From positions 1 to 31,912 of the IMG/VR virus record IMGVR_UViG_3300025769_000490: DNA of 31,912 nt, one strand, 5' to 3'. Shown here one piece after another: positions 1-31,912 of this stretch. This DNA is from a virus. Positions within the stretch are counted from its first letter, which is position 1, and each line of letters starts with the position of its first letter. The notes below the pieces were generated by a model. The model had not been told where the DNA came from. It did no database searches and worked only from the letters and a program-made list of their open reading frames with translations. The position numbers and the translations under genes were made by a program.

Positions 1-166
1 CACGCTGAAGCAGGCGTTCGACTTCCTGCAGGACGAGCAGCGCTCGGTGTATCACGACGCACAGTTTACCCGCTGCCTCGCTGAAATCGACCGCGACAGC
101 GACAAGCAACGCTACGGCAACGCGGACTTGCAGGTTCGCCGCCGCAATGAACAGGCGGTGTTCTAG
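1..166 (+). CDS. Partial virion/connector protein (C-terminal 54 residues)
   Basis: An open frame enters from the left edge (codons in phase with base 2) and ends at the TAG at 164-166. About 54 charged residues are visible, ending in NEQAVF. I do not recognise the family. Its place directly before a tail protein and its one-base overlap with that gene's GTG start suggest a head-tail connector or tail adaptor. The N-terminus lies outside the window, so function is inferred only from position. Confidence 0.6.
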   Translation, partial: TLKQAFDFLQDEQRSVYHDAQFTRCLAEIDRDSDKQRYGNADLQVRRRNEQAVF

Positions 167-1767
167 TGCCGGTCGATTTCGGCCAATGGCTGCCCGACCA
201 GCCGTCGCTTAACAACCCCGGCGCAAAGGCGCTGATAAACGGGTTCCCGACCACGCGTGGGTTCTCGGCCGTCCCCAGCGCCACGGCCACCACAGCCCCG
301 GAGCAGGTCACAGGCGGCACGACCACGGCAATCCCCGAAATCCTCGGCATCTACAGCACCGTCGAAGTCACGGGCGCAGACATCGAGGCGCGCACGTACA
401 TCGGCACGGCATCGCGGCTGCTGAAGTTCGACACGCTGCAGTCCAAGTTCGCCGAGTTTACCAGTAGCGACCCGACCTACACGAACATACCCCGTTGGCA
501 GTTCGTTGAGTTCGCCACCACCGGCGGCACGCGCTACGTGTACGCAGCAGGCGGTTCGTCTGTCACGCTACAGCGCTTCCCCAGCGACGGCACCGCAGCC
601 CCGGCCGCAGTGTCGGCAGTGTCGAGCGGCACGGCCACGCCCAACGCAACACACTTGGCCGTCGTTGGCCGCTTTCTGGTCTGCGGCAACACCAGTAACT
701 CCGAAGCCGAAGTACGGTGGTCACAGATTGACGACGCTGACAGCTGGACTATCGGCACGAACCAAGCCGACGCGCAGATCATCGCGGACGCCTCGGAAGT
801 CACGGGCTTGGTCGGCGGCGAAACCGGGCTGGTCCTGACCCGCGAAGGCTTGCTGCGTATGCAATACGTTGGCGCTCCGTTGGTCTTCACATTCGACAAA
901 GTCTCGAACCTCGGCTGCGACTTCCCGGGGTCCGTGGCTGCGCGTAGCTCCGACGAGGTGTACTACCTGTCCGAAGACGGCTTCCACCGCTACGCGGGCG
1001 GGCAGGTCGCGAACATCGGCGCGCAGCGGGTCAACGACTTCTTTTTCAGCGACTTCGACCGCGACGCCGCATCACGCATCGCCTGCACCATCGACCCGGT
1101 GCGCAGCCTTGTGGTCTGGTCCTATGGCAGCAAGTCCGCCGACACCGACACCAACGACACGCTGCTGGTCTACGACTATACGCTTGACCGCTGGGGTATG
1201 GCCCGCATCGACCACACCACCGTTGGCGTTACGCGGCAGGTCGGCCGGACGCTGGAATCCCTCGACACCGACGCGTCTGCAACGATTTTCGCCCGCGACG
1301 GCACCGAAGTGCAGGACCGCGCTGGCAACACCGTCCTGACCCGTGGCGGCGGCATCGACAGCCTGACCATCTCGTTCGACAGCGCGGCGTACCAGGGCGG
1401 CCAGTCCATCCTTGCCTTGGCGCAGGACACGACCGACGGCACGGTACTGTCTACGCTGTCCGGCACGCCGCTGCCGCTGACCGTGCAGACCGGCGAGTTT
1501 GAACCAGTCGAAACACGGCACGCCATGCTGCGGTCTGTGTTTCCGCATATTGACGGCGCTGCCGACGCAGAAATCCGCGCGCAAGTATCGGCACGGACGC
1601 GACAGGTTGACAGCCAGATTTTCGGACAGGTCGCCACGGTCAACAGCTCGAACATCATACCGCTGCGTAAAGCGGGACGTTACATGGCGCTGAAGTTCCT
1701 TGCGTCGGGCAACTGGTCCGAAGCGCATGGGTTTTCCTTCGACGCTACCGCGCAGGGCCGCCGATGA
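166..1767 (+). CDS. P22 gp10 / T7 gp12-like tail stabilisation (nozzle) protein
   Basis: This 533-residue protein probably forms part of the short tail tube or hub below the connector. It is rich in short beta-strand segments. Around residues 180-195 it carries the VRWSQIDDADSWT motif, which resembles the WS-x-x-x-D-x-x-W signature of P22 gp10-like stabilisation and T7 gp12-like nozzle proteins. Aromatic/glycine segments such as VYYLSEDGFHRYAGG follow, as in a propeller-like fold. The start is a GTG sharing its G with the preceding stop codon, which suggests translational coupling; no strong Shine-Dalgarno is seen. The stop overlaps the next ATG (ATGA). A tail role is well supported by family resemblance and context, but the exact position in the tail is inference. 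Confidence 0.7.
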   Translation: MPVDFGQWLPDQPSLNNPGAKALINGFPTTRGFSAVPSATATTAPEQVTGGTTTAIPEILGIYSTVEVTGADIEARTYIGTASRLLKFDTLQSKFAEFTSSDPTYTNIPRWQFVEFATTGGTRYVYAAGGSSVTLQRFPSDGTAAPAAVSAVSSGTATPNATHLAVVGRFLVCGNTSNSEAEVRWSQIDDADSWTIGTNQADAQIIADASEVTGLVGGETGLVLTREGLLRMQYVGAPLVFTFDKVSNLGCDFPGSVAARSSDEVYYLSEDGFHRYAGGQVANIGAQRVNDFFFSDFDRDAASRIACTIDPVRSLVVWSYGSKSADTDTNDTLLVYDYTLDRWGMARIDHTTVGVTRQVGRTLESLDTDASATIFARDGTEVQDRAGNTVLTRGGGIDSLTISFDSAAYQGGQSILALAQDTTDGTVLSTLSGTPLPLTVQTGEFEPVETRHAMLRSVFPHIDGAADAEIRAQVSARTRQVDSQIFGQVATVNSSNIIPLRKAGRYMALKFLASGNWSEAHGFSFDATAQGRR

Positions 1768-2063
1768 CGTTACAGGCGAACAAGCTGCCGCCGCAGGGCG
1801 GGTCGCCGCGTGACGTAGCTACGGCTGTCAATCAAGCCCTCGACGGCAAGCTCGCCTGCGTTGGCACGCACAGCTACCTGCTCGGCGACACGACCACCAC
1901 CGTAACGGACACGCAAGTCACCGCCGCTTCGGCCGTGCTGATAGTCCCGACTTCCACAGACGCACGCGACGCCACGGTCACGATCAGCGACGGCCAGTTC
2001 GTCGTGACTTTTGCGTCTGCAACAGCAGCAGCAGGAACGCTCACATATGCCGTCCTGGGTTAG
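1764..2063 (+). CDS. Small virion-associated protein, paralogue of the next gene
   Basis: A 99-residue Thr/Ala/Val-rich protein, predicted mostly beta, with its start codon overlapping the previous stop (ATGA). I recognise no named family. Its second half (DARDATVTISDGQFVVTF) aligns with the following 76-residue product (DTRDATV, then a Gly and TITF), so the two look like a local duplication. It sits between the tail hub gene and the ejection protein genes and is probably a minor virion or tail-decoration component. That role is inferred from position. Confidence 0.65.
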   Translation: MTLQANKLPPQGGSPRDVATAVNQALDGKLACVGTHSYLLGDTTTTVTDTQVTAASAVLIVPTSTDARDATVTISDGQFVVTFASATAAAGTLTYAVLG

Positions 2064-2277
2064 TTTCCCCGTCATCCCCGGAGCCTCGTATGTCCAAATC
2101 AAAGACCCCGACATTACCAACACAAGCCGCATCGAAATCGCCAAAGTCACAGCAGACACCAGGGACGCCACGGTCTCGAAGCAGGCGGAAGGCCGTTGCA
2201 CGATCACGTTCAAAGAACCGGTCCGGCAGCAACAATACGTCCGCTACAAGGTACGAAATTCTACCGGTACGGCCTGA
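2047..2277 (+). CDS. Small virion-associated protein, paralogue of the preceding gene
   Basis: A 76-residue product starting at ATG 2047, with AGGA about 10 bases upstream, inside the end of the preceding gene (17-base overlap). It shares the R-DATV...G...TF core with its upstream neighbour, which supports real coding. Its last two thirds overlap, in another frame, the N-terminal part of the next reading frame (2090-2701). The homology between the two small proteins makes this frame the trustworthy one across 2090-2277. Function is unknown; a minor structural role is inferred from location. Confidence 0.6.
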   Translation: MPSWVSFPVIPGASYVQIKDPDITNTSRIEIAKVTADTRDATVSKQAEGRCTITFKEPVRQQQYVRYKVRNSTGTA

Positions 2278-2701
2278 CGTTCTTCCGTCCGTCTGGGGCT
2301 TGGTCGCTCCGCATCTGCAGCGCGCAATCGACGTCTGTCATGGCCGCATTACCCTAGAGCAAGTCGCCGCCGCTGCGCTTGAAGGCGAGTACCTAGTCTG
2401 GGTTGTTACAAACGTATCTTCTGGTACAATCGTCGCTGCGTATACCACGCGCTTGGGTTCCTACCCGAACCGCAACGCCCTCGCTGTCGATTTACTCGGC
2501 GGCTCAGAGCTAAGCCGTTGGGTCGAGCAGGCTTTCCAAAAAATAGAACAGCACGCACGCCGGTGTGATTGCGACCTTATCGAAGGCTTTGGCCGTCCCG
2601 CATGGGGGCGGATATTGGCCCGAGACGGCTGGGAACCGGCGTACATGACCTATCACAAGGAACTACGCCGTGAGTCTAGGCAAGGGCAACAGACGCAATA
2701 G
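2090..2701 (+). CDS. GNAT-like acetyltransferase-fold phage protein, start uncertain
   Basis: The reading frame encodes 203 residues. From about residue 56 it looks like the GNAT-fold proteins encoded among phage morphogenesis genes: the segment ending VVTNVSSGTIVAAY matches the central strands, and GRPAWGRILARDGWEP is typical of the acetyl-CoA-binding C-terminal part. The first 55 residues are Ser/Lys/Arg-rich, disordered, and overlap the previous gene in another frame. ATG 2090 has a good GGAG six bases upstream. No ATG, GTG or TTG lies between it and the GNAT-like core, so either the basic leader is real, an ATT at 2258 (AAGG six bases upstream) is used, or the core is reached by frameshifting from the previous gene. 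The substrate is unknown. Confidence 0.6.
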   Translation: MSKSKTPTLPTQAASKSPKSQQTPGTPRSRSRRKAVARSRSKNRSGSNNTSATRYEILPVRPDVLPSVWGLVAPHLQRAIDVCHGRITLEQVAAAALEGEYLVWVVTNVSSGTIVAAYTTRLGSYPNRNALAVDLLGGSELSRWVEQAFQKIEQHARRCDCDLIEGFGRPAWGRILARDGWEPAYMTYHKELRRESRQGQQTQ

Positions 2702-4034
2702 AAGGCAGCCGCAGACGACGTCCATCGAGACGACGCGCAGCACCGCGCCTGCATTCGTGCAGAACCAAATTCAGCAGACGTTCCGTGAAGCGCAAGCACA
2801 GCAGCCGCTAGTCTACACCGGCCCCCGCGTAGCAGAGTCCAACCGCGACCAGGAACGGTTCTTCGACATGACGCGCGACTTTGTAGAGCGCACGCAGAAC
2901 GAACCGCTGCCGACCATTGACACGTCGAACCTAGAAGCGCTGCAGGGCCGTGCGATCAACACTAGCGGCATCATGGGCATGCTTGGCCGCCAAGCCGACG
3001 TAGGCCAGCTGCAGGGCATGATTGGCAGCCGCGCCGACACCGGGCTACTGCAGGACGCGCAAGCCGCCGCCACCGACCTCGGCGAACTCGGCGGCCTAAT
3101 GGGCCAGCAAAACATCGCGAACGACATATTCCGCGATTTCACCACCCGCGAAGTCACGCCCTACCTCGAAACTGCTGTTGACGACGCTGCAAACCGCGCG
3201 CTGCAGAACGTGAACAACCTATACGCTGGTAGCGGCCGACTGGGCTCTACGGCGTTCGCGGACGCGGCGGCACGGGGTGTAACCGCTGCGTCCGCCCCTA
3301 TACTGCAGCAAGCAGCGCAGACCGACGCCGCCCGGCAGCTGCAAGCCGCTGGCCTGTTGGGGCAGGCGTTCCAGCAAGACCGCGCAGCAGACATTGGCCT
3401 TGCCACAACCCGCGCCGGTATGGAGCAAGCCGACCTTGCACGGCAGCTGCAGGGCGCTGGGATGCTGTCGAACCTGGAACAAGCCGCACTGCAGCGCGAC
3501 GCGCAGCTGGCTAACCAGATCGCCGGATACGAAGACGCCATGCTGGCCCGCGACCTGGCCGCGCAGCAGTCAATGCTGCAAGCCGAACAGGCCGACTTGG
3601 CGCGCGAACTGTCGATTGCACAGGGCCTCACCGGCGCGTCCGAAACCCAAGCACGGCTGGCCCCGCAGATGCAGCAGATGCAGCTGCAGTCGCTGGGCAT
3701 GCTTGGCGCAATCGGCGACGCGCAACAGGCGCAGCAGCAAGCCGAACTGGAAGCACGCCGCCAGCAGATCGCGGAACTGAACGCGGCACGGCAAATGCGC
3801 ATGCAGAACATGATTAACGCCAGCCAGCTTGGCCGCCAGTTCACGAATAGCACAACCACCACGCAAACCACCCCAGAACAGCAACAGGGCGGCGGCCTGC
3901 TGAACACGCTTGGCGGGTTGGCGGCTGGGTACGTTGGCCTCGGAGCGCCGGGGCTGGAAATGGTGCCGGTTATTGGCGCGCCACTAAAAGCAGCATCTCT
4001 AGCTGCCGCTCCACTTATGTTTGGGAGACGTTAA
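2670..4034 (+). CDS. Internal virion / DNA-ejection protein, Gln/Ala-rich
   Basis: A 454-residue protein dominated by Ala, Gln and Leu with long predicted helices and coiled coil (about residues 110-380), and a Gly/Ala-rich hydrophobic C-terminus (about 405-450). Short-tailed phages usually encode such proteins as ejection or internal core proteins that leave the head with the DNA and cross the envelope. The segment around NNLYAGSGRLGSTAF resembles one common in podovirus ejection proteins. The GTG start at 2670 has AAGGA eight bases upstream and lies inside the end of the GNAT-like gene. It is the first of three consecutive large internal protein genes. The exact partner proteins cannot be read from the sequence. 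Confidence 0.65.
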   Translation: MSLGKGNRRNRRQPQTTSIETTRSTAPAFVQNQIQQTFREAQAQQPLVYTGPRVAESNRDQERFFDMTRDFVERTQNEPLPTIDTSNLEALQGRAINTSGIMGMLGRQADVGQLQGMIGSRADTGLLQDAQAAATDLGELGGLMGQQNIANDIFRDFTTREVTPYLETAVDDAANRALQNVNNLYAGSGRLGSTAFADAAARGVTAASAPILQQAAQTDAARQLQAAGLLGQAFQQDRAADIGLATTRAGMEQADLARQLQGAGMLSNLEQAALQRDAQLANQIAGYEDAMLARDLAAQQSMLQAEQADLARELSIAQGLTGASETQARLAPQMQQMQLQSLGMLGAIGDAQQAQQQAELEARRQQIAELNAARQMRMQNMINASQLGRQFTNSTTTTQTTPEQQQGGGLLNTLGGLAAGYVGLGAPGLEMVPVIGAPLKAASLAAAPLMFGRR

Positions 4035-4035
4035 A

Positions 4036-6036
4036 ATGCGAGGCAACAGCCCTTTCTCGGTTTTAGAAAACGCGCTGCAGTCGCGCGTACAGCCCACCGG
4101 CAACCGCATCATGCTGCCGAATAACCAAATGGCCCGGCTGGGCAACATGGCACCGCTGACCCAAGCGTACCGCGGCGCACAGCTGCGCGGCCCTGTTGCT
4201 GCCATGACCGGCGCTGCCATGAGTGCAGCACCCGTGTTCTCGCAGCCCATGCAGCACCAGCAACTCGGCACCCCCGGCCCAGCGCTTAAGGTAGCGCAAA
4301 TGCCGCCCGCACTGGCGATAGAGCCAGCCGTAGCAGCCCCAGCGATCCCGATGCCGACCATGCGCCCCGCAGCGCCCGCCCGGCCCAACGCATTGCTGGA
4401 AAGCGGCTCAGGTTTCACGACGCTACGGCTGTCCGACGGCACGGTGCAGCGGCGCGAAGGCGACCGTGGCTCACGCAACAACAACCCCGGCAACCTGACT
4501 GGCTCTGACAAGGCCGTTGCGAAGTACGGCGCGATTGCCCGCGACCACGGCGGCAACCTGATTTTCGCAACACCAGAGCTGGGCCAGCTTGCGATGAACA
4601 GGTTTATCTTGGACGAGAACGGCGACAAAACCGTTGCGGAAATGCTGGAAACCTACGCGCCGGGACCGAAGCGCAACCCCGTGACGGGCGCGCTAGAGCC
4701 GGTTGCAAACGACCCGTTTGACACGAACAAAACGTACCCAGCGCAGCTCGCCGCAATGGGCATCAACCTGAACCAGACCATCAACACCATGACCGAAGAC
4801 CAGAAACGGGCGTTGGTCGGCGCTATGCGCGGCGTTGAAGGCAACAAGGGTTACACCGTAGCTGGCGAGCGCGGCGGCATCCTTGGCGGCGACGAAGGCG
4901 GCTTTGGCCTACTGGCCGACCCCCGTGCCACCGGGGCCGTGGAGGTTGCGAGCGGTGCAGCAGCCACCGCAGAAGCGCGCATCGACCAAGGCAAGGCCAA
5001 GCCGCTGTCTGCAGCAGAGCGCCGCCGCTTCGGGCCAGAGAACCTTGGCATGATCGCGTTTGGCCTGTCTCTGCTTGGTGGCGAAGACGTAACCACGGCG
5101 ATGAACAACGGCCTGAACGTCTACAGCATGTTCGAGGGCATGGACGACGCCAAGGAACAGCAGGACGCGATTGACGCTGCGATTGCACAGCTGCCGCCAG
5201 AACAGCAGGAATACGCCCGCGCGCTGTACGAGACGAACCCCGAAGGGTTCTCGCAGCTGATGGGGCAGCAGTTCGCGCCGGGCGGTGAAGGCGGGAGCGG
5301 GCTGCAGGGCGCGGTGCAGAAGTACGTCGATCAAGGGCTAATGACCCCGGAGCAGGCAGAGCTGGTCGCACTGATGGAGCAGGCCGACCCAGAGGCGGCG
5401 GTTAAGCGGGCGGGCGAGATTGTTGATGCAAGCAACGAGATGTTTCAGGAAGACCAAAAGTACACGCGGAACGTCACGGAAAGCACGGACAAGATCGTAG
5501 CCTACGCGAACAAGACCCTGAACCTACTCCGCGAAATCAAACCCGCCTTGCTTGAAGAAGAAGCCAACAACAAAGGGTTTATTCGGAACTGGGCGCAAAT
5601 CCTCGGCGACACTGGCCTAGCTATCGCAGCGTCGGACAAAAACCCGCTGGCAGGCACTAAGGCAAAGCAACTCGCCGCGTTGTTAAGTGCAAACCAAGCA
5701 GAAAACGCGTTTAGCCGACTGCAGCAGATTCGCGACGAAAGCCCAACTGGCGGCGCGCTTGGCCCGGTGTCGGACAAGGAAATTGAGTTCCTGATTAGTG
5801 CAGGCGGTAACTTGGGCTTCGGACAAGGCACTGAAGCGCTTGAGCGCCAACTCGAAGAAATCATCCAACGCGCACAGAACCTACAGCAGAGCCGGTTGAC
5901 GCTATTCCAAGACCAGTATGCTGCGCGTGGCGGCAACCTCTTGCCCGTCGCCCAGCAAGCCGCAGCAGCTCCGGCAACCGGCGACCCGCTATACACAGCC
6001 GATGACGGCGTCACTCAAGTGCTAGGGGTCGAATAA
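4036..6036 (+). CDS. Internal virion protein with lysozyme-like domain
   Basis: This 666-residue protein starts at ATG 4036, chosen because GGGAGA lies seven bases upstream; a TTG at 4021 is also open but is part of that ribosome site. Residues 140-268 carry the RNNNPGNL motif and a following alpha-helical domain (LGQLAMNRFIL, then VAEMLETYAPG, NDPFDTNKTY and a helix ending AMRGVEG). This is the pattern of phage structural proteins with a lysozyme-like peptidoglycan-degrading domain. It would locally open the cell wall during DNA entry. The remainder is helical and Gln/Ala-rich, like an ejection protein. It lies one base after the previous stop. No other muralytic enzyme is recognisable in the window. 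Confidence 0.72.
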   Translation: MRGNSPFSVLENALQSRVQPTGNRIMLPNNQMARLGNMAPLTQAYRGAQLRGPVAAMTGAAMSAAPVFSQPMQHQQLGTPGPALKVAQMPPALAIEPAVAAPAIPMPTMRPAAPARPNALLESGSGFTTLRLSDGTVQRREGDRGSRNNNPGNLTGSDKAVAKYGAIARDHGGNLIFATPELGQLAMNRFILDENGDKTVAEMLETYAPGPKRNPVTGALEPVANDPFDTNKTYPAQLAAMGINLNQTINTMTEDQKRALVGAMRGVEGNKGYTVAGERGGILGGDEGGFGLLADPRATGAVEVASGAAATAEARIDQGKAKPLSAAERRRFGPENLGMIAFGLSLLGGEDVTTAMNNGLNVYSMFEGMDDAKEQQDAIDAAIAQLPPEQQEYARALYETNPEGFSQLMGQQFAPGGEGGSGLQGAVQKYVDQGLMTPEQAELVALMEQADPEAAVKRAGEIVDASNEMFQEDQKYTRNVTESTDKIVAYANKTLNLLREIKPALLEEEANNKGFIRNWAQILGDTGLAIAASDKNPLAGTKAKQLAALLSANQAENAFSRLQQIRDESPTGGALGPVSDKEIEFLISAGGNLGFGQGTEALERQLEEIIQRAQNLQQSRLTLFQDQYAARGGNLLPVAQQAAAAPATGDPLYTADDGVTQVLGVE

Positions 6037-6038
6037 CA

Positions 6039-7841
6039 GTGGACACCTACCGCGTAAAAGGAGCCGACGGCAAAATATACAAGGTCCGTGCGCCGTCACC
6101 AGAAGCCGCCGCAAGCGCGGTGCGCACGATGCTTGCTGCCGACGCTGCAGCTGCACCGGCTGCGCCGCGCCGCACTGGTAACGACGTCGGCAACACGCTG
6201 CGGACGCTACTAGGGCAGGGCGCTGGCTTTGGTTTCGGCGATGAGGTTGAAGCCGGGGTTCGCTCGCTATTTAGCGACCGCAGCTATGGCGACATCCGTG
6301 GCGACATTAGCGACGAAATTGACGCGTTCCGGTCCCGCAATCCGGGCCTCGCATACGGCAGCGAAATTGTCGGTGCGCTAGGGCCGACGTTGGCGGCCGC
6401 GGTTGCTACGCCGTTCACGGGCGGCGGTGCTGGCGCTGGCGCTGCTGCAGGCGCGGGGCGCATCGCAATGGCCGGTAACAAGCTGCGCCAGTTGGCAACC
6501 CCGGCACTACGGCCTGTCGCGCAGCCTATTGCTAAAGCGTCCAAAGCCGTTGACGCGGTGCTGCCGACCGGCCCGATAAAGCGCGCTGCCACGGTTGGCG
6601 CTGTGCAGGGCGGCATTTCCGGCGCTGGCTACGCGGAAGGCGGGCTAGAGGATCGCGCAGGCGGCGCTGCGGTGGGGGCTGGGCTTGGCGCTGCAATTCC
6701 GGGCCTCGGCGCTGCGGTGCTGCCACGGCTCGCCCCAGGCGCTAAGGAAATCATTAACCGAGGCATCACGCTCACACCGGGCCAAGCAACCGGCGCAAAC
6801 AGCCTTACCAACCGCATTGAACAGTTGGCGACTAGCACGCTGACCGGCCCTGGGATCGCTGCCGCACGTCGCCGCGCAGACGCTCAGTATTTCCCGATTG
6901 CCGCGCGCGAAGCGTTGGAAGCCGCAGGACAGACACTCGACACACCGGCAACGGGCAAGCTGTCCGCAAATGAAGTCATGGATCAACTGGTTGCAGGGTC
7001 GCGGCAGGCTTACGACGAAGCCGCTGCGGGCCTTAACGTCAAAGACCTTGGCGGACAGCTTATCTACGGGTCGGCGAAAGATATTATTGAGTCGCTGGAC
7101 GGCAAGGTTGTTAAGAAAATTCGCAAGGCGGTGAGTGACGCTGCGGAGGAGCTTTCAGACGGCAAGGGCGCTAAGGTCCGCGCAGCGTTTGACGCAATCA
7201 GCACCGGCAAGCCAGTCCCCGTGTTCGACCTTAGCGGTCAAGACCTACTGAAGATCAAAAACAAGCTGCGCAAGAAAGCGCGCAACGCTCTCGGGGTGAA
7301 GGAAAACCAGCTCTACAACGCCCTAGAAATGCTGCAGCGGAACATCATTGATAACGCAGGCCGCGTTTCTGGCGCTGGCGCAGCCGCTGTCCGAAATGCC
7401 GACACGTTATTCCGCGAGACCAAAGGCGTGTTCGCCCCAGCGTTTCAGCGCACCGGCTACGACGAAGCGCCTCGCATCACGGGCATCGCGGCCGCACGGC
7501 AGAAAAACCTGCAGAAGTTTGGCTCGAACGACGCCATTGAGGCCCGGTTGCCGGACGACGCCCAGCTGGCGACCATGACGGCGAACACCACGCCAAACAG
7601 CGGCACGATAGATCGCGGCACACTTATGATGCTGCTGAACAATATTGGCCGTGTTGGTGGTGCAGGGGCTTCATTTGCGATCAGCCCGTCGCTGCTTTTG
7701 GCACAGCTCGCCGGTGTGCCGTACATGACCCCGCAAACGACCGCCGCGCTACGGCAGGGCCTGCTCGCACCTGGCCGCATCACGCAGGCGCTTGGCGGGC
7801 GCTTTGGCGGCATGATTGGAGGCGCAAATGCCCAGGAATGA
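6039..7841 (+). CDS. Large internal virion / DNA-ejection protein
   Basis: A 600-residue protein with GTG start two bases after the previous stop. The N-terminus (YRVKGADGKIYKVRAPSPE) is a short domain often found at the start of phage virion proteins. Residues about 45-125 (NTLRTLLGQGAGFGFGDEVE, then GDIRGDISDEIDAFRSRNPG) match a segment shared by many marine and environmental podovirus internal proteins. A Gly/Ala-rich, membrane-compatible stretch follows (about 115-240), then a helical half with KNKLRKKARNALGVKENQLY. The composition fits a protein ejected into the envelope. The last 14 bases overlap the next gene. Assignment rests on architecture and context, not on a catalytic motif. Confidence 0.65.
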   Translation: MDTYRVKGADGKIYKVRAPSPEAAASAVRTMLAADAAAAPAAPRRTGNDVGNTLRTLLGQGAGFGFGDEVEAGVRSLFSDRSYGDIRGDISDEIDAFRSRNPGLAYGSEIVGALGPTLAAAVATPFTGGGAGAGAAAGAGRIAMAGNKLRQLATPALRPVAQPIAKASKAVDAVLPTGPIKRAATVGAVQGGISGAGYAEGGLEDRAGGAAVGAGLGAAIPGLGAAVLPRLAPGAKEIINRGITLTPGQATGANSLTNRIEQLATSTLTGPGIAAARRRADAQYFPIAAREALEAAGQTLDTPATGKLSANEVMDQLVAGSRQAYDEAAAGLNVKDLGGQLIYGSAKDIIESLDGKVVKKIRKAVSDAAEELSDGKGAKVRAAFDAISTGKPVPVFDLSGQDLLKIKNKLRKKARNALGVKENQLYNALEMLQRNIIDNAGRVSGAGAAAVRNADTLFRETKGVFAPAFQRTGYDEAPRITGIAAARQKNLQKFGSNDAIEARLPDDAQLATMTANTTPNSGTIDRGTLMMLLNNIGRVGGAGASFAISPSLLLAQLAGVPYMTPQTTAALRQGLLAPGRITQALGGRFGGMIGGANAQE

Positions 7842-8391
7842 TCTAACACAGCTGTCCGCAACCGACGCGGAAAATACCGACGTCAAGGGCGTTAGCATCG
7901 CGGAAGGCATGGCCCCTAGCGGCGTGAACAACGCGATCCGGGCCGTGGCGGCAATGCTGGCCGACGCGTTCGCAGCAGCGGCCCCCGGAACCAAGCTGAC
8001 GGCCGTGAAAGCCGCGAACGTCATTGTAGCTGACACCACGGACCGGCTGACCATCGGTACGACTAGCCCGACGCTGGTAAGCCACGACAACAGCACGACC
8101 ACCACGACCATCGACGCGGAACGGAACCTGACGCTGGAAGTCGGCACGACCGGCACGCAAGCGGCGTTCAGGGTGGACGGCCACGACAGCACCGCAAAGC
8201 GCACGCTGATCGACGTGGCAGCAAACGGCGCGATCACGCTGGGCAACACCAGTTACAGCCCCGCACCGACAGCAGCCGTGACGGTAAACGGCACGCTGAA
8301 TGCGACGACCTACACTGGCGACGGCAGCAACCTGACCGGCGTGACAACACTTGGTAAAGCGGCCGCTATGGCCCTGATTTTCGGAGGCTGA
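7828..8391 (+). CDS. Tail fibre/appendage protein, cassette A gene 1
   Basis: A 187-residue fibre protein. The start is ATG 7828 with GGAGG five bases upstream, inside the end of the previous gene. Residues 1-55 match the N-terminal domain common in phage tail fibres (DAENTDVKGVSIAEGMAPSG followed by NNAIRAVAAML), thought to attach the fibre to the particle. The middle is Thr/Asn-rich beta material and the end has the classic fibre motif TYTGDGSNLTGV. It finishes in AAAMALIFGG, almost the same tail as the cassette B fibre (AAAMALVLG). It is short for a receptor-binding fibre, so it may be a stub onto which the next two proteins assemble. Confidence 0.75.
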   Translation: MPRNDLTQLSATDAENTDVKGVSIAEGMAPSGVNNAIRAVAAMLADAFAAAAPGTKLTAVKAANVIVADTTDRLTIGTTSPTLVSHDNSTTTTTIDAERNLTLEVGTTGTQAAFRVDGHDSTAKRTLIDVAANGAITLGNTSYSPAPTAAVTVNGTLNATTYTGDGSNLTGVTTLGKAAAMALIFGG

Positions 8392-8394
8392 ACA

Positions 8395-8760
8395 ATGGCA
8401 GCACCTAACATCGTCGGGGTCGCCACGATCACCGGCAAAACCGCAGTGGCGGCAAACATCGCAACCAGCCCATCGGCGGCTACGCTGACCAACGCAGCAG
8501 CGTCGGACGACGTGTACAAGGTCAACGCGATCCTGATCAGCAACATCGCAAGCCCGGCGGCTGACACGACCGTGTCGGTGTTCTTGCGGCGCGGCGGTGC
8601 GGACTACTACATCGTGAACGGTATTGACGTGCCGCAGAAATCCACCTTGGACGTGCTGAACAAGCCGCTGTACCTCGAAGAAGGTGACGCGCTGTGGCTT
8701 CAAGCAGGCGCTGCAAACGCGCTGGACGCGGTGATTAGCTACGAGGTCATCACGGACTGA
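8395..8760 (+). CDS. Small tail appendage adaptor, cassette A gene 2
   Basis: A 121-residue predicted beta protein starting MAAPNI, with GGAGG ahead of ATG 8395. It is clearly homologous to the 124-residue product at 11441-11815: both start MAAPNI and share KVN-x-I, a LDVL segment, YLEE and a closing ISYE/VSYE. Its fixed place between a fibre and an adhesin in both cassettes suggests an adaptor or chaperone-like structural subunit of the appendage. No enzymatic motif is seen. The stop shares one base with the next start. Confidence 0.7.
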   Translation: MAAPNIVGVATITGKTAVAANIATSPSAATLTNAAASDDVYKVNAILISNIASPAADTTVSVFLRRGGADYYIVNGIDVPQKSTLDVLNKPLYLEEGDALWLQAGAANALDAVISYEVITD

Positions 8761-9830
8761 TGGCGCAGGGCTGGCACTACGGCGGGTTAATTGGGCAAGA
8801 CCCACGCGGCGGCACTGGCGGCCTGCGGACGTCTGGCGTGCGTGCCGTGGCCGATGCTGGGCAGACGACCGGTGGATTGCCTGACAGCACCCTGATCAGC
8901 GACGAGACTATCGCAGTAAACACCGCCGATACAGTGCTTACGTTTGACCATGGATACTCTTTTGGCGGGGCTGCTGGCGGCACGTCTAATGATGGTTCGA
9001 CGGTGCTTGTTGGCGCAAACCAAGGTTTCAGCTGGTACGAACTGTCTACGCCTTACGACTTTTCGACGCGCGGCACCCGTAACAACAAAAACTTTTTTGG
9101 CGATTCTGGAAACGACAGCGCGTACAACCAAGACTATCGCTCTCCGTATTTTGCACCAAACGGCATGTCCATCATTTGTGCAGGATCGAAACTCCCGTAT
9201 CAGACGATACAGATTCCACTCACGCAAGCGTACAACCCCGCTACTGCATCGCTGACCCACACAAGCGTGACTGGTTCCTCGCAATATCAGCGTATGTCGC
9301 CAGACGGCACAAAGATATTTGGAGGGTCCGACACTAGCGCCCCAATTAAGACTATGTCCACGCCAGGCGACATCACAACGATCAGCACGACTACGCTGTC
9401 ATCGGACGCAGACGCGGGCGTAAGCGGATACGCGCTCGTTCCAAGCTCAACTGTCCCGATATGCGATATCACCGGAAAGCGTTGGTTCGGTATGTTTGAG
9501 CGGTCGTCAGACTCAACCTTTCATTTCATCGCCGGAACGTCGGCTGCCGCGCACGCAATTGAAGCGATTACGTGGGACACGACAAAGACCTACAATATCG
9601 GCACTCAGAGAAACAGCTGGGACTTCGCAATCAATGCGGACCACACCCGCGTGCTGTTTGCCTACCGCGACTCTAACAGCAACCAAGTAACACGCTCCCT
9701 TGCGCTCGCCGACCTCGGCAAACCCACACAGCGCTGGGGCCGCCAGCTTGGCCGTAGCCCGTTCGTCGGCACGGCGCTCCGCAACACCGGCATCATCACC
9801 ACGCCAGAAGCGTATCAACTGAAGCTCTAA
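8760..9830 (+). CDS. Receptor-binding protein candidate, propeller-like, cassette A gene 3
   Basis: A 356-residue protein overlapping the previous stop by one base. It opens with HYGGLIGQDPRGG...TSGV, matching the start of the cassette B adhesin (HYFGGIIG...TSGV). The central region (about residues 60-310) contains repeated blade-like segments such as YELSTPYDFST, YFAPNGMSIICAG and MSPDGTKIFGG. This pattern is common in beta-propeller-like tail proteins of environmental phages. The C-terminus (NTGIITTPEAYQ) resembles the end of the cassette B adhesin (TTGVLSLAEDYQ). A distal receptor-binding role is inferred from fold pattern and gene order; the receptor is unknown. Confidence 0.65.
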   Translation: MAQGWHYGGLIGQDPRGGTGGLRTSGVRAVADAGQTTGGLPDSTLISDETIAVNTADTVLTFDHGYSFGGAAGGTSNDGSTVLVGANQGFSWYELSTPYDFSTRGTRNNKNFFGDSGNDSAYNQDYRSPYFAPNGMSIICAGSKLPYQTIQIPLTQAYNPATASLTHTSVTGSSQYQRMSPDGTKIFGGSDTSAPIKTMSTPGDITTISTTTLSSDADAGVSGYALVPSSTVPICDITGKRWFGMFERSSDSTFHFIAGTSAAAHAIEAITWDTTKTYNIGTQRNSWDFAINADHTRVLFAYRDSNSNQVTRSLALADLGKPTQRWGRQLGRSPFVGTALRNTGIITTPEAYQLKL

Positions 9831-9841
9831 GGACCACCGCA

Positions 9842-11428
9842 ATGGCAAACATCTATGACTTGACCGACACCTGGTCCGACGGAAACACGACCTACACGTC
9901 GATCAAAATGAACGTGACGAACACCGCGTCGGCGGCGGCGTCGAAGCTCATCGACCTGCAGATTGGCAGCAGCAGCCTGTTCAGCGTGGACAAAGACGGC
10001 AAGATCGCCGACGCCACGGAACTGCAGGTCGATAACGTCAAGCTGGACGGCAACACGGTAAGCAGCACGACCGGCAATCTGGTGCTCGACCCGTACAGCG
10101 GCAGCAAGATCAGCCTCGACGGCCTGCTGTGGCCCAACTCGGACGGCACCGCAAACCAGATGCTACAGACCGATGGCGCGGGCAACCTGTCGTGGGGGAC
10201 GCCTGCAGCCGGGTACAGCAACAGCGACGTCGACGCCCACCTGAACACCAGCGGCGCGACCACGAACCAAGTGCTATCCTGGACCGGTAGCGACTACGCA
10301 TGGACCGCACAGACCGTAGCGTTTGGCACGGCCGACGTAGACGCACACCTGAACACCGGCAGCGCGACCAGCGGCCAAACGCTGCAATGGAACGGTACGG
10401 ACTACGCATGGGGTACACCTGCCAGCAGCTACGGCGACAGCGACGTCGATACGCACCTGAACCGCAGCACCGCAACGACCGGCCAGCTGCTCAGCTGGAA
10501 CGGCAGCGACTACGACTGGATCACCAGCACCGCAGGCGGCGGCAGCTACGCGGATTCCGACGTTGACGCCCACCTAAACCGCAGCAGCGCGACCAGCGGG
10601 CAGGTGCTCAGCTGGAACGGCACCGACTACGACTGGGTCGCGCAGTCCGGCGGCGGCGGCTACACCGACGCGGACGTAGATACCCACCTGAACCGCAGCA
10701 ACGCCAGCAGCGGGCAGGTGCTCAGCTGGAACGGCAACGACTACGCATGGATTGCCGACGCAGGCATCACGGACGTTGTGTCGGACACGACCCCCCAGCT
10801 CGGCGGCCACCTCGACCTGAACACGCGGGACATCACCGGCACCGGTAACATCAACATCACCGGCAACGCGACGCTTACTGGCTACCTTGCTGGGCCTGCT
10901 ACGTTCACCATCGACCCGGCGCAGGTCGGCAACAACACTGGTACGGTCGTGATTGCGGGCGACCTGCAAGTAGACGGCACAACCACCACGATTAACAGCA
11001 CGACACTGACCGTGGACGACAAGAACATCGTGGTTGCATCCGGCGCTGCAAACGCCGCAGCTGCAGACGGCGCGGGCCTGACCGTAGACGGTGCCAGCGC
11101 GACGTTCACCTACGCCGTAACGGGCGACAAGTGGACCGCAAACAAGCCTCTGGACCTTGGCGCGAACGACCTGCTGGCCGACCATATCAAGGCAACCGGC
11201 GACGGCACGAACAACGGCAAGTTGGACCTGCAGTGCAGCGCTGGCAGCCACGCTGTAACGCTGGAAGGCCCGGACCATAGCGGCGCAAGCAGCTACACGC
11301 TGCAACTACCGCAGGCCGCACCGGCCGCTGGGCAGCTACTCGCGCAAAACAGCGCAAACAACCAACTCGAATTTGTTGATAACCCCGCCGCCGGTATTGC
11401 CGCCGCGATGGCGCTAGTCCTCGGATAA
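9842..11428 (+). CDS. Tail fibre protein with internal repeats, cassette B gene 1
   Basis: A 528-residue fibre protein with AAGGA upstream of ATG 9842. Residues about 120-315 hold five copies of a 36-39 residue repeat, each with DVDAHLN or DVDTHLN followed by Q-x-LSWNG-x-DYAW; copies begin near residues 129, 165, 201, 240 and 278. Next come motifs frequent in marine phage fibres: VVSDTTPQLGGHLDLN, then LQVDGTTTTINSTTLTVDDK and a DGAGLTVDG segment. The C-terminus ends AAAMALVLG like the shorter cassette A fibre. The repeats probably form an extended trimeric shaft. Attachment at the N-terminus and a distal partner at the C-terminus are inference. Confidence 0.8.
   Translation: MANIYDLTDTWSDGNTTYTSIKMNVTNTASAAASKLIDLQIGSSSLFSVDKDGKIADATELQVDNVKLDGNTVSSTTGNLVLDPYSGSKISLDGLLWPNSDGTANQMLQTDGAGNLSWGTPAAGYSNSDVDAHLNTSGATTNQVLSWTGSDYAWTAQTVAFGTADVDAHLNTGSATSGQTLQWNGTDYAWGTPASSYGDSDVDTHLNRSTATTGQLLSWNGSDYDWITSTAGGGSYADSDVDAHLNRSSATSGQVLSWNGTDYDWVAQSGGGGYTDADVDTHLNRSNASSGQVLSWNGNDYAWIADAGITDVVSDTTPQLGGHLDLNTRDITGTGNINITGNATLTGYLAGPATFTIDPAQVGNNTGTVVIAGDLQVDGTTTTINSTTLTVDDKNIVVASGAANAAAADGAGLTVDGASATFTYAVTGDKWTANKPLDLGANDLLADHIKATGDGTNNGKLDLQCSAGSHAVTLEGPDHSGASSYTLQLPQAAPAAGQLLAQNSANNQLEFVDNPAAGIAAAMALVLG
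10226..10760 (+). repeat. Five tandem shaft repeats inside the fibre gene
   Basis: Five in-frame imperfect repeats of about 108-117 bases begin at 10226, 10334, 10442, 10559 and 10673, each encoding D-V-D-(A/T)-H-L-N and then S-W-N-G-x-D-Y. The first two intervals are exactly 108 bases, the later ones 117 and 114. They are coding repeats, not a CRISPR array. They are a likely site of copy-number change by recombination. Confidence 0.85.
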
Positions 11429-11440
11429 GGAGACACTGAA

Positions 11441-11815
11441 ATGGCAGCACCAAACATCCGCGCGACCAGCGGCACGATCAACGGCAAAGTCGCCGGTTTG
11501 ACCGTGACGAACACCGCGCAAGACCTCGTAGCAAACGCGGCTGGCAGCAGCAAACTTCTGAAGGTCAACACGATCATTATCGCGAACGTAGACACCGCAG
11601 CAGCAGACGAAGTGCTGGTCACGCTGATCAAGGGCGTGGCTTCTGGCAGCGCCTCGACGTTCCACCTTGCGAAGAACATTAGCATTCCGGCCAAGGCGTC
11701 GCTCGACGTGCTGGCTGGGTCTGTGTACCTCGAAGAAGACGACAAGATTCAAGTGCAAGGCGTGGCAGCCAGCGGCGACCTCGAAGCCATCGTTTCGTAT
11801 GAGGACATCAGCTAA
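11441..11815 (+). CDS. Small tail appendage adaptor, cassette B gene 2
   Basis: A 124-residue protein starting MAAPNI, with AAGGAG nine bases before ATG 11441. It is the paralogue of 8395-8760: same start, same KVN-x-I block, SLDVL, VYLEE and VSYE near the end, and nearly the same length. It sits between fibre and adhesin exactly as in cassette A. A structural adaptor role is inferred. The next gene starts GTG two bases after its stop, so the two are probably translated together. Confidence 0.7.
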   Translation: MAAPNIRATSGTINGKVAGLTVTNTAQDLVANAAGSSKLLKVNTIIIANVDTAAADEVLVTLIKGVASGSASTFHLAKNISIPAKASLDVLAGSVYLEEDDKIQVQGVAASGDLEAIVSYEDIS

Positions 11816-11817
11816 CC

Positions 11818-12843
11818 GTGGGCAAGCACGCGAAACACTACTTCGGCGGCATCATCGGGGCCAGCCCGTTGGTCAGCAGCACACCACGCACTAGCGGCGT
11901 CTTCAGCCTCGGCGCACTCGGCGGTGACGGGGCGTCCACCACACGACCCACACGCCGCTGGGGCGGCATGACCGGGCGGTCGCTGGTGGAGAGCAGAGTG
12001 GACTGGACGCCTGCGGACATCGCCTCGGCAACGGTTGTCGGGTGGTTCGACGGCGAGAACGTCAACGGCGGCTCGGCTGGTAACAGCGGCGCGACAGCGT
12101 GGGTCAATAAGGCGGGTGGCGCAAACCTAAACTTCACTGGCTCGCCGACCGTAGGTACGACCAACGTGCGGACGGCCAGCGGTGCGTACCTCGGTGAAGC
12201 GGGGACACCTAGCTTCCTTCAGACCTCGGACTGGCGTGTGTTTATTGCGGCAACCATTAACGGCGGTAGCGGCACTGACCAATATGCCCCGCTGTTCAGC
12301 AGCGACACCGGCAACACGAACACGGGTGCATTCATATACTGGAAAACGACGGCCCAAGAATTTGCCAGCTACCCTCCCAGTTGGGGGTATATTGACCCCA
12401 TCGCGCCAACGTACCGATCGGGTTCTAGTTCTAACTTTCTAGGAAACCCCGCCGTCATAGACTTCAAGGCTTCCACGACTAACCCGTGGGAGATAGCGTT
12501 TGACGGCGGGCGCTCTGTAAGCGCTGTGTCTTCAACCTACACAAGCACAGTAGCTAGCAATCAAGCGGCCTATTTTGGGTACAGCTTCACAAATACCCGC
12601 CGCCTTGACGCGAACTACTTCCAGATCGTGATCGTTCACGGTACGCTTTCGAGCGATGACGAAGCGCGGCTGTACAGCTACCTCGCCCATAAGGCAGGCT
12701 CGCAAAGTTATTTGCAAACCAGCGCCTATTCCAGCGCACCGCCGACGAGGGTCGTGACTGGGCCAACCTCGCTTGCCACCACTCCCGCCCTCCCCACGAC
12801 CGGCGTGCTGTCACTCGCGGAAGACTATCAAGGAACCCTGTAG
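11818..12843 (+). CDS. Receptor-binding protein candidate, concanavalin-like, cassette B gene 3
   Basis: A 341-residue protein with GTG start. The N-terminal 60 residues (HYFGGIIG, TSGV, RPTRRWGGMTGRS) match the ends of the cassette A adhesin and probably dock it to the appendage. Residues about 65-295 look like a LamG/concanavalin A-like jelly roll: VVGWFDGENV, AWVNKAGG, WRVFIAATI, then WEIAFDGG and the closing helix LSSDDEARLYSYLAHKAG, which is typical of these lectin-like domains. The C-terminus TTGVLSLAEDYQ is shared with the cassette A adhesin. Carbohydrate or outer-membrane receptor binding is likely but not shown. Confidence 0.7.
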   Translation: MGKHAKHYFGGIIGASPLVSSTPRTSGVFSLGALGGDGASTTRPTRRWGGMTGRSLVESRVDWTPADIASATVVGWFDGENVNGGSAGNSGATAWVNKAGGANLNFTGSPTVGTTNVRTASGAYLGEAGTPSFLQTSDWRVFIAATINGGSGTDQYAPLFSSDTGNTNTGAFIYWKTTAQEFASYPPSWGYIDPIAPTYRSGSSSNFLGNPAVIDFKASTTNPWEIAFDGGRSVSAVSSTYTSTVASNQAAYFGYSFTNTRRLDANYFQIVIVHGTLSSDDEARLYSYLAHKAGSQSYLQTSAYSSAPPTRVVTGPTSLATTPALPTTGVLSLAEDYQGTL

Positions 12844-12845
12844 CC

Positions 12846-13082
12846 ATGACCGACGACGACAAGCTCCGACAAGTGGCCGCCGAAGCGGTCGAACAGACGC
12901 TCCGCCGCATGGGCCTCGACCCGGACGACGCGCAGACCGCTGCCGACATACACGACTTGAAAGGCCTCATCTCAGCGTGGCGCGCGACCAAGCGGACCGT
13001 TTGGCAGACCGTCGCGCGCGTGGCGACCGTTGCGGCGCTGGGCGCGCTGGCCGCCGGTGCGTTTTTCAACATCCGTAACTAA
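12846..13082 (+). CDS. DUF6127-like small membrane protein
   Basis: A 78-residue protein with a charged helical N-terminus (residues 1-55, including DIHDLKGLISAWRATKR) and one membrane helix (about 58-74, VATVAALGALAAGAFF). The D-x-x-x-L-x-x-L-x-x-AWR-x-x-KR pattern before a C-terminal membrane helix resembles the DUF6127 family of phage proteins. It lies first in the lysis block, before the holin-like gene, so a role in lysis is possible but unproven. The ribosome site is weak; coupling to the upstream adhesin (three bases apart) is likely. Confidence 0.6.
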   Translation: MTDDDKLRQVAAEAVEQTLRRMGLDPDDAQTAADIHDLKGLISAWRATKRTVWQTVARVATVAALGALAAGAFFNIRN

Positions 13083-13102
13083 CGACAACAAAGGAGTACA
13101 CC

Positions 13103-13324
13103 ATGAACGAGACAACGAACCAAACCAAGCCGTGGTGGCAGTCCCGCACCGTACTGGGCGTTATCGTGATGGCCGTGTCTGGCGTCGCGGCGCAGACCGG
13201 CATCGCGGAAGTCACCGCTGCGGACCAAGCCGCCATTGTCGATTGGCTGCTGAACGCAGTTGGCATCGGCGCGGCTGGCTTTGCGATTTGGGGACGCATC
13301 ATTGCGAACCGGCGCATTGGGTAG
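13103..13324 (+). CDS. Putative holin, two membrane helices
   Basis: A 73-residue protein with strong AAGGAG six bases before ATG 13103. It begins with a hydrophilic stretch, then WWQSRTVLGVIVMAVSG, a first membrane helix at about 17-34, a short loop, and a second at about 46-64 ending in GRIIANRRIG. The W-x-SRT...GRI-x-A layout is shared by many small phage proteins annotated as holins. It is directly followed by the spanin genes. It would control the timing of membrane lesion formation. Holin function is inferred from topology and neighbours. Confidence 0.7.
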   Translation: MNETTNQTKPWWQSRTVLGVIVMAVSGVAAQTGIAEVTAADQAAIVDWLLNAVGIGAAGFAIWGRIIANRRIG

Positions 13325-13548
13325 TGCAGACCGCCCTACAAATCGTCCGTATCATTGTTGGTGCGCTGATCCAATCGGGGTTGGCGTACCGCAGTGGACG
13401 CCGCGCCGCAGAAAAGGCGCAACGCAAGTCCGACCTGGAGGCCGCTGCTCATGCCCTGGACGCGAAACACGACGCTGCGTCTGCCGATCTACTTAGCCGC
13501 GACGATCTTATTAGCGAGCTGCGGAACAAAGACCGACTCCGCAAGTGA
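13325..13548 (+). CDS. Rz-like inner-membrane spanin subunit (i-spanin)
   Basis: A 74-residue protein starting with the GTG immediately after the holin stop. Residues 2-19 (TALQIVRIIVGALIQSGL) form an N-terminal membrane anchor, and the remainder is a charged, Ala-rich helix likely to form a coiled coil in the periplasm. That is the i-spanin layout, though it is shorter than lambda Rz (153 aa). The strongest support is the lipoprotein gene that starts inside it in another frame, the classic nested Rz/Rz1 arrangement. Together they would fuse inner and outer membranes at lysis. Confidence 0.65.
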
Positions 13549-13681
13549 CCTGCCGCCGCCGTCGCTGTCTGTAGCGTGCGTAGTGTTCGAGCCGATCCCC
13601 GGCAGCACAGACGACACAACCGAAACGCTCCGGGCTATCGTAGCCCATAACGCCGCCTGGGACGCCATTTGCGATGACTGA
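13451..13681 (+). CDS. Rz1-like outer-membrane lipoprotein spanin (o-spanin)
   Basis: A 76-residue protein starting at ATG 13451 within the i-spanin gene (+1 frame relative to it) and extending past its end. It has a signal sequence with lipobox LASC (cysteine at residue 24), a Pro-rich patch (DLPPPSL), and a C-terminal segment VFEPIPGSTDDT followed by HNAAWDAIC. This matches the F-x-PI...DT...HN-x-x-W...C pattern of many Rz1-like spanins. After lipidation it would sit in the outer membrane and contact the i-spanin. An upstream in-frame ATG (13394) exists, but 13451 gives a normal-length signal peptide. Confidence 0.78.
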   Translation: MPWTRNTTLRLPIYLAATILLASCGTKTDSASDLPPPSLSVACVVFEPIPGSTDDTTETLRAIVAHNAAWDAICDD

Positions 13682-13886
13682 CGATGACCTGCACCCCGTG
13701 TCCGATTCCGAACACGACGACGACGCAGAAGCGGACCTGATACGTGGAAACACTATCGCGGAGATGGTCGAGAACGCTGTGCTGCTTGGCCTGGACCTCG
13801 AAATGAACGCCTATATCGGGTCGGAAATGGTCAAAATCACGGTCACAACGTATCAAACCGACCAAGATGCGACAGTGATGCACTAG
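13674..13886 (+). CDS. Small acidic hypothetical protein
   Basis: A 70-residue protein whose ATG overlaps the end of the o-spanin gene by eight bases. The first 22 residues are very Asp/Glu-rich, then a predicted helix (NTIAEMVENAVLLGLDLEM) and a beta-like tail (MVKITVTTYQT). I recognise no family. It is the last gene of the rightward late operon and is followed at once by an intrinsic terminator. Confidence 0.5.
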   Translation: MTDDDLHPVSDSEHDDDAEADLIRGNTIAEMVENAVLLGLDLEMNAYIGSEMVKITVTTYQTDQDATVMH

Positions 13887-13893
13887 AAGCGAC

Positions 13894-13932
13894 AAGGGCC
13901 GGAGCGTTGCAGCGTCCCGGCCCTTTTCTTTG
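13894..13932 (+). terminator. Intrinsic terminator of the late operon
   Basis: A perfect 9-bp stem (AAGGGCCGG at 13894-13902 with CCGGCCCTT at 13917-13925), a 14-base loop and a trailing TTTTCTTT tract. It lies eight bases after the last rightward gene, where leftward genes approach from the other side. The T-tract is only on the rightward side. Confidence 0.85.
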
Positions 13933-13980
13933 GCTTCACCAGCGGATTGCTATGGACAGCACGCGGAAAAGCCGTGAGAT

Positions 13981-14033
13981 ATAGTTAAGTGTCTGTGATT
14001 ACGACGTTACAAACTACCAGACCAATTAACTAT
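13981..14033. other. Inverted repeat next to the integrase block, possible attP part
   Basis: ATAGTTAAGTG at 13981-13991 is repeated inverted as CAATTAACTAT at 14023-14033 (10 of 11 positions), with CGTTACA at 14005-14011 between the arms. The same CGTTACA recurs as direct copies at 14344-14350 and 14364-14370, just past the integrase stop. Such repeats can be integrase arm or core sites. The right arm also overlaps the stop codon of the leftward gene. The attachment role is inference. Confidence 0.3.
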
Positions 14034-14247
14034 GCGCGACGACAAGTCCTGAGTCGGACACGGCAAACTGTAACTCGCGCTCGCCGTAGGTGCGCATTGC
14101 AGTAACGAAGGCCAACAGCGTCGGCCGATCAACCGTTCCTCTAAACTCGACCTCAAAGTAACCGGATTCCTCGTCTAGGACGTGAAAGCCTGCTTGGCTC
14201 GCTGCGGTTTCTAGGGTCAAGTCAAAACGGTCGATACGTGATTCCAT
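14026..14247 (-). CDS. Small hypothetical protein downstream of the integrase
   Basis: A 73-residue protein read leftward from ATG 14247, with GGGAG nine bases upstream. It has alternating beta and helix segments (GYFEVEFRGTVDRPTLLAFV) and no recognised domain. It follows the integrase in the same direction, about 145 bases away, and its leader resembles those of other leftward genes here (an ACAACAA block, then a GGGAG ribosome site). It may be a lysogeny-expressed accessory gene. Confidence 0.55.
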   Translation of the reverse strand: MESRIDRFDLTLETAASQAGFHVLDEESGYFEVEFRGTVDRPTLLAFVTAMRTYGERELQFAVSDSGLVVAHS

Positions 14248-14392
14248 TATTATTAACTCCCAATTTGTGCCGCCCTAATTAACGGCCGTTGTTGTGTCCC
14301 ACATGCCGCACCGCACAGCAAGGTTTTTTCGGTAAAATTTGCACGTTACAAGCAGAAACACAGCGTTACACGAGAACATTAGCGGAACACCA
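14248..14392. other. Non-coding gap after the integrase, candidate attachment region
   Basis: This 145-base stretch has no supported gene. It holds two direct CGTTACA copies 20 bases apart (14344, 14364), a T6 run followed by an A-tract (14325-14337), and the leader of the small gene that ends at 14026. A position just beyond the 3' end of a tyrosine integrase gene is typical for attP, but no core can be identified without the host sequence. Confidence 0.3.
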
Positions 14393-15679
14393 CTAAACCG
14401 CGTCTACCACGCTGCGCCCCATGTCGGGCCGGTAGGCGGCATACACCGTTTCGATGATTTGCGTGGACTGACCCGTGACCTGCCCAATCAGATATGGCGA
14501 CAGCCCCGCTGCAACGGCCCAAGTGATGTAGGACCGGCGGAACGCGTGGCTGTGTAGTCGCTCTGCCATGTCCTGCACCCGTGGGTCTGGGTCGTCCTGC
14601 ATCTTGGCCCGCAGCCGACGCAGCTTGCTGCCGATATGCTCCCGCTGCCACAGCACGTTAGCGTCGGTTGGTTCGCGTTCTGCTGCAGCGCGTTCGAGTA
14701 TCGGCCGCAAATCCGGCGCGATAGGGACGCTGGGGCGGCGTTTTGACGTCTCGCGTATGCCGCTGGGCTGCAGATGTATCACGTCATGAGACATGTCCAC
14801 ACGGTCCCACGTTAGGTCCATGAGAGCGCCGACGCGCGCGCCGGTGTAGCGGACCAGCCAAAGGTACAGCTCTAACGACGACAGGCGATTGCGGTCGCCG
14901 TAGTAGCCGCCACTGGTGCGCCATGCTTCGGCGTAGTCCAGCACCGTCGCCCAGTCGTCTTTGGTCAGGACCAGCTTGTCGTGAACTACCGGCTTGGCGA
15001 CGTCGATCAGAGGCGGCGCGTCGGTTTGCTTGATGCGCTTGGTTTTGACCGCGTGGCGGACAGCGGCGTTCCAGACAACGGCGTCGAGGCGAAAGCTGTT
15101 ATGGCTGATCGACCGCAAGCGCTGCTCCCGATACGCCGTCAAGTCTGCGTCTGTTACGTGGCGCACCGGCTTGTCGTCGGTAAGCGCGTCCCGCAGTTTG
15201 CCAATGATGCTGCGATAGCTGGCACGGGTCGCGTAGGATGCGGTTCCCAGCTTCTGGTCGAAATATTCCGATAACAGCTGCTGCACAGTAAACTGCGCCA
15301 CGGCCGTGCCAAGGCCAAGCTCTGCAAGGCGCTGCTCCATTCGGCGCGGTACTTCGTCCGGGTCGCGGGTGCCAAGGGACCGCCGCAGCAGTTTCGGCGG
15401 GTCGCCGACATAGACGTGGAGCATATAGAGGTCGCGGTTGGGGCAGAGCTTAACGTGCGGCCGCTGTTGGTCCCGTATCGCGACGAGTTTGCGCTTGCGT
15501 TCCTCGGCGGCCCGACGTGTCGCGTGCTTGCCTACGCTGTCGTAGTACAGTACCAGCGCGCCGTTGGTGTCGCGGTCGTACCAGACCACCCGCAGGTCGT
15601 CGGTAGTGCCGGGCAAATGTTTTAGGTCGAAAGCCTCGGCCGTAGCGCTGGGCCGGTCGGCTGTCTCATAGCTTAACAT
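14393..15679 (-). CDS. int: Tyrosine-family phage integrase
   Basis: The enzyme catalyses site-specific integration and excision of the phage genome through a 3'-phosphotyrosine intermediate. From ATG 15679 it has 428 residues. An SAM-like core-binding domain spans about 125-215, and the catalytic domain about 235-425. Visible catalytic residues are Arg282 (TGARVGAL), a Lys near 313 (ETSKRRPSVP), His378/Arg381 (HSHAFRRSY) and the nucleophile Tyr413 (IIETVYAAY). The His of the usual LGH box is replaced (VTGQS). GAGG lies nine bases before ATG 15679; a frame from 15739 would overlap the repressor gene more. The gene overlaps the repressor stop by 14 bases, so both share one leftward transcript. 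Confidence 0.92.
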   Translation of the reverse strand: MLSYETADRPSATAEAFDLKHLPGTTDDLRVVWYDRDTNGALVLYYDSVGKHATRRAAEERKRKLVAIRDQQRPHVKLCPNRDLYMLHVYVGDPPKLLRRSLGTRDPDEVPRRMEQRLAELGLGTAVAQFTVQQLLSEYFDQKLGTASYATRASYRSIIGKLRDALTDDKPVRHVTDADLTAYREQRLRSISHNSFRLDAVVWNAAVRHAVKTKRIKQTDAPPLIDVAKPVVHDKLVLTKDDWATVLDYAEAWRTSGGYYGDRNRLSSLELYLWLVRYTGARVGALMDLTWDRVDMSHDVIHLQPSGIRETSKRRPSVPIAPDLRPILERAAAEREPTDANVLWQREHIGSKLRRLRAKMQDDPDPRVQDMAERLHSHAFRRSYITWAVAAGLSPYLIGQVTGQSTQIIETVYAAYRPDMGRSVVDAV

Positions 15680-16076
15680 CTTGGAAGTCCTCTTTCTTCT
15701 TGCGCTCGCTGAAGCGGTTGTTTGCTTCGAGAACCTCATGCAGCATTTGGTCGTCCACCGGCATGCCGCCGATGCGCAGGATGAACCACCCTGGCTGACC
15801 GTCTACGGGCTGGAAATTGATGCTGCTGGTCGCGACAGAAACCACCGTATCGTCGAAGGATTCGGGGCAGAGTTCGCGCGGGTCCATTTGCAGGAAGTCC
15901 GCAAGCGTTTGCAGCCTACGGCCGCGTGGTAGGTGCAGGCCGCGCGCCCAGCCAGATATGGCCTGTTGCGACAGTCCGGTGCTGCGTTGGATTTGTAGTT
16001 GCGTTAGATCGCGGTCACGCATGATGCGCTTGAGGCGAGCCGCAAAAGCAGCCGCACGTTGCTGATCGTATGCCAT
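15666..16076 (-). CDS. XRE-family HTH repressor (CI-like)
   Basis: A 136-residue protein from ATG 16076, with GGGAG ten bases upstream (an upstream TTG at 16091 is only part of the ribosome site). Residues about 10-65 form an XRE/lambda-repressor-type helix-turn-helix: DLTQLQIQRSTGLSQQAISG with a GRRLQTLADFLQMD cap. The C-terminal half is short and beta-rich, with no Ser/Lys autoprotease signature, so a LexA-style self-cleavage switch is not supported. Its place beside the integrase, with operator-like repeats just upstream, supports the lysogeny repressor role. Confidence 0.82.
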   Translation of the reverse strand: MAYDQQRAAAFAARLKRIMRDRDLTQLQIQRSTGLSQQAISGWARGLHLPRGRRLQTLADFLQMDPRELCPESFDDTVVSVATSSINFQPVDGQPGWFILRIGGMPVDDQMLHEVLEANNRFSERKKKEDFQDVKL

Positions 16077-16109
16077 AGAAGTGACTCCCAATATGTTGCA
16101 GTGTTCGCG

Positions 16110-16125
16110 GAGCGTTTTGCCGCTC
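16110..16125 (-). promoter_or_regulatory. Hairpin in the repressor leader
   Basis: GAGCG at 16110-16114 pairs with CGCTC at 16121-16125 around a 6-base loop. It would be transcribed as part of the repressor leader between the proposed promoter and the GGGAG site. No T-tract follows, so it is not a terminator. Confidence 0.35.
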
Positions 16126-16126
16126 T

Positions 16127-16186
16127 CTTAGGTACACAAAACAACATTTAGTCGTGGCAGCGTGACACGTCAACAAAATACCTAAG
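16127..16186 (-). promoter_or_regulatory. Repressor-integrase promoter with flanking inverted repeats
   Basis: Reading leftward, a -35 TTGACG (16168-16173) and a -10 TAAATG (16145-16150) are 17 bases apart, ahead of the repressor. Perfect 8-bp inverted copies CTTAGGTA (16127-16134) and TACCTAAG (16179-16186) bracket the promoter, and TGACACGTCA (16163-16172) forms a partial palindrome over the -35. These look like operators for autoregulation. The -35 and spacing are good; the -10 is weaker. Confidence 0.5.
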
Positions 16187-16442
16187 AACCAGCCGGTAAG
16201 TCGCGAAACCCGTTAATCGCTGCAGCTACAAGCGGCCTGCGCGACCGGGCGTGCAGTTCGAGCACCAGCAGTTCGCGCGCCGGTATATCAGTCCCGACCG
16301 CATAATCAAGCACTCCGGCGATTTCCGCTTCGATGGCAGGGCAGACGTGTTCGACGGGCTGCTGTGCGGCGTCGCTGGCGTCAATGTACTTGCGCAGGCG
16401 AGTTACGAGCGGGTCGGTGCTGTTGGCGATGCGTGGGGTCAC
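16182..16442 (-). CDS. Small hypothetical protein coupled to the Rap1a-like gene
   Basis: An 86-residue product starting with GTG 16442, which overlaps the stop of the upstream Rap1a-like gene (GTGA). A longer frame runs further upstream, but that part overlaps the Rap1a-like coding sequence in another frame and looks non-coding. The protein is helical (DPLVTRLRKYIDASDAA, then AIEAEIAGVLDYAVG) with two Cys-poor halves. No signal peptide or domain is recognised. Tight coupling suggests it acts with, or regulates, the secreted neighbour. Confidence 0.5.
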   Translation of the reverse strand: MTPRIANSTDPLVTRLRKYIDASDAAQQPVEHVCPAIEAEIAGVLDYAVGTDIPARELLVLELHARSRRPLVAAAINGFRDLPAGS

Positions 16443-16819
16443 AGCGCACCCCCGGCCGCTCCTGCGCACGGATATGCCACCGCGAAGGCCGCCGGGACGA
16501 CCGCTTCGAGGATCGCGTATTCGTTCAGCTCGATGTGTACGATGAAGTCGAGGATCACGTTTCGCGTGCGCTCGACCTCGTCCATATGGTGCGCTTCGCA
16601 GTACAGCGGTTCGCCGGTTGCAGCGAAATACGTGGCGTTGCCGCCCGCTGCCAACCCACCGACGTAGAGCCAAAATGCTGATTCTGGTCCCGCGCTCAGT
16701 AGTTCCGGCAGCCAATGCTCCGGCGGCGTTGCGAGTTGCTGTGCCAGCGCGTCGTAGGCTTGGCTGATCGCCGTAGCGCCTGCAATGGCGATGGCGGCGG
16801 GCAATAGGTGGCGTCTCAT
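16439..16819 (-). CDS. Secreted Rap1a/Tai-like protein
   Basis: A 126-residue protein with GGGAG seven bases before ATG 16819. It has a signal peptide (about residues 1-20, MRRHLLPAAIAIAGATAISQ). The mature part has FWLYVGGLAAG, Cys74 in LYCEA, and the closing AAFAVAYPC with Cys118. A Cys near the middle, a helical stretch and an A-(F/Y)-PC end is the signature of the Rap1a/Tai domain. That family is known mainly for periplasmic immunity against peptidoglycan-degrading type VI effectors. Here it is transcribed leftward next to the lysogeny genes, so it may be made by the prophage and alter the host envelope. That role is inferred. Confidence 0.6.
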   Translation of the reverse strand: MRRHLLPAAIAIAGATAISQAYDALAQQLATPPEHWLPELLSAGPESAFWLYVGGLAAGGNATYFAATGEPLYCEAHHMDEVERTRNVILDFIVHIELNEYAILEAVVPAAFAVAYPCAGAAGGAL

Positions 16820-16837
16820 TGCGGCGCTCCCTGCTGT

Positions 16838-16888
16838 TGTGCGGGTAAGCTACGCCCGGAAATGCAGAAAGTCAACTTTACCCGCACA
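16838..16888 (-). promoter_or_regulatory. Leftward promoter and 11-bp inverted-repeat operator
   Basis: TGTGCGGGTAA (16838-16848) and TTACCCGCACA (16878-16888) are perfect inverted copies 29 bases apart. Reading leftward, a -35 TTGACT (16870-16875) and a weak -10 TAGCTT (16847-16852), 17 bases apart, lie between or on the arms. The left arm touches the -10 and the right arm is just upstream of the -35, as expected for a repressed promoter of the Rap1a-like pair. The right arm also precedes the rightward replication operon, so one regulator could control both. Confidence 0.5.
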
Positions 16889-16907
16889 CTCACCTTGCGT
16901 TTGTAAT
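16877..16907 (+). promoter_or_regulatory. Candidate rightward early promoter
   Basis: TGTAAT at 16902-16907 is a good -10 (5 of 6), with TTTACC at 16877-16882 as a possible -35 at a long 19-base spacing. It would start transcription about 18 bases before the VRR-NUC gene. The -35 coincides with the right operator arm. It is weakly supported on its own; the divergent gap needs a rightward promoter somewhere here. Confidence 0.35.
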
Positions 16908-16931
16908 TTAGCTGCGCTATGAACCGCCCCC

Positions 16932-17324
16932 ATGAAGCAGTCGGAAAGCCAAATTCATACTCAAGTCGCCGACTGGCTGCGCTTTGTTGAACGCGAACTG
17001 GGAGAGCCGCTGATTTGGACGTCGGTTGTCAATGAAGGCCGTCGCGGCTGGAAGGCGCAACAGACGATCAAGCGGCACGGGCTGCGCAAGGGCTGGCCCG
17101 ATATCACGATCCTGCACGGCGGCGATTTGCTCTGCATCGAGCTGAAAGCCGCGAAGGGTCGGCTGTCTCCCGAACAGCGCGTGGTTGGCGAAATCATCCA
17201 AGCCGCAGGTGGCTATTGGGCCATGGCGCGCAGCCTAGAGGAGACGCAGGAATGTCTAAGGAACTGGGGTCGAAACTGGCCGCGCCTGACATGGCAGGAG
17301 CTTGGCTTAGGGAACAAATACTAG
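16932..17324 (+). CDS. VRR-NUC domain nuclease
   Basis: A 130-residue protein of the VRR-NUC branch of PD-(D/E)XK nucleases. Visible catalytic elements are the Glu in the N-terminal helix (SESQIHTQV), NEGRRG at 34-39, Pro-Asp at 56-57 (KGWPDITIL), and Glu70-x-Lys72 (CIELKAAKG) followed by SPEQ at 79-82. Single-domain VRR-NUC proteins are common in phage replication blocks and may resolve branched DNA. It is the first gene of the rightward early operon and overlaps the next nuclease gene by 73 bases in another frame. Confidence 0.82.
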   Translation: MKQSESQIHTQVADWLRFVERELGEPLIWTSVVNEGRRGWKAQQTIKRHGLRKGWPDITILHGGDLLCIELKAAKGRLSPEQRVVGEIIQAAGGYWAMARSLEETQECLRNWGRNWPRLTWQELGLGNKY

Positions 17325-18328
17325 CGCACCTGACGACACCGAAGACCTGGGAGCACGACCGCAACGCCTACGTGAGCGCGTCTACCGTGTACCGGTGCCA
17401 ACGCGCGCTGAAATACAGCCAGACCCGAGACGCGGCGGAATGGACCGGCAACGGCTTTACCGTGCGCGGCGACACGATGGAAGAATGGCTGTGCAAGGTG
17501 TTCGCGCGTATCGAACGCGAGTTTCGCATCATACAGCAGCAGGACATTTGGTTTACCGCGATAGGCGACCGCCAAGAAACGCTGCGCGATGAAGCGCTGC
17601 GGATTAGTGCCACCCCGGACGGGTTCATGCGCCTCGGCGACACTGGCGAGGTGGTGTACTTGGAGATCAAGTCCATCGACCCCCGCGTAGTGTTGAACGA
17701 CCCGAAACCCGCCCACGTCGCGCAGTGCCAATTCGGCATGGAGTTGTGCCACCGGCTCGACCACAGCAAGCCGCAGCGGGCGTTGCTCATATATATCGAC
17801 GCCAGCGACTACGCCGACATCACGATATTTGAGATACCCCGCGACCCGGTCGTGGCGCGTGAACTGCTGCGCCGCGCCCAGCTGACCCATGCCGCAAAGA
17901 CCTACCGCGACCTCCCGGCCGAAGGGCTGGCAGCGGGCGGGGCGGAATGTAAGGACTGCGCGCTGTATATGGAGTGCTCGGCCGAACGGGCAGCGACGGT
18001 TGGAGCGCTGGACCCGGACAAGCCTGCCATGGCGGCGGACCTGCTCGACGAGCTGGACGACCTAGCGCGGGACCGGGTGACGGCCGCAATAACTGAAGCG
18101 GAAGCCAAGCGCAGCAAGGAAGCGCTGGGCGACCGGATACGGAACATCCTCGAAGAACACGGCACCAGCGTCGCTAAGACGCCGGGCTACAAGATTCGCT
18201 ACAGCGTGACGAAGGGTCGGGAAAGTTTCGACCGAGAGGCCGCCGAAGCGGATGGGCTGGACCTCAGCCCGTACATGCGTCGGGGCAATGGATACCCGCG
18301 CTTAACTGTTACAGAAAACAAGGACTGA
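17252..18328 (+). CDS. Cas4/RecB-like PD-(D/E)XK nuclease with predicted 4Fe-4S cluster
   Basis: A 358-residue protein from ATG 17252 (GAGGAGA about 6-12 bases upstream). The nuclease core shows Asp123 (SATPDGFMRL), Glu138-x-Lys140 (VYLEIKSID) and the QxxQ-like helix AQCQFGMEL (157-165). Cys49 lies before the core (VYRCQRA), and Cys233-x2-Cys236-x5-Cys242 (ECKDCALYMEC) after it. One upstream and three downstream cysteines is the iron-sulphur staple of Cas4, Dna2 and AddB nucleases. It likely resects DNA ends for recombination or replication, next to the SSB-like gene. There are no other cas genes. The C-terminal 100 residues are helical and then basic/beta. Confidence 0.78.
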   Translation: MSKELGSKLAAPDMAGAWLREQILAHLTTPKTWEHDRNAYVSASTVYRCQRALKYSQTRDAAEWTGNGFTVRGDTMEEWLCKVFARIEREFRIIQQQDIWFTAIGDRQETLRDEALRISATPDGFMRLGDTGEVVYLEIKSIDPRVVLNDPKPAHVAQCQFGMELCHRLDHSKPQRALLIYIDASDYADITIFEIPRDPVVARELLRRAQLTHAAKTYRDLPAEGLAAGGAECKDCALYMECSAERAATVGALDPDKPAMAADLLDELDDLARDRVTAAITEAEAKRSKEALGDRIRNILEEHGTSVAKTPGYKIRYSVTKGRESFDREAAEADGLDLSPYMRRGNGYPRLTVTENKD

Positions 18329-18332
18329 ACAG

Positions 18333-19136
18333 ATGAACAGCGAAATAGCAAGACTGGATGATTTTAACCTCGACTTCCTCGACGGCGGCCCGGCGGAACG
18401 CCCACCGTTTGTTAAGTTCAAGCAGGGCAGTTGGTACTGCCGCCCGCTGACCGGCGACCAAGAAGTAGACATCACGGGCAGCCTGTTCTGCGCCGCGCTG
18501 CCGACGTTCCGGCAAACCAAAACCGCGTGGTCCGACGACCAGCCCGCCCCGGTTGAGGAACACGCAGCGTATCTTGGCTTGGGCCAGCGGCTGCCGTCGA
18601 ACCTGACCAGCTACCCGGACCGTGCCAGCGGTGCGCCAGCTTGGCAGGACGGTTTTGCGATTGACGGCATGCTGTTCGTCACGGGGCAGTGGCACCAGGC
18701 TACGTTCGCGACTTCAACTGTAACGTCGAATATCCAGCTGCGGCAGGCCATGCAAAACGTCAAGCAGCTGATGGGCCGGACGTTCCGCGCAGCGGACTGG
18801 TCGCCGGTTTGGGAACTCGACAAGCCCAGCACGATCCAGACGCGTGCCGGTGGCAACGTGAAAGTGCCGACCCTGACGTTCAAAGGCTTGGTTGACCCGA
18901 CCGGCGAGGCAGCGCTGAACCCCGACGCGCCGGACCTGTCCGGGATCGTGGAACCGCTGGTTGGCCGCATTCCGTGCGACCCTAACACGCAAGCGCCGTT
19001 CCTGCTGCCGGAAGCCGCGCCTGCCGCAAGGCCCATGGGGACGAACACGGAAGCGATGCTGGCGTCGGGCGTTGCCGTGCCGCAGTCGCCTAGCGGCGGT
19101 ATGAGCGACACGCTGAACGACGAGATTCCGTTCTAG
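18333..19136 (+). CDS. Single-stranded DNA-binding-like protein
   Basis: A 267-residue protein with AAGGA nine bases before the ATG. The N-terminal about 200 residues are predicted beta-rich with many aromatic residues (SWYCRPLTGDQ, FVTGQWHQATF). A Pro/Ala-rich linker follows, and the chain ends MSDTLNDEIPF. An acidic tail closing in (D/E)-IPF is the hallmark of SSB proteins, which use it to recruit partner enzymes, and resembles T7 gp2.5-type proteins in layout. It lies between the Cas4-like nuclease and the primase-helicase. The fold cannot be confirmed by eye; an annealing role is possible. Confidence 0.65.
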   Translation: MNSEIARLDDFNLDFLDGGPAERPPFVKFKQGSWYCRPLTGDQEVDITGSLFCAALPTFRQTKTAWSDDQPAPVEEHAAYLGLGQRLPSNLTSYPDRASGAPAWQDGFAIDGMLFVTGQWHQATFATSTVTSNIQLRQAMQNVKQLMGRTFRAADWSPVWELDKPSTIQTRAGGNVKVPTLTFKGLVDPTGEAALNPDAPDLSGIVEPLVGRIPCDPNTQAPFLLPEAAPAARPMGTNTEAMLASGVAVPQSPSGGMSDTLNDEIPF

Positions 19137-19145
19137 GGTCGCGCC

Positions 19146-19598
19146 GTGCCAAGAAAAACGAACAGCAAACTGGAGTCGCCGCGTCGGGTTAGCCCGGCGC
19201 TGCGGCACTGGGCCGACAAGTGCGGCACCGCCAACATGATCGAGCTGGGCAACCGTATTCGCGAGAAACGCATTGCGTGCGGCATGACGGCTGGCGAAGC
19301 GGCGGCGCGTGCGGGTGACTACAGCGGCCGGACGTGGTGGCATTGGGAAGCGGGCGAACGCGCCATGGGCGTCGAGCAGCTGCTTGCGATTGCATCCGTG
19401 TTTGACTGCAGCGTGAACGAGCTGGTGGCCGACCTGTCGATCCCGGCGACGCACCCGATCAGCAAAGACCTGCAGCGTATCAGCATGCAGATGCTGCGCG
19501 AGTGGTGGCAGCTGCCGGAGCGGGAGCGCAACGCGGTCCGCCGGATCATTAAGACGCTGAAACGCCGCGAGGCCAAGAATTTCAGGACGCTGGACTAA
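19146..19598 (+). CDS. XRE-type HTH DNA-binding protein
   Basis: A 150-residue protein with GTG start nine bases after the SSB-like stop. Residues about 30-95 hold an XRE helix-turn-helix (ELGNRIREKRIACGMTAGEA, then WWHWEAGERAMGVEQLLAIA). A basic helical tail follows (ERNAVRRIIKTLKRREAK). It may regulate the replication operon or guide replication initiation; no enzyme motif is seen. Its TAA overlaps the ATG of the primase-helicase by one base, so the two are made together. Confidence 0.7.
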   Translation: MPRKTNSKLESPRRVSPALRHWADKCGTANMIELGNRIREKRIACGMTAGEAAARAGDYSGRTWWHWEAGERAMGVEQLLAIASVFDCSVNELVADLSIPATHPISKDLQRISMQMLREWWQLPERERNAVRRIIKTLKRREAKNFRTLD

Positions 19599-21853
19599 TG
19601 GGACACGCCGCCACGCACCTGCGTGAGCTATGGCGGAACGGGCTGCCCGACGGGCTGGTTATCGAGCTGCGCGACCTGACGAACGGCGCGGCTGCACAGC
19701 GGAGCGCGTGGCGCACGGCTGACGAACTGACCGCCATGCCGGACGCGCCCGCGACCGCCGCCACGCCGCAGTTTCTAACGTATAGCCTCGCCGCTATGCG
19801 GGATCGCGCGCCGGTGCGTAATGACACCGCGCAGCTGCTGCCCTGTGCGTGGGTGGACATTGACCTGATCGCCAAAGACGACAAGGCCAGCACCGCACCC
19901 GACGCGGCCCGTGCCGCCGCTGCGCCCGTGGTTGCCAAACTGGCTGCGCTGCCCATGCCGCCGTCGAGCGTGGTGTTCAGCGGGGCGGGGCTGCACGCAT
20001 ACTGGCGCTTGGACGACCCAGCGGACGACATGGCGTTAGTGCGCCGCGTGAACGAACACCTGGCGGGCGAGCTTGGCGGGGACCGCGCTGCGGTGAACCC
20101 TAGCCGCGTGCTGCGCCTGCCCGGCACGTACAACGGGCGCATGGCGGCCCCAGTGCTGTGCGAGCCGTGGCCCGACTATCCGCACTGGCAGCATGAATAT
20201 TACGTGGAAGACCTGCTGGACCTGCGCGCCGGTTGGGCGGGCGCACCTGCGCTTGCACCGGCTGCCCCGGCCGACCCGGCGGCAATGGCGCTGCAGGCGG
20301 CTGGCAGTGGCGGCCCTAGCGACCGTGACTGGGCGGCGTGCGAGCAGCAGATACGCCAAGGCGTGAACTGGCACAGCAACGGCTTGGCGCTGGTGGCGCA
20401 CTGGGTGCAGCGTGGCGTGCCGGACGAACAGATACACGCGCGGGCGGCCGAATGGACGCTGCCGGGGTACACGTACGACCAGACGACGCGTGAGGTGCAG
20501 GGGTTCATTGAAACAGCCGTGGCGCGCTGGGGCAGGCCCGGCGACCAGCTGCCCGCGAGCACCGACGCACCGGACGCCGCGCTGACGTATGAGCTATGGC
20601 GGGCAGAGCGCGCAGTGTTCGACGCGCGGAATGATCGCTACATCGACACGCGGACGGGCGAGTACATGTCGCACCGGTCGTGGGAGACCGTGAACCGGCA
20701 TTTCCACGACACGGAACTCACCGACAAAGGCGACGTGAAGCGGCTGCGCTGGATTGACCTCTACAAGGACGACCCGGAAAAAACGATTGTGCGCGGTACG
20801 GACGTGCTGCCCGGCGAGCCGATTATCTGCCGCGATGAACACGGCGTGGCGCGGCTGAACCTGTGGCGGCCGAATCCCGCAATCGAATGGGCGGCGGTTG
20901 GCGACCCGAACAGCGCGGCCGTGGCTAAGTTCCGGCAGCTGGTGCTGTTCCTGTGCGGCGACCGCCTGGACGTGGCTGATAACCTGCTGCATTGGATTGC
21001 GTGCAGCCTGTTCCGCGATGGCGAGCGCATGCGCTGGGCGATACTGCTAATCAGCGAGGAACGCGGCACCGGTAAGTCGCTGCTGGCCGACACGGTGCGT
21101 ATGCTCCACTACGGCCCGGCGACCGCTTCGTTGGAGACGCTGGGGCAGCTAACCGGCAAGTTCAACGGATGGTTGGCGGGTAAGTCGCTGGTGATCTGCC
21201 AAGAGACGCTAGACGTGTCGCAGTCCGCGTTTACGGCGCTTGAGTCGCTGAAGTCGTCGATCACGGAAGAGCAGACGATGATGGAACTCAAGGGCCGCGA
21301 CAAGCAGATGGTCCGGGCGCATCATAGGTTTTGGTTCAACAGCAACAGCGTGGGCGGCCTGCCCTTCGATGCAAACGAGCGGCGGATTTACCCGATTGTG
21401 TGCACGGCGGCCAAGGCGCTGCCGGACGACTTTTATCTGCAGTTCGCAATGTTCTGCAAAGCGTCGCAGGGCCTGGCCGATATTGCGGCGCACCTGCGCA
21501 CGTATGCGGACGCACCGTTGCCGCTGCGCGCCCCTGAGACGCCCGACAAGGCGCTGGTGCAGGAATCGCTAGTGCCGCCGTTTGTGGAGCTGCTGAACGA
21601 GCACGCCGACCAGCGGCCCGGTGCCGTGGCGATACGTGGGCAGGCCATGGCGGACATCGTGCGGCATCTAACGGGGCAGTCGTTCCGGGGTGGCGGGCAG
21701 GCCGAACAGCTGCGACGTGGCGGGTGGCGGCAGGAAAAAACGCGTATCGGTGGGACGCAAGCGCGGTTTTGGATACGCGGCGAGGGTGTTCCAGACGCGG
21801 TGGACGACAACCTGCGGGGCGAGATTGTGGACGGTGGGTCGCTCTGGGGTTGA
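19598..21853 (+). CDS. Primase-polymerase / SF3 helicase replication protein
   Basis: A 751-residue two-part replication enzyme. The N-terminal archaeo-eukaryotic primase-like domain shows the three motifs of the prim-pol/RepB fold: Val-Asp-Ile-Asp at 86-89 (metal-binding), SGAGLHAYW at 128-136, and SRVLRLPGTYN at 169-179. A PriCT-like linker follows at about 245-310. The C-terminal helicase (about 450-610) shows Walker A SEERGTGKS (486-494), a Walker B-like SLVICQE (530-536), a sensor WFNSNS (579-584) and the RRIYPI arginine region. It would unwind DNA and lay primers, and may also polymerise. It ends just before the repeat-rich block proposed as the origin. Confidence 0.88.
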   Translation: MGHAATHLRELWRNGLPDGLVIELRDLTNGAAAQRSAWRTADELTAMPDAPATAATPQFLTYSLAAMRDRAPVRNDTAQLLPCAWVDIDLIAKDDKASTAPDAARAAAAPVVAKLAALPMPPSSVVFSGAGLHAYWRLDDPADDMALVRRVNEHLAGELGGDRAAVNPSRVLRLPGTYNGRMAAPVLCEPWPDYPHWQHEYYVEDLLDLRAGWAGAPALAPAAPADPAAMALQAAGSGGPSDRDWAACEQQIRQGVNWHSNGLALVAHWVQRGVPDEQIHARAAEWTLPGYTYDQTTREVQGFIETAVARWGRPGDQLPASTDAPDAALTYELWRAERAVFDARNDRYIDTRTGEYMSHRSWETVNRHFHDTELTDKGDVKRLRWIDLYKDDPEKTIVRGTDVLPGEPIICRDEHGVARLNLWRPNPAIEWAAVGDPNSAAVAKFRQLVLFLCGDRLDVADNLLHWIACSLFRDGERMRWAILLISEERGTGKSLLADTVRMLHYGPATASLETLGQLTGKFNGWLAGKSLVICQETLDVSQSAFTALESLKSSITEEQTMMELKGRDKQMVRAHHRFWFNSNSVGGLPFDANERRIYPIVCTAAKALPDDFYLQFAMFCKASQGLADIAAHLRTYADAPLPLRAPETPDKALVQESLVPPFVELLNEHADQRPGAVAIRGQAMADIVRHLTGQSFRGGGQAEQLRRGGWRQEKTRIGGTQARFWIRGEGVPDAVDDNLRGEIVDGGSLWG

Positions 21854-22067
21854 TAAATGAGACGTTTGTCTCGAAAGTGGGACACGTTGGGACACGTTGG
21901 GACGGGTGTTGGGACGGCTGATTTTGGGGCCAAGTGCCTGTTATAGTTTCTTTTTTTTAAGTGGGACGGGTGGGACGGGTAATATAGTAGTAATGTGAGA
22001 AGGGACGGGCCTAACCGTCGCAAACCGATTTTTGACCCGTCCCAAGCGTCCCAAGTGTCCCAGCTGG
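21854..22067. other. GGGAC repeat block, candidate replication origin
   Basis: A 214-base non-coding gap between convergent genes. It holds about seven rightward GGGAC(A/G) copies (from 21879, 21889, 21899, 21911, 21963, 21972 and 22002) and three inverted GTCCC copies (near 22039, 22048 and 22057). An AT-rich tract with a run of T (21941-21960) sits between the groups, and a perfect hairpin GAGAC-GTTT-GTCTC is at 21859-21872. The spacing gives G-quadruplex-type GGG runs on both strands. Location right after the primase-helicase and iterated repeats around an AT-rich segment fit a vegetative origin. Confidence 0.5.
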
Positions 22068-22724
22068 TTATTCGGACGCAAACCCGGCGACGCGGTTGTA
22101 ACGGGGCAGCCGTCCGCACTGATTGGCGAACTCGGCGAGGTGGTGCGCTTCCGCCGCAATTTCGCTTCGCTCGCAGCCGATAGCGGTCCATTCGACGCAA
22201 TCAAACGACCAGTCGCCACGTTCCGGCGCTTTTAGCCGCGCCGCGATTTTACCGCGACCGATGTAGACGGCCTCGCCTTGGTCAGTGTAGCGATAAATCC
22301 CGGTCGCGTGTCGCGGGATATTGCCCGTCGCGTCATGTCGCCCCGATAGGCACCCGAAGCCCGGCACAAGGTCCGCATAAAACGCCATGCTGGACATGCA
22401 CCGCGACACACTCGCCCGCGTTCTAGGCTCGGCGGACGCCAACGCGGGGAAGTGTTGGGCCAGCTGCCGCGCCGCGACGACCCGGCCAAGGCTGGGCTTA
22501 GACTGACTTGCGGGCCTGACCTTCAACGCGTCGTCTTCCGCCCCGTCAAGGAACCGAAAGTAAACGCGCAGCGGCTCCGTTTCGTCGGCAAAAAAAGCTG
22601 CGTGCGTTTTATCGGCCAGACCGTATTGCTGGATGAACGCCGCGCTAAAGTTCAGCGTGTCGGCTGTGATAGTCACCTCGGGGCGGCGGCTGTGCGAGCG
22701 TAGCCGCAATCTGCGCAGCGTCAT
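22068..22724 (-). CDS. GIY-YIG nuclease-domain protein
   Basis: A 218-residue leftward protein. The C-terminal third carries a GIY-YIG nuclease domain: GIY at 142-144, YIGRGKI at 154-160 with Arg157, Arg163, and Glu192 in AAEAHHLAEFA, followed by a basic segment ending YNRVAGF. The N-terminal part (RPEVTITADTLNFSAAFIQQ) resembles a small domain found in several phage proteins of unknown role. A middle section (70-135) joins the two. It may cut foreign or recombining DNA. The start overlaps the end of the next upstream gene by four bases. Confidence 0.68.
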   Translation of the reverse strand: MTLRRLRLRSHSRRPEVTITADTLNFSAAFIQQYGLADKTHAAFFADETEPLRVYFRFLDGAEDDALKVRPASQSKPSLGRVVAARQLAQHFPALASAEPRTRASVSRCMSSMAFYADLVPGFGCLSGRHDATGNIPRHATGIYRYTDQGEAVYIGRGKIAARLKAPERGDWSFDCVEWTAIGCERSEIAAEAHHLAEFANQCGRLPRYNRVAGFASE

Positions 22725-22942
22725 GGCGTCGTCTCCGTTGGCCGCCTCGGCGCAGCGTCGTAAATGGCGTTCCCGTCGCGGTCTTCGACCAGTACGCAGG
22801 ACAGCCGTTCTTCGCCGTCCCAGTCGTCCAGAAAGTCGTCTGCAGCGGCCGTTGCCGCGTCTGGGTCTTCGTAACAGCCTATCTCGTAGAAACGGCCTGT
22901 AGCGGCCGTAAAATCGGCCAGAGCGGTATAGGGGCCGGGCAT
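22721..22942 (-). CDS. Small acidic hypothetical protein
   Basis: A 73-residue Asp/Ala-rich protein, ATG 22942, with its stop overlapping the GIY-YIG start (ATGA). It has FYEIGCYEDPDAATAAADDF and DWDGEERLSCVLVEDRDGN, a pattern of helix then beta hairpin. No family is recognised. The acidic character is shared with the neighbouring leftward products, which could hint at DNA mimicry, but this is only a compositional remark. Confidence 0.55.
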   Translation of the reverse strand: MPGPYTALADFTAATGRFYEIGCYEDPDAATAAADDFLDDWDGEERLSCVLVEDRDGNAIYDAAPRRPTETTP

Positions 22943-22946
22943 TGGC

Positions 22947-23231
22947 TCAGTGCTCCGTGTCGCCGCTGGGGGACAGCACGTCTTCGCCGTACTTGTCCGC
23001 CCAGTGGTCCGCCATTGGCACGGCGATGCGCTTCAGCCGCCACCACGTAAACGCGGCAGCCTGCACGCTCTCCGGCGCGTTCTCTATGTCGTCGAGATAC
23101 GGCTCTATCGCGTCTTCCAGTTGGTCGATTTGGTGAGACACCGCGTCCATGAAGTGGTGAAACGCGATTGCGTCTGTTTGCATGGAAACGGTGTTGCCGG
23201 TCGCCCGGATTCTTACAGATACGTCAGTCAT
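22947..23231 (-). CDS. Hypothetical protein, acidic helical
   Basis: A 94-residue protein from ATG 23231, with GGAG seven bases upstream; a longer open frame upstream is rejected because it lacks a ribosome site and overlaps the tiny membrane gene. The N-terminus is beta-like (TDVSVRIRATGNTVSM), followed by helices (HHFMDAVSHQIDQLEDAIEP) and WWRLKRIAVPMADHWADKYG. No known domain. It is part of the leftward accessory block that ends with GIY-YIG. Confidence 0.55.
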   Translation of the reverse strand: MTDVSVRIRATGNTVSMQTDAIAFHHFMDAVSHQIDQLEDAIEPYLDDIENAPESVQAAAFTWWRLKRIAVPMADHWADKYGEDVLSPSGDTEH

Positions 23232-23278
23232 GGTGTGCTCCAAAAAAGTTTTGCGGTGTTTCAAGTTGCGTCGGTTGG

Positions 23279-23374
23279 TCAGTACGGGGTCAGCGCCCAG
23301 ACGTGCAGCGACCAAACGAGCACGCCCAGCAATGCGCCGGTGCAGGCGGCCATAACGGCCCGGTGGGTTGTCAT
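23279..23374 (-). CDS. 31-residue membrane peptide
   Basis: A tiny leftward gene, ATG at 23374 overlapping the stop of the upstream gene (ATGA) and ending TGA at 23279-23281. The product begins MTTHRAVMAACTGALLGVLV and is mostly one membrane helix (about residues 8-28), closing with WALTPY. The ATGA overlap and clear hydrophobic design support it as real. Its function is unknown; small phage membrane peptides can act in superinfection exclusion. Confidence 0.5.
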   Translation of the reverse strand: MTTHRAVMAACTGALLGVLVWSLHVWALTPY

Positions 23375-23922
23375 GCTGCGGCCTCCACTGCGAACACCTC
23401 GGCGTGCGCTTCGCGGATCGCCTTGTCGGACAGCGAATAGAAAGCAGCGGCGTCCACTGTGCTGTAGATAAACAGGTTTACCCCGTCGCTTGTGCCTTGC
23501 ACGTAATGGTCGCCGCCTGCGCGGTTCACGTCATCAATGATTGCCCGTTGTTCAGCGCGTGTTTTTTCAGTGAACCACTGCGGCAAGTCTGCAAGGTCGA
23601 CATGCGTTTCAATTTCGCCGATAGGGAACGCGCCCAGGTCATCTGCTTCGCCGCCGTGATATTGGCTATCGAAGCGCCAGGATATGCGCACCAGGCATGC
23701 TTCCCCGAAGCGGTCTTCGTCGAATGTAGGGACGGCCAGGCCAAGGCCGCGCGCCCGCTCTGCAACACTTTGGTCGCAGTTGTGGTAATCCCAGTCGCCT
23801 TCAAACGGCAGATGCGTGTAGGCGTCGAGCGCGTCTTCGTGCGTCGTCTTATATTCAACGTTAGCGTCGGCGGCGGCAGTAACAATTTCGACCAGTTGGT
23901 CAATGCGGTCTTCGTAAGTCAT
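23371..23922 (-). CDS. Hypothetical acidic protein
   Basis: A 183-residue protein from ATG 23922, chosen because GGGAG lies eight bases upstream; ATG 23937 is open but contains that ribosome site. It is rich in Asp/Glu and aromatic residues: TYEDRIDQLVEIVTAAADAN, then FEGDWDYHNCDQSV, VDLADLPQWFTEKTRAEQRA and GDHYVQGTSDGVNLFIYS. No domain is recognised. It follows ardA and shares with it a conserved intergenic leader, so the two are probably co-regulated. Confidence 0.6.
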   Translation of the reverse strand: MTYEDRIDQLVEIVTAAADANVEYKTTHEDALDAYTHLPFEGDWDYHNCDQSVAERARGLGLAVPTFDEDRFGEACLVRISWRFDSQYHGGEADDLGAFPIGEIETHVDLADLPQWFTEKTRAEQRAIIDDVNRAGGDHYVQGTSDGVNLFIYSTVDAAAFYSLSDKAIREAHAEVFAVEAAA

Positions 23923-23986
23923 GTCATAAGCTCCCATGGTGCGGCGGGCCGCCGTAAAGACGGCACACCGGGTTGTTGTTGGTTGG
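23923..23986 (-). promoter_or_regulatory. Leader element copy 1 (repeated intergenic motif)
   Basis: Between ardA and the next leftward gene lies CCGGGTTGTTGTT (23968-23980), a GCCGT/ACGGC hairpin (23951-23964), and CTCCCATG (23931-23938), which is the GGGAG ribosome site when read leftward. The same order of elements stands before ardA. The hairpin has no T-tract and may act on translation or RNA stability. Confidence 0.4.
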
Positions 23987-24496
23987 TTAATTCGTGAAAA
24001 TGAAACAGCCGCTTGGGCCTTCCACTACGACGCAATCGGGGCGCAGGTCGCGGGCGTGGGCGTCATAGTCGAAGTAGTAGCGCGCCGGTTCTGGGACGTC
24101 GGTTAACAGCAACTCGTCTGCCCATTCGTCCGCAAAGTCTTGGAACGTGTCGGCCCTGTAACAGCTGTCCGCGCGGTCAACCACGCTGTCCAGCCCTTCG
24201 CCGTAAAACTCGCCGTAAGCAGCGGCAAAAGCGTCTTGGTCGTCGCAGCGCTCGACCGCCTCGACAAACTCGCACAGCGTCTCTATCGACTCATATTCGC
24301 CGAACGGGACAGACATATTGAGCGCCGTATCATAATCGGTGAAAAAGTGCTCCTCGGCTCCGGGCGCTGGGCTATCGGCAAGCACGGCCGCAATGGCGTC
24401 GCGCAGGTCGTCCGGGTCGGACGTTACCTCGACCCAGCGGCCGTGGAGATAGCCGTTATTGTATGCGGCGAGGCATGTCACAAAAGTCTTAAGCAT
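23987..24496 (-). CDS. ardA: ArdA-like antirestriction protein
   Basis: A 169-residue protein, close to the usual ArdA length (about 165), with GGGAG nine bases before ATG 24496. ArdA mimics B-form DNA and blocks type I restriction enzymes. Family features visible are YNNGYLHGRWVEV at 12-24, an AEEHFFTDYD segment, EYESIETL at about 67-74, a long acidic helical middle, and the closing YYFDYDAHARDL with GCFIF. Net charge is strongly negative. It stands in the leftward block next to other acidic proteins, consistent with early protection of phage DNA on entry. Confidence 0.85.
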   Translation of the reverse strand: MLKTFVTCLAAYNNGYLHGRWVEVTSDPDDLRDAIAAVLADSPAPGAEEHFFTDYDTALNMSVPFGEYESIETLCEFVEAVERCDDQDAFAAAYGEFYGEGLDSVVDRADSCYRADTFQDFADEWADELLLTDVPEPARYYFDYDAHARDLRPDCVVVEGPSGCFIFTN

Positions 24497-24566
24497 TGGT
24501 AAATTCTCCCATGTTGGTCGGTGCGACGCGCCGAGTTACCAGCGCGCCGGGTTGTTGTTAGTAGGT
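24497..24566 (-). promoter_or_regulatory. Leader element copy 2 (repeated intergenic motif)
   Basis: Before ardA the gap repeats the pattern of the next downstream gap: CCGGGTTGTTGTT at 24547-24559 (identical 13 bases), a GC-rich section with two CGCGCCG copies, and CTCCCATG at 24506-24513 giving the GGGAG ribosome site. The distance between the two conserved ends is 33 bases here and 29 in copy 1. Confidence 0.4.
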
Positions 24567-24905
24567 CTAGGCAGCGCTTTGTTGCGCCCTAAATCCCTCG
24601 ACCATTGCAAATTGCGCTTTCCACGATAGGCTGGTCCCGCGCCATGAGCGCAAGTTTCGAATGGGGCTAGAGTTGCCGTCGTTGCGGTCAATAAAGTCCG
24701 GTTCTTTACGAAAACGCGCCCTGTAAGCCTCGACAAACAGCATTGCGTCGCCGTCCTCTTCAACCCAGACAGTGCTGCCACTAGGCTGCCGATCATAATA
24801 GCTGAAGTCGCTAATCGCGTGGTCAATATTCAGCTCTACAAGCAATGACTCAGGAACACCAATCCAGCCGTGGCCTGCGTCGCTTGCGTAAATAAATTTA
24901 GTCAT
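24567..24905 (-). CDS. Conserved phage hypothetical protein
   Basis: A 112-residue protein from ATG 24905 (GGAG nine bases upstream). It has ASDAGHGWIGVPESLLVEL, SDFSYYDRQ, VWVEEDGDAMLFVEAYRARF and SPIRNLRSW. This order (D-x-GHGW, a SYY-type strand, EED-x-D, A-x-LF-x-EAY, a final SPIR) is seen in a widespread but unnamed family of small phage and plasmid proteins. No function is established. It is the first gene of the leftward accessory block. Confidence 0.65.
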   Translation of the reverse strand: MTKFIYASDAGHGWIGVPESLLVELNIDHAISDFSYYDRQPSGSTVWVEEDGDAMLFVEAYRARFRKEPDFIDRNDGNSSPIRNLRSWRGTSLSWKAQFAMVEGFRAQQSAA

Positions 24906-24962
24906 GTCGGTAACTCCGTTTTGTTGTGTGCACTATCCTTATGACATTCTGACACAACCGAC

Positions 24963-24993
24963 AACAAGTTTTGTTACCAGTTTTATCAATTGA
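24963..24993. promoter_or_regulatory. Palindromes in the divergent control region
   Basis: AACAAGTTTTGTT (24963-24975) is a 5-bp inverted repeat around GTT, and TCAATTGA (24986-24993) is a perfect palindrome touching the rightward -35. They sit between the leftward accessory block and the rightward HTH-terminase genes, the expected place for operators of the small HTH protein. Confidence 0.35.
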
Positions 24994-25017
24994 TTTTGCG
25001 TGACGTTCTGGCATAAT
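24990..25017 (+). promoter_or_regulatory. Rightward promoter for the HTH-terminase genes
   Basis: TTGATT (24990-24995) and CATAAT (25012-25017) are 16 bases apart. A start about seven bases after the -10 would fall at or next to the ATG at 25025, giving an almost leaderless message. No Shine-Dalgarno can be seen between the -10 and the ATG. Confidence 0.5.
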
Positions 25018-25024
25018 CCCGGCC

Positions 25025-25222
25025 ATGACATCGAAAGAACTACGCGCGGCCCGTGCCGCCCTAGGCATGACCGGCGACCAGTTGGCCGCCACGCTTGGCG
25101 TCACCGGCCGGACCTATCGGCGCTGGGAATTGGACGAAACGCCGGTGCCTGCCATCGCTGCCCTGGCCGTGCGTCTGCTACTGCTAACAGACCCGGAGCG
25201 CTGGCCCGGCCATGACGGATGA
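25025..25222 (+). CDS. Small XRE/Cro-like HTH protein
   Basis: A 65-residue protein that is almost entirely one helix-turn-helix: TSKELRAARAALGMTGDQLA, then ATLGVTGRTYRRWELDE and an AALAVRLLLL helix. The pattern fits small XRE-type regulators with the YRRWE recognition end. The promoter palindromes just upstream suggest autoregulation and control of the divergent accessory block. The last 11 bases overlap the small terminase gene. Confidence 0.72.
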   Translation: MTSKELRAARAALGMTGDQLAATLGVTGRTYRRWELDETPVPAIAALAVRLLLLTDPERWPGHDG

Positions 25223-25775
25223 CAACGCAACGCCGCCCGGCGGCCTGACACCGGACGAGCTGGCTGATGCACAAAGATTAAGCGGGGTCGGCTGCACGCA
25301 GGAACAGATTGCACAATTTTTGGGCATGACGGCGGCCCGGTTCCAGTCTCGGCTCGAAAATACGCCTGACGGGCGGGCGAGTCTCGCCAGATCGCGAATA
25401 GGCGCGTCGGCCAGCGTGGCGAATAGCCTGTACAAGCGCGCCACCGAAGACGGCGACACGGCAGCGGCGAAATTCTGGCTTGAGCGCATGGGCGGCCCGC
25501 AGTGGCGCGGCAACGAGCAACAGACGAATATAAACGTGTCACTCACCGGCGCGCTGCGCGACCTGGGCCGCGTAATCGACGGCGAAGCGCACGAAACCGG
25601 ACACCGGCCGCCCATTGAACCCAATATGGCGCGCGGATTTATCGAGCCGGATCAACCACTTAGCGGCGACCCGGAAGTGGAATCGCGCCTTGCCACTAGC
25701 AAACGATACATCGTGAGGGACGCTCTGGCCGTGGTGGACGCCTTGGCGGCAGAGGACGACGACCCCGACCCCTAG
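25212..25775 (+). CDS. terS: Terminase small subunit
   Basis: A 187-residue protein. The N-terminal part is a DNA-recognition helix-turn-helix (DAQRLSGVGCTQEQIAQFLG, then MTAARFQSRLEN). It is followed by the segment SVANSLYKRATEDGDTAAAK with FWLERMGG, a hallmark of phage small terminases (V-x-x-L-x-x-x-A-x-x-GD...FWL). The C-terminal third is acidic and probably flexible. It recognises the packaging site and stimulates the large subunit. It is separated from the large terminase by two small genes and a terminator, which is unusual. Confidence 0.78.
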   Translation: MTDDNATPPGGLTPDELADAQRLSGVGCTQEQIAQFLGMTAARFQSRLENTPDGRASLARSRIGASASVANSLYKRATEDGDTAAAKFWLERMGGPQWRGNEQQTNINVSLTGALRDLGRVIDGEAHETGHRPPIEPNMARGFIEPDQPLSGDPEVESRLATSKRYIVRDALAVVDALAAEDDDPDP

Positions 25776-25867
25776 ACCCCCCCCGTCGCGCGCAGACCGA
25801 CCGGTACTTATTATTTGATACGCCCCCACACCCCCCCCCTTCGTTTTTTCAGGACCACTACAGCCCC
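25776..25867. other. C-tract gap, possible packaging site
   Basis: The 92 bases after the small terminase stop contain runs of eight C (25777-25784), five C (25823-25827) and nine C (25831-25839), an AT-rich insert (TTATTATTTGATA), and TTTTTT before the next gene. No hairpin with a T-tract is seen. A compositional oddity beside the terminase genes is a possible cos or pac element, but no direct evidence supports this. Confidence 0.3.
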
Positions 25868-26173
25868 ATGACGACCTTCCGCAAAAACGACGCCGACAAG
25901 CCGCAATGGTCCGGCCTGGTCCGCCTGCCGGGCCGCGACGCGCTCCTGCGCACGATTTGGCGCAACGACCACGGAGCGGCCCAGTACGGCCGTGACAACT
26001 GGCGCAACGTACCGGACCCCGCGCGCTACAAAGACGCGCTGCTGCGCCATGCGTTCGAGCTGTGCGACGACGTCATTACCGACGAGCCGACACAGTGGGG
26101 CGACATCTGCCACGACGACGCTGTGGTCTGGAACGCGTTGGCCTTATCGGAGCTGCTACGCCATGGCGAATAG
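25868..26173 (+). CDS. DUF5664 / dATP-dGTP diphosphohydrolase N-terminal-like protein
   Basis: A 101-residue helical protein. It has LVRLPGRDALLRTIWRNDHG, AAQYGRDNWRNVPDPARYKD, ALLRHAFELCDD and HDDAVVWNALALSEL. This matches the order of conserved positions in DUF5664 proteins, sometimes called dATP/dGTP diphosphohydrolases: a G-x-x-x-Y-x-x-x-NW segment, then ALLRH, and a closing H-x-x-x-x-x-WN-x-LAL. It is shorter than many members. A nucleotide-pool role is possible but not proven. It sits between the terminase genes. Confidence 0.6.
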   Translation: MTTFRKNDADKPQWSGLVRLPGRDALLRTIWRNDHGAAQYGRDNWRNVPDPARYKDALLRHAFELCDDVITDEPTQWGDICHDDAVVWNALALSELLRHGE

Positions 26174-26528
26174 ACCGCCCCGCCCAGCGTTCAACAAACC
26201 GTTCCACCAGCTATCGCCGCAGGAGCGCGCGTACTACATCGACTGGGTGGACCAGCACTACCGCGCGTTCTTCGTTGGCGACGTACCGCGCCCCGGCCCA
26301 CGCCCGGTGTACCCGGAGATCGTCCGCGCCGACAAAGCGTACAACTGGCGCAGCCCCGAAGCGGCGGCATACCTTGGCCTGCACCTGCAGTCGCTAAACA
26401 AGCTCGCCCGCCGCAGCATCGACCCGCTGCCCCGCGTCAAGGACAACCGCTCTGCGGTCCACTACTGCGAGGCGGAAGTCGTCGCCTGGGCAGAGCGCAA
26501 CGGATACGGCCCGAAAAACAATGCTTGA
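26163..26528 (+). CDS. MerR/excisionase-like winged-helix DNA-binding protein
   Basis: A 121-residue protein from ATG 26163, overlapping the previous stop by 11 bases. The C-terminal half has SPEAAAYLGLHLQSLNKLAR followed by DPLPRVKDNRSAVHYCEAEV and VAWAER, the typical MerR-like wHTH of excisionases and small phage regulators (AA-x-x-L-G...R...Y...E-V-x-AW). The N-terminal half is aromatic and basic (QERAYYIDWVDQHYRAFF). It could be an excisionase, a regulator or a packaging cofactor; position far from int makes the last two more likely. Confidence 0.62.
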   Translation: MANRPPRPAFNKPFHQLSPQERAYYIDWVDQHYRAFFVGDVPRPGPRPVYPEIVRADKAYNWRSPEAAAYLGLHLQSLNKLARRSIDPLPRVKDNRSAVHYCEAEVVAWAERNGYGPKNNA

Positions 26529-26647
26529 CGTTACCCATCACAAGTTGGTACACCACGGAAACGCGCTGAGCTTTCCTCCGTTATCTCTCTTGTCTGCGCG
26601 TCTGCGGCCCGACTTGTCCTCCCATCAAGTTCAACGCTGCTGCACTG
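26529..26647. other. Non-coding leader before the TerL terminator
   Basis: No convincing gene lies here; the open frame present overlaps the terminator and lacks family-like sequence. CCCATCA occurs twice (26534 and 26621), each shortly before AAGTT, and ACTTG/CAAGT can form a small hairpin at 26612-26630. The stretch could host a packaging signal or a regulatory RNA. Confidence 0.3.
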
Positions 26648-26687
26648 GCCCCGGCGGTTCCCACATTGGCCGTCGGGGCATTTTTTT
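26648..26687 (+). terminator. Strong intrinsic terminator before the large terminase gene
   Basis: GCCCCGGCGG (26648-26657) pairs with CCGTCGGGGC (26670-26679) over 10 bp with one G-U pair, has a 12-base loop, and is followed at once by A and seven T. The T-run ends just before the terminase ribosome site, so the terminator stands in the path from the upstream genes to the whole morphogenesis operon. Confidence 0.85.
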
Positions 26688-26704
26688 ACCGGAGGTCCGC
26701 CGTC

Positions 26705-28216
26705 ATGGCTAAGCCCCGCAAGCCCCGCAAGCCCAAAGCCACCGCACAGCCGACCGCTCCTGCGCCTGTACCGGCCGAGCCGGCCGCCCCGGACGCCGCG
26801 CTGCCAGCGCTGGATCAGCTGACCGACGAACAGCGCGCCCTGCTGCGGCTACGGGAAGACCCAGCGCTGTTTGTGCGGACCATCATTGGCGCGACCCCGC
26901 AGCGGTGGCAACGCGAGGCGCTGGAAGCAATCCGCGACAACGACCGCGTAGCGATCAAGTCGGGGCATGGCGTTGGCAAGACGGCGTTTCTGTCGTGGGT
27001 GCTGCTGTGGTGGCTGTGTACGCACTATCCGGTCAAAGCGGCCTGTACGGCCAACACGGCCAGCCAGCTTGGCGACGTACTGTGGCCCGAAGTAGCGCGC
27101 TGGGCGCGGCAGATGCACCCCGCGTTCAAGGAGCAGTTGGAGTTCCGCAGCGACAAAATCTCGCTACGCGGCGGCGGCGAATCCTACGCAGTGGCTCGCA
27201 CCAGTCGGCGGGATTCCCCCGAATCTCTGCAAGGGTTTCATTCCGAAAACATGCTGTTCATCCTAGATGAAGCGTCGGGCATTCCTGATATTATCTTCGA
27301 AGTCGGGCAGGGGTCGCTATCCACGCCGGGCGCAAAAATCGTCATGTGCGGCAACCCGACCCGTAGCAGCGGGTATTTCTACGACGCGTTCAACAAAAAC
27401 GTAGATCGCTGGGCCACGATGACGGTTTCGTGCGCCGACGCCGATTACGTCCGCCCCGGCTTTATCGAAGAAATGCGCGAGCAGTACGGCGAGGATTCCA
27501 ACCAGATGCGGGTCCGCGTCTACGGGCTGTTCCCCGAGGCGGACGATGACACGATCATACCCCTACACTTGGTTGAAGCTGCGCTCACGCGAGACGTGGA
27601 ACCTTTACAGGGTCTGCGACCGGTATGGGGCCTCGACGTTGCGCGTTATGGCAGCGACCGGACTGCTCTAGCCAAACGACGTGGCAACAGCCTGGTCGAG
27701 CCGATCAAGGCGTGGCAGGGCAAAGACCTAATGGAAATCTGCGGCATCGTGCTGGAAGAGTTCGACGCCTGCAGCTACGACGACCGCCCCGCCGAAATCC
27801 TTGTAGACGTGATTGGCCTTGGCGCTGGCGTCGTGGACCGCCTCAAGGAAATGGACTTCGTGCCGGTACGCGGGATCAACGTGGCCGAGTCCGCTGCGCT
27901 GTCACAGAAGTACCTACGCCTGCGCGACGAACTGTGGTTCCAGTGCCGCGAGTGGCTAGAGCAGCGCGATTGCAGCCTGCCCAAAGACGACGGTGTACTG
28001 CAGGCCGAACTAACCGCGCCACGGTTCAAGTTCCAGTCAAACGGTAAACTCAAGGTAGAGTCGAAGGAAGAGCTGAAACGCCGGGGCCAGCGCAGCCCTG
28101 ACTTGGCCGACGCGTTGATGCTGACGTTTGCCAGCACCGCAGCCAAGGCGGGTAGCGGGCGACACCGCTCCTATGGTAAGACATTAAATTACGACAATGG
28201 GCAACAATACGTCTGA
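26705..28216 (+). CDS. terL: Terminase large subunit
   Basis: A 503-residue packaging motor and nuclease. ATG 26705 has CGGAGG about eight bases upstream. After a Pro/Ala/Lys-rich tail (1-35), the ATPase domain shows Walker A SGHGVGKT (86-93), Walker B LFILDEA (184-190, Asp188-Glu189) and coupling motif CGNPTR (215-220). The RNase H-like nuclease has Asp311 (GLDVARYGSD), Asp368 (ILVDVIGLG) and Asp466 (SPDLADALML). It cuts concatemeric DNA and pumps it into the prohead through the portal. Length and motif order are normal and all catalytic residues are present. Confidence 0.95.
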   Translation: MAKPRKPRKPKATAQPTAPAPVPAEPAAPDAALPALDQLTDEQRALLRLREDPALFVRTIIGATPQRWQREALEAIRDNDRVAIKSGHGVGKTAFLSWVLLWWLCTHYPVKAACTANTASQLGDVLWPEVARWARQMHPAFKEQLEFRSDKISLRGGGESYAVARTSRRDSPESLQGFHSENMLFILDEASGIPDIIFEVGQGSLSTPGAKIVMCGNPTRSSGYFYDAFNKNVDRWATMTVSCADADYVRPGFIEEMREQYGEDSNQMRVRVYGLFPEADDDTIIPLHLVEAALTRDVEPLQGLRPVWGLDVARYGSDRTALAKRRGNSLVEPIKAWQGKDLMEICGIVLEEFDACSYDDRPAEILVDVIGLGAGVVDRLKEMDFVPVRGINVAESAALSQKYLRLRDELWFQCREWLEQRDCSLPKDDGVLQAELTAPRFKFQSNGKLKVESKEELKRRGQRSPDLADALMLTFASTAAKAGSGRHRSYGKTLNYDNGQQYV

Positions 28217-28218
28217 TT

Positions 28219-28479
28219 ATGGCAATTAAGCATCGCGGTATCACCTTCCAGGGTTACAATAAACCACGTCGCGCCGAACCAGGCTCGTCCAAGAAATTTG
28301 TCGTGGCTGCGAAAAAGGGCGACGAAGTCCGGCTGGTGCGCTTCGGCGACCCCAATATGTCGATCAAGAAAGACCAGCCAAAACGCAAGGCGTCCTACTG
28401 CGCCCGCTCCGGTGGGATCAAAGGGACAGCCGATAAATTCTCGGCCAACTACTGGTCACGCAAGAAGTGGAACTGTTGA
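28219..28479 (+). CDS. Small basic conserved phage protein
   Basis: An 86-residue basic protein two bases after the terminase stop. It reads FQGYNKPRRAEPGSSKKFVV, then KGDEVRLVRFGDPNM and a Cys-containing end SYCARSGGIKG...SANYWSRKKWNC. The FxGYNKP...VRFGD...AR...W order is found in a family of small phage proteins coded near terminase or portal genes. No function is established. It may help packaging or capsid assembly. Confidence 0.68.
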   Translation: MAIKHRGITFQGYNKPRRAEPGSSKKFVVAAKKGDEVRLVRFGDPNMSIKKDQPKRKASYCARSGGIKGTADKFSANYWSRKKWNC

Positions 28480-28480
28480 T

Positions 28481-28549
28481 ATGTACGGAAAATCCAAAGC
28501 CAAAGGCACCAAGGGCGTCAAAATGAAGTCCGGCAAGTATTGCGGCTAA
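28481..28549 (+). CDS. 22-residue basic peptide
   Basis: A very short frame, ATG 28481 to TAA 28549, encodes 22 residues starting MYGKSKAKGTKGVKMKSGKY and ending in CG, with eight lysines. It fills the gap between two genes with only one base on either side, which suggests it is translated. Many podoviruses have a tiny Lys/Gly-rich protein next to the portal. Function unknown. Confidence 0.5.
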   Translation: MYGKSKAKGTKGVKMKSGKYCG

Positions 28550-28550
28550 C

Positions 28551-30536
28551 ATGCTCGACCGCGAGGAAATCCGCGCCCGCGTAGGCGCTGAACTTGACGC
28601 CGCGATAGGCTACAGCGACAGCGAACTGTCCGCAGATCGCATTGAGGCTACCGAGTTCTATCTTGGCAAACAGTTCAACACCGTGCCGGACGGCAAGTCG
28701 TCTATCGTGGCGACCGAAGTGGCGGACGTGGTCGAACACCTTATGTCGTCGCTGCTGGAAGTGTTCATGCGCTCCGGCGAAATCTTCCGCTTCCTGCCAC
28801 GGCACCCCGACGACGCCAGCAAAGCGGAAGCTGCAACCGTGCTGGTCAACAGCATCTTTGCCTCGCAGAACAACGGCTACCTGATCCTTAGCGACCTGAT
28901 TAAAGACGCGCTGCTGTATAAGACCGGCGTAGCGCGCGCGTTCTTTGACACCGACATCACCTACGCGGTCGAAACCTACGAGGGGCTGACCGAACTCGAC
29001 GTGGCTGCATTGGCCGATGATCCAGACGTCGTAGTGCTGGAAGCCGTGTCGATCAGCACGGACGCCGAACCAGCGCTGTTTGAAACCTTTGACGTACAGC
29101 TGCGCCGCACCCGCCGGGACAGCCGCATTAAGATCGAGAACGTCGCCCCGGAGGACTTCCTGTTCAGCCCGCAGGCCACGTCGGTCGAAGACGCCACGTT
29201 CTTGGCGATGCGGACCTACCAGACCGTCGGCGACCTCGTCTCGCAGGGCTACGACCGCGACGAGGTTGAGGCCCACGTTGGCCTTGGCGAAGGCTTCGAC
29301 GAACAGGAAACGCAAGTACGCCACGACGAAATCGACGGCGGCAGCACGCACAACTACGCCCTGCGCAACAACGAACTGGTCCGCGTTGTCGAATCCTACA
29401 TGCCGCTGGATATGCACGAAACCGGCATTCCGACGCTGCATAAGGTGCTGACCATCGGCCAGTCTAACCACGTTCTGGACGTCGAGCCTGTAGACAGCGC
29501 CCCGTTCGTATGCGCGACCCCGATCCGCGTCCCGCACCGGCTTGTTGGCCGCAGCGTTGCCGAAATGGTCACGGACATTCAGCGCGTGAAGTCCGTCGCC
29601 CTGCGCGGCGTGCTGGACAACCTGTACCTGACCAACGACGCCCGTGTCGCGGTTGTAGAAGGCCGCGTGAACCTTGACGACATGCTGCAGTCCCGCCCCG
29701 GCGGTATCGTGCGCATGGACGCGCCGGGCATGGTGCAGCCGCTGCCAGTGCCACAAGTCGGCCCGCAAGGCATGTCGCTGCTTAACTACATGGATCAGGT
29801 CCGCGACCAGCGCACCGGCAGCAAAAATCTGCACCTCGACCCGGACGCACTGCAGTCCACGACCGCAGCTGGCGTCAACGCCGCGATACAGGGCGGGCAG
29901 GCCAAAGCGCTTATGATCGCGCGGACCATCGCCGAAACCGGCATCCGGCCCATGGCGCAGTTGCTGCTGCAGTTGGCGATTAAGCACCTCGACGGGCCGC
30001 AGCAGGTCCGCGTAGGCGGCGACATGTTTGAAGCAATCGACCCGGCCAGCATTGACGTTAAATTTGACGTAGACATCGACGTTGGCCTTGGCACCGGCCG
30101 CGACGCAGAGCGCATGTCCGCGCTACAGCAGATCGCCGGGCTACAGCGCGAAATCCTGCAGGAGCTGGGCCTCGAAAACCCGGTCGTGTCGGTCGAGCAG
30201 TACCTGTCCACGGTACGGCGGCTTGGCATGATGGCGGGTATCAAAGACGTCGATACAATGTTCGCGACCGACCAGCAGTTGGCAGAGTTCCGTCAGATGC
30301 AGGCGCAGCAGCCGCCCAAGGAAGACCCGGAAGTCGCCCAGCGCAGGGCCGAGTTCGAGGCGGAAATCCAGCTGAAGCGCGAACAGCAAATCGCTGACCA
30401 CCAGCTGGAACGCGAAAAGCTCGAAGCTGAACTGGCCCTCAAGCAGCAGGAAATGTCGGTCGAGCTTGAACTCCGCCGCGCGAAACTCGCCATGGGCGAT
30501 TCAGCCGTATCCACGAATATCCCTGGCGTTGCATGA
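28551..30536 (+). CDS. Portal protein, podovirus type
   Basis: A 661-residue protein that would form the dodecameric ring through which DNA enters and leaves the head. The N-terminal segment (SELSADRIEATEFYLGKQFN, then KSSIVATEVADVVEHLMSSL) and the later SRPGGIVRMDAPG and NYMDQVRDQRTGS segments are typical of the p19/P22-like podovirus portals. The stem and clip regions follow in the middle. The C-terminus (about 585-650) is a charged helix (EIQLKREQQIADHQLEREKL) like a barrel or tail. It follows TerL and precedes scaffold and capsid, the standard order. Confidence 0.88.
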   Translation: MLDREEIRARVGAELDAAIGYSDSELSADRIEATEFYLGKQFNTVPDGKSSIVATEVADVVEHLMSSLLEVFMRSGEIFRFLPRHPDDASKAEAATVLVNSIFASQNNGYLILSDLIKDALLYKTGVARAFFDTDITYAVETYEGLTELDVAALADDPDVVVLEAVSISTDAEPALFETFDVQLRRTRRDSRIKIENVAPEDFLFSPQATSVEDATFLAMRTYQTVGDLVSQGYDRDEVEAHVGLGEGFDEQETQVRHDEIDGGSTHNYALRNNELVRVVESYMPLDMHETGIPTLHKVLTIGQSNHVLDVEPVDSAPFVCATPIRVPHRLVGRSVAEMVTDIQRVKSVALRGVLDNLYLTNDARVAVVEGRVNLDDMLQSRPGGIVRMDAPGMVQPLPVPQVGPQGMSLLNYMDQVRDQRTGSKNLHLDPDALQSTTAAGVNAAIQGGQAKALMIARTIAETGIRPMAQLLLQLAIKHLDGPQQVRVGGDMFEAIDPASIDVKFDVDIDVGLGTGRDAERMSALQQIAGLQREILQELGLENPVVSVEQYLSTVRRLGMMAGIKDVDTMFATDQQLAEFRQMQAQQPPKEDPEVAQRRAEFEAEIQLKREQQIADHQLEREKLEAELALKQQEMSVELELRRAKLAMGDSAVSTNIPGVA

Positions 30537-30769
30537 ACGAGCGCGAATTTGTAGCGGGCGCGCAGCAGCTACTTCGCAGCGACGTCTGGATCGAAATCGA
30601 ACGCACCATGCGGGAGCGCGCAATCGCGCGTTTTGAATCGTCGTCTGCGGCGGACGATGAAGCCCGTAGAGAGGCGTATCACGCGATAACCGCGATCAAA
30701 GCAATCCGCCGTGAACTCGAAAATCGAATAGCTAAATTAGAGCATGACGATAAGGCACCCAAAAAATGA
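30533..30769 (+). CDS. Small helical morphogenesis protein
   Basis: A 78-residue charged helical protein, its ATG overlapping the portal stop (ATGA) and its TGA overlapping the scaffold start (ATGA). It runs FVAGAQQLLRSDVWIEIERT, then EARREAYHAITAIKAIRREL and a Lys-rich end. Small helical products in this exact place occur in other podoviruses, but none has a known task. It could assist scaffold or portal assembly. Confidence 0.6.
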   Translation: MNEREFVAGAQQLLRSDVWIEIERTMRERAIARFESSSAADDEARREAYHAITAIKAIRRELENRIAKLEHDDKAPKK

Positions 30770-31770
30770 GCGACACCACCCTAAGCATGACCGAAGCGCT
30801 GGACCTGATCCGCGCCACTGCCCCAACAGATGAACCGGCGCAGGACGCAGCACCGGCAGAAACGCCAGTCGAGCCGCCGTCCGAGGTCGAACCGGCAGCG
30901 TTGGACGCTGATGCGCCGGTTGAGACTGCTGCGGAGGACGTTGAGGAACCGGAGCAGGCCGAAGAAATTGAGGCTGAAGCCACGGCAGAACCAGACACCG
31001 TAGAACTGCCCGAACGACTGATCCAAGCCGAAGACGGCACTTGGCAGATGCGGGTCGTGGTGGATGGCGAAGAGCGCACCCTTGCCATTGACGATGTGGT
31101 CGAAAATGTGCAAAAAAGGGAGGCAACAGAGAACCGCTTCAAAGAGGCCCAAGCACGGGCCAAAGAAGCGCGTGACCTGCAAAACCAGATGACCGCCGAG
31201 TTGCAGACCTACCAGCAAACGCTGATGCAAATGCAACAGGAACTACAGGCCGTTCAAGCCGCGAGCCAGCTCACACCAGAGCAAGAAGCCCAGTTGAGCG
31301 AAGCCGATCCAAAGGCCCTTCTACAGATCAAACGCCTGCAGGAAGCACGGGAGCAAAAGCTCGCGGAAATCCATCAGCAGCAGGCAGAAGCGTTCCAGCA
31401 GCAGGTCCAACACCAGGCCCAGCGCGCGATGGAACTAATGCCTGAGTGGTCTGACCCAGAGACGTTAAATCGCGAGCGACAAGGTATCGTAGACACGGCC
31501 CTCGCCGCAGGATTTACCGCCGAAGAAATCAATCAACTTAACGACGCCCGGATGCTGCCGGTGTTTCGTGCTGCTTGGCAATACCAGCAAATGCAGCAGG
31601 GAGCCACGGACACGAAGCAGAAGCGCACCGCGCCGCGAGTTGTGAAACGTAAAGCGCCTGTCGCTGCAGAGCCTGTGAAGTCGAAACGCCAACGCGAAGC
31701 GATGCAGAAACTCAGCAAGACCGGCAAATTCAATGACGCTCTGGACGCGCTTGTAGCCCGTCGGGGCTAA
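30766..31770 (+). CDS. Scaffolding protein
   Basis: A 334-residue protein with the layout of phage scaffolds: an acidic Glu/Ala/Pro-rich N-terminus (about 20-85), a short folded patch (DGTWQMRVVVDGEERTLAI), a long Gln/Glu/Ala-rich coiled coil (about 110-215), and a basic C-terminus (KQKRTAPRVVKRKAPVAAEP) that would bind the coat protein. It directly precedes the capsid gene. It guides prohead assembly and then leaves the head. Sequence of scaffolds is poorly conserved, so the call rests on composition and position. Confidence 0.78.
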   Translation: MSDTTLSMTEALDLIRATAPTDEPAQDAAPAETPVEPPSEVEPAALDADAPVETAAEDVEEPEQAEEIEAEATAEPDTVELPERLIQAEDGTWQMRVVVDGEERTLAIDDVVENVQKREATENRFKEAQARAKEARDLQNQMTAELQTYQQTLMQMQQELQAVQAASQLTPEQEAQLSEADPKALLQIKRLQEAREQKLAEIHQQQAEAFQQQVQHQAQRAMELMPEWSDPETLNRERQGIVDTALAAGFTAEEINQLNDARMLPVFRAAWQYQQMQQGATDTKQKRTAPRVVKRKAPVAAEPVKSKRQREAMQKLSKTGKFNDALDALVARRG

Positions 31771-31791
31771 TACGCGAAAGGAGCCATTACA

Positions 31792-31912
31792 ATGGCTGTT
31801 GTATCCACCGCAAATGCGATTGGCGCACGGGAATCCCTCGCCGACGTAATTTATCGTATCGACCCAGACGAGGTTCCCGTACTGTCCTCGCTGAAAAAAG
31901 GCTCGCGCTCTA
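31792..31912 (+). CDS. Major capsid protein, SU10/DUF5309 type (N-terminal part)
   Basis: Forty codons are visible before the window ends. AAAGGAG lies eight bases before ATG 31792, a very strong site fitting the most abundant virion protein. The segment GARESLADVIYRIDPDEVPV followed by LSSLKKGSRS matches the N-terminus of HK97-fold capsids of the DUF5309/SU10 group (E-x-L-x-D-V-I...I-x-P-x-x-(T/V)-P). The rest is outside the window. Confidence 0.75.
   Translation, partial: MAVVSTANAIGARESLADVIYRIDPDEVPVLSSLKKGSRS

Follow-up and report, generated by a model that had tools for sequence, protein, structure and literature searches.

Exchangeable tips on conserved mounts are already known in principle. 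In T-even-like phages such as S16 and PP01, the gp38 adhesin of the gp37-gp38 pair sits on the trimeric fibre tip without a coupler. A different arrangement is found in the Tfa-kind tail fibre chaperone modules described for Pam3 (gp24-gp25) and Alteromonas A5/V22, and gp25 of Pam3 carries a helical trimerisation domain and was undetected in Pam3 virions (PMC9608196, PMC10579305). In the neck fibre of Anabaena phage A-1(L), segments encoded by separate genes are linked end to end into a chain (PMC10966104). At the genome level, the metaviromic islands and host recognition clusters of marine phages are outlined as variable regions, and no plug or coupler is named in the accessible portions of those reports (PMC3909814, PMC7029224). 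In uncultured aquatic phages, receptor-binding proteins are difficult to identify, since their centres change fast.

The locus considered here lies in the window, the whole stretch of 31,912 bases that was analysed, which is a linear and possibly incomplete IMG/VR virus record. The window also encodes a portal protein (phrog_1216), a large terminase, a scaffold protein, a RecE-like exonuclease, a primase-like gene, and an integrase, and many short-tailed phages are among the relatives of its portal (tblastn). An ORF check confirmed the coordinates and order of six plus-strand genes, which an earlier note on this DNA had read as fibre, adaptor, and adhesin twice over. Cassette A comprises fibre A (7828..8391, 187 aa, 42% identical to the fibre of the related locus L129), adaptor A (8395..8760, 121 aa), and adhesin A (8760..9830, 356 aa), and cassette B comprises fibre B (9842..11428, 528 aa, with tandem repeats of ∼38 aa and a distal half 60% identical in L132), adaptor B (11441..11815, 124 aa), and adhesin B (11818..12843, 341 aa). 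A promoter and terminator scan of this sequence gave nothing above shuffled sequence.

The best explanation of this layout, with a probability of roughly 0.68, is that the adaptor is a virion coupler joining the fibre tip to an exchangeable adhesin. The N-terminus of the fibre would anchor it to the virion and its C-terminus would form a short hydrophobic plug, on which a single-domain all-beta coupler of ∼120 aa would be seated; the distal adhesin would in turn dock on the coupler through N-terminal GGxxG and TSGVxSL motifs, and its C-terminus carries one more motif copy. Because docking would be confined to short conserved adhesin motifs, the receptor-binding centre could be exchanged with the joint left untouched. 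The plug would thus touch the coupler and the coupler the adhesin, the coupler would remain in the virion, the fibre is probably a trimer, and the adhesin centres presumably bind receptors. The coupler reading draws on the association of plug and adaptor, the conserved starts and varied receptor-type domains of the downstream proteins, natural exchanges of adhesin centres, the loss of plug B together with adaptor B and adhesin B in one relative, a confidently predicted beta domain, distant relatives named as virion structural proteins, a parallel layout in a distant branch, and candidate serial chains; about half of the upstream genes fall outside the strict plug pattern and several loci carry short non-adhesin genes downstream, and both were counted against it. 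Like the Pam3 and Alteromonas A5/V22 modules, the cassettes place a small protein that would act at the distal end directly after the fibre gene and are shared between unlike phages. They differ from those modules in two ways: the window adaptor consists of one all-beta domain and lacks a Tfa match, and an adhesin gene comes third in the set. The separate distal adhesin resembles the gp37-gp38 tip, but here a coupler would stand between fibre and adhesin.

The plug is the part of the fibres that is conserved. Fibres A and B share only their C-terminal ends, as had been claimed, with a best E value of 1.6 elsewhere and unlike N-termini; fibre A ends in GKAAAMALIFGG (8353..8388) and fibre B in AGIAAAMALVLG (11390..11425). 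The AAAMAL end seen in the window is the local variant of (S/T)TGKAIAMAIVFGG, a C-terminal plug that is found across aquatic phages. The strict pattern fits the end of fibre A and fibre B of L008, and fibre B of the window is one residue off. It stands at the C-terminus of 49 of the 98 genes directly upstream of adaptors vs. 6 of 1672 other ORFs, and the remaining half or so of the upstream genes include some plug variants and some intervening genes. For example, an HNH-type gene lies between plug fibre and adaptor in L013 and L067, and the variant GKxIAYKxIL ends the upstream genes in a set of loci. In a reverse test, independent of the adaptor search, viral contigs were scanned for DNA encoding GKAIAMA(I/M)VFG; among the matches listed, all 80 of 80 sites lay at the C-terminus of a gene, and all 71 sites with room for a further gene were followed by an adaptor (71/71), 70 of them within 60 nt, counts that may be partly redundant, as some contigs may be near-duplicates. 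The proposal that the AAAMAL end and the adaptor form a general plug-and-socket is thereby strongly supported as a genomic association. As a separate observation, L067 has a 100-aa fibre made up of anchor plus plug, and its N-terminus is similar to that of fibre A.

The two adaptors are paralogues over their full length, as the earlier note proposed, with 39% identity and an E value of 1e-21 (P0001/P0002), a significant similarity whose absence had been named there as grounds for giving up the idea. Both were recovered by the family model, each between a fibre and a distal protein. The family A4 alignment, to which adaptor B belongs, holds 48 sequences, with four A3 rows from phage records left out, and many positions are near-invariant among these 48 diverse phages. 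AlphaFold2 with the 48 sequences predicts an all-beta single domain for the adaptor with a pLDDT of 92.5 and a pTM of 0.83, in which the sole helix has three residues. In a Foldseek comparison with solved structures, this model matched Ena pilins, ExsF, C1q-like, and cement proteins weakly, at TM scores of about 0.4–0.55, and its comparison with TNF/C1q-like jelly rolls likewise stayed at about 0.4–0.55. The Ena, ExsF, and lambda-tip matches are too weak to assign the adaptor to a family, and in a sequence search of the PDB neither adaptor gave a credible match, nor did the family profile. The function-unknown family phrog_1276 is matched by adaptor B (E 1e-6), adaptor A (E 5e-4), and 12 of the 48 family members, with the adaptor match covering only about the first third of its 325-position profile.

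The fold and the conservation of the adaptor bear on two other readings of its role. The 120-aa protein is unlikely to be an assembly chaperone specific to the fibre, or a transient cap, that recognises the plug during fibre folding and leaves afterwards, with the adhesin binding the fibre directly or forming a separate appendage. The gene does directly follow the fibre gene as in the modules of Pam3 gp24-gp25 and Alteromonas A5/V22 (PMC9608196, PMC10579305), a recognition motif at the C-terminus would be in keeping with a chaperone, and Pam3 gp25 likewise has a beta-sandwich domain. However, neither adaptor has a Tfa match in Pfam at E values up to 1, the helical trimerisation domain of Pam3 gp25 is absent from the all-beta AlphaFold2 model, and a chaperone would leave unexplained why the downstream proteins have conserved starts; the chaperone is disfavoured on these grounds. 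The adaptor model also matches predicted viral proteins well, several of which, one from S-TIM5 among them, are named as virion structural proteins, and these annotations of distant relatives point to a place in the virion for the kin of the adaptor, which again argues against a protein that leaves. A receptor-binding lectin at the fibre tip, with the downstream protein as an independent appendage, is very improbable: the adaptor of DSL-LC04 is annotated as a ‘putative lectin’ and the beta-sandwich fold is weakly similar to C1q/TNF-like and carbohydrate-binding domains, but the adaptor, with its near-invariant positions in 48 diverse phages, is far more conserved than would be expected of a receptor-binding tip, and the variable protein is the downstream one.

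The conserved parts of the adhesins are their ends. The claim that adhesins A and B share these ends holds weakly in pairwise comparison (BLASTP E 0.008–0.019), but it is borne out by close relatives, which keep the ends while the centre changes, and by the downstream proteins of other phages, which start alike. The N-terminal docking motif of adhesin A (HYGGLIG...RTSGV, 8760..8840) and that of adhesin B (HYFGGIIG...RTSGVFSL, 11818..11934) correspond to a frequent start of proteins downstream of adaptors, GGxIG...SGxWSL. Within the first 25 aa, GG-x-IG was found in 46 of 92 such proteins vs. a shuffled mean of 9.2 and maximum of 18, and SG-x-W within the first 50 aa in 34 of 92 vs. a shuffled mean of 1.1 and maximum of 7. 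At several adaptor loci the downstream gene is a short, non-adhesin one. A related motif recurs at the C-terminus of both window adhesins, in adhesin A as QRWGRQLGRSPF...RNTGI..EAYQ (9717..9827) and in adhesin B as LPTTGVLSLAEDYQ (12790..12840), and adhesin B has in addition an inner GGxxG linker, RPTRRWGGMTGRS (11944..11995). In L127, L131, and L132, domains sit between such half-motifs, and it may be guessed that the two halves of an adhesin meet in space. Among 65 downstream proteins, Pfam assigned glycine-rich domains to 36, Laminin_G_3 to 12, fn3 to 6, and RCC1 and SPRY to single proteins; the glycine-rich tips of these 36 of 65 adhesins in the coupler family are a further likeness to the gp37-gp38 tip. 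Unlike gp38, the two window adhesins have no glycine-rich match in Pfam, and such a domain is present in adhesin B of L127. Adhesins A and B (P0003, P0004) have no Pfam or NCBIfam match and no credible PDB sequence match; the propeller-like centre in A and the concanavalin-like centre in B proposed in the earlier note were not confirmed: no beta-propeller match was found for the centre of adhesin A in Pfam or, credibly, by PDB sequence, no concanavalin A-like match was found for the centre of adhesin B in Pfam or by PDB sequence, and the AlphaFold2 model of adhesin B has a pLDDT of 34.

Natural exchanges in relatives strongly support, and generalise, the proposal of conserved docking ends with swappable centres, since the ends are kept and the centres replaced in both L127 and L129. 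The match of L127 to the window, at 84–90% DNA identity, reaches 11918, a position within the first part of adhesin B; beyond this point only the 52-nt linker, isolated between unlike stretches, and 41 nt of the C-terminal motif still match, each at 88% DNA identity. The L127 adhesin has 803 residues and retains the N-terminal docking motif at 79% identity over 39 aa. Similarly, L129 keeps the N-terminal and C-terminal ends of adhesin A (67% and 56% identity) around an unrelated centre, and the centre of adhesin B recurs behind other fibres in L131 (60%) and L132 (52%). The DNA of L128 matches the window up to 11369 and then again from 12833; plug B, together with adaptor B and adhesin B, gives way there to one C-terminal domain fused to the fibre, and no adaptor was found in this 6.7-kb record, itself a fragment. 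The cassettes resemble metaviromic islands and host recognition clusters in being variable host-recognition regions of aquatic phages. Among the full-text papers listed for the letters of the plug none was relevant, the available parts of the literature on the A-1(L), 7-7-1, and LSH1 fibres do not describe this coupler, and no description of this plug and coupler was found in the accessible literature searched. The occurrence of plug and coupler in many unrelated aquatic phages suggests a shared, apparently undescribed mount for exchangeable host-recognition tips. Conserved plugs and couplers would mark the adjoining receptor-binding proteins by position and ends, not by fold, and would make it testable how phages exchange host-recognition parts while the assembly joint is kept.

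The two cassettes would form two separate appendages, and two host-range devices on one virion are plausible because the N-termini of the fibres differ. Two cassettes are not peculiar to this phage, since multiple adaptors are common: a whole-record search gave at least one adaptor match in 36 of 37 records, and about half have more than one when distant ones are counted, with two strong core matches in seven. The earlier note regarded the pair as a tandem duplication, which the sequence does not show; a recent duplication is not supported, as both adaptors have their nearest relatives in other phages. Adaptor A is closer to that of L088 (64–66%) and to other phages’ adaptors (about 50–55%) than to adaptor B, and in a 55-adaptor tree the partner of A is L088 and that of B is L008, with A and B ungrouped. 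An origin of cassette B as a tandem duplicate of cassette A within the phage lineage, followed by replacement of the fibre and the adhesin centre, would fit the same gene order in both cassettes, the 39% identity of the adaptors, and a topology holding A, B, L088, and L008 together, which was not rejected (AU test p 0.377) and would correspond to an older sister relation of A and B. Against it stand the tree pairings and the adaptor identities, together with the unlike fibre N-termini and the occurrence of parts of cassette B in unrelated contigs. A duplication origin, neither supported nor rejected, is accordingly not favoured and appears doubtful.

Distant adaptor relatives were found by tblastn, with distant family members as queries, in phages of Puniceispirillum, Roseobacter, Pelagibacter, Rhizobium, Methylophilales, Delftia, and cyanobacteria, and plasmids searched with a distant adaptor gave no match. 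The distant-branch profile also has no match in S-CREM2, for which virion proteomics exists, so that these proteomics cannot show the presence of the adaptor in the virion. In the six isolates inspected from the distant branch, a gene lying one or two positions upstream has a C-terminus such as ALAIALG, IALSIALG, FAVAMAIAL, or LIWAIVMG, and in five of the six the next protein starts with MxYIGN or similar; in HTVC100P, an endonuclease VII gene intervenes at the locus. This branch, with its ALAIALG plug and MxYIGN partner start, suggests serial chains. A modular coupling code can be put forward tentatively, at somewhat less than an even chance, in which a matched plug, small beta coupler, and partner N-terminus would let aquatic phages chain fibres serially and exchange adhesins, with receptor-binding domains inserted between the halves of a repeated docking motif. 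One set would combine the GKAIAMAIVFG plug with MAAPNI-type couplers and GGxIG partners, another the ALAIALG plug with MANTFKN-type couplers and MxYIGN partners, and the code would span phages of different morphologies. Such serial joining recalls the neck fibre of A-1(L), from which the window cassettes differ in their proteins and place in the virion. L016 and S-SKS1 would each hold two couplers in series, and their layouts are as would be expected of serial chaining: between a distant and a core adaptor, L016 has an open frame of 132 residues that starts with MSYLGN and ends in a plug, and in S-SKS1, a 1728-aa protein lies between two adaptors.

Variation in the length of fibre B (9842-11428 on the plus strand, 528 aa) may arise from tandem units of ~38 aa (DSDVDAHLN...GQVLSWNGSDYDWV), which occupy positions 10224-10784 of the window. 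Counted with one pattern, the units number four in the window and in L128 and five in L127 (L128 and L127 being close relatives of the window), and judging from these sequences, unit number could therefore set differing fibre B lengths.

Among the loci with relatives of the cassette genes, genes of the HNH or endonuclease VII type lie between the adaptor gene and the fibre bearing the plug, its short conserved C-terminal end, in unrelated phages (L013, 5509-5994; L067, 5382-5996; L260, 3501-3905), and such interposed genes might aid the spread of plug-adaptor cassettes. Adaptors of ~228 aa are found in L045, L056, L065, L068, and L071, where an insert after approximately residue 75 splits the domain. 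A separate class of adaptor loci, including L066, L063, L084, and L049, has the fibre end GKxIAYKxIL..D..R and, downstream, a short protein of ~140-180 aa in the place of the adhesin.

The window virus encodes an integrase-family gene (14393-15739 on the minus strand) together with a portal of the short-tailed-phage type, and the integrase-family gene suggests a temperate phage. A search of the window found no tRNA genes; positions 21900-25200 are without clear genes, and two minus-strand ORFs tested from this region had no Pfam match. Seven adaptor relatives (L251-L257) occur in bacterial genome records, mostly MAGs, and may represent proviruses or phage contigs binned with bacteria.

What the first reader, a model, noticed from the sequence alone, without database searches (positions are those of the whole stretch)
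21859..22062. G-quadruplex-prone GGGAC repeats around an AT-rich tract
On the top strand, GGG runs at 21879, 21889, 21899, 21904 and 21911 have loops of 2-7 bases, and those at 21963, 21968, 21972 and 21977 have loops of 2, 1 and 2, both fitting G-quadruplex rules. The bottom strand has four runs (22036-22061) with loops of 2, 6 and 6. The three blocks share the GGGAC core and two flank a T-rich segment directly after the primase-helicase gene. An origin whose iterons are also quadruplex units would be unusual.
Basis: partly seen in the sequence, partly recalled or inferred. Interest (0 to 1): 0.68.

Follow-up and report, generated by a model that had tools for sequence, protein, structure and literature searches.

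The report
Phage replication origin with iterons
The G-rich repeats are most likely docking sites (iterons) that tell a phage's own primase-helicase where to start copying its DNA; their G-quadruplex look is an accident of this phage's version of the docking word, because near-identical relatives use a different word that cannot form a quadruplex.

Summary
In detail: nine TGGGAC units (a tenth is degenerate) lie at 21878-22062 in three blocks, and three segments match the G-quadruplex rule. Dinucleotide shuffles of the whole window never give more than three TGGGAC units within 210 bp.

The quadruplex reading is not supported. Three relatives with the same replication genes keep the layout: two blocks of direct units 9-12 bp apart, AT-rich spacer, inverted block, right after the primase-helicase gene. 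The word differs: TGGGAC (window, L005), AAGAC(ACC) in L004, TGTGAC in L006. L004 and L006 have no quadruplex match. More distant DUF5906 initiators carry other repeats in the same place.

What tracks the word is the wing of a predicted C-terminal winged-helix domain. Window and L004 primase-helicases are 96% identical, yet 13 of 29 differences fall in residues 712-735. L005, with the same word, has none after residue 672. The upstream HTH protein is 100% identical in window, L004 and L006, so it does not set the word.

Best reading: a PICI/SaPI-type iteron origin in a temperate phage, read by its initiator's C-terminal domain. It is a new member of a known kind, plus a natural experiment that points to the wing. 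No binding or replication was tested.

The parts
19598..21853 (+). Initiator: primase-helicase (RepB_primase-like N-terminus, DUF5906/SF3-like helicase, C-terminal winged helix)
   Evidence: Pfam DUF5906 1.2e-18 at residues 484-596; weak RepB_primase; PHROG DNA primases; NrS-1 primase 6k9e 2.9e-7
21576..21805 (+). Region coding the predicted winged-helix domain (residues ~660-736)
   Evidence: AF2 topology H-b-H-H-b-b, pLDDT mostly 70-90; aligned structures are mostly winged helices, top one RFX5, Z 5.5
21731..21802 (+). Region coding the wing and following turn (residues 712-735), which varies with the iteron type
   Evidence: 13 of 29 amino-acid differences between window and L004 fall here; 20,000 random placements never exceeded 8 in 24 residues
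21859..21872 (.). Short palindrome GAGAC-GTTT-GTCTC just before block 1, kept in L004 and L005
21878..21919 (+). Iteron block 1: four units, spacing 10, 10, 12
21920..21961 (.). T-rich spacer between blocks 1 and 2, candidate unwinding element
   Evidence: 65% A+T over 21918-21960 where the surrounding kilobase has about 62% G+C
21962..21980 (+). Iteron block 2: two units 9 bp apart
21981..22034 (.). Spacer between blocks 2 and 3, with one degenerate unit at 22001-22010
22035..22062 (-). Iteron block 3: three inverted units, 9 bp apart; can pair with block 2 as a 19-bp arm (89%)
   Evidence: identity between window and L005 drops in the stretch holding the end of this block

Best explanation
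The segment is the replication origin of a temperate phage. About ten 9-12 bp iterons in three blocks, with an AT-rich tract between, bind the C-terminal winged-helix domain of the primase-helicase encoded just upstream. The bound protein would load as a hexamer, melt the AT-rich tract and prime the new strands. The word in the iterons is set by the wing of that domain; the GGG in this phage is one version of the word and quadruplex folding plays no required part. Shown: the array, its conserved layout and place, its changing sequence, and its covariation with the wing. Inferred: binding, melting, priming, origin activity, and the wing as the specificity element.
For: Array far beyond chance. 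Same three-block layout after the same gene in L004, L005 and L006 with three different words. Iteron arrays at p<=0.01 (200 shuffles) directly 3' of related initiators in Moraxella phages, Pseudomonas phages, E. coli/Proteus plasmids, Klebsiella phage S9a and Serratia phage JS26. Wing covariation: window vs L004 has 13 of 29 changes at residues 712-735; L005, same word, has none after residue 672. HTH 19146 is 100% identical in window, L004 and L006. Winged-helix topology predicted. Two iteron sets flanking an AT-rich region immediately 3' of the initiator is the documented PICI origin, functional in a plasmid test (PMC6092414), and the SCCmec helicase Cch2 binds direct repeats downstream of its operon, with its C-terminal domain also assayed on the repeats (PMC7581432).
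Against: No binding, melting or replication data. Only four members of the close family have a complete gene, and covariation rests on essentially one close pair (window/L004), with L006 too diverged to single out the wing. A single recombination event could have brought in wing and origin together by linkage. Several related initiators show no clear array 3' of the gene (ZCEC13, PEi21, Rhizobium phage, Redjac). The structure matches are weak by Foldseek and middling by Z. Profile comparison did not link this winged helix to those of the plasmid and Casjensviridae initiators.
Confidence: 0.78

Rival explanations
1. The repeats work as G-quadruplexes: on unwinding, three segments fold and recruit or regulate the replication proteins.
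For: Three segments match the rule, more than shuffles give; L005 keeps all three.
Against: L004 and L006 keep the array and its place but lose every match; block 3 is inverted, so the G-rich strand is not the same one throughout; related initiators use repeats without GGG.
Confidence: 0.05
2. The operative feature is a large stem-loop made by blocks 2 and 3, as proposed for plasmid pRN1, rather than the iteron sequence.
For: Single-strand DNA folds of blocks 2-3 are more stable than shuffles in all four (z -3.7 to -6.1). pRN1 has an essential ~100-nt stem-loop 54 bp after its primase-helicase gene, with changing sequence and kept structure (PMC4234260).
Against: Opposed copies of one unit give such a stem automatically. 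Block 1, outside the stem, changes its word in step with blocks 2 and 3, which a stem alone does not demand. In L006 the arm is only ~14 bp.
Confidence: 0.1
3. The repeats are operators for the HTH_31/Xre protein at 19146-19598 or another regulator.
For: An HTH gene lies next to the initiator gene; pRN1 likewise pairs a repressor gene with its initiator gene.
Against: The HTH protein is 100% identical in window, L004 and L006, which have three different words, and 99% in L005. The array lies after, not before, the operon.
Confidence: 0.04

Closest known systems
PICI/SaPI replication origin (pri-rep-ori)
   Same: Origin immediately 3' of the initiator gene; two iteron sets flanking an AT-rich region (PMC6092414); SaPI Rep reads iterons through its C-terminal domain (stated in PMC7581432).
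   Different: Here in a temperate phage with terminase, portal and integrase genes, not a satellite; primase and helicase are fused; other iteron word. PMC6092414 stated in 2018 that no other known bacterial replicon has this layout.
Phage NrS-1 primase-polymerase and DUF5906 initiators
   Same: Sequence match of the helicase region to NrS-1 primase, residues 413-604, E 2.9e-7; hexameric ring described for NrS-1 (PMC7102993).
   Different: NrS-1 has a 'Tail' of a fold reported as novel, not a winged helix; only the helicase region matches by sequence.
Plasmid pRN1 ORF904 replicon
   Same: Repressor gene, primase-helicase gene with a C-terminal winged helix, essential region just 3' of the gene, inverted arms (PMC4234260).
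   Different: pRN1 authors describe a stem-loop and no iterons as the origin.
PLE RepA replicons of Vibrio cholerae
   Same: Initiator and origin alleles covary and work only as matched pairs (PMC8263062).
   Different: RepA_N family with ~30-bp semi-palindromic iterons and an N-terminal DNA-binding domain.

Membership tests
PICI/SaPI-type iteron origin | Lies immediately 3' of the replication initiator gene | tested here: met
   First unit 25 bp after the stop codon at 21853
[quoted passage not shown]
   Block 1 and blocks 2/3 flank the T-rich tract at ~21920-21961
PICI/SaPI-type iteron origin | Initiator binds the iterons through its C-terminal domain | tested here: inconclusive
   Covariation of the C-terminal wing with the iteron word; no binding data
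PICI/SaPI-type iteron origin | Initiator gene plus this segment replicates a plasmid | not testable with these tools
   needs a plasmid replication test
PICI (the whole element) | Satellite dependent on a helper phage, without a full set of virion genes | tested here: not met
   Terminase large subunit, SU10-type portal, structural proteins and integrase present
DUF5906 primase-helicase | DUF5906 domain above the curated cut-off | tested here: met
   68.2 bits against a cut-off of 27.6
Functional G-quadruplex element | Quadruplex-forming runs conserved in relatives with the same genes | tested here: not met
   Present in L005, absent in L004 and L006
RFX-like winged helix (reads DNA with its wing) | Fold match and wing-in-major-groove binding | tested here: inconclusive
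   Best aligned chain is RFX5 (Z 5.5, 73 residues, 3.1 A) and RFX1 scores Z 4.2, within the range of common arrangements

The most novel reading that the evidence does not exclude
The specificity of a primase-helicase for its origin is carried by a ~24-residue wing, read RFX-style, while the recognition helix and the GAC core of the iterons stay fixed; phages of this group exchange wing and origin together and so switch replicon identity with an otherwise unchanged initiator.
Probability: 0.5. Interest if true: 0.6.

Novelty: new member of a known kind. Interest (0 to 1): 0.42.

Why it matters
It resolves the G-quadruplex idea with comparative evidence and places the phage's likely origin. It also shows that the origin layout described in 2018 as peculiar to PICIs occurs in full phages and small plasmids with DUF5906 initiators. 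The window/L004 pair is a ready-made natural experiment on how an initiator's DNA-binding domain changes its target word, testable with two small proteins and three short DNAs.

Tried and rejected
Searches for more close relatives found no new complete copies: the complete members came from the first scan; alignment, L006 and DNA-pattern scans of viral contigs added none, and two scans of genome contigs gave nothing. Relatives of a virus record are not drawn by the genome search. Phage DNA similar to 21000-25000: none. The first 7-mer survey missed the Pseudomonas phages because its low-complexity filter dropped TGTTGGG-type words; the corrected survey is. In E. coli genomes there was only one weak match to the plasmid initiator, so no second wing/iteron series. 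Moraxella phages Mcat1 and Mcat4 differ in the C-terminal domain yet share the word, so differences there do not always mean a new word. Profile comparison of the winged helix with other DUF5906 C-termini: no support beyond a short G..R.W match. GC skew did not mark an origin. Papers on G-quadruplex iterons in phages or plasmids: nothing to the point. Ubeda 2007 and 2012 on SaPI origins are not held, so SaPI details rest on citing papers.

Full report
What is there. The window is a 31,912-base virus record that carries a terminase large subunit, an SU10-type portal, structural proteins and a tyrosine integrase, so it is a temperate tailed phage. After the stop codon (21853) of a 751-residue primase-helicase with a DUF5906 helicase region come ten copies of a ~10-bp unit, nine of them starting TGGGAC and one AGGGAC. 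They form block 1 (21878-21919, four units), block 2 (21962-21980, two units) and, on the other strand, block 3 (22035-22062, three units), with a degenerate unit at 22001. Nine TGGGAC in 210 bp compares with a maximum of three in 300 dinucleotide shuffles; three G-quadruplex matches lie here of six in the window, against a shuffled mean of 0.81 for the whole window.

The quadruplex is incidental. Three IMG/VR relatives carry the upstream replication genes in the same order with a complete initiator. L005 has the same word and the same matches. L004, with an initiator 96% identical, has CAAGACACCT-type units; L006 has TGTGACGCGT-type units. Both keep direct units mostly 8-11 bp apart, a spacer, and inverted units, at the same place, and neither has a quadruplex match in 800 bp. 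What is conserved is the arrangement and a GAC core; the preceding bases change (GG, AA or GA, GT).

The arrangement is widespread. In 25 regions 3' of related initiators, arrays significant at p<=0.01 by shuffling are present in Moraxella phages (TTCACAC; CCTGCAC), Pseudomonas phages (TGTGTTG), E. coli and Proteus plasmids (GGTTACA), Klebsiella phage S9a and Serratia phage JS26, and weaker ones in others; four (ZCEC13, PEi21, the Rhizobium phage, Redjac) show none in 600 bp. For chivirus BPS1 the array lies further downstream and exceeded all shuffles with an 800-bp stretch. Only the window, L005 and Pseudomonas phage pAN, whose word also holds GGG, match the quadruplex rule.

What reads the word. 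Window and L004 initiators differ at 29 of 751 residues; 13 of these lie in residues 712-735, and random placement of 29 changes never put more than 8 in any 24 residues in 20,000 trials. Window and L005, which share the word, differ at 39 aligned places, none after residue 672. Nucleotide identity between window and L005 stays at 95-100% through the origin and falls off only in the stretch that contains the end of block 3. Between window and L004 it falls at the wing (63%) and again from block 1 on, with a nearly identical stretch of ~70 bp between them. L006 is near-identical over the N-terminal 344 residues and diverges through helicase, C-terminus and origin, a larger exchange of the same kind. 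The HTH protein upstream is 100% identical in window, L004 and L006, so it does not determine the word. All this points to the initiator's C-terminus.

That C-terminus is predicted as a winged helix: helix, strand, helix, helix, then two strands with the wing, pLDDT mostly 70-90 for the domain alone with a four-sequence alignment. The variable stretch is the two-stranded wing and the turn after it; the putative recognition helix (GQAEQLRRGG) is the same in window, L004 and L005. Foldseek gave no significant match; among re-aligned chains, many are winged helices and the top one is RFX5 (Z 5.5), with RFX1 at 4.2. RFX1 reads the major groove with its wing (PMC4333399), which would fit, but these Z values are not proof.

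Mechanism proposed. Initiator molecules bind the iterons through this domain, assemble over the array, open the AT-rich tract, and the helicase and primase parts start replication. Binding, melting and priming are inferred from the PICI/SaPI replicons (PMC6092414), the SCCmec Cch2 helicase (PMC7581432) and NrS-1 (PMC7102993). Blocks 2 and 3 can pair as a stem in all four phages, like the pRN1 stem-loop (PMC4234260), but opposed copies of one unit do this automatically.

Limits. Four members only; one close pair carries the wing argument; wing and origin may have moved together by linkage rather than by selection; Moraxella phages Mcat1 and Mcat4 show that a changed C-terminal domain can keep the same word. 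Nothing was tested at the bench.

Noticed in passing
window 25868-26173 (+): Short ORF matching PF18909, dATP/dGTP diphosphohydrolase N-terminal domain (E 4.9e-11), a nucleotide-pool enzyme; no other nucleotide-modification gene was looked for systematically.
   Followed up: partly
window 23987-24496 (-): ArdA-type antirestriction protein (E 7.8e-32), also in L005 at 90% identity.
   Followed up: no
window 21859-21872: Palindrome GAGAC-GTTT-GTCTC kept in window, L004 and L005. It resembles the L004 iteron core (AAGAC/GAGAC) and may be a remnant of an older word in the window lineage.
   Followed up: no
window ~20630 (initiator codon ~345) against L006: Sharp drop in identity inside the initiator gene: N-terminal primase part near-identical, helicase, C-terminus and origin diverged, a module border.
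   Followed up: partly
L021, L022, L032 (small E. coli and Proteus plasmids): 8-17 kb plasmids with DUF5906 initiators have 8-10 copies of GGTTACA in opposed arrays after the gene; two related records carry a phage tail tape measure gene.
   Followed up: no
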